A program made the position numbers and the translations under genes. Shown one piece after another: positions 1 to 37,693 of a DNA stretch of 37,693 bases. Each line of letters begins with the position of its first letter. Position 1 is the first letter of the stretch. The notes below the pieces were generated by a model. It ran no database searches, was not told where the DNA came from, and saw nothing but the letters and a program-made list of their open reading frames with translations. This DNA is from Zoogloea sp. (GTDB taxonomy: Bacteria; Pseudomonadota; Gammaproteobacteria; Burkholderiales; Rhodocyclaceae). The stretch spans positions 1-37,693 of the forward strand of contig NZ_JAQVCN010000047.1 in NCBI RefSeq assembly GCF_028689785.1, in the 5' to 3' direction.

Positions 1-815
1 GGGATGGGCTGGGTGAACCACTTCTTGTAGATGGCCTCGGCTTCGCCGGAGGTCATGGTTTTGGCGATGGCGGCATCGACGAGCTTTTTGAAACCCGGGT
101 CGTCCTTTCTCATCATGCAGCCGTAGGCCTCGAAGCTCTGAGGCGTGCCGGTGACGGTCCAGTCGGCGGGTTTCTTGGCCTTGGCGAGCTCACCGTAGAG
201 AAGGGCGTCATCCATCATGAAGGCGACGGCGCGGCCGGTTTCCAGGGTGAGGAAGGACTCGCCGTGGTCCTTGGCGGAGATGATGCGCATGCCCAGGCTC
301 TTCTCCTCGTTCATCTTGCGGATGAGGCGCTCGGAGGTGGTGCCGGCGGTGGTGACCACATTCTTGCCGGCCAGGTCGGCGAAGTCCTTCACGCCGGAGT
401 CCTTCCTGGTCATCAGACGGGTGCCGATGATGAAGAGGGTGTTGGAGAAGGCGACCTGGCGGGCGCGTTCGGCGTTATGGGTGGTGGAGCCGCACTCGAT
501 GTCGACGGTGCCGTTCTGGATGAGGGGGATGCGGTTCTGGGAGGTAACGGGGGTGAGCTTGACGGCGAGGGCGGGGAGCTTGAGCTCGGCCTTGACGGCA
601 TCGACCACCTTGAGCATGAACTCCTGGGAGTAACCGACGACCTGCTGCTTGTCATCGTAGTACGAGAATGGGATGGACGATTCCCGATGCCCCAGGGAAA
701 TGGTGCCGCTGCTCTTGATCTTGGCCAGGGTGGCAGACTCCTGGGCGATGGCCGGCTGGACGAGGCTGGCGCACAGGGCCAGGGCGGTGAAGGCGGGGAT
801 GCGGATACAGGACAT
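1..815 (-). CDS. gltI: Glutamate/aspartate ABC transporter periplasmic binding protein GltI (3' end cut off by window)
   Basis: This is the periplasmic solute-binding component of the GltIJKL-type glutamate/aspartate importer. The reverse strand reads an uninterrupted 271 codons from an ATG at 815, preceded by a GGAGG ribosome-binding site, and runs off the window start. Residues 1 to about 22 form a signal peptide ending in a QPAIAQ-type cleavage region. The body shows GltI hallmarks: HRESSIPFSYYDD, VGYSQE, TSQNRIPL, ECGSTT, GTRL, RIISAKDHG, AVAFMMDDALL and EAYGCMMRKDDP. These match the E. coli protein as I remember it. E. coli GltI is about 302 residues, so only roughly the last 30 are missing. 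The permease and ATPase genes, if present, would lie outside the window. No regulatory site was recognised in the 117 bp upstream. Confidence 0.93.
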   Translation of the reverse strand, partial: MSCIRIPAFTALALCASLVQPAIAQESATLAKIKSSGTISLGHRESSIPFSYYDDKQQVVGYSQEFMLKVVDAVKAELKLPALAVKLTPVTSQNRIPLIQNGTVDIECGSTTHNAERARQVAFSNTLFIIGTRLMTRKDSGVKDFADLAGKNVVTTAGTTSERLIRKMNEEKSLGMRIISAKDHGESFLTLETGRAVAFMMDDALLYGELAKAKKPADWTVTGTPQSFEAYGCMMRKDDPGFKKLVDAAIAKTMTSGEAEAIYKKWFTQPI

Positions 816-932
816 GGGCAATTCCTCCGGATAAGGTCGAATGGCCACGCATGCGGGCGGGGCCGTCCGGGACAGGGCTTTGAATGCAAGCAGGGCCATT
901 GTAGCCCCAGCTTGCGTGCGCTGCGTCTGACC

Positions 933-1625
933 TCAGCGCAGCTGTTCCGCTTCGAAGCGGGCCACGGGCAGGCCGTTGGCCAGGAGTTCGAGGCTGGTGC
1001 CGGCCTGGATGCGGTGGGTGGCGCGGGACAGGGCGTCGAGGAAGCGCGTCTCCTGCTCGGCCTGTGTGCCGGGGCAGGCCATCCGGGTGGTGGCCAGGGG
1101 CAGTACGGTGAAGCCGCTCGGCCCCCAGCCACGATATTCTCCGTTGAGGCGGTTGCAGCCGGTCGATCCGGTCAGGCGTCCCTGCTCAGGGCTGAACTGC
1201 AGGAAGGGCGGTGTTCCTGCTGCGCTTACCGGCTGGCCTTCCAGACGTACCAGCCTCCAGCGGGCGCTGCTGAGCTCGGCGTGACGAGCACAGCCCCGGC
1301 CCTGCTCGACCCGGGCAAAGCGATCTACGACCAGAACCTCTTCGCGGCCGCTGCCTTCCTGGCGGGGGCGATTTTCTATGTGCCCGAGCAGGCTGACCCA
1401 CAGGGGGGCGCCGGGCTGGGCCGTGCCCGCCAGGTAGGCCCGTTCAAGCGCGGTGTTGTCGGCTTCCATGGCCACGGTCACGCGCTTGCCGGTGCGGCAG
1501 TCGGTCAGCACTCCGGTGTCGGCCAGGTGGATGTAGATCCCGTCGATGGGGCCGGACGGATTGGGGCCGGCTCCCAGGGTGGGATGGGCGGCGAGAATGA
1601 GGCTCAGGGCAAGGAAAAAGCGCAC
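933..1625 (-). CDS. META-domain (HslJ-like) secreted or envelope protein
   Basis: This 230-residue protein has a likely signal peptide (residues 1-18, ending HPTLGA). The start is a GTG at 1625, with GGAG seven bases upstream. Residues about 20-115 look like the small beta-barrel domain (NlpE/COG3650-like) that often precedes META domains. Residues about 120-225 are a META/HslJ domain, with the conserved pattern WRLVRLEGQPV, GSTGCNRLNGEY and LATTRMACPG. META proteins are periplasmic or membrane-associated, and some are linked to stress or antibiotic tolerance; the molecular role is generally unknown. The gene begins 27 bp after ftsH on the same strand, so the two may be co-transcribed. That would fit an envelope quality-control theme, but this is inference. 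Confidence 0.8.
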   Translation of the reverse strand: MRFFLALSLILAAHPTLGAGPNPSGPIDGIYIHLADTGVLTDCRTGKRVTVAMEADNTALERAYLAGTAQPGAPLWVSLLGHIENRPRQEGSGREEVLVVDRFARVEQGRGCARHAELSSARWRLVRLEGQPVSAAGTPPFLQFSPEQGRLTGSTGCNRLNGEYRGWGPSGFTVLPLATTRMACPGTQAEQETRFLDALSRATHRIQAGTSLELLANGLPVARFEAEQLR

Positions 1626-1652
1626 GACGGGCTCCGCTTGGGTAAGCCCGGA

Positions 1653-3473
1653 TTATGCCTCTGTCACCCGCTCGTGGATTGCCTTCAGGTCGCTTTCGTC
1701 GAGGGTTTCCCGAAGCAGCAGATCTCGGGCGGTTTCTTCCAGCACGTCGCGGCGCTGGGTCAGGATGCTGCTGCTGCGCTCAAAGGCCTGGGCAACGATG
1801 GTGCGCACGGCGCAGTCGATCTCCCGGGCCGTCTCCTCGGAATAGTTGCGCTCCTGCGGTGGGGCGGCCTGGCCGAGAAAGTTGCCGCGATCGCTCTCGT
1901 AGGCCACGTTGCCCAGTTGGACGTCCATGCCAAAGCGCATCACGATGGAGCGGGCGATGGAGGTGACCTTCTGGAGGTCGTCGGCGGCGCCGGTGGAAAC
2001 CTCGCCGAAGATCAACTGTTCGGCGGCCCGGCCGCCCAGCAGCACGGCCATTTTGTTCTCCAGTTCGGCGCGGGTCATCAGAAAGCGGTCTTCGGTGGGG
2101 CGCTGGATGGTGTAGCCCAGGGCACCAACGCCCCGCGGGATGATGCTGATCTTGTGCACCGGATCGGTGCCCGGCAGGCCCATGGCCACCAGGGCGTGGC
2201 CCATCTCGTGGTAGGCGACGACGGTGCGCTCGTGCTCGTTGAGCACCCGGTTCTTTTTCTCCAGGCCGGCAACGATGCGCTCCACCGCGACGGTGAAGTC
2301 TTCCACTGTGACCGATTCGCCGTTGCGGCGGGTGGCTACCAGCGCGGCTTCATTCACCAGGTTGGCCAGTTCGGCGCCGCTGAAGCCCGGAGTCAGGGCA
2401 GCGACCTTTTCGGCGTCCGTGTTGGCGGCGAGGGTGATCTTCTTCATGTGCACATCCAGTATGGCGATGCGGCCCTTCTTGTCGGGGCGGTCCACCAGCA
2501 CCTGGCGGTCGAAGCGCCCGGCACGCAGCAGGGCTGGGTCGAGGACTTCCGGCCGGTTGGTGGCGGCGAGCAGCACCAGGCCTGAAGACGAGTCGAAGCC
2601 GTCCAGCTCGACCAGCAACTGGTTGAGCGTCTGCTCCTTTTCGTCGTGGCCGCCGCCCATGCCACCGAAGGCGCCGCGGGCACGGCCCATGGCGTCCAGC
2701 TCGTCGATGAAAATGATCGCCGGCGCCTTGGCCCGGGCCTGTTCGAACAGGTCGCGCACCCGCGCTGCACCAACGCCGACAAACATCTCGACAAACTCGG
2801 AGCCCGAGATCGAGAAGAAGGGCACGCCGGCCTCACCGGCCACCGCTTTGGCCAGCAGGGTCTTGCCGGTGCCCGGGGGGCCGACCAGCAGCACACCCTT
2901 GGGAACACGCCCGCCCAGGCGTCCGGAAGCCTTTGGGTCCTTCAGAAAGCCGACCACCTCCTTGAGCTCGTCCTTGGCTTCGTCCACGCCGGCCACGTCC
3001 TCGAAGCTCACCCCCGTATTGGCCTCCACGTAGACCTTGGCTTTGCTCTTGCCGAGGTTCATGAAGCCGCCGCCCAGCCCCTGTTTGCCGGCGAACTTCT
3101 TCATCGCGAAGATCCAGATGCCGACGAAGATCACCGCCGGGAGCACCCAGCCGAGCAGATCCTTGAGGAAGGTGTTTTCCACCACCCCGGTGAACTTCAC
3201 GTCGTACTGGGCCAGGTCCTTGGCCAGGGAGGCGTCTACCCGGGTGGTGACGAACTTCTGCCGGCCATCCTGCAGGGGTTGCTTAAGGCTGCCCTGGATG
3301 GTGTTGTCGGCGATGGAAATCTCGGCCACCTCGCCGGCCTTCAGCAGGCGCTGGAATTCGCTGTAGGGCAAGGGCTCGACGGTGCGGACCTGCACCCACA
3401 GGTCGTGGAGGGTGAAGATCGCAAACAGGGCGAAGACGAAGTACCAAAGGCTGAATTGCGTTTTCTTTTCCAT
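1653..3473 (-). CDS. ftsH: FtsH-family ATP-dependent zinc metalloprotease, likely a paralogue
   Basis: This is a membrane-anchored AAA+ protease of 606 residues. Two transmembrane segments (about 9-23 and 108-123) flank a periplasmic domain. The AAA module has Walker A GPPGTGKT (198-205), Walker [10 protein letters not shown] (253-261) and the second region of homology ending RAGRFDRQ (about 317-323). The zinc site is HEMGH (422-426), with the third ligand in the TGAADD segment near 500. FtsH hexamers extract and degrade membrane and misfolded soluble proteins. The main housekeeping ftsH of proteobacteria usually sits next to rlmE; here the neighbours are a META protein and divergent prsT, and the motif is HEMGH rather than the common HEAGH. 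I therefore infer an accessory paralogue. The ribosome-binding site upstream of 3473 is weak. Confidence 0.95.
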
Positions 3474-3674
3474 GATCCAGGGTCGAGGGCGGGAGCTTCC
3501 CCGCTATGTGGGGGCAGATCGCCGGGCTTCAAGAATCGGGGCGAAAATCGGTGCCTTGTGGCGGAGTGTTAAATTGTTACGGCGCGGGCGGCGCAGGATG
3601 TGGCCTTTGTCACAGGGGGGGGCAAGGCGGAGGCTCTATAACCCAAGTCATATCATCTCCCGCCTCTGTGCCCC

Positions 3675-6512
3675 ATGCCCGCTTCCGGCCGCACCTCCTC
3701 CTTCCGGTTTTCCCGCCAGATCCTTGCCGGCCTTGTGCTGGGGGCTGCCCTCACTGCTGGCGGGGCTCATGCTGCCCGTAGCGACAGTACCCAGGCCGCC
3801 CGCTACCACGAGGACGCAGTGGCCCGTCTGGCCCGCAACGATGTCGCCGGCGCCATCATCCAGGCCCGCAACGCGGTGCAAAAGGACAGCGGCCTGCTGG
3901 CGGCCCACCTGCTGCTGGGCAAGGCCTTGCTGCGCGACGGCCAGGCCGCCGCCGCCGAAGCCGAGTTCGAGATCGCCCTGCGCCTCGGGGCCAGCATGGC
4001 CGAGGTGGCGCAGCCCTATGGCACGGCGCTGATGATGTTTGGCAACAGCGAGAAGATTCTGGCCCGCATCAAGCCAGACGGTCTGGCCCCGGCGGCCCGG
4101 GCCGAAGTGCTGGCCATGCGCGCCACCGCCTACGCCGACCAGGGCGACACAAAGGCCGCCTGGCGCACGGTGGACGAGGCGAAGGCCGCCGACCCCCGTT
4201 CCTTGGCCCCCCTGCGCGCCGAGATCGACCTTGCCTTGCGCACCCGCGATACTCCCCGTGCGCGCAAGGCCCTGGATGCCGCCGCCGCCATGGCGCCCCG
4301 CGATGCCCAGCTTTTGCACCTGCAGGGCGTGCTGCAGCAGAGCGCGGGCAATGTCAGCGCCGCGCTCGACTACTTCGCCCAGGCCTTGAAGGCAGACCCC
4401 CGCCTGCTCGACAGCATGGTGGCCCGCGCCTCCTTGCTGATCGACCTGCAGCGCCCCGACGAGGCCATGCCCGACCTGGATCGGGCCGCCGCCCTCAGCC
4501 AACGCGAGCCCCGCGTGGCCTACTTGAAGAGCCTGATCTTCGCTGCCCGCGGCGACACCGGGGCGTCCCGGGCCCAGCTTGAAGAGGTGACTCGCCTGGT
4601 GGACGCCTTGCCCGAAACCTTCCTCGCCAGCCAGCCTCCGCTGCTGATGCTCGGCGGGCTGGCCAGCCAAGCCACCGGGCGCCTCGAACGGGCTAGAGCC
4701 CTGCTTGAACTTTACCTGCTGCGCCTGCCCGACGACCCTGCCGGTCGCAAGCTGCTCGCAGGCATCTACCTGTCCAGTGGAGACACCGCTCGGGTGGGTG
4801 ACCTGTTGGAGCCCATGCTGCGCTCCGGCGACGCCGACCCGCAGGTGCTTACTACCCTCGCTGCCCTGCGTATGCAGCAACGCCGTTACCGGGACGCCGC
4901 CGAGGCCTTGGAGCGTGCTGCCCGCCTGACTGGTGGTGATCCGGGCATCACCGCCCAGATGGGCTTTGCCCGGCTCGCCGGTCAGCAGGCCGACCTGGGG
5001 CTGGCGGCCCTGCGCAGCGCTTTTGACAAGGAGCCGGCCCAGCTCAAGGTGGCCGCCGCCCTGGTAACCCTCTATCTGCGCCGGGATGACCTGCGCAACG
5101 CCACCGCCGTGGCAGACACTCTGCTGCGACGCCTCCCCGCCGACGCCGCCGCCCACAACATCTCCGGTGCCGTGAAGGCCGCCGCCCATCGTCGCGCCGA
5201 CGCGCGCAGCGCCTATCTCAAGGCGCTGGCGCTGCAGCCTGGGCTGGTGCCGGCACGCCTCAACCTGGCACGCCTGGATGTCGCGGAAGGGCGTCTTGAC
5301 GAGGCCCGCCAGCGTCTCGCCACGCTGCTTCGGGAGGCGCCCGGCAACGTGCAGGCGCTCACCGAGATGGCGCGCCTCGAGAGCCATGCCGGCAGGCCGG
5401 CCGTGGCGCTGCCGCTGCTGGAAAAGGCCCAGGCCCTGATGCCGGGTGACACTGCGTCGGGGCTGGAGCTGCTGGCGGTCCATCAGCGCCTCGGCCAGCC
5501 GGGGGCGGCTCTTGGTCTGGCACAGAAGCTAGTGCGGGTGCGGCCCGATGATCCGACCGTGCTTGAGGCCCTTGGGCGTGCCCACCGGGCGGTGGGCGAG
5601 GGTACCCAAGCCCGGGCTGCCTTTGCCAGCCTGGCCCGGATGGTTGGGCCCGAGCCCCGCCAGCTGGTCGCGGTCGGGCAGCTCCAGCTGTCGGCTGGGG
5701 CGGCCAACGATGCCGGCGCGAGCGCCGAGAAGGCCTTGGCGGCCAAGCCCGGCTTCCCACCTGCGCTGACCCTGCAGGTAGAGGCGGAGATACTCGCCGG
5801 CAATCTGTCCCGTGCCGAAGCCCTGCAGCGTCAGCTGACAGCACGAGGGGGCAGCGAGGTTGATGCCTTGCGCCTGGCCGGTGACCTCGCCCTGGCCCGA
5901 CAGCGCGCGGCCGAGGCGGTGCGCTTTTACCAGGCGGCCTTCGACAAGGCGCCCTCCACGGCCCTGGCCCTGCGCAGCTTCAATGCGGCCTTCCTGGCCG
6001 GCGAGGGCGCGCGTGGTGTGGCCGTGCTGGAAAGCTGGCTGCGTCGGCAGCCTGAGGCGCTGCAGGCCCGGGCGGCGCTGGCGGAGGGCTATTTGCGCCT
6101 GGGCCAGTTGGCTCAGGCCCGGGCTGCCTACGAAGCCTTGCTGGTCCGTGACCCGCAGAACGCGGCGGCCGCCAATAACCTGGCCCAGGTGTTGATGCGG
6201 CTTAACGACGCGGGCGCCCTGCCCATGGCCGAACGGGCCGCCCGGCTCGCCCCGGCGGATGCCAATGCCCTGGATACCCTGGGCTGGCTGCAGGCACGCA
6301 GCGGTGCCCTGGACGTCAGTCTCAAGACCCTGCGCGAGGCACGTCTGCGTGCCCCGGAATCCCGCGATGTGCGCTACCACCTGGCCTGGGTGCTGCATCG
6401 CACCGGCCGGCGTGACGAGGCCCGTAATGAGCTGCTCGCAGCCCTCAGTGCCCGGGGTGTGTTCGAAAGCCAAGCCGAAGCCGAGGTGTTGCGCCGCGAG
6501 CTGGGGGTGTGA
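3675..6512 (+). CDS. prsT: XrtA/PEP-CTERM-system TPR-repeat protein (PrsT-like)
   Basis: This 945-residue protein has a signal peptide (about 1-33, ending GGAHA-AR) followed almost entirely by tetratricopeptide repeats, for example the helix pairs around AEAEFEIALRLG, ALDYFAQALKADP and ARAAYEALLVRDPQNAAAANNLAQ. The length and architecture match the PrsT family (TIGR02917-type, about 900 residues), which accompanies exosortase A, exopolysaccharide and PEP-CTERM export loci. PrsT proteins are usually described as lipoproteins; I see no lipobox cysteine here, so it appears to be released by signal peptidase I or the start differs. It is followed 153 bp later by a PEP-CTERM substrate gene, which supports the assignment. 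No exosortase gene is in the window. No convincing ribosome-binding site precedes the ATG. Confidence 0.85.
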   Translation: MPASGRTSSFRFSRQILAGLVLGAALTAGGAHAARSDSTQAARYHEDAVARLARNDVAGAIIQARNAVQKDSGLLAAHLLLGKALLRDGQAAAAEAEFEIALRLGASMAEVAQPYGTALMMFGNSEKILARIKPDGLAPAARAEVLAMRATAYADQGDTKAAWRTVDEAKAADPRSLAPLRAEIDLALRTRDTPRARKALDAAAAMAPRDAQLLHLQGVLQQSAGNVSAALDYFAQALKADPRLLDSMVARASLLIDLQRPDEAMPDLDRAAALSQREPRVAYLKSLIFAARGDTGASRAQLEEVTRLVDALPETFLASQPPLLMLGGLASQATGRLERARALLELYLLRLPDDPAGRKLLAGIYLSSGDTARVGDLLEPMLRSGDADPQVLTTLAALRMQQRRYRDAAEALERAARLTGGDPGITAQMGFARLAGQQADLGLAALRSAFDKEPAQLKVAAALVTLYLRRDDLRNATAVADTLLRRLPADAAAHNISGAVKAAAHRRADARSAYLKALALQPGLVPARLNLARLDVAEGRLDEARQRLATLLREAPGNVQALTEMARLESHAGRPAVALPLLEKAQALMPGDTASGLELLAVHQRLGQPGAALGLAQKLVRVRPDDPTVLEALGRAHRAVGEGTQARAAFASLARMVGPEPRQLVAVGQLQLSAGAANDAGASAEKALAAKPGFPPALTLQVEAEILAGNLSRAEALQRQLTARGGSEVDALRLAGDLALARQRAAEAVRFYQAAFDKAPSTALALRSFNAAFLAGEGARGVAVLESWLRRQPEALQARAALAEGYLRLGQLAQARAAYEALLVRDPQNAAAANNLAQVLMRLNDAGALPMAERAARLAPADANALDTLGWLQARSGALDVSLKTLREARLRAPESRDVRYHLAWVLHRTGRRDEARNELLAALSARGVFESQAEAEVLRRELGV

Positions 6513-6572
6513 GGAAACGTGTGTCGGGCAGCTTTACACCCCCGCCGGAAAAGGGGTGTCCTGAATAAAAAA

Positions 6573-6588
6573 TCTGTTAATTAACAGA
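6573..6588. repeat. Perfect 16-bp palindrome upstream of the sigma-54-type promoter
   Basis: The sequence TCTGTTAATTAACAGA is a perfect dyad in an AT-rich patch between prsT and the PEP-CTERM gene, ending 12 bp before the -24 element. It lacks the GC stem and T-run of an intrinsic terminator, so a protein-binding site is more likely. Enhancer-binding proteins normally bind farther upstream (about 80-150 bp), so it may instead be an operator or an IHF-like or AT-rich architectural site. Confidence 0.5.
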
Positions 6589-6600
6589 AATTTGTAAGAA

Positions 6601-6616
6601 TGGTTTGAATCTTGCG
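6601..6616 (+). promoter_or_regulatory. Sigma-54 (-24/-12) promoter for the PEP-CTERM gene
   Basis: TGGTTTG-AATC-TTGCG places GG (6602-6603) and GC (6614-6615) exactly 10 bases apart, matching the RpoN consensus TGGCACG-N4-TTGCW at the essential dinucleotides. Transcription would start near 6627, leaving a leader of about 39 nt before the ATG at 6666. RpoN with the PrsK/PrsR two-component pair is reported to drive PEP-CTERM genes in related floc-forming Rhodocyclales, which fits. Confidence 0.72.
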
Positions 6617-6665
6617 TTCAATTCTTATCAAAAGCTTAAAAACGGCAATTTCATCAAGGAAAAAC

Positions 6666-7508
6666 ATGACCACTCGATTTTCTCATTCCCTGGTGGCGAC
6701 CTTCCTTGCCCTGATCGGGATCACCGGCGCTCACGCCGCGACCAGCTGGAGTTTCACAGACGGTGGAAACCAGTCCGGATCGGGCGCCTTCGGAAATACG
6801 CGCACCTACACCGGCGACCTGGGCGGCAGCGTTACCCTTTCGGCCTGGTCGAACACCAAGAACAGTGCCACCGGCACCCAGAACGCCTACATCGAAAGTG
6901 CCTACCTGGGGGCTTACAGCGGCGGTCTCGGGGTGACCAACCGGGATGCAGGTACGGCCGGTGACACCAACGAGGGCACCATCCAGAACTCCACCTCCCC
7001 CGGGCATACGATGGACAACGATCAGCGCTTCGACTCGATGTTGTTCGACTTCGGGGCTGGTGCGTCGGTCACCCTTAAGACCGTAACGGTGGGGTGGTGG
7101 AAGACCGACGCTGACATGACGGTGCTGGCCTATACCGGCACCGGCAAGCCGACCTTCCTGTCAGCCAACGTCGGCTATTCAACCCTGCTGTCTAACGGCT
7201 GGAGCGTGGTGAAGGCATCGAATTCTGCGCATTACACCAACGCAGCCAATGGTGGTGTGTCCCAGTCCACCAATGCCTTGGGTTACAAGCCCCTGGCCGT
7301 GAATGACCTGAACATCAGCTCCCGCTACTGGCTGGTGGGTGCCTTGAACACCCTGGTGCAGTCCCTGCCCAGTGCAGATACGAGCAAGGATTTCATCAAG
7401 ATCGCCGGTGTGACCGGTGAATTTGGGCGGGTGCCCGAGCCGACCAGCGCCGTGCTGGCTGGTGGCGGCCTGCTTGGCTTGCTGGCCCTGCGCCGGCGCA
7501 GGAGCTGA
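6666..7508 (+). CDS. PEP-CTERM exosortase-dependent surface protein (XDP1-like)
   Basis: This 280-residue exported protein carries an N-terminal signal peptide (about 1-23, ending GAHA-AT) and a C-terminal sorting signal. The sorting signal is VPEPTS, a hydrophobic helix (AVLAGGGLLGLLAL), then RRRRS at the very end. Exosortase is expected to cleave near the PEP motif during transport. The middle region, with AWSNTKNS, AYLGAYSGGLGVTN, FDSMLFDFG and DMTVLAYTG, resembles the family annotated as exosortase-dependent surface protein XDP1; I recall this but cannot verify it. I chose the ATG at 6666 because AAGGA lies upstream and because an in-frame earlier start at 6612 would fall inside the -24/-12 promoter. 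It is followed by a strong terminator, so it is a single-gene unit. Relatives contribute to biofilm or floc matrix. Confidence 0.88.
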   Translation: MTTRFSHSLVATFLALIGITGAHAATSWSFTDGGNQSGSGAFGNTRTYTGDLGGSVTLSAWSNTKNSATGTQNAYIESAYLGAYSGGLGVTNRDAGTAGDTNEGTIQNSTSPGHTMDNDQRFDSMLFDFGAGASVTLKTVTVGWWKTDADMTVLAYTGTGKPTFLSANVGYSTLLSNGWSVVKASNSAHYTNAANGGVSQSTNALGYKPLAVNDLNISSRYWLVGALNTLVQSLPSADTSKDFIKIAGVTGEFGRVPEPTSAVLAGGGLLGLLALRRRRS

Positions 7509-7551
7509 CCGGCAGGTCAGCCTGTGCCTCGCGAGAGCACGGCAGCTTTGT

Positions 7552-7578
7552 ACGGCACCTTCGGGTGCCGTTTTCTTT
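7552..7578 (+). terminator. Intrinsic terminator after the PEP-CTERM gene
   Basis: An 8-bp perfect stem (ACGGCACC / GGTGCCGT) closed by a TTCG tetraloop (7560-7563) is followed by TTTCTTT, a textbook rho-independent terminator 43 bp after the stop codon. Confidence 0.9.
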
Positions 7579-7689
7579 GGGTGGCCTGTCATGAGGACCC
7601 TCCCGCCGCGGTTGATGTATCCGGAGGGCGCTGTTTGCTTCGTTCGTCGGATGGCACCGGGCCGGGGAGAGAGGCGGGGCGGATGAAAT

Positions 7690-7712
7690 GAAAAACGCCC
7701 CGGGTGGGGCGT
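7690..7712 (-). terminator. Intrinsic terminator of the rhlE gene
   Basis: Read on the minus strand, ACGCCCC / GGGGCGT form a 7-bp stem with an ACCC loop, followed by a run of T (AAAAA on the plus strand at 7691-7695). It lies 22 bp after the helicase stop codon. Confidence 0.85.
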
Positions 7713-7734
7713 CTTCGTGGGGGCTGTGTTGTGC

Positions 7735-9537
7735 TCAGCCGCGATTACCGTTGCCGTTACCCCGCGGGGTGAACAGGGCTGCCGGCTTCACGTCCCCCGC
7801 CTTGCGGCCGGTAAGGGTGACGACCGGACGTGTCGCCTCGTCCAGCGCGGCAGGGGTGCCGCGGTTGGGGTTGCCGCCTTTGAAACCCTGGCCCTGGTTG
7901 CCGCCCCGCGAGCCCTGGCCAGTGGGTTTCCCGCCACCGAAGCCCCGGTTGGGCTTGTCGAAACCGCCGCCGTTGCCATGGCGGTGGCCGCCGCCGGCTT
8001 CCGGATCCCGATAGTTGGAGCGGGCCCGGGGCTGGTAGTCCACCCGGTTGCCGAAATCGTCATCCAGCGGCTGACCGTCGGACTGGCGGGCCGGGCGCTG
8101 GGGTTTGGGGCCCTGGCTGGGGCGCTGCAACTTGGCCGGACGGGCAGGCTGGGCTTGGTTGCCTTCGCCGCGAGCAGTCTGTCCCTGTCCCTTGCCTTGA
8201 CCCTGACCACCGCCCTGGCCCTTGGGCTTGCCCTGGCGTTGTCCTTGCCCTTGGCCCTGCTTCTGGCCCTGGGCGCCACCCTGGCCCTGCCGGGTGCGGC
8301 CGCCATTATGGGAGCCGCGGGGTTCGCGGGGCGGGCGCTCGTCGGTGTCGGGGGGCGCGGCGGAGGGAACGAAGTCGGGCACTTCCACCTTGTCGATGAG
8401 GCGCTTCATCAGGCGCTCGATGTCCTTCAGCAGGGGCAGCTCTTCCCGGTCGACCAGTGAGACGGCGGCGCCGGAGGCGCCAGCGCGACCGGTGCGGCCG
8501 ATGCGGTGCACGTAGTCTTCCGAGACATTGGGCAGTTCGAAGTTAACCACCTGGGGCAGCTGATCGATGTCCAGGCCGCGGGCGGCGATATCGGTGGCGA
8601 CCAGCACCTGCAGCTTGGCGTCCTTGAAGTCGGCGAGGGCACGGGTGCGGGCCGACTGGCTCTTGTTGCCGTGGATGGCGGCCGACGGAATATCATGCTT
8701 GCCCAGGTACTCAGCCAGCTTGTTGGCGCCGTGTTTGGTGCGGGTGAATACCAGCACCTGGAACCACTGGTGCTTCTTGATCAGGAAGGCGAGCAGCTCG
8801 CGCTTCACCTTTTGCGGGCACAGGTGCACCGACTGGGTGACCAGCTCGGAGGCGGTGTTGCGGCGGGCGACCTCGACAAAGCCGGGGTTGTGCAGCAGGC
8901 CGTCGGCGAGGGCCTTGATCTCGTCGGAGAAGGTGGCCGAGAACAGCAGGTTCTGGCGCTTCTTGGGCAGCAGGGCAAGGATTTTCTTGATGTCGCGGAT
9001 GAAGCCCATGTCGAGCATGCGGTCGGCTTCGTCCAGGACCAGGATCTCCACGCCGGAGAGGTCGATGGTCTTCTGGGTGCAGTGGTCGAGCAGGCGGCCA
9101 GGGGTGGATACGAGGATGTCCACCTTTTTCTTGAGCTTGGCGATCTGCGGGTTGATGGCGACGCCGCCAAACATGACCATGGAAGTCAGGGGCAGGTGCT
9201 TGCCGTAGGTCTGGACCGATTCCTCGACCTGGGCGGCGAGTTCGCGCGTCGGGGTCAGGATCAGGCAGCGGGGGCGGCCAGGCTTGATGTTGTGGGCGTG
9301 TTCTTCAGCGAGGAGGTGCAGGATCGGCAGTGTGAAGCCGGCGGTCTTGCCGGTGCCGGTCTGGGCGGCTGCCATCAGGTCGCCACCGGCGAGCACCTGG
9401 GGAATGGCCTGAGCCTGGATGGGAGTCGGCGCGGTGTAACCGGTGTCGGCAATGGCGCGCTGGATGGGCTCGCACAGGGCGAGGTCGGCAAACGTGATCG
9501 CAACCGGCGCCTGGGCGCCGGATTGGGCTTGAGTCAT
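7735..9537 (-). CDS. rhlE: DEAD-box ATP-dependent RNA helicase, RhlE type
   Basis: This 600-residue cytoplasmic RNA helicase probably acts in ribosome assembly and RNA turnover. It shows the Q motif ([10 protein letters not shown]), motif I AQTGTGKT, motif Ia PTRELAAQ, motif II DEAD, motif III SAT and motif [12 protein letters not shown]. The helicase core ends near residue 400. The last 184 residues are a disordered tail, first Gln/Gly-rich (about 417-453) and then basic with RGG-like segments. I start the gene at the ATG at 9537 (MTQAQSG) because AGGAG lies upstream and core homology begins soon after; the frame is open a further 22 codons. It is transcribed alone, with its own terminator. 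Confidence 0.93.
8179..8289 (-). repeat. Coding Gln-Gly low-complexity repeat in the RhlE tail
   Basis: Residues about 417-453 of the helicase are made almost only of Q, G and K/R dipeptides ([10 protein letters not shown] and similar), encoded by degenerate CAGGGC-type hexamers. Such RhlE tails bind RNA non-specifically and can promote condensates. The tract may vary in length between strains by slippage. Confidence 0.75.
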
Positions 9538-9754
9538 GGGTATGTCTGCTCCTGCGACGGCCTGAACGCTCACGGGGAGCGGCACCAATCGGGGCGGGCG
9601 CAACGAGATTTCGGGATCGCTGGGATCGGTCGAAACTGATGAAAGAGGGTGCCGGTACGCTGATTGGCAGGCGCACGGTGCCCGAATTGTACGGGGTTGG
9701 CGGCGGTTGTGTTGACTTTTTTGCCCGGGCGTGGGGTCTGTTCCCAGGGCGGCG

Positions 9755-10162
9755 TCAGCGGGGCATGAAGGGACTCAGGGAGAAAAAGCCCCGCGCCTTT
9801 GCTTGCTCCCCATGGTGAATGATGATGCGGTGGATCAGCCAGCGTCCGTCGCGCAGGCGCCAGGCGCGTACGGTTTCGGCATAGGTCAGTGGCCCGCTGT
9901 GGCCCGGGCGGGGCGGGGCTGAGTCGTCTTCGAGTACGTAGCGGAACGCGCAGTAGCAGGGCTGTTCGTCTTCGTCCCGGCCAAGGATGCGTGCCGCCTT
10001 GACCAGGTATTCCTTGTAGTGGTCGAAGTACAGCGGTGCAATCACCTGATCGCGCCATTCGGGGGGCAGGCCTTCGCTCCAGCGGATGGCCCCTTCCGGA
10101 CGGCGGACGTGCCCCGGTTTGATGTCGAAATACGGGTGTGTGTCGTGCCCGTCGTGCTGCAT
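9755..10162 (-). CDS. Small conserved-looking protein of unknown function under a Mo-box
   Basis: This is a 135-residue soluble protein that I do not recognise. It has no signal peptide or membrane segment. The N-terminus is His/Asp-rich (HDGHDTHP). The C-terminal part, with [20 protein letters not shown] followed by HHGE, has the look of the last strands of an NTF2/SnoaL-like fold, where a W-x-I strand ends the sheet; this is only a resemblance. The ATG at 10162 is chosen because AAAGAGGGG precedes it. The frame stays open upstream, but that part would read through an operator. Twenty bases upstream of the ATG lies the best Mo-box in the window (10183-10208), so expression is probably controlled by molybdate through ModE. 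It is divergent from the TonB receptor operon. Confidence 0.65.
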
Positions 10163-10182
10163 GATGCGCCCCTCTTTGCAAT

Positions 10183-10208
10183 TCGATGTATAGATTGGTA
10201 TATATCGA
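10183..10208. promoter_or_regulatory. ModE operator (Mo-box 1), in front of the 9755-10162 gene
   Basis: Half-sites TCGATGTATA and TATATATCGA are separated by six bases (GATTGG). The right half extended by one base (to 10209) is a perfect match to the half-site ATCGNTATATA when read on the other strand; the left matches 9 of 11. The core also fits TATAT-N7-TAYAT described for E. coli ModE, with one mismatch. It lies 21-46 bp upstream of the ATG, where it would overlap the promoter. Confidence 0.78.
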
Positions 10209-10359
10209 TATAAGCATAGGGCGTGCCTGTTGAGTTCTCGGTCCGCCAGGTTTTGGCGCCGTGTCTTCTGGCACTTTTTTTGGCGCCCATGGGCCGAGGC
10301 GTGTGTGTGCAATGAGCCCGGGGTATGTATGAAATCCTTCATTTTGTAGGTTTTCGAAC

Positions 10360-10387
10360 ATCGATATGTAGATCTTTATATAGCTGT
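10360..10387. promoter_or_regulatory. ModE operator (Mo-box 2), upstream of the TonB receptor operon
   Basis: Left half ATCGATATGTA (10360-10370) matches ATCGNTATATA at 10 of 11 positions. The six-base spacer is GATCTT. Right half TATATAGCTGT (10377-10387) matches at 9 of 11. The spacing is identical to Mo-box 1. It lies about 135 bp upstream of the receptor start codon. Confidence 0.7.
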
Positions 10388-10473
10388 TTCAGGGTTGGTC
10401 GGCGCTTTGCCTTTGTGCTGGCAGATTGGCCGGAGCGGGCATGCGGGTTGCTAATCCGGGATTGGTGATGTTC

Positions 10474-10501
10474 TTCGATATGTAGTGGCCAATACAGGCG
10501 A
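10474..10501. promoter_or_regulatory. Possible third Mo-box half-site (weak)
   Basis: TTCGATATGTA (10474-10484) repeats nine bases of the left half of Mo-box 2 (TCGATATGTA), but the right half after a six-base spacer (AATACAGGCGA) matches poorly. It ends about 20 bp before the chosen receptor start. It may be a low-affinity or half site, possibly binding cooperatively with Mo-box 2. Confidence 0.4.
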
Positions 10502-10521
10502 TGCCTGGTTTCGGGGGGGTG

Positions 10522-12573
10522 ATGGAGCGACTGATTTGCAGGTGGATGGTGGGCGGGGTGTCGGTGCTGGCCATCGGCAGTGCCGGGGCGGAGCAGGGGG
10601 TTTTTGAACTGGGTACGGTGGAAGTGGTGGGCAGTCCGCTGCCCTCTCCCGACCCGGCCGAGTCGGTGGTCAAGGCGGACGACCTGCGGCGCTTCAACCG
10701 GGATACGCTGGGGGCGGCAGTGGTGCTCATGCCAGGGATGAATCTGTCGCGCAACAGCCGCAATGAGGACATCGTGTACCTGCGCGGCTTCGATGTGCGC
10801 CAGGTGCCCCTGTTCATCGATGGCATCCCGGCCTATGTGCCCTATGACGGCTATGTGGACTTCGGTCGTTTCACCACCTTCGACCTGGGCGAGATTCGGG
10901 TCGCCAAGGGCGCGGCCTCGCTGCTTTACGGCCCCAACACCCTGGGCGGAGCGATCAACCTGGTGAGTCGCAAGCCGCGCACAGGGCTGGAGGGTGACCT
11001 CAAAGCCGGCGTCGGCAGCGGCGGGCTGCAAACCTACGCTGTCAATGTGGGCAGCAATCAGGGGCCTTGGTATTTCCAGCTGGGGGCCAGCTACACCGAC
11101 CGCAAGTGGACCCCGCTCTCCAGTGACTACCGGCCTCGCAGCATTCCCACCAGCGCCACCAATCCGGCGCGTAACGTGCTGGAAAACGGTGGTCATCGGG
11201 AAAACTCCTACTCCTCCGATGCGCGTCTGTCCCTGAAGATCGGGCTGACCCCCAACGCCACCGACGAGTACGCGGTGGGCTACGTGAAGCAGGAGGGGCG
11301 CAAGGGTAATCCGCCCTATGCCGGCGATGCGCCAGGCCAGTACCTCAACATCGGCGGCGGCGCCAACAGTCGCTTCTGGCGCTGGCCGTACTGGAACCTG
11401 GAAAGCACTTACTTCATCGGCAACATTGCCTTGGGGCGCGAGCACATGCTCAAGGCACGGGTGTACCAGGACAACTACGACAACAAGATTCAGGCCTACA
11501 CCAACGGGCGTTACACCACCCAGATCTCCAACACCACCAACTTCCCGAGCTGGTACAGCGACACCACCACCGGCGCTTCGGTGGAGCTGGCCAGCTTCGC
11601 CTTCAAGGGGCATGAGCTGGCGGTGGCTGCCCACTACAAGGAAGACAAGCACGCGGACAACGGCCTCGGCGGCACCAAGAACTACCGGGACGTGACCACC
11701 TCCCTGGCCGTCGAGGACAGCATCCAGTTGTCGGAACGCTGGCGCATGCGCCTGGGCTTCAGCCACGACAAGCGCGATGCCCGCGAGGTGTATTACTGGC
11801 CGGTCGGCTCCACCTCGGGCAGCAACTGGCTGGTAGAAGTGGCCCGCAGCCTGGACGGCGGTCATGAGGCCTATGCCAGCGCGGCGCGCAAGACGCGCTT
11901 TCCGACCATCAAGGACCGTTACTCGGCTCGTCTGGGCGGTGCCCTGCCCAATCCCGATCTGAAGCCAGAGGAATCCCTGAATCTTGAGTTCGGCCTGAAG
12001 GGGCGGCCCTGGGCCGGCGCCCGCGGGCACGCCGCCGTGTTCTACAGCCGCATCGACAACCTGATGCAGTCCATGAACATCGTGCCGGTGTCCCTGTGCA
12101 ACCAGCCCGGCCTGTCGGCCGCCACGTCGTGCACCCAGTTGCAGAACATCGCCGAGGCACGCCATGCCGGCGTCGAGCTGTCCATCGACCAGGACCTGGG
12201 GCGTGGCTGGCAGGTGGGCGGCAACTACACCTACCTGGATCGGGACAACCGCAGCTCCGACAAGCCTCTCACCGACACGCCGGGTAACCGCCTCTTTGCC
12301 TACGCCAGCTGGAGGCCGGCTGACCGCTGGGAGCTGCTTGGTTCGGCCGAGGCCGAGAACGGCCGGATGGTGGCCTACGGCAGCGGTAATGCGGCGAGCT
12401 ATGTGAAGCTCTCCGGCTACGCCCTGGCCAACCTCAAGGTGGTTTACAAGCCCGCCCCCAGCCTGGCCATCGAGGGTGGCGCCAGCAACATCCTGGACGC
12501 CAACTATGCCCTGGCCGACGGCTACCCCATGCCGGGCCGGATGTGGTTTGCCAACGCCCGTTACGCCTTCTGA
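10522..12573 (+). CDS. TonB-dependent outer-membrane receptor, likely molybdenum-regulated
   Basis: This 683-residue outer-membrane protein has a signal peptide (about 1-23, ending GSAGA), a TonB-box-like segment (TVEVVGS) and a plug domain. The plug contains YLRGFDVRQVPLFIDGIP and the typical GASLLYGPNTLGGAINLVSRKP-like closure. A 22-strand-type barrel follows, ending in aromatic ARYAF. It resembles iron-chelate receptors, but the substrate cannot be read from sequence. I use the ATG at 10522, which follows a G-run; an ATG at 10501 has no ribosome-binding site and overlaps the third Mo-box. It is the first gene of a tight operon (10 bp, then a 4-bp overlap). Mo-boxes upstream suggest control by ModE and therefore a molybdenum or molybdate-chelate substrate; this is inference. 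Confidence 0.88.
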   Translation: MERLICRWMVGGVSVLAIGSAGAEQGVFELGTVEVVGSPLPSPDPAESVVKADDLRRFNRDTLGAAVVLMPGMNLSRNSRNEDIVYLRGFDVRQVPLFIDGIPAYVPYDGYVDFGRFTTFDLGEIRVAKGAASLLYGPNTLGGAINLVSRKPRTGLEGDLKAGVGSGGLQTYAVNVGSNQGPWYFQLGASYTDRKWTPLSSDYRPRSIPTSATNPARNVLENGGHRENSYSSDARLSLKIGLTPNATDEYAVGYVKQEGRKGNPPYAGDAPGQYLNIGGGANSRFWRWPYWNLESTYFIGNIALGREHMLKARVYQDNYDNKIQAYTNGRYTTQISNTTNFPSWYSDTTTGASVELASFAFKGHELAVAAHYKEDKHADNGLGGTKNYRDVTTSLAVEDSIQLSERWRMRLGFSHDKRDAREVYYWPVGSTSGSNWLVEVARSLDGGHEAYASAARKTRFPTIKDRYSARLGGALPNPDLKPEESLNLEFGLKGRPWAGARGHAAVFYSRIDNLMQSMNIVPVSLCNQPGLSAATSCTQLQNIAEARHAGVELSIDQDLGRGWQVGGNYTYLDRDNRSSDKPLTDTPGNRLFAYASWRPADRWELLGSAEAENGRMVAYGSGNAASYVKLSGYALANLKVVYKPAPSLAIEGGASNILDANYALADGYPMPGRMWFANARYAF

Positions 12574-12583
12574 GGAGATTGTC

Positions 12584-13885
12584 ATGGCGGATCGATTCAC
12601 GCCCTCGCGCCGGGCCTTCCTGCGGGGTGTCGGTGCCTTGGTTGCAGCTGGCGTCACTGCGCCGCTGGAGGCTGCGGTACGTCGCGACGTGGTGGTGCTC
12701 ACTGCCTATCCGGATGCAGTGGTGTCGCGCTTCGAGGCCGCTTTCGAGAAAGCCTGGCCGCGCTACCGCCTGCGCATCGTGTGGCGCATGCCCCACGATG
12801 CGCTGCCCTATCTGCGCCAGCCGGGGCAGGGCGGGGTGGATGTGTACTGGAGCGCCTCGCCCCGGACCTTCACCCAGCTCAAGGCCGAGCAGGCCCTGCG
12901 CAAATTGCCGGTCAGCCTGGCCGGGCTGCCGGGGCGGGTGGGCAACAGCGTGATCGACGATCCGGACGGCTACTTTGCCGCGTCGGAAGTGGCGGGCTAC
13001 GGCTTTGCGGTCAATCCCGGCTACCTGGCTCGTCACGGCCTGCCCGTGCCGGCGGACTGGAGTGACCTGGCCCAGCCGGCCTATGCCGGGCACCTGCTGG
13101 TGCCGGACCCGGTGGAAGTGGGCTTTGCGCCGGTGCTGGTGGACATCCCCCTGCAGGCCTACGGCTGGGACAACGGCTGGGCCCTGTGGAGCGCCATTGC
13201 CGCCAACGCGCGCTTTGTCGGGCGCGGTGGCAGCTTCGTGTCCGACGAGCTGGGGGCTGGGCGCCAGGGGGTGGGGCTGTCCATCGACTTTTTCGTGGCT
13301 TCGGCCATCGCCAACGGTGCGCCCCTGCAGTTTGTCTATCCGCGCCAGGGCGGCGTCAATCCGGCCCATGTGGCGGTGACGGCGGCCAGCCCCAACCCGG
13401 AAGGCGCCAAGGCCTTCGTCAGCTTTGTGTTGTCAGAGGCCGGGCAGCGCCTCCTGACCCATCCGGACATCCGCAAGCTGCCGGTGCGCCCTGCCGTGTA
13501 TGCGGGCCTTCCGGCAGACCATCACAACCCCTTCGCGGTGGCCGCTCAGGGCGGCTATCGCTACGACAACGGGCGCGGCAGGGGGCGGGCGGCACCCGTG
13601 GCTGCGGCCTTCGGGCAGGCCTTGGTGCAGCGCCGGGCCGTGCTGGCGCCGCTGTGGCAGAAGCTGCGCGCCGCCGACGCCGCGACGTGGGCGAAGGTCT
13701 GGCCACTGCTCTCCGCTCCGCCGTGCAAGGAGTCCGAGGTGGATGACCTGGCCGTGCAGCAGGCCTTCTTCACGCGCCGTGATGACCCGGCCGCGGAGGC
13801 CAGGGCGGCCGAGCTGGAGGCGGGGTGGGCTGCGGCGGCCAGGGCGCGCCATGCTCAGGCGGCCCAGTTGCTGGGGGTGGCATGA
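12584..13885 (+). CDS. Orphan periplasmic binding protein of the iron/polyamine ABC type, Tat-exported
   Basis: This 433-residue extracellular solute-binding protein family member starts at an ATG preceded by GAGGAG, 10 bp after the receptor gene. Residues about 9-30 (SRRAFLRG followed by a hydrophobic stretch ending APLEA) form a twin-arginine signal, so it may be exported folded, possibly with a bound ligand. The mature part begins VVVLTAYP, the first strand of type-II binding proteins of the FbpA/AfuA or PotD kind. It continues with VDVYWSASPRTF and GYGFAVNPGYLA, and its C-terminal extension is Ala-rich. No permease or ATPase gene lies beside it, so either it uses a remote transporter or it acts as a periplasmic carrier or sensor. 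Anion- or metal-chelate binding is possible; specificity is unknown. Confidence 0.82.
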   Translation: MADRFTPSRRAFLRGVGALVAAGVTAPLEAAVRRDVVVLTAYPDAVVSRFEAAFEKAWPRYRLRIVWRMPHDALPYLRQPGQGGVDVYWSASPRTFTQLKAEQALRKLPVSLAGLPGRVGNSVIDDPDGYFAASEVAGYGFAVNPGYLARHGLPVPADWSDLAQPAYAGHLLVPDPVEVGFAPVLVDIPLQAYGWDNGWALWSAIAANARFVGRGGSFVSDELGAGRQGVGLSIDFFVASAIANGAPLQFVYPRQGGVNPAHVAVTAASPNPEGAKAFVSFVLSEAGQRLLTHPDIRKLPVRPAVYAGLPADHHNPFAVAAQGGYRYDNGRGRGRAAPVAAAFGQALVQRRAVLAPLWQKLRAADAATWAKVWPLLSAPPCKESEVDDLAVQQAFFTRRDDPAAEARAAELEAGWAAAARARHAQAAQLLGVA

Positions 13886-15219
13886 TCCGGTGGGGCGCGG
13901 TCGGGCTGATCCTCGCCTGCCTGTTTCCGGTGGCAGGGATATGCGCGGGGGAGATGTCGGGCGTGCCGGCGGTGGACGCCGGGCGAGACGCCTTTCTGCG
14001 CCCTGTCGCCGGTCTGGACGAGGACGAGCGGGAGCGCTTTTTCCGCGGGCGCGCCCTGTTCAACCAGAGCTGGGTGGTGGCACCGGCCAGGGACGATCGG
14101 GTGGACGGCCTGGGGCCCCTCTACAACCGTCTGGCCTGCGTGTCCTGCCATGCCCGCAATGGCCGGGGGGTGCCGCCCGAATCGCCGGGCGAGCGCATGC
14201 AGTCCATGTTGCTGCGGCTGTCGGTGCCAGGCCGGCCGGCGGAGGGCGGGGTGCGCCCCCATCCGGCTTACGGCGAGCAATTCAACGAAGAAGCCATCCC
14301 CGGAGTGCCGCCGGAGGGGCGGGCGGTGCTGCGCTGGGTGGAGTCTCGTCGGCGTTTGGCCGATGGAACGCTGGTCCGCCTGCGCCAGCCACGAATCACT
14401 TTCCGGGAACTGGGTTACGGCCCCCTGGGGCGGGTGCTCGTGTCGCCCAGGGTGGGGCAGCAGGTGGTGGGTATGGGGCTGCTCGACGCCGTCCCGGTGG
14501 CAACCCTGGAGGCGCTTGCCGCCGAGAGGCGGCCGGATGGGGTCAAGGGGCAGCTCAACCGGCTGGCGGGCGGTGTGCCGGGCCGCTTCGGCCACAAGGC
14601 CAACATGCCGGACCTGCGGGCGCAGATCGCTGGCGCTTTCCTGGGCGATCTCGGCATCACCTCGCCCCTGCATCCCCAGGAGAATTGTCAGCCGGTGCAG
14701 AGGGCCTGCCGTCAGGCGCCGGATGGCGGCCGGCCAGAGCTGGGGGCGGCAGAGCTGGACGACGTGGAGTTCTATCTCGCCCATTTGGCTGTGCCGGCGC
14801 GGCGCGACGAGGATGTGCCGGCGGTACGCCGGGGTGAGGCGCTGTTCTCGGCGGTCGGGTGTGCGGGCTGCCATCGACCGCAACTCCGCACCGGAGACAG
14901 CCCGCGCTTCCCACGTCTGGCGGGGCTTACGATTGCGCCTTACTCTGACCTGCTCCTCCATGACATGGGGCCGGGGCTGGGCGACGGGCGTCCGGACTTC
15001 CAGGCCTCGGGCCGGGCGTGGCGGACGCCGCCCCTGTGGGGGATTGGGCTGACACGGACGGTGAGCGAAGTGGAGCGCTATCTCCACGACGGCCGAGCCC
15101 GCAGCCTGACTGAAGCGATTCTGTGGCACGACGGTGAGGCCCGCCGTGCCCGCCAGCGCTTTGAGCGTATGGGGCGGGCGGAGCGCGATGCGCTGCTTGC
15201 CTTCGTGAAAAGCCTGTGA
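13882..15219 (+). CDS. Di-heme c-type oxidoreductase (DHOR, DUF1111/COG3488)
   Basis: This 445-residue periplasmic protein has an N-terminal signal peptide (about 1-22) and two heme c attachment motifs: CVSCH at 86-90 and CAGCH at 327-331. The layout and conserved blocks (FFRGRALFNQSWV, GRFGHKANMPDLRAQ, ARTPPLWGIGLT-like near the C-terminus) fit the di-heme oxidoreductase family, also annotated as putative thiol oxidoreductase. This family is structurally related to di-heme peroxidases and is often found near metal-uptake genes. The ATG overlaps the stop of the binding-protein gene (ATGA), so the two are translationally coupled. A redox step on an imported metal chelate, such as reductive release, would fit the context but is inference. 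Confidence 0.87.
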   Translation: MIRWGAVGLILACLFPVAGICAGEMSGVPAVDAGRDAFLRPVAGLDEDERERFFRGRALFNQSWVVAPARDDRVDGLGPLYNRLACVSCHARNGRGVPPESPGERMQSMLLRLSVPGRPAEGGVRPHPAYGEQFNEEAIPGVPPEGRAVLRWVESRRRLADGTLVRLRQPRITFRELGYGPLGRVLVSPRVGQQVVGMGLLDAVPVATLEALAAERRPDGVKGQLNRLAGGVPGRFGHKANMPDLRAQIAGAFLGDLGITSPLHPQENCQPVQRACRQAPDGGRPELGAAELDDVEFYLAHLAVPARRDEDVPAVRRGEALFSAVGCAGCHRPQLRTGDSPRFPRLAGLTIAPYSDLLLHDMGPGLGDGRPDFQASGRAWRTPPLWGIGLTRTVSEVERYLHDGRARSLTEAILWHDGEARRARQRFERMGRAERDALLAFVKSL

Positions 15220-15259
15220 ATTCCCCCGTCAGCCCGCCCGGTGTGCAGAATTGCTGCGG

Positions 15260-15287
15260 TTCGCTATATACATGTGCATATAAATTG
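15260..15287. promoter_or_regulatory. Mo-box-like site between convergent genes
   Basis: TTCGCTATATA (15260-15270) matches the ModE half-site ATCGNTATATA at 10 of 11 positions. After a six-base spacer (CATGTG), the other half (CATATAAATTG) keeps only the inner ATATA-like part. It lies 40 bp after the di-heme gene, where no protein-coding gene starts on the plus strand, and about 80 bp downstream of the 3' end of the molbindin gene. Its target is unclear. Confidence 0.5.
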
Positions 15288-15300
15288 GCGGGCTATGGAG

Positions 15301-15329
15301 GGGATGAACCACCTGTGGCCTGTCATCCC
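15301..15329. other. Nested hairpin between the convergent di-heme and mop genes
   Basis: Outer stem GGGATGA / TCATCCC (15301-15307 with 15323-15329) encloses an inner stem CCAC / GTGG (15309-15312 with 15315-15318). There is no T-run on either side. It could be a rho-assisted bidirectional terminator of the two convergent transcripts or part of a small RNA starting near the Mo-box just upstream. Confidence 0.45.
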
Positions 15330-15368
15330 GGCTTGGGAGGCGGCATGGATGAGGGCGGGAGCAGTGGT

Positions 15369-15797
15369 TCAGGTGGCAACGCCGATGATTACCGATGGGG
15401 CCTTGAAGACGGCTGTGGCCGGTACGCCTACCTTCAGCCCGAGGGCCGTCGCGCCGTCACGGGTGATGGTGGCATACACGGTCAGGCCGTTGGGGAGCGC
15501 GATCGCCACTTCGGTGTTGACCGGGCCTTCCGTCAGGGCGCTCACCATGCCGTCGAGACGGTTGCGGGCCGACAGCCGGACCCTGTCCCCCTCGGTGAGA
15601 ACCAGTACGGACGAGGCTTTGATCAGGGCCTTGACGGCCTTTCCGGCCACCAGTCCGAGTTCGGCGACGCTGTCGTTGGTGACCGTGGCGACGATCTGCA
15701 GGCCGCCCGGAAGGGCAATGCCTACTTCGGAATTTATGGCGCCGGGTTTGACGGTGTGGACCTTGCCGTCGAAGACATTACGGGCACTGATTTTCAT
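15369..15797 (-). CDS. mop: Molybdenum-pterin/molybdate-binding protein with two Mop domains (molbindin)
   Basis: This 142-residue cytoplasmic protein is made of two tandem Mop/TOBE domains. Each begins SARN (residues about 4-7 and 76-79), contains a glycine-rich IALPGGL or IALPNGL strand, and ends in a KASSV or KAPSV strand. Molbindins bind molybdate or tungstate at subunit interfaces and are thought to buffer cytoplasmic molybdenum. The ATG at 15797 follows CAGGAG. It is divergent from modE, and the shared 149-bp region carries a Mo-box at 15915-15942, about 118 bp upstream of this gene. The arrangement resembles mop genes of phototrophs that are activated by a ModE-type regulator. The sequence is closely similar to the C-terminal half of ModE here. 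Confidence 0.92.
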   Translation of the reverse strand: MKISARNVFDGKVHTVKPGAINSEVGIALPGGLQIVATVTNDSVAELGLVAGKAVKALIKASSVLVLTEGDRVRLSARNRLDGMVSALTEGPVNTEVAIALPNGLTVYATITRDGATALGLKVGVPATAVFKAPSVIIGVAT

Positions 15798-15914
15798 CGA
15801 GAGGCTCCTGGTTTGATGGATGGCGTGCTTTCACTCTACGCAGGGACATCCCCGCTCTGCAACCATAGCGCAGTGCAGCATTTGTGGCCCGCTATTTGCT
15901 GAAGTAAAGTACGT

Positions 15915-15942
15915 TACGTTGTGTAGCTATCTATATAGGTGT
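15915..15942. promoter_or_regulatory. ModE operator (Mo-box) in the mop-modE divergent region
   Basis: TACGTTGTGTA and TATATAGGTGT flank a six-base spacer (GCTATC), the same geometry as Mo-boxes 1 and 2, with the inner core TGTGT-N7-TATAT. Match to the half-site is moderate (7 and 8 of 11). It ends four bases before the modE start codon and covers its ribosome-binding region, as expected for autorepression of modEABC. Confidence 0.65.
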
Positions 15943-15946
15943 ATTG

Positions 15947-17565
<1,619 letters not shown>

Positions 17566-17568
17566 GCA

Positions 17569-18258
17569 ATGCACCTGAGTGCAGATGACTGGTCGGCGAT
17601 CCGGCTGACCCTGGAGCTGGCCAGCATTGTCACGGTGTTGTTGCTGATCATCGGCACGCCAATAGCCTGGTGGCTGGCACGCAGCCGCTCCCGCCTGCGC
17701 GGCGTGGTGGGCGCAATCGTTTCTCTGCCCATCGTCTTGCCGCCCACTGTGCTGGGCTTCTACCTGCTGGTGCTGATGGGGCCGCAGGGAGCCATCGGGC
17801 GCTTCACCGACGCAGTCGGCCTGGGGCGTCTGCCCTTCACCTTCACCGGCCTGGTGGTGGCTTCCATCCTGTATTCCCTGCCTTTCGTCGTGCAGCCGGT
17901 ACAGAACGCCTTTATGGCCATGGGAGATCGGCCCCTGGAGGTGGCGGCGACCCTGCGGGCTTCTCCCTTGCGCACTTTCTTCACCGTGGCACTGCCCCTG
18001 GCCCGGCCCGGCTTCATCACCGCGGCCATCCTGGGCTTTGCCCATACCGTGGGTGAGTTCGGCGTGGTGCTGATGATCGGCGGCAACATCCCCGACAAAA
18101 CCCGGGTGATCTCGATGCAGATCTACAACCACGTGGAGGCGCTGGAGTATGGGCAGGCCCACGGGCTGGCGGCGCTGCTGCTCGGTTTCTCGTTTGTGGT
18201 GCTGCTGGCGCTGTACACCGTGGGTGGTGCCCGCAACACCTTGGGGGCTGGGCGATGA
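17569..18258 (+). CDS. modB: Molybdate ABC transporter permease ModB
   Basis: This 229-residue inner-membrane permease has five predicted hydrophobic segments (about 15-35, 45-70, 85-110, 140-165, 197-218). The EAA loop that docks on ModC lies around [22 protein letters not shown]. It forms a homodimer that passes molybdate from ModA through the membrane. It lies 3 bp after modA, and its stop overlaps the modC start by four bases (ATGA). Confidence 0.96.
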
Positions 18259-19331
18259 GCGGCGTGCATGTGGCCTGCCGCCTGCCCCTGGCGGACTTCG
18301 TGCTGGAGGCGGATCTGACCCTGCCCGGGCGGGGCGTGACCGCGCTGTTTGGCCCGTCCGGCTCCGGCAAGACCACCCTGCTACGCTGTGTGGCGGGGTT
18401 GGCCCGTGGGGTGGGGCGGGTTGAGATCAATGGCGAATGCTGGCAGGACGACGCCCGGAGCTTCTTTCTGCCGACGCATCGGCGTGCCCTGGGCTATGTC
18501 TTCCAGGAGGCCAGCCTGTTTGCTCATCTGTCGGTGCGGGCCAACCTGGAGTTCGGCCTCAAGCGCATCGCCCCGGTCGAGCGCAGGGTGGGTTGGGACG
18601 CGGCGCTTGAATTACTGGGTATCGGCCACCTGCTGGAGCGGGGCACCGAGGCTTTGTCCGGTGGCGAGCGCCAGCGCGTGGCAATCGCCCGGGCCCTGCT
18701 TACCAGCCCGCGCCTGTTGTTGATGGACGAGCCTTTGGCCGCCCTTGACGCCAGGCGCAAGCACGAGATCCTGCCCTATCTCGAGCGCCTGCATGATGAG
18801 TTGGCCATTCCGGTGCTGTACGTGAGCCATTCGCCGGACGAGGTAGCCCGCCTGGCTGATCACTTGGTGCTGCTGGAGCAGGGGCAGGTACTGGCCAGCG
18901 CTCCCACCGGCGAGGTGCTGACCCGCCTCGATCTGCCTCTGGCCCGGGACGAAGAGGCCGCCGTGCGGGTGGATGCCCGGGTGCTGTCCCACGACGAGGC
19001 CTATCAGCTGACCTGCCTGGGTTTTGCCGGCGGGCTCATTCAGGTGACCCGCAAGGCGCTTGCCGTGGGGGCCGCGGCGCGTATCAAGATCCAGGCGCGG
19101 GACGTGAGTATCGCCTTGGCCGGCGATAGGCGTTCGAGCATCGTCAATCGCCTGCCGGCCCGCATCGTCGGCTTTGGAGAGGCCGCTCATCCGGCCCAGT
19201 GCCTGGTCAGCCTGGATGTGGCAGGAACCCCCCTGCTGGCGAGGATCACGCGTCTCTCTCGGGATCAGCTTGGGCTGGTCGAGGGCATGATGGTCGTGGC
19301 GCAGATCAAGTCGGTCGCGCTGCTGGGCTGA
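18255..19331 (+). CDS. modC: Molybdate ABC transporter ATPase ModC
   Basis: This 358-residue ATPase energises ModB. Its nucleotide-binding domain shows Walker [10 protein letters not shown], signature [15 protein letters not shown], Walker [13 protein letters not shown] and the switch histidine in YVSHSPDE. Residues about 290-358 form a C-terminal TOBE regulatory domain ([12 protein letters not shown] to the end) that can bind molybdate and inhibit transport in related proteins. It is the last gene of the modEABC run. No intrinsic terminator with a T-run follows. Confidence 0.96.
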
Positions 19332-19385
19332 CGCTCGTCACTAGACAGGCCGCCGAAGCACCTGCACGGGCCGGGCGTGGGGCCG

Positions 19386-19495
19386 CTGCCGACTCTGCCC
19401 GAGGGCTTTGCTACCTGCTGGTTGCAGGCCATGGTGGGCTCGACCTGGGCTCCTTGCCCGGACTCTGCGTCCAGGCATGAGCCGCAGGTCGGCAG
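19386..19495. other. Multi-branched inverted-repeat segment between modC and the copper receptor
   Basis: An 8-bp outer helix (CTGCCGAC at 19386-19393 with GTCGGCAG at 19488-19495) encloses three shorter elements. These are GCC/GGC with a CGAG loop (19397-19406), CCTGC/GCAGG with a TGGTT loop (19414-19428), and GGCTC/GAGCC (19437-19441 with 19479-19483) containing CCTGG/CCAGG. The layout resembles a junction RNA, but it lies 3' of two convergent genes. I cannot match it to a known RNA family; a complex bidirectional terminator is possible. Confidence 0.5.
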
Positions 19496-19498
19496 TCT

Positions 19499-21505
19499 TC
19501 AGTTCAGTGCAATATTGGCCTTCAGCCACAGGGTCCGGCCGGGTTCGTTAACCCGGGTGGTCTGGGTAAAGCCGCCCACCATGGCGCCGCTACGGCTGAT
19601 GTACTCCGCGTAGGTCCGGTCGAACAGGTTGTCCACCCCGGCGGTGAACAGCACGCCCTTGCGCGGTCGGTAGCCGGCGTTCAGAGAGACGATGGCAAAG
19701 CCTGCCGAGGCACCGATGTCCTGACCCACCACGTTGCCGTAGCCGGTGTCGTAGCGCTTCTGGCCCTGCACCATGCGCAGCAGTGCGCCGGCGTTCCACG
19801 TCTTGTCGTCGTAGCCGGCGCCGAGGCGGCCTTCCAGGGGTGGAATCTGGGACAGGGGCTTGCCGCTGCTGTCGTTCTCGCCATGCACCCAGGCCAGGGT
19901 GCCCCAGGCCTTCCAGAAATTCCCCAGGGCGTAGCTCATGTCGCCTTCCAGGCCGTAGGTGGTGGCGTCGATGTTGAGGGCATCGGTGGCGAAGGCGTTG
20001 ATCTGGCGGATCTGGATGAAGTCCTTGTGCTTTGCGTAGAACAGGGACGCGGAGGCGCGCAGCGGGCCGGCAGCGTAGATGGCGCCGGTGTCGAGTTGGG
20101 TGGTCTTTTCAGGTTTCAGAAAGAAGGTGCTGGCCGTGCCGGTCATCATCATCGAGGTGGCACCCGGTGCCTTGGTGCGTTCCCAGTAGTCGGCGGCCCG
20201 CTCGCTGTGGCCGAGGCCGGCGTACAGGGTGGTGGTGGGCGTAAAGGCGTTTTCCCAGCGCAGGAAGCCGGCCTTGAGGGTGTCCTTGTCCCTGCGCCCC
20301 GAGGTGGCCTTGCCGCTGCGTTGGTCTTCGGCTTCGCTCCAGTCCAGGCGTGCGCCGCCAATCAGGCGGTGGGCGGCGTTGATTTCGTGAGTCAACTCGC
20401 CAAACACGCCCCAGGTGTTGAAGCGCATGTCGGGGCGCCGGCTCAGGCTGTCGTAGCCGGAAACGGCAGTGCCGCTGGCGCTGCGCAGGGTGTGGTCATT
20501 GGTCTGGAAGTCGATGCCGGTTTCCAGGGTGCTGCGGGGGCTCAGGTCGAGGGTGGCGGCGACACGCCCGCCACGGGTTTCCCGGTCGGGGTTGCTGACC
20601 ATCTTCATGCCCGTGGCGCTGCGCAGGCTGTAGTTGTCCATCACGTGATCCACGTAGTTGCGGTAAATCTGGCCCTCAAGCTTGGCGAGCAGCGGGCTGA
20701 TGCGGGACTTCTCGAACTTCAGCCCCACGTTGGTCCGGTCGAAGGCGGTGCCATCCATGCTGCGGTCGGCGTAGGCGGCGTAGCCGTCGCTCTTGGCAAA
20801 GCTCAGTTCGATGCGGGTGTTCTCATCCGGAGTCAGCCCCACTGCGCCGCTCACGCTCCAGCGGTCGTAGCGGGAGTGCACCTGGCGCCCGGCGCCGTCC
20901 TTGTAGTCCTGGCTGTGGGAGTGGGTACCGGTGATCTCGCCGTAGTAGCGTTCATTGCCGACGCCTGCTTCCAGCACCTGGTCGTTGCGTCCGAAGCTGC
21001 CGGCCAGCAGGCTGCCTTCGGCATAGGCGGAGAAGGCCTTGCGGACTTTTGGCGTGCGTTCGAAGAGCACGACTCCGGCGCTGTTGCCGGGGCCGTACTT
21101 CACCGTCTGCGGGCCTTTCAGTACGGTGATGCGGTCGAAGGCTTCGGGGAAGACGTAGGCGGTGGGTGGGTCCATGCGCATGCCGCAGCCGCCCAGGATC
21201 ATCTCTCCATCCAGCAGGATGCCCAGGCGCGAGGCGGCCATGCCGCGGAACACCGGGTCACCGTCGGTGCCGCCCTTGCGGATCACCGAGAAGCCGGGGA
21301 TGTTCTTCAGGTAGTCGGCGCCGTCGTGGGCAGGCACAGGTTGGCGCGGGGCGCGGGGGTCGGTGCTGACGGTGAGCGGCGCCTCCATGGCGGGGGCGGT
21401 GACCACGACTTCCCGCAGGGTGGTGTCAGCGTAGGCCGGAAAGGCGCAGGAAATGGCGAAGGCGACGGGCAGGCGGGCGTGCCAGCGGGATGCGGGTTGA
21501 GGCAT
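19499..21505 (-). CDS. oprC: TonB-dependent copper receptor (OprC/NosA family)
   Basis: This 668-residue outer-membrane receptor has a signal peptide (about 1-26, ending FPAYA-DT) and a TonB box near LREVVVTAP. Its plug domain carries the family signature GGCGMRMDPPTAYVFPE followed by FDRITVLKGPQTVKYGPG. The GGCGMRMDPPT segment is characteristic of OprC/NosA receptors, which take up copper and in denitrifiers help supply nitrous oxide reductase. The barrel ends with the usual hydrophobic LKANIALN. The gene converges on modC. Upstream, a hairpin at 21583-21607 separates it from the chemoreceptor gene on the same strand. I saw no evident copper-responsive operator. Confidence 0.9.
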   Translation of the reverse strand: MPQPASRWHARLPVAFAISCAFPAYADTTLREVVVTAPAMEAPLTVSTDPRAPRQPVPAHDGADYLKNIPGFSVIRKGGTDGDPVFRGMAASRLGILLDGEMILGGCGMRMDPPTAYVFPEAFDRITVLKGPQTVKYGPGNSAGVVLFERTPKVRKAFSAYAEGSLLAGSFGRNDQVLEAGVGNERYYGEITGTHSHSQDYKDGAGRQVHSRYDRWSVSGAVGLTPDENTRIELSFAKSDGYAAYADRSMDGTAFDRTNVGLKFEKSRISPLLAKLEGQIYRNYVDHVMDNYSLRSATGMKMVSNPDRETRGGRVAATLDLSPRSTLETGIDFQTNDHTLRSASGTAVSGYDSLSRRPDMRFNTWGVFGELTHEINAAHRLIGGARLDWSEAEDQRSGKATSGRRDKDTLKAGFLRWENAFTPTTTLYAGLGHSERAADYWERTKAPGATSMMMTGTASTFFLKPEKTTQLDTGAIYAAGPLRASASLFYAKHKDFIQIRQINAFATDALNIDATTYGLEGDMSYALGNFWKAWGTLAWVHGENDSSGKPLSQIPPLEGRLGAGYDDKTWNAGALLRMVQGQKRYDTGYGNVVGQDIGASAGFAIVSLNAGYRPRKGVLFTAGVDNLFDRTYAEYISRSGAMVGGFTQTTRVNEPGRTLWLKANIALN

Positions 21506-21582
21506 GGAGGTGGGCTCCCTGGGTTTTCAAGAGAGCGCCACCTTAGGTTTTGCAGGGAATGCGGGGTTTGATTTGCAGCAAG

Positions 21583-21607
21583 ATGACGCACCAAAGCGGT
21601 GCGTCAT
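21583..21607 (-). terminator. Perfect 10-bp hairpin between the chemoreceptor and oprC genes
   Basis: ATGACGCACC / GGTGCGTCAT with a five-base loop lies 22 bp after the chemoreceptor stop and about 78 bp before the oprC start (minus-strand order). The following CTTGCT is only mildly T-rich, so this may be a terminator of the chemoreceptor gene or an operator or leader element of oprC. Confidence 0.55.
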
Positions 21608-21629
21608 AGTGTCGCAGCGTGCCGTGGCT

Positions 21630-23249
21630 TCAAACCCGGAAGCGCGAAACACTGCTCTTCAGGCTGTCTGCTACGGTAAGCAGGCGGTGGGCGGTGCTGG
21701 CCACCGAACCGACGGCGGCGGAGTTTTCTTCCGACATCTGGGCGATGGCTTCGACGTTGCGAGCCAGCTCGGTGGAGGCGCCGCGTTGCTCGCGCAGGGC
21801 GTCGGAAATGTTGTCGATGGCGCCCTGCATGGTGGAGGCGGAGTGGCAGATCCCGGTCATCGACTCGCTCGCCGTGCTGGCCGCGAGCACCACCTCGCTA
21901 ACCAGCGTCCGGCTGGACTGCATGCTGCTCACCGCTCCGGCCGCACCGTGCTGGATGGTGCTGATCACCGAGCTGATCTCCTGGACCGAACTGGTGGTGC
22001 GTTCGGCCAGCTTGCGCACCTCGTCGGCCACCACGGCAAAGCCGCGGCCCTGTTCGCCAGCGCGGGCGGCCTCGATGGCGGCGTTGAGAGCCAGGAGGTT
22101 GGTCTGGTCGGCCACCTCGCGGATCACCACGGTGATCTTGTCGATCTGCTGGACTTGCTCGGAGAGAGCCAGCATCTGCCCGGCGGTGGTCTCGACCTGC
22201 TCGGCCACCCGGCCGATCCGCTCTGCCGCGGCATCCACACCCTTGCCGCTCAGCACGGCCTGGCTGCCGGCTTCGGCGGCACGGGCGCTGGCGTCGTCGG
22301 CACTGGAGCCGACATGGTCGATGCTCACGGTGAGCTGCTCTACCGCTGCTGCGGCCGAGGAGGTGGCGCTGGACTGCTGTTCGCTGCTGATTGACACCTG
22401 CTGGGCCGCGCTGGATAGCTGGCTGGCAGAGCTGGCCACGTCATGGGAGTTCGAGATGACCTCGGTGATCGTCCGTGCCAGCTCGCTGCGCATGGTTTCG
22501 AGGGAGCGAAGCAGGGTGCCTATCTCGTCGGAGCTTTGGGCATGCCCGGCCTGGGCGTGGGCGGACAGGTCGCCGCCGGCAATCCGGGCCGCCATCTGAT
22601 TGGCCTGGGTAAGCCGAGACGAAATGCTGCGGATGATGGCTACGCTCATGCCTGCCATCAGCAGGCCGGCCAGCACCAGAACGCCGATACTGATCCAGGT
22701 AGCCCTGTCCTTGAGCGCTGCCGCTGCGGCAGCGCTCGAGACGCCCAGCTCCTGGTTGAACTTCATGTGGGTTTCGATGCTCTTGTTGAACTTGACGGCC
22801 TCGGGATCAAATTTGGCCAGCATTGCCCGTACTTCTTCGGTGCGGTTGGCCCGGGACACCGGCAGGATGGCCGTGATCAGCTCATTCAGCCGCACATACT
22901 CGGCGCGTTCGTTGTTCAGCAGACGCTGATCTTCGTCGTTGGATATGTAGGACTCGTAGTCCTTCAGCGCTTGCTCCAGGGCCTTTCGGGTTTCGCCAAT
23001 GGTCGTTTCAATCCGGGCCATCTCTTCGGCGTCGGTCGCCAGACCGTGACGATATACGCGGATGCGCAGGCGGCCGAACTCGATCGCAATCGTGTTGAGT
23101 ATCTCGATGCTGGGGACCACATTGACGCTGGAGTAGTTGGTCTGTTCATAGACCTGATTCATCTGCTGGTAGTTGATGCCGGTGAGCACGAGCAGGCTGA
23201 GCAGAGCTGCGCCGACAAGAAGTTGCAGGCGGTGGGCGATAGTCATCAT
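21630..23249 (-). CDS. Methyl-accepting chemotaxis protein
   Basis: This inner-membrane chemoreceptor has about 539 residues. The first transmembrane helix is at about 8-25 and a periplasmic four-helix-bundle sensor (4HB_MCP type) at about 30-180. A second transmembrane helix ([20 protein letters not shown]) precedes a HAMP domain. The cytoplasmic signalling tip [19 protein letters not shown], followed by [18 protein letters not shown], contacts CheA/CheW. No C-terminal NWETF-like CheR tether is present. The start is uncertain: I use the ATG at 23249 after GGGAA; an in-frame ATG exists at 23267. The ligand is unknown; its position upstream of a copper receptor is suggestive only. Confidence 0.92.
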
Positions 23250-23451
23250 GAATTCCCGAAAAAACATCCCGAAGGGGCCCTGCGCATGGCGCGGGTACCA
23301 TCACAACAGTCCGGAAGATCGGGATTGGGGCCCGAGCGCTCGGATCTGCCCGGGAAAACGGCTGCTATGCGTGGAACTTGAGGGGAGCGTGCGTTTTTGA
23401 TTGAAGGGAAGCGGATGGCGGTATGTTCGTGAAGTTCTGGCTGGATTGGCG

Positions 23452-23766
23452 TCAGCCGGGCCTGCTCCAGCTATGCGCCTCAAGTTGCTGCCGGCAGCTG
23501 GCACAGCCCACCCAGGGCAGGCAGTCGCAATCGAGCTTGAAGTAGCGCGAGCCGGTTTTCACGACGGACGCCGCTTCGGTTTTCCGGCTTGTTCCTGCGC
23601 CGGCGGAGGTGCCCGGCTTGTCACCGCCCTGGGGGAGCCAGCGGGCAAAGGGGGCAAGATCGTCCACGTTCTGTACATACCAGAGGCGCTTGGTGGCGTC
23701 CCACCGGGCACCCAGCGCCTTGGCCTGGTCCTTCTCCGCAAACGGTACCTGCAGGTTGGTTCTCAT
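23452..23766 (-). CDS. DUF5710-domain protein with a C-terminal cysteine cluster
   Basis: This 104-residue cytoplasmic protein begins at the ATG at 23766. Residues 2-45 (NLQVPFAEKDQAKALGARWD, then a WYVQN strand and FARWLP) are a DUF5710 domain, a small module also found fused to DNA primases, helicases and plasmid or phage proteins. Residues about 50-75 are a low-complexity linker. The C-terminus has CDC and CASC, a possible zinc-binding knuckle. No strong ribosome-binding site is seen. The open frame continues upstream but lacks conserved features. It is divergent from the lipoprotein gene, and its function is unknown. Confidence 0.72.
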   Translation of the reverse strand: MRTNLQVPFAEKDQAKALGARWDATKRLWYVQNVDDLAPFARWLPQGGDKPGTSAGAGTSRKTEAASVVKTGSRYFKLDCDCLPWVGCASCRQQLEAHSWSRPG

Positions 23767-23914
23767 CGTCGGTCGTGCTTTCTCGGTTTGCTCTGGGTCC
23801 GGGGGGCAGATTGTATCCCGTCCGGCCGGGGCTACCCCGGCGCATGGATTGACCCACCCGGTATTGACGGCGATACTTTGAGCCCCGATGTCTCCCCTCA
23901 GGGTTGGTTCGAAC

Positions 23915-24319
23915 ATGAAGACCTTGCCTAAACTTGCCTTCGTTTCCGTGCTGGCCATCAGCGCAGCGGCGTGCACTGTCATCGACCCGAGCTCAAGCAG
24001 CCACAGCAGTAGCAGCAGTGGTGGCGACTCCAAAAGTGCATCGCTGATGACGCGGGAGCAGCGGATTGCCCGCTTTACCGAGAACAATTTCGATCACCTG
24101 AAACGGGACATCAGCATCGGCCAGGGTGAATACCTGTCGTCGCTCGCCAGCCTGATGCAGATCGAGCCCGCCCGGCGGCCGGCCTTCTTCGCCTTTGCCC
24201 AGAGCAACTTCACCCGCCTCTTTCCCGGCCCGCAGACCCGAGCCGCCGACATGCTGGCTGTACTCGACCGCGAAATGCGTGCTGATCCGCGTTTCGCCCA
24301 GCGCGTCGCCCTGAACTGA
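23915..24319 (+). CDS. DUF3015-like lipoprotein
   Basis: This 134-residue protein has a lipoprotein signal ending in ISAAAC (Cys about residue 20), followed by a Ser-rich linker (SSSSHSSSSSGG). The C-terminal half (MTREQRIARFTENNFDHLKRD, then GQGEYLSSLASLM and FAQSNFTRLFPG) resembles DUF3015 proteins, small envelope proteins of unknown function. The ATG at 23915 with an upstream AGGG is preferred over an in-frame ATG at 23888, because it places the signal peptide at the N-terminus. It ends 26 bp before the DUF4105 gene. DUF3015 and DUF4105 genes are often paired, and the products probably act together in the envelope. Confidence 0.8.
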   Translation: MKTLPKLAFVSVLAISAAACTVIDPSSSSHSSSSSGGDSKSASLMTREQRIARFTENNFDHLKRDISIGQGEYLSSLASLMQIEPARRPAFFAFAQSNFTRLFPGPQTRAADMLAVLDREMRADPRFAQRVALN

Positions 24320-24345
24320 GGGGCGATTTCACGCCGGCCGCTCTC

Positions 24346-26253
24346 GTGCGTGCCGGCGCCCTGCTGGCTTTTGGGCTGGTGTTGTGGGCATCGGGTGCGA
24401 GAGCCGACCCTGCTTATCTCGCCGATCTGCAGCAGCGGGCGGTCGAGGCGCATCTGGCCGACAGTCGGGGCTGGCAGGTGCTCCTGCATTACCGCCGTAA
24501 TGCGCTGGGTCACGGCGTCACCAGTGATGCCGATGACCCGCGCTTCTTTCTCGCCCCAGGTGGCAAGACCGATCCTGCCGCCGAGCTTGCCGCAACCCTG
24601 GCCGCCTTCTTTTCAAGCGAACCCGTGGGCGCCGAGCCGCAGCCGGCCCAGTGCGCCTTTGTCGCCCGTTATGCGTGGCTTCGCCAGGCGCTGGGTTTTG
24701 ACGCCGGGCGCCTCCCCGAGCAGCGCTGCGAGGCGTTTTTCCGCTGGAAGAGTGAGCTGGATGCCGGGGCCGCCACGCTGGTGTTCACCTCTGCCTACCT
24801 CAACAATCCCGCCTCGCTCTTCGGCCACACCCTGCTGCGCCTCGACCGGCGCGACGCGTCGGCTGGCACCCCGCTCCTCGCCTACGCGGTCAGCTACGCG
24901 GCGGACGACAGCGGCAGCACGGGCCTGATGTACGGCATAAGAGGCATCGCCGGGGGCTTTACCGGCTATTTCGAGTTGCAATCCTATGATCGCCTGGTGC
25001 GTAACTACAGCGACATCGAAAACCGGGACATCTGGGAGTACCGGCTCAATCTCGGGGCCGGGCAGATGGATCGGCTCATCGCCCATCTGTGGGAGCTGCG
25101 CGGGGTCAAGTTCGATTACTACTTCTTCAGCGAAAACTGCGCCTGGCAGCTGCTGACCTTGCTGGAAGTGGCTGATCCTTCCCTGGCCTTGTCCGACCGC
25201 TTTGCTCTCTGGGTGGCGCCGCCCGATGTTCTGCGCCTGATCAATGCCGAAGCCGGGCTGGTGCAGGGGGCTACGCCGCGCCCTGCACGTGGCAGCGCAA
25301 TCCGGCGGCGCTACGCCGCCCTGGACGCCCCGGAGCGGGCGCAGGCACAGGCCATCGGCGCAGACCTTGAGCATGTGGACACGCCGGTTTTTCGCGCCCT
25401 GGCGCCGGATCGCCAGGCCCTGCTCCTCGATCTGGCCGTGGACCTGCGCCAGCGGGGCGGCGACGGGCCGGGGAAGGCGGGAGAGGGGGGCGTCGCACTC
25501 CCGGCCGACGAAGGCCTGCATCGCCTGCTTGCTGCTCGCAGCGCGTTGGGCCCGGGCCTTCCATCCCTCGCTATTGCTCCCTATGCGGGCCGCCCGGAGG
25601 CCGGGCATGCGTCCCATCGCAGCGGCCTGGCCGTGGGGCAACGGGCCGGTGAGGGCTTCATCGAACTCAGTGCCCGGGCCAGCTTTCACGACTTGCTTGA
25701 GGCCGATGCTGGCTATGCGCCGGAGGCTGCGATCGAGCTGCTTGGCGGTTCCCTTCGCCACTCCCCTGGCTCAGGCCGTACACGCCTGAATGAGCTGAGC
25801 CTGATCTCCATCGAGTCGCTATCGCCCTTCAATCCCTTGCTGCCGCGGCCGGCCTGGCGCGCCCGGGCAGGCTGGGTACCCGCCCCCAAGCGGGACTGCC
25901 CGGACTGCCTGGTTTTTCGCGCCCAGGCCCTGGCCGGTCTGGCCACAGAAACCCGCGGGCCTTGGCGCATCCTGTGGTTTGCCCTGCCGGGCCTGGCGTT
26001 GGAGGACGGGGCTGGGCACCCGGCGCGTGCCGGCCCCAGCATCAACGCCGGCCTGATCGCCGAACCTCTGACAGGCTGGAAGATCTCCGCGCAGCTTGCC
26101 CACACGGCGTTTCGCCGGGGCGAAAGTAGTGATGAAGCCCGGTGGACGCTGGCCCAGCACTACACGCTGAATCGCGCTCTGGCGGTGCGCGCCGCGTGGA
26201 AGAAGTTTGCCGAGATCCGCGAGTTTTCGGTTGGAGTGCTGGTGTACTTCTGA
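24346..26253 (+). CDS. DUF4105 (Lnb N-terminal periplasmic domain) envelope protein
   Basis: This 635-residue exported protein has a signal peptide (about 1-20, ending SGARA-DP). Residues about 120-290 form the DUF4105 domain with its conserved blocks: FTSAYLNNPASLFGHTLLRLD, AVSYAAD, DRLVRNYSDIENRDIWEY and FDYYFFSENCAWQLLTLLE. These contain the Cys/His residues expected of a papain-like transacylase or peptidase fold. The same domain is found in Lnb, the lipoprotein intramolecular transacylase. The C-terminal 250 residues look like beta-barrel strands ending in FSVGVLVYF, consistent with an outer-membrane anchor. The start is a GTG at 24346 without an ideal ribosome-binding site; translation is probably coupled to the lipoprotein gene. 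Confidence 0.85.
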   Translation: MRAGALLAFGLVLWASGARADPAYLADLQQRAVEAHLADSRGWQVLLHYRRNALGHGVTSDADDPRFFLAPGGKTDPAAELAATLAAFFSSEPVGAEPQPAQCAFVARYAWLRQALGFDAGRLPEQRCEAFFRWKSELDAGAATLVFTSAYLNNPASLFGHTLLRLDRRDASAGTPLLAYAVSYAADDSGSTGLMYGIRGIAGGFTGYFELQSYDRLVRNYSDIENRDIWEYRLNLGAGQMDRLIAHLWELRGVKFDYYFFSENCAWQLLTLLEVADPSLALSDRFALWVAPPDVLRLINAEAGLVQGATPRPARGSAIRRRYAALDAPERAQAQAIGADLEHVDTPVFRALAPDRQALLLDLAVDLRQRGGDGPGKAGEGGVALPADEGLHRLLAARSALGPGLPSLAIAPYAGRPEAGHASHRSGLAVGQRAGEGFIELSARASFHDLLEADAGYAPEAAIELLGGSLRHSPGSGRTRLNELSLISIESLSPFNPLLPRPAWRARAGWVPAPKRDCPDCLVFRAQALAGLATETRGPWRILWFALPGLALEDGAGHPARAGPSINAGLIAEPLTGWKISAQLAHTAFRRGESSDEARWTLAQHYTLNRALAVRAAWKKFAEIREFSVGVLVYF

Positions 26254-26271
26254 AGATGCGCAACCTGGCGA

Positions 26272-26667
26272 TCATGTGGCGAGTGGACGCTCTGCATCGA
26301 AGTGAAAGACTTTGGCGATGATTTGCCAGCGCTTCTCAACGTGGATCAAGGTCAGGATGTCGATGAAGTGGCGTGGCCTGATTGAACAACGCAGCTTGGC
26401 CAAGGCCGTCACCGGCCCGACAAATTCGATGGAGTCGATGCGGTCGGTGCGCACCTCGTTACGTGATGCGGGAGACGGGCGCGCATCAATGATCGGGTAA
26501 TATTCGTCCATTCGCAGGATCAGTGGCAGGTCTGCACTGGCTGTTGCGTAAACCGCCTGCGGGTGGAAAACACGGCTCAGCCGATCTGTGTCGCTGTGGT
26601 GGAGGCCGTCGAAGTAGACCTGCAGAACTGCAGCAACCTCGGCATAGGCTTGGACGTGATCGTTCAT
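26272..26667 (-). CDS. NTF2-like (putative lumazine-binding family) protein
   Basis: This 131-residue soluble protein has a single NTF2-like fold (Lumazine_bd_2/SnoaL-like). It shows the helix VAAVLQVYFDGLHHSDTDRL, FHPQAVY, and the final strands FIDILTLIHVEKRWQIIAKVFH. Such proteins are small-molecule-binding or cyclase-like enzymes of varied function. GGAG precedes the ATG, which overlaps the tautomerase stop by four bases, so they form one operon. It ends 18 bp from the convergent DUF4105 gene. Confidence 0.85.
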   Translation of the reverse strand: MNDHVQAYAEVAAVLQVYFDGLHHSDTDRLSRVFHPQAVYATASADLPLILRMDEYYPIIDARPSPASRNEVRTDRIDSIEFVGPVTALAKLRCSIRPRHFIDILTLIHVEKRWQIIAKVFHFDAERPLAT

Positions 26668-26885
26668 CGCTTGGACTCCTGCTCGCGGGCACGCTGGTTT
26701 AGCACGGTGACCGTTTCACCACCAACGCCCCAGTCGTCGGTGTCGACTTCCTCGATCACCACAAAGGTGGTGGCGGGGTTCTTGTTCAGTACGCGAACCA
26801 GCAGATCCGTTGTACTGCGGATGAGTTGGGCCTTCTGTTCGGCCGTTGCACCTTCTCGCGTGATTCGGATGTGGACGTAGGGCAT
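26664..26885 (-). CDS. 4-oxalocrotonate tautomerase family enzyme
   Basis: This 73-residue protein, once Met is removed, begins with the catalytic N-terminal proline (PYVHIRITREG). The beta-alpha-beta fold continues with AEQKAQLIRSTTDLLVRVL and TFVVIEEVDTDDWGVGG. Tautomerases of this size act as hexamers on enol/keto substrates in aromatic or dehalogenation pathways; the substrate cannot be assigned. GGAA lies upstream of the ATG. It is coupled to the NTF2-like gene. Confidence 0.9.
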   Translation of the reverse strand: MPYVHIRITREGATAEQKAQLIRSTTDLLVRVLNKNPATTFVVIEEVDTDDWGVGGETVTVLNQRAREQESKR

Positions 26886-27067
26886 GCCTTGTGTTCCTTC
26901 AAAAGGGGGGTAGAGGTGGAACGCAGTGCGCGAACCGCTCAGCGAGTCGCGCTCGTCGTCGCACTGCTTCCAGGGAAGCCCTAGACTTCAGCCCGATTGA
27001 CGGCCTGCGCTCAGGCGACCGCCCTTGATGCGGGCTGTGGACGCCAGGAGAGCGGACGGTGTATTCC

Positions 27068-27094
27068 GGGCTGGGGCTGGGGCTGGGGGGAGGC
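27068..27094 (+). other. G-run tract with quadruplex potential
   Basis: Four closely spaced G-runs (GGG-CT-GGGG-CT-GGGG-CT-GGGGGG) lie between the tautomerase start and the end of the gst gene, on the strand opposite to transcription. They fit a simple G-quadruplex pattern. It may be incidental in such GC-rich DNA; the rest of the 213-bp gap shows nothing recognisable. Confidence 0.4.
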
Positions 27095-27098
27095 GGGC

Positions 27099-27707
27099 TC
27101 AGGCCCGCAGGCCTTCGGCTTTCATTGCCGCACGTACGGCGGGCCGTTTGCCCACCTCCGCGACGAAGGCCTGCAGATGGGGCCAGTCGTCGAGGCCGAT
27201 ATTCACGAACTTGGCCCAACCCAGCACGACGAAGAGGTAGGCGTCGGCGACCGTGAAGCTCGCGCCAGTGAGATAGGGCTGGCTCGCCAACTGCGCGTTC
27301 AACCACTCCAGCTTCCTGCACAGCGTGGCAGCCAGGATGGTCTTGGCCTCCGTAGCCAGATCGGTGCGGAAGAGGGGCGTGAACGACTTGTGCAGCTCGC
27401 TGGTGATGTAGTTCTGCCACTCCATCACGCGATAGCGGGCCAGGGTGCCGGGTGCGGGCATTAGCGAGATTGCGTGCGCCGCGTCGGCAATGAACTGCGA
27501 TATCACCGGGCCTTCCGTCAGCCGGGTGCCGTCTTCCAGTTCCAGCACCGGCACCTGACCTTTGGCGTTGATCTTGTAGAAATCCCTGCCGTCGCTGGTG
27601 ATGTGGCGGGCGGTGTCGACCTGTTCGAGCGAGAAGGGCAGGCCAACCTCGTGGAGCACGATGTGCGGGGCAAGGGAGCAAGCTGCGGGGGAAAAGTACA
27701 GTTTCAT
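27099..27707 (-). CDS. gstA: Beta-class glutathione S-transferase
   Basis: This 202-residue cytoplasmic enzyme conjugates or isomerises electrophiles with glutathione. The N-terminal thioredoxin-like domain begins MKLYFSPAACSLAPHI, with Cys10. QVPVLELEDG carries the cis-proline, and EGPVISQFIA the glutathione-contacting segment. The helical C-terminal domain carries His106. Cys10 and His106 are the hallmarks of the beta class (E. coli GstA, 201 residues). I start at 27707, where AAAGGATC lies upstream, rather than at 27725. It is divergent from a LysR gene with a shared 105-bp promoter region. Confidence 0.93.
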   Translation of the reverse strand: MKLYFSPAACSLAPHIVLHEVGLPFSLEQVDTARHITSDGRDFYKINAKGQVPVLELEDGTRLTEGPVISQFIADAAHAISLMPAPGTLARYRVMEWQNYITSELHKSFTPLFRTDLATEAKTILAATLCRKLEWLNAQLASQPYLTGASFTVADAYLFVVLGWAKFVNIGLDDWPHLQAFVAEVGKRPAVRAAMKAEGLRA

Positions 27708-27744
27708 GATCGTCGATCCTTTCAACAGAGATTGAGTGGTGAAA

Positions 27745-27773
27745 GTTTATTGACGACGTAGGTGATAATAAAC
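27745..27773. promoter_or_regulatory. Candidate LysR operator between gstA and the LysR gene
   Basis: GTTTATT (27745-27751) and AATAAAC (27767-27773) are perfect inverted half-sites with 15 bp between them, in an AT-rich part of the divergent promoter. LysR proteins usually bind such interrupted dyads between themselves and their target. Confidence 0.5.
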
Positions 27774-27812
27774 GGACGAAGAATCAAATCACTGATTACA
27801 TGGAGATCAATA

Positions 27813-28724
27813 GTGAGTCGCCAGTTTGAAACCCTTCAACTGGGTAGCCTTGAGCTGTTTTGCCTGACAGCCAAGCATGGTGGCTTCACCGCCGCAGCCA
27901 AAGCCACCGGCCTTACAGCGGCGGCGGTGAGCCGCTCAATTGCACGCTTGGAGGCTCGCTTGGGGGTACGCCTTTTTATGCGGACAACGCGCCAGGTGCG
28001 CTTGACCGACGCCGGCCAGCGCTATTACGGGCAATGTCAGCACGCGCTGGAACAATTGGTGGAGGCCGAACGCGAGATCACTGGTGAGCAGACTGCTCCG
28101 GCCGGCGTGCTGCGGCTTAGTCTGCCTACGTCTTACGGTCACTATCGGGTGCTGCCGTTGCTGCCGGCGTTCACCCGGCAGTACCCGGCAATCGAACTTG
28201 ACCTGCACCTGTCGAACCGCAATATCGACTTCACCGACGAAGGCTTTGATCTGGCTGTACGTGGGCGCACGCCACCAGACTCAGGGCTGGTGGCGCGCAA
28301 GCTGGAAGACGCAGAACTGGTGGTCGTCGCAGCACCGGACTATGTGCGCCGCCAGGGAGAGCCGAGAACCCTCGACGATCTGTTTCAGCATGAGTGCATT
28401 CAGTTCATGCTGCCAAGCACCGGGCAGCCCGTTCCGTGGCTCTTGCGGCACGAAGGTCGCATCATCGAGCATGCCCCACCGGGACGCCTGCGCTGTGCCG
28501 ATGACATCCTCGGGCCGGTAACCCTGGCTCGGGCGGGTGCGGGCGTACTCCAGACCTACAGGTTCCTTATTGAGGAAGATCTGCGAGAAGGCCGACTTGT
28601 GGAGTTGTTTTCGAACTACGCTGGCGCATCGAGACCATTCTCGCTGCTTTACCCAGCGAGCCGGCACATGCCGCTACGCGTGCGCGTGTTGATTGACTTC
28701 CTGCTCCTGCACTTGGTGCGCTGA
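27813..28724 (+). CDS. LysR-family transcriptional regulator
   Basis: This 303-residue protein starts at a GTG (27813), with GGAG eight bases upstream; an earlier in-frame ATG at 27762 would add 17 residues unlike LysR proteins. The helix-turn-helix spans about residues 15-65 (FTAAAKATGLTAAAVSRSIARLEARLGVRLF). The effector domain follows (PAGVLRLSLPTSYGHYRVLPLLPAF to the end). It belongs to the large DsdC/PgrR-like group; the inducer is unknown. It most likely controls the divergent gstA and perhaps the tautomerase/NTF2 pair. Confidence 0.92.
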   Translation: MSRQFETLQLGSLELFCLTAKHGGFTAAAKATGLTAAAVSRSIARLEARLGVRLFMRTTRQVRLTDAGQRYYGQCQHALEQLVEAEREITGEQTAPAGVLRLSLPTSYGHYRVLPLLPAFTRQYPAIELDLHLSNRNIDFTDEGFDLAVRGRTPPDSGLVARKLEDAELVVVAAPDYVRRQGEPRTLDDLFQHECIQFMLPSTGQPVPWLLRHEGRIIEHAPPGRLRCADDILGPVTLARAGAGVLQTYRFLIEEDLREGRLVELFSNYAGASRPFSLLYPASRHMPLRVRVLIDFLLLHLVR

Positions 28725-28832
28725 CCCTATCGTGTTGGTCCGCCGATGCCGCCACCCCACACTCCAGCGAATGGGGCGGCTAGCCCCCCAAGACATGACA
28801 ATGCCCGCGGGCAGATGGGCGAATCCGATACG

Positions 28833-28866
28833 GCACAAGGCCAACCCCGGAGGGTTGGCCTTGTGC
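28833..28866. terminator. 15-bp perfect hairpin, terminator-like
   Basis: GCACAAGGCCAACCC / GGGTTGGCCTTGTGC with a CGGA loop lies 9 bp beyond the tRNA 3' end (minus direction) and 109 bp after the LysR stop (plus direction). There is no long T-run, but the stem is unusually stable. It probably ends the tRNA-Ile transcript, and possibly the LysR transcript from the other side. Confidence 0.7.
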
Positions 28867-28875
28867 TTGATGCGA

Positions 28876-28952
28876 TGGTGGGCCCAACAGGACTTGAACC
28901 TGTGACCAAGCGATTATGAGTCGCCTGCTCTAACCAACTGAGCTATGGGCCC
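28876..28952 (-). tRNA. tRNA-Ile with anticodon CAT (lysidine type, ileX-like)
   Basis: This 77-nt cloverleaf has acceptor stem GGGCCCA/TGGGCCC, D-arm AGCTCAGTTGGTTAGAGC, anticodon stem GCGA/TCGC with loop CTCATAA (anticodon CAT), T-arm with GGTTCAAGTCC, and encoded CCA. The body closely follows E. coli tRNA-Ile2 (AGAGCAGGCGACTCATAATC) rather than initiator or elongator tRNA-Met. The C34 should be converted to lysidine by TilS so that it reads AUA. It lies 36 bp downstream of rpoD. Confidence 0.93.
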
Positions 28953-28988
28953 GAAAAGGGGGGGCGCAGAAGGGCGGCCCGGCTACGG

Positions 28989-30947
<1,959 letters not shown>

Positions 30948-31069
30948 GGCTGTCCTCGATTGGTCGTCCGAGCTGTTGGCGCGCAAGCGGGCAGCAGGTT
31001 TCTGCTGTTGCTTTGGCGCACCTTTGCGATAGGTCTCGGCGGGCGAATTTCGCGAAACCGAAAATTATA

Positions 31070-32935
31070 TTACGAATCCGATACTTTGGCTCGGGTTTTG
31101 AGTTTCTCTTTTGTTGAAAGCAGCTCAGCAAGCCGTCTTCGCGCAGTGGGTTCCAGCCCGCTTTCACGGGCTCTGGCGTTCAGGGTGTTGATCTCTTTCT
31201 CGATCAGGTTGGATTCGAGTTTGTAGAGTGTGTCGTTGAACTGAGGTTCCAACATGGCCTCATCAAGAGGTGTGTCCGCCAGCTGGCCGGAAATCCGGGA
31301 CAGCACCGGCGCGTGGGGCGTGTCGCGATAGTGTTCGAGCAGGGCGCCGAGCCCGTGGGTGGGAAGGTCGCCGACGCTCATGGCGTCGGTCATGGCGATC
31401 AGGGCCAGACCTTCGGGGGTGTCGTGGGGGAGCAGATCGATGGGCAGGCGGGCAGCCCAGACGGGGTGCTGGATCACCAGCTTGAGCAGGGTCTCCACCG
31501 GGTTGGATGGTGTCTGCCGGGGCGCCAGGCGCGGGAGTTCCTTGCCGAAGCCGCGACGCCCGCCGCGGAAACGTCCGCCACCACTGCCGTCGCTGAAGTC
31601 GCGCGGGAAGCCAGGGTTGAAGGGGCGGTCGGATTCGAATCGTCGGGGGGGCGGAGCAGCGGACTTCAGCCCGAAGGCTGTCTCCACTTCGGCCTGGGTG
31701 AAACCTGCGGCCTCGGCGAGCATCTTGATCACCTGCAGGCGCAGCAGCGGCGCGGCGATGCGGGTAATCAGGGGCTTGGCTTCGTGGACCAGGCGGGCGC
31801 AGCCTTCGGCGGTGCTCAAGTCGATATCTTTACGGAGCTCGGCGAGCAGGAACTCGGCCAGGGGCTGGGCGCGGGTCATCGCTGTGCGGAAGGCGTCGGG
31901 GCCTTCTGCGCGGACGAAGCTGTCGGGGTCATGCTCTTCCGGCAGGAAGAGGAAGCTGACGGTCTTGTTGTCGGCCAGGTGTTCGAGGCTGACTTCGAGG
32001 GCGCGGCCGGCGGCGCGGCGGCCGGCCGCGTCGCCGTCGAAGCAGAAAACCACCCGGTCGGTGAGGCGCAGGAGCTTCTGGATGTGATGGGGTGTGGCTG
32101 CCGTGCCGAGGGTGGCGACGGCGTTGCCCACCCCGAACTGGGCCAGGCCGACAACGTCCATGTAGCCTTCGACAACCAGCACGCACTCCTGCTCACGCAC
32201 GGCCTGGCGTGCCTGGACCAAGCCATAAAGCTCGCGGCCCTTCTCGAAGATGGGGGTCTCGGGGGAGTTCAGGTACTTGGGTTCGCCCTTGCCCAGCACC
32301 CGGCCGCCAAAGCCGATGACGTTGCCGCGTTGGTCCTGGATGGGAAACATGATGCGGTCGCGAAAGCGGTCGTAGCGGCGGTTTTGCTCGTTCTCGAGCA
32401 CCAGCCCGCATTCGAGCAGTTGGGCGGCGCTGTAGTCGGAAAATGCGGCCTGCAAAGCCTGCCAGCCTTCCGGTGCGTAACCGAGGCCGTAGCGGGCGGC
32501 GATCTCTCCGGTCAGGCCGCGGCCCTTGAGATAGTCGATGGCCACCGGGCTGCGCTTGAGTTGATCTTTGTAGAAGCGGGCCGCCTGGGCCATCACTTCG
32601 GTGAGGGATTGTTCTTTGGCTCGGTCGCGATTCGGGGTGAAGTCGTCTTCGGGGACTTCCATGCCCACTGTGCCGGCGAGCTCCTTCACGGCATCAATGA
32701 AGCCGAGGCCGTTGTATTCCATCAGGAAGCTGATTGCGCTGCCGTGCACGCCGCAGCCGAAGCAGTGGTAGAACTGCTTGGTGGGGCTGACGGAAAAGGA
32801 TGCTGATTTTTCCCCATGAAAGGGGCAGCAGGCAAAATAGTTTGCCCCGCCTTTCTTGAGCGGCAGGTAGCGTTCGATGACCTCGACGATATCGACGCGG
32901 GCGAGAAGATCCTGGATGAAGGATTGCGGAATCAT
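31070..32935 (-). CDS. dnaG: DNA primase DnaG
   Basis: This 621-residue primase makes RNA primers for replication. The N-terminal CHC2 zinc domain has CPFH (37-40) and CFGC (58-61). The RNA-polymerase/TOPRIM core has VVEGYMDVVGL and the metal-binding FDGDAAG. A Gly/Arg-rich linker (about 440-465) leads to the C-terminal DnaB-interaction domain (from about 475). Length is normal. It starts 43 bp after yqeY and is followed by rpoD. Confidence 0.97.
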   Translation of the reverse strand: MIPQSFIQDLLARVDIVEVIERYLPLKKGGANYFACCPFHGEKSASFSVSPTKQFYHCFGCGVHGSAISFLMEYNGLGFIDAVKELAGTVGMEVPEDDFTPNRDRAKEQSLTEVMAQAARFYKDQLKRSPVAIDYLKGRGLTGEIAARYGLGYAPEGWQALQAAFSDYSAAQLLECGLVLENEQNRRYDRFRDRIMFPIQDQRGNVIGFGGRVLGKGEPKYLNSPETPIFEKGRELYGLVQARQAVREQECVLVVEGYMDVVGLAQFGVGNAVATLGTAATPHHIQKLLRLTDRVVFCFDGDAAGRRAAGRALEVSLEHLADNKTVSFLFLPEEHDPDSFVRAEGPDAFRTAMTRAQPLAEFLLAELRKDIDLSTAEGCARLVHEAKPLITRIAAPLLRLQVIKMLAEAAGFTQAEVETAFGLKSAAPPPRRFESDRPFNPGFPRDFSDGSGGGRFRGGRRGFGKELPRLAPRQTPSNPVETLLKLVIQHPVWAARLPIDLLPHDTPEGLALIAMTDAMSVGDLPTHGLGALLEHYRDTPHAPVLSRISGQLADTPLDEAMLEPQFNDTLYKLESNLIEKEINTLNARARESGLEPTARRRLAELLSTKEKLKTRAKVSDS

Positions 32936-32978
32936 GATGTCCGGACAGCGCGCGAGGGCGCCATCATTCCCATGAATC

Positions 32979-33425
32979 CTAGTTGCCGAGGCGGGATTTG
33001 ACCAGCTTGGAAACCTCGGTCATGTCGGCCTTGCCGGCAAGTTGCGGCTTGACCGCGGCCATCAGTTTGCCCATGTCGGCAGGACTGCTGGCGCCGGTGG
33101 AGGCCAAGGCTGCGTCGATGATGGCGGCGATCTGCTCGGGGTTCAGGCCCGCGGGCTTGTAGGCCGTCAGCACATCGATCTCGAAGCGCTCTGCGCTGGC
33201 CAGATCAAAGCGCTGGGCGGCTTCGTACTGGGCAACCGAATCCCGGCGCTGCTTGAGCATTTTGTCCACGACGGCCACGACGGCGGCATCATCCAGTTCG
33301 ATCCGCTCATCGACTTCGCGCTGTTTGATGGCGGCCAGCAGAAGGCGCAGGGCGGACAGGCGAGCGCTGTCCTTGGCGCGCATGGCGGCCTTCATGTCGT
33401 CGGAAATTTGAACCTTGAGGGACAT
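32979..33425 (-). CDS. yqeY: GatB/YqeY-domain protein
   Basis: This 148-residue cytoplasmic protein consists of a YqeY domain related to the tail domain of GatB, the amidotransferase that acts on misacylated tRNA. Typical blocks are MKAAMRAKDSARLSALRLLLAAIKQ-like at 11-35, DVLTAYKP and MGKLMAAVKPQLAGKADM. Its own role is not established; tRNA binding is assumed. AGGAA precedes the ATG. In many proteobacteria it sits between rpsU and dnaG exactly as here. Confidence 0.93.
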   Translation of the reverse strand: MSLKVQISDDMKAAMRAKDSARLSALRLLLAAIKQREVDERIELDDAAVVAVVDKMLKQRRDSVAQYEAAQRFDLASAERFEIDVLTAYKPAGLNPEQIAAIIDAALASTGASSPADMGKLMAAVKPQLAGKADMTEVSKLVKSRLGN

Positions 33426-33487
33426 GGGAATTCCTGATGATGATTCGCGCGGCCAGGGGTTGGGCCTGTGCAGCGGAAAAGCACAAA

Positions 33488-33525
33488 CGCCACGCGTTCG
33501 CGCAAAAAGCGCGTATCGCGTGGCG
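33488..33525 (-). terminator. Attenuator-like hairpin between rpsU and yqeY
   Basis: Outer stem CGCCACGCG / CGCGTGGCG (9 bp) and inner stem CGCGC / GCGCG with a five-base T loop (minus strand) form a long hairpin, followed by TTTGTGCTTTT. It lies 27 bp after the rpsU stop. In E. coli a partial terminator after rpsU lowers dnaG expression; this one likely plays the same part. Confidence 0.75.
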
Positions 33526-33552
33526 ATCGGGAAGCGTGTACTCGGGTGTTGC

Positions 33553-33765
33553 TTAGTACATCTTCGGGGGCAGGGTCTGGCTGCGCAGGCGCTTGTGATG
33601 GCGCTTCACCGCGGCGGCCAGCTTGCGCTTGCGCTCGGCGGTGGGCTTCTCGTAGAACTCACGGGAGCGGAGCTCGGGCAGCAGGCCCACTTTTTCAATG
33701 GTGCGCTTGAAGCGGCGGATGGCAACTTCAAACGGCTCGTTTTCTTTGACGCGAATACCCGGCAT
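33553..33765 (-). CDS. rpsU: Ribosomal protein bS21
   Basis: This 70-residue small-subunit protein helps mRNA/anti-Shine-Dalgarno pairing. It reads [20 protein letters not shown], then [17 protein letters not shown] and the basic tail [16 protein letters not shown], which is typical of the betaproteobacterial form. AGGAAG precedes the ATG. First gene of the macromolecular-synthesis operon. Confidence 0.97.
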
Positions 33766-33805
33766 TGCGTGCTTCCTCGAAAATTCTTTGGACGGAAAAA
33801 CGAAG

Positions 33806-33834
33806 AGTATAACCAAGTCGCCCGGGTCTACCAA
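33806..33834 (-). promoter_or_regulatory. Sigma-70 promoter of the rpsU-yqeY-dnaG-rpoD operon
   Basis: On the minus strand, -35 TTGGTA (33829-33834) and -10 TATACT (33806-33811) are exactly 17 bp apart, with start predicted near 33799 and a leader of about 34 nt to rpsU. The strong match suits a highly expressed ribosomal gene. Confidence 0.8.
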
Positions 33835-33895
33835 GTCCACTTTTCGCTTTGTTGGCAGGCTCAAGGTAAAATGCGCACTTTTCTGCGGAAGTGCC

Positions 33896-34936
33896 ATGCG
33901 CGTTCTGGGTATTGAATCCTCCTGTGACGAGACAGGCGTCGCCATTTATGACACGGAACAGGGCTTGCTGGGCCATCGCCTGCATTCTCAGATCGACCTC
34001 CATGCGGCCTATGGTGGTGTGGTGCCCGAACTGGCTTCCCGCGACCACATCCGCCGCCTGCCTCTGCTGTTGAGGGAGGTGCTGGCGGTGACGGGCCTGG
34101 CCATGAACGACATCGATGGCATTGCCTATACGGCCGGCCCCGGCCTGGCGGGGGCTTTGCTTGTCGGTTCGAGTGTGGCGGAGGCGCTGGGGGTGGCGTT
34201 GGGGGTGCCGGCACTTCCCGTGCACCACCTGGAAGGGCATTTGCTGTCGCCCCTGCTGTCGGCGACGCCGCCGGAGTTTCCTTTTGTGGCCCTATTGGTC
34301 TCGGGTGGGCATACCCAGTTGATGCGTGTTGCCGGAGTGGGTGATTACACTCTGCTTGGAGAGACCGTGGACGACGCTGCCGGCGAAGCCTTCGACAAGA
34401 CGGCCAAACTGATAGGTCTGCCCTATCCCGGCGGGCCGGCCCTTGCCCGGCTTGCATTGCAGGGTACGCCGGGGCGCTTCAAGCTGCCGCGGCCGATGCT
34501 GCACAGCAAGGATTTCGATTTCAGTTTCAGTGGGCTGAAGACCGCGGTGCTGACCGCTGCCGGAGCTGAGGGTTTCGGCGAGGCCGACAAAGCCGATCTG
34601 GCTGCAGAGTTCCAGGCGGCTGCGGTGGATGTGCTCGTGGCCAAATCCATGTCGGCGCTCCGGCACACGGGCCTGCGGCAACTGGTGGTGGCGGGGGGGG
34701 TCGGGGCTAATCTGGCTTTGCGTGCGGCCCTTGATGAGGCGGCGGCAAAGCGGCGAGCCAAAGTCTTTTACCCGGAAATGGAGCTGTGTACCGACAACGG
34801 CGCCATGATTGCCTTTGCCGGTGCTCTGCGATTCATGGCAGGTGCGCAGATGGGCGTGGGCGATGGTCGCTTTGCCGTGCTGCCGCGATGGAGCCTGATG
34901 GACATTGCGGCGCCCCGGCCCTCGGCTGCGGCCTGA
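33896..34936 (+). CDS. tsaD: tRNA threonylcarbamoyladenosine synthase subunit TsaD
   Basis: This 346-residue ASKHA-fold protein transfers the threonylcarbamoyl group to A37 of ANN-decoding tRNAs, working with TsaB and TsaE. Visible motifs are the N-terminal [13 protein letters not shown], the metal-binding HHLEGH (110-115), [10 protein letters not shown] and late [10 protein letters not shown], plus [12 protein letters not shown]. The ATG at 33896 follows GGAAGT. The frame is open 66 codons upstream but overlaps the rpsU promoter and gene. It is divergent from rpsU, a common arrangement. Confidence 0.97.
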
Positions 34937-34949
34937 TCGGCCTGTTGCT

Positions 34950-35561
34950 TCAGCTTTCTTTCTTCTTTCCGCCGATTCGACTTTCCTGGCCAGCCAGCAG
35001 GCGCTTGATGTTGTCCTTGTGGCGCCAGATCAGGAGCAGTGACATTGCGCTCGCTGACAGCACCCAGTAGGGATCAAGCCCGAGCAGGAAGGCCACGCCG
35101 GGGGCGGCGACGGCAGCGCACAGGGCGGCCAGCGACGAGTAGCGGGTGGTGAAGGCCACGCCGAGCCACACCCCGAGGGTAGCCAGCCCGAGCCAGCTGC
35201 TGGCGCCGAGCAGGACACCGGCGGCCGTGGCCACGCCCTTGCCGCCGCGAAAGCCCAGAAAGGCCGGAAACAGATGGCCCAGGAAGGCTGCCAGGGCGGC
35301 TGCCGGGGCGGCGATGCTGCCGAGGCCCGCCGTGGGGGCGATCTGCTCGGCCAGGAAGACGGCCAGCCAGCCCTTGAAGCCGTCTCCAAGCAGGGTGAGG
35401 ATGGCGGCGAGCTTGTTGCCGCTGCGCAATACGTTGGTGGCGCCGGGGTTGCCCGAGCCGTAGCTACGGGGGTCGGCCATGCCGAAAAGACGGCTGACCA
35501 CCACCGCAAAGGGAATTGAGCCGATCAGGTAGGCGACGGCGAGCAGAAGCGCGAGGTGCAT
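34950..35561 (-). CDS. plsY: Glycerol-3-phosphate acyltransferase PlsY
   Basis: This 203-residue inner-membrane enzyme uses acyl-phosphate to acylate glycerol-3-phosphate, the first step of phospholipid synthesis. It has about five to seven hydrophobic helices and the conserved loops [49 protein letters not shown] and [13 protein letters not shown]. The lysine-rich tail GGKKKES is cytoplasmic. It converges on tsaD with a 13-bp gap and is divergent from folB. Confidence 0.97.
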
Positions 35562-35613
35562 GCTTTTATTGTGGCGCGAGCTAGAATGGGCGCGATTTTA
35601 GCCGGGACGGACG

Positions 35614-36009
35614 ATGGATTTCATTTTTATCGAAGCACTGCGGGTCAAGGCCCGGGTGGGTATTTATCCGCGGGAGCGGGTGACTGAGCAGACCCTTGAG
35701 TTGAATCTCACCTTCGGCGTGCCCGATGCGGCTGCTGAACATGACGACATCGCGGACACCATTGATTACGCCAAGGTCATTGAGCGCATTCGGGAAGAGC
35801 TCGGCAATCACCAGTTCAATCTGATCGAAACCCTGGGTGAATTCATCGTCAAATTGCTCTTCGATGAATTCGGGGCGCCGTGGGTTAAGCTTGCGATTGC
35901 AAAAATTGGCGTCATGAAAGACGTGCGGCGTGTGGGCGTATTTATCGAACGGGGGCGCGATGGTGTCGAACCCCCGGAGCATGCCCCCACCGCAGGCTTG
36001 CCACGTTGA
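35614..36009 (+). CDS. folB: Dihydroneopterin aldolase FolB
   Basis: This 131-residue enzyme of folate synthesis converts dihydroneopterin to 6-hydroxymethyl-dihydropterin. It has the tunnelling fold: MDFIFIEALRVKARVGIYPRE-like start with the family glutamate, DTIDYAKVIERI, LIETLGEFIV and the catalytic lysine region VKLAIAKIGVMKDV. The C-terminal extension (EPPEHAPTAGLPR) is unremarkable. plsY next to folB, divergent, is usual in betaproteobacteria. Confidence 0.95.
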   Translation: MDFIFIEALRVKARVGIYPRERVTEQTLELNLTFGVPDAAAEHDDIADTIDYAKVIERIREELGNHQFNLIETLGEFIVKLLFDEFGAPWVKLAIAKIGVMKDVRRVGVFIERGRDGVEPPEHAPTAGLPR

Positions 36010-36022
36010 ATTGGCAGGCCTG

Positions 36023-36042
36023 CGCCTGAGCGTTTTCAGGCG
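36023..36042. terminator. Hairpin between convergent folB and the H-NS-type gene
   Basis: CGCCTGA / TCAGGCG (7 bp) with a six-base loop contains TTTT on the plus strand and overlaps the last codons of the H-NS-type gene. It may serve as a weak bidirectional terminator. Confidence 0.45.
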
Positions 36043-36416
36043 GCTGCGACTGCATCGACGCGCAATGCGTCGAGGGGCTTGCCTTGGGCCAGCCAGTCGA
36101 TCACCCACTGGGGCTTGCGGCCGTGGCCGGTCCAGCCGATGGCGGGGTTCTCCGGGTTGCGGAACTTGATGACAGATGCTGGCTTGGCAGCCTTCTTGAC
36201 CGCGGGTTTGGCCGCAGCCTTGCGGGGGGCGGGGGCTGCCTTTTCGGAGCCTTCCTGGCCGATCACTTCATTCAGGCTCATGCCATGCTCGGCAGCGAGC
36301 TTTTGCATGCGCTTGAGCAGGTCTTTCTTGGCGGTGTCGGAGCGGCGCTGGATTTCGGTTTCGACCTTGCCCTTGAGGCGGCGCAATTCGGTGAGGGAGA
36401 GAGAGGAGAGTTCCAT
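36036..36416 (-). CDS. H-NS-type nucleoid-associated protein, upstream region displaced by an IS
   Basis: This 126-residue protein has an N-terminal coiled-coil oligomerisation region (about 1-50, SLTELRRLKGKVETEIQRR), an Ala/Lys/Pro-rich linker (about 58-82), and a C-terminal DNA-binding domain with the family core WTGHGRKPQWVIDWL. H-NS-type proteins bind AT-rich and often horizontally acquired DNA and silence it. The reading frame is intact, but only three bases (36417-36419) separate the ATG from the end of an ISAs1-family element. The native ribosome-binding site and promoter have therefore been cut away. Any expression must come from transcription through the transposase gene, whose stop lies 19 bp upstream. 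Confidence 0.9.
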   Translation of the reverse strand: MELSSLSLTELRRLKGKVETEIQRRSDTAKKDLLKRMQKLAAEHGMSLNEVIGQEGSEKAAPAPRKAAAKPAVKKAAKPASVIKFRNPENPAIGWTGHGRKPQWVIDWLAQGKPLDALRVDAVAAA

Positions 36417-36419
36417 GGT

Positions 36420-36435
36420 CAGGGCAATCGCACCG
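36420..36435. repeat. Terminal inverted repeat of the IS, H-NS-gene side
   Basis: CAGGGCAATCGCACCG matches the other end in inverted orientation at 15 of 16 positions (the first 13 are identical). The transposase stop codon follows directly. Confidence 0.92.
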
Positions 36436-37572
36436 TTACGTCATAAACCCGAGCACCTCCGCCCGGAACTCATCGGAAGCGGAGGCGAGCAGGCGCTTGT
36501 TCTTTATTCCGGCCTTGACCGTCGAATTGAGCCGTAGGAGATTCATCACGATATGCCGAACGATGGCGAGGTTGTTCGCAGCAAATCCGGTGCGCACGCG
36601 GGATTGGTCTTCGTTGAGCTGGACATCGAGGCACCAATGGAGCCGGTTCTCCACTTCCCAGTGACTTTTCACCGCACGGGCGATACGGGCCGCATCGGCG
36701 GGAAGACTGCTGATGTAATAGGCGCGCTCGACGCTGGTTCGATCCCCCATGGTGCGCTCCCGTTCGATCACGGCGAAGCTGCGCAGATCCTGCCACTGCT
36801 TTCCGTTGTAGAGCCGATCCACCGCATCGTAGGCCCAGCAGCGACGGGTTTCGATGCGGCCGTGGTTGTTCTTGGTCACGGTGACTTCATCGACCGACGT
36901 GGGAGTCAATTTACCCTTGGGATCGAGCCCGGCAAACATGATCGAATCGAGCAGGCCCGGATGATTGTCCTTCACGCACAGCACATAGTCGGCCTGCTTC
37001 TCACGGATCGTTTGGGCGATCTTCGTCTGGGTCCCCATGGCATCAATGGTGACCGTCGTGCCTTCGAGCGCCAGGGTTTTGAGCAACACGGGGATTGCCG
37101 TTATTTCGTTGGACTTCTCCGCCGTGGCGGTTTGTCCCAGCACCACCCCAATGCCCGCCGCAAAGGCACTGACCAGGTGCAGCGGATGGGAGTCCGCCTC
37201 CTTCTTGTTGGCCGTGCGACGACTGCTCTTGCCGTCGATGGCGACGACCGTGTTTTCGGCGAGCGCCGGGACAACCATGCCCACCCAGCGCCGGAAAGCG
37301 GCTTCGAACTCTTCCGGTGCGATCATCCCGAACACCCGCCCCAGCGTGTCGTGGGAGGGGATACCGCCTTCAAGCTTCATGAAGCCGCGCAGCCAGTCGA
37401 GTTTCGCCTTGGCCCAGAGATGAACGGCGACAAAGTCGTCAGCGCCGCTGAGCACCGCGCACACCATGACGCTCAAGAGCTCCGCCAGATCGTGCTGCGT
37501 ATGCCGCTTGCTGCGCGGATCGGAAATCGAAACAAACACCTGCGTGAGCGGCATGACTGTACCTGTCTTCAT
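36436..37572 (-). CDS. ISAs1-family DDE transposase
   Basis: This full-length transposase has 378 residues. An N-terminal associated domain (about 10-95, DPRSKRHTQHDLAELLSVMV) is followed by the DDE catalytic core. The first Asp is in VVAIDGKSSRR, the second in VTIDAMGTQ, and the Glu in SHWEVENRLHWCLD. No frameshift or stop is seen, so the element may be active. The start could also be an in-frame ATG six codons later (37554), which has a slightly better upstream sequence. The 121 bp upstream to the terminal repeat should hold its promoter. Confidence 0.95.
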   Translation of the reverse strand: MKTGTVMPLTQVFVSISDPRSKRHTQHDLAELLSVMVCAVLSGADDFVAVHLWAKAKLDWLRGFMKLEGGIPSHDTLGRVFGMIAPEEFEAAFRRWVGMVVPALAENTVVAIDGKSSRRTANKKEADSHPLHLVSAFAAGIGVVLGQTATAEKSNEITAIPVLLKTLALEGTTVTIDAMGTQTKIAQTIREKQADYVLCVKDNHPGLLDSIMFAGLDPKGKLTPTSVDEVTVTKNNHGRIETRRCWAYDAVDRLYNGKQWQDLRSFAVIERERTMGDRTSVERAYYISSLPADAARIARAVKSHWEVENRLHWCLDVQLNEDQSRVRTGFAANNLAIVRHIVMNLLRLNSTVKAGIKNKRLLASASDEFRAEVLGFMT

Positions 37573-37677
37573 GGGAAGCCCAAAAAGGCAGGAAACTACA
37601 CAAAATGCGGCCCGGTGAACAGGGGGGGTTGTAATTGCATGAATGTGAACGGGATTTTTGAGGCGGTTATGCTGGGT

Positions 37678-37693
37678 CGATGCGATTGCCCTG
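37678..37693. repeat. Terminal inverted repeat of the IS, window-end side
   Basis: CGATGCGATTGCCCTG is the inverted partner of the repeat at 36420-36435, with a single mismatch, and coincides with the window end. Confidence 0.92.

Follow-up and report, generated by a model that had tools for sequence, protein, structure and literature searches.

Molybdenum (Mo) uptake by bacteria is usually described as starting at ModA in the periplasm. The uptake of chelate-bound Mo has long been discussed for nitrogen fixers, and Azotobacter takes up the metal through catechol siderophores. Several metal sensors control TonB-dependent receptors, i.e. Fur (siderophores), Zur (ZnuD), and NikR. The accessible part of one article adds CueR and the receptor OprC as a further pair of this kind (PMC8602904). 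In Rhodobacter capsulatus, mopA-modABC and morAB are repressed through Mo-boxes according to the available sections of another report (PMC6925177), and the ModE consensus of E. coli, as given in the available text, is ATCGNTATATA-N6-TATATANCGAT (PMC545781).

The DNA analysed here (the window) is a whole contig (C76; 37,693 nt) from Zoogloea sp. that contains a predicted TonB-dependent receptor operon preceded by Mo-boxes. It has the operator consensus and the inferred control of Mo-uptake genes in common with the ModE/MopAB regulons (modABC in E. coli; mopA-modABC and morAB in R. capsulatus). As far as the accessible sources describe them, those regulons comprise genes for inner-membrane transport and nitrogenase, whereas the best boxes of the window front an outer-membrane receptor. 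As in the metal-sensor-controlled TonB receptors, a metal sensor would stand over an outer-membrane receptor; the differences are that the sensor, and presumably also the metal, is one of Mo, and that the partners are a Tat-type binding protein and a di-haem oxidoreductase or, at homologous loci, a FecCD importer with DUF2478. MolABC/MorABC-type importers resemble many of the homologous loci, which carry Peripla_BP_2, FecCD, and ATPase genes. By gene content, the operon in the window does not belong to this type: it lacks a FecCD permease, which is present at other loci, and would hand its cargo over to ModABC. The nearest outer-membrane molybdate system that we found, ModA-IcmP of Pseudomonas aeruginosa (H2-T6SS), likewise has an outer-membrane component for molybdate, as described in the accessible part of the article (PMC8602904). 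By the catechol route of Azotobacter, too, a diazotroph obtains Mo as a chelate, and no Mo-specific receptor is named for it in the available portion of a review on iron (PMC10669500). In contrast to Azotobacter, the Zoogloea genome contains no NRPS condensation or IucA/IucC domain, so that a chelator of those kinds would have to come from other organisms. A search of titles and the beginnings of abstracts, for the most part among the top-ranking hits, yielded no prior report of a ModE-controlled TonB-dependent receptor; most of the subscription literature, RegPrecise, and a survey of ModE sites published in 2003 (BMC Microbiol 3:24) were outside this search. A 2024 review of receptor substrates contains no word beginning with “molybd”.

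Mo-boxes were scored as the number of matches, out of 20, to the ModE consensus; no strand was assigned to them. The two highest scores of the whole window lie in the gap between the receptor gene and a small divergent gene. Mo-box 1 (10182..10209), which is distal to the receptor and adjoins the divergent gene, reads TTCGATGTATA GATTGG TATATATCGAT and scores 18/20. Mo-box 2 (10360..10387), the middle box, reads ATCGATATGTA GATCTT TATATAGCTGT and scores 17/20. For comparison, 60 dinucleotide shuffles of the window had a maximum score of 14, attained in three of them, and both palindromes are thus far above chance. The initial annotation had placed the two best Mo-boxes of the window at this site, as near-consensus sequences between a TonB receptor operon and a small unrecognised gene, and both the scores and the gene layout bear this out. 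The half-site that it described as an 11/11 match is present on the minus strand (10199-10209). Its further statement that the two boxes share the same half-site and spacer is correct only for the spacer length of six nucleotides: the spacer sequences differ, and the half-sites are similar, not identical.

A third, proximal box (Mo-box 3, 10474..10501) stops some 20 nt short of the probable start of the receptor gene. It scores 12/20 when read ungapped and has one degenerate arm. Its left arm and right end are kept in three relatives (G009, G010, and G011), and stronger counterparts were found at L035 (position 7462, 14/20) and L037 (position 6898, 15/20). At L037-L039 all three box positions score at least 14, with spacings of 183-184 and 117-118 nt, compared with 178 and 114 nt in the window. 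Judged from this pattern, the gap upstream of the receptor contains three putative Mo-boxes, not two. A promoter scan of 10100-10560 detected no sigma-70-like site, so that the position of the boxes relative to a promoter could not be fixed.

The receptor operon consists of three genes and is read in the direction of mop, modE, and modABC. Its first gene (10522..12573, + strand) encodes a TonB-dependent receptor with plug and beta-barrel domains (PF07715 and PF00593, both above cut-off); the open reading frame opens at 10501, and homologues suggest the ATG at 10522 as the start. It is followed by the gene for an SBP_bac_6-type periplasmic binding protein (12584..13885, + strand) with the twin-arginine motif SRRAFLRG, and by the gene for a DHOR di-haem oxidoreductase (13882..15219, + strand), the start of which overlaps the preceding stop (ATGA). 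Membership of the DHOR family is met (PF06537, 269.8 bits, above cut-off), and the protein has two CxxCH motifs, as have 21 of the 22 members of the DHOR neighbour cluster. No molybdoenzyme gene is present in the operon. TonB itself is encoded in the genome (PF03544, four matches over cut-off). We could not name the cargo from the receptor. It falls short of the models for TonB-dependent siderophore receptors (TIGR01783, 123.2 bits vs a cut-off of 223.5), vitamin B12 receptors (TIGR01779, 118.4 vs 599.7 bits), and copper receptors (TIGR01778, 35.6 vs 472.45 bits), and the solved structures nearest to the receptor model, BtuB, FpvA, and OprC, represent a generic match that names no ligand. A separate copper-type TonB receptor (19499-21505, - strand; TIGR01778, 699.6 bits) is encoded just beyond modC, without a Mo-box.

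The operon is followed by a gene for a mop-like molbindin with two TOBE domains (15369..15797, - strand; ends read by eye), by modE (15947..16774, + strand), and by modA, modB, and modC (16810..19331, + strand; modA was assigned by a domain match, modB and modC were named from the sequence without a family search). The modE assignment rests on domain matches, i.e. an N-terminal HTH domain (TIGR00637, 106.5 bits, over the cut-off of 98.5) and two C-terminal molybdate-binding (TOBE/Mop) domains (TIGR00638, 127 bits in two stretches; PF03459, also in two stretches). The protein fails the full-length equivalog model of the E. coli type (NF007957, 203.9 bits vs a cut-off of 369), as may be expected of a distant ModE orthologue. 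The distance of 5.4 kb given earlier between modE and the boxes has to be revised to about 5.6 kb, while the weaker box attributed to modE was recovered as two weak, overlapping matches at 15915 (13/20) and 15927 (14/20). The former (15915..15942) lies between mop and modE, and similar matches occur at the same place in relatives. A further, conserved Mo-box (15260..15287, 14/20), which the initial annotation does not mention, is situated where the oxidoreductase gene and mop converge. It is recognisable in all eight aligned loci, with counterparts at L034 (8157), L035 (12268), L037 (11860), L038 (11511), and L039 (11554). Its target is unknown; it lies between convergent 3′ ends, a place at which one would not expect the promoter of a recognised gene, and a hidden small RNA, an antisense promoter, or a roadblock are possible explanations.

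Seven other genomes of the Zoogloea group encode an orthologue of the receptor (75-96% identity). It adjoins mop-modE-modABC in six of them; in the seventh (G009) the contig does not extend that far. All six Zoogloea-group loci with upstream DNA (L034-L039) have a box of 16/20 or higher before the receptor; L040 has no upstream DNA and was left out of this count. At L037-L039, 3.8-5.6 kb separate the divergent gene from the receptor gene (3.8 kb of inserted DNA in L037 and L038), and the insert codes for a second, different receptor that is 93-100% alike in the three loci. The genes for this second TonB receptor (L037 4281-6578; L038 4057-6354; L039 4108-6402; and L056 6482-9633) are confined to one lineage of the Zoogloea group, are divergent, and share the three-box region, and the protein is a candidate for a second Mo receptor. 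An SBP_bac_11-type gene lies beside it in L056. At L048 (G016:C114, 2489-6297), only fragments of the receptor and binding-protein genes were found between an 18/20 box and mop-modE, an apparent case of decay or assembly loss.

For a wider survey, genome contigs were searched with an alignment of 12 receptors, and the best 80 loci were kept (40-96% identity). The best box score within 1 kb upstream was recorded; two loci with less than 300 nt of upstream DNA (L057 and L059) were dropped, leaving 78. Of these best-scoring loci, 58 have a box of at least 15/20, including 31 with at least 17/20, and 15 have no box of 14/20 or higher. The nine Janthinobacterium loci have values of 18-19/20, and a Pandoraea locus (L118) reaches 20/20. 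Of 1560 shuffles (20 per upstream region), a single one attained the threshold of 15, as did one of 674 control segments taken from these loci. Since the relatedness of the loci matters, we also counted by genus: among the 34 named genera in this set, 26 have at least one locus with a box of at least 15/20, and in 23 every locus has one. For comparison, none of 12 unrelated receptors is preceded by a box of 14 or higher (best value 13), and the copper-type receptor of the window scores 10. These controls are the 15 weak-match loci L019-L033 without L022, a fragment of a true orthologue, and without L023 and L031, which have too little upstream DNA; L033, which carries a flag for a stop codon in its reading frame, was retained.

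Mod genes, defined by tblastn as a modE-like gene, mop, or modB together with modA or modC, are present in the fetched flanks of 39 of the best 80 loci. Of these 80, 71 have a mod neighbour or a box that scores 14 or more; the nine with neither are L060, L061, L062, L067, L074, L077, L078, L090, and L105. When 397 genomes were drawn evenly from the phylum, 12 of them, the source genome included, contained the receptor at E 1e-40 or better. In this sample, which overlaps in part with the 80-locus set, the receptor or its operon is preceded by a box of 14 or higher, or has a modE-like gene in its vicinity, at 10 of 12 loci outside the window (exceptions, L147 and L153). A ModE-type HTH domain (E 1e-20 or better) is encoded in all 15 genomes with a receptor match of about E 1e-54 or better and in 71 of the 134 other relatives (149 relatives in total; counted by eye and uncorrected for relatedness). 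The initial annotation had proposed conservation of the boxes in orthologous regions as a check on its claims, and the values of 6/6 (at least 16/20) in the Zoogloea group and 58/78 (at least 15/20) in the wider set meet it. Its inference that the ModE regulon reaches the outer membrane is supported by the conservation of boxes before receptors, in the absence of data on binding or on a molybdate response, and at this level the predicted pairing of receptor and ModE boxes is wider than first described.

The genes behind the receptor differ between loci. SBP_bac_6 and DHOR genes, as in the window (module A), occur at 24 and 22 of the best 80 loci, respectively. Module B consists of DUF2478, Peripla_BP_2, FecCD, and ATPase genes, and its first three clusters touch 34, 36, and 34 loci. 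Module C is a cluster of small proteins at 21 loci, one member of which has a PF00174 Oxidored_molyb domain; nine of its 21 members have no cysteine after the first 20 residues, and the other 12 have at least one. Membership of the neighbour clusters is approximate, and the family names rest on a scan of one representative per named cluster. In G079 the operon continues from the binding-protein and oxidoreductase genes into modB-modC. At many loci the receptor gene is followed by Peripla_BP_2, FecCD, and ATPase genes for a FecCD-type importer, a class that includes the Mo-binding MolABC. The periplasmic partners thus vary between lineages while the receptor and the putative ModE boxes persist, and constant regulation combined with changing periplasmic machinery suggests that the cargo of the receptor is the fixed point.

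The operators, their conservation, the operon, and its mod neighbourhood are supported by the observations described above. That ModE controls the receptor operon is, in our judgement, very probable, with its binding to the boxes being inferred. Repression, as opposed to activation, is an inference from the analogous mod and mop promoters and from mopA-modABC and morAB of R. capsulatus. With enough Mo, molybdate-bound ModE would sit on the boxes and repress the operon; when Mo is scarce, ModE would leave the DNA and the receptor would be made. The receptor would draw a scarce Mo compound, most likely an environmental molybdate chelate, into the periplasm, where the Tat-exported binding protein would hold it. 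The di-haem oxidoreductase might attack the ligand or shift its redox state, so that molybdate would become available to ModA and ModBC. For both periplasmic proteins the role is inferred, and an attack on the chelator fits the gene order and is a guess. Because the operon has no permease, the binding protein would need to pass its cargo on, and the neighbouring modABC is the likely taker. Overall, an outer-membrane Mo-acquisition operon that is repressed by ModE and probably serves a molybdate chelate appears to be a likely reading, in which binding, repression, and cargo are inferred. Taken separately, we consider a Mo-related cargo, likewise inferred, to be rather likely, and we propose the chelate with its oxidative release steps only tentatively. 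Free molybdate, being small, is able to pass through porins and has no obvious need of a receptor, which counts against the proposal, as do the 15 loci without a box of 14/20 or higher, the nine with neither such a box nor a mod neighbour, the absence of NRPS condensation and IucA/IucC domains from the genome, and the solved structures, which name no ligand. A molybdate chelate fits a TonB receptor better than free molybdate does; according to the available sections of a review, such receptors serve compounds that are too large or too scarce for porins (PMC11658791). A high demand for Mo is plausible for this organism, since the genome carries nifH and genes for a molybdenum-storage protein (see below).

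Another point against the proposal is that the Oxidored_molyb-type protein in one partner lineage would also fit a molybdoenzyme-linked role. ModE of E. coli activates some molybdoenzyme operons, and ModE could also be an activator here, so that the operon would be on when Mo is available and the receptor would import an organic substrate for a molybdoenzyme. The support from the 21-locus cluster is confined to the one member scanned, the operon in the window has no molybdoenzyme gene, and the recurrent neighbours are mod and mop genes; in addition, the nine members of the cluster without a cysteine after the first 20 residues presumably lack the usual means of ligating Mo. We therefore regard an activator role as unlikely. 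The sequence data do not separate Mo from tungsten, and tungstate is also a ligand of ModE and of several oxyanion binding proteins. A tungstate, vanadate, or other oxyanion complex might thus be the cargo, with ModE as a shared sensor, but nifH, modABC, and the storage genes make a demand for Mo plausible (the search covered no demand for tungsten or vanadium), and such a cargo seems quite improbable.

In sequence, the receptor comes closest to the families of siderophore, colicin-I, and cobalamin receptors, and the binding protein is similar to those of the Fe(III) type, as would be expected if an iron-siderophore receptor were merely modulated by Mo-ModE, e.g. to limit competition between Mo and iron for catechols. 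However, among the matches listed, which cover 25 of 30 models, the siderophore-receptor models remain below their cut-offs, and the neighbours are mod genes, which, on the basis of family models and gene neighbourhood alone, leaves little room for this explanation. The surroundings of the boxes are visibly richer in A and T than the window with its 65% G+C, a composition in which consensus matches could arise by chance; the shuffles, the control segments from the same loci, the unrelated receptors, and the conservation contradict this, and chance occurrence was rejected with near certainty.

If the preferred reading of a ModE-repressed Mo-acquisition operon is true, a ModE-controlled TonB receptor would add an outer-membrane step to Mo uptake, would provide a concrete receptor with which chelate-bound uptake can be tested, and would help to account for the competition of bacteria for trace amounts of Mo. 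The recurrence of the pairing in many related bacteria points to a dedicated, so far uncharacterised route for scarce Mo, and the DUF2478 proteins, the SBP_bac_6/DHOR pair, and the 135-residue product of the divergent gene are candidate Mo-handling proteins. More speculatively, it is possible that a dedicated family of outer-membrane Mo receptors exists in Beta- and Gammaproteobacteria under the control of ModE and imports chelated Mo, perhaps as a molybdophore-type complex made by other organisms, with one lineage using oxidative release by DHOR.

The divergent gene (9755..10162, - strand) encodes a protein of 135 residues that belongs to a conserved family. Attempts to name it failed: the window member has no Pfam or NCBIfam match, and its structural model (pLDDT 78.3, pTM 0.71) gave no confident fold match (best PDB match, E 0.49). 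A D-lactate dehydrogenase model weakly matches 4 of 15 family members (best E 0.00023). In the window and at L034, L035, and L055, where the gap is shared with the receptor, a box starts 47-52 nt before the gene. At L095, L096, L099, L100, and L130, the gene heads the receptor operon and lies directly behind two boxes of 15-18/20. One box of 15/20 was found at L062 and one of 14/20 at each of L039 and L048, and no upstream box above 11/20 was found at L037, L038, and L101. The gene therefore looks like a predicted ModE target in most, not all, lineages. Box matches inside its coding start, which code for conserved residues, were left out of the counts. Such matches (14-17/20) cover the first codons at L037 (3144), L038 (2891), L039 (1133), and L048 (2849); they may represent an intragenic operator or merely follow from the conserved residues.

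In the whole genome (5.08 Mb), three sites have at most three mismatches over 18 positions, and two of these are Mo-boxes 1 and 2. The same scan with a reversed control pattern returned one site. The third site (C90:153352-153377; L052 5353-5378; 16/20) is situated between the molybdenum-storage-protein genes, about 340 nt before them, and a DUF2325 gene, of which it is also upstream. The beta subunit of the storage protein was identified by its match to PDB 2ogx_B (E 1.3e-149). In G010 (C55:86239-86264; L168) the same 26-mer and the DUF2325 gene are kept, and no storage gene was found at E 1e-50. The 1.5 kb upstream of the storage genes of G011, G015, G020, and G021 score only 11-13. ModE control of the storage genes is thus not used as support, which slightly lowers our confidence in a Mo-related cargo and in the overall reading, and because the site persists in G010 without a storage gene and the storage genes of the relatives have no box above 13/20, the DUF2325 gene is predicted to be the likelier target of the C90 site. 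Why a DUF2325 gene should be a ModE target is unexplained. A second ModE-like protein is encoded elsewhere in the genome (G000:C29:8083-8337; L003), in an open frame of 143 residues with a match over the HTH domain only. In a Burkholderiales MAG (L122, 4235-11917), storage-protein, ModE-type, and modABC-like genes and a receptor gene are found in one cluster.
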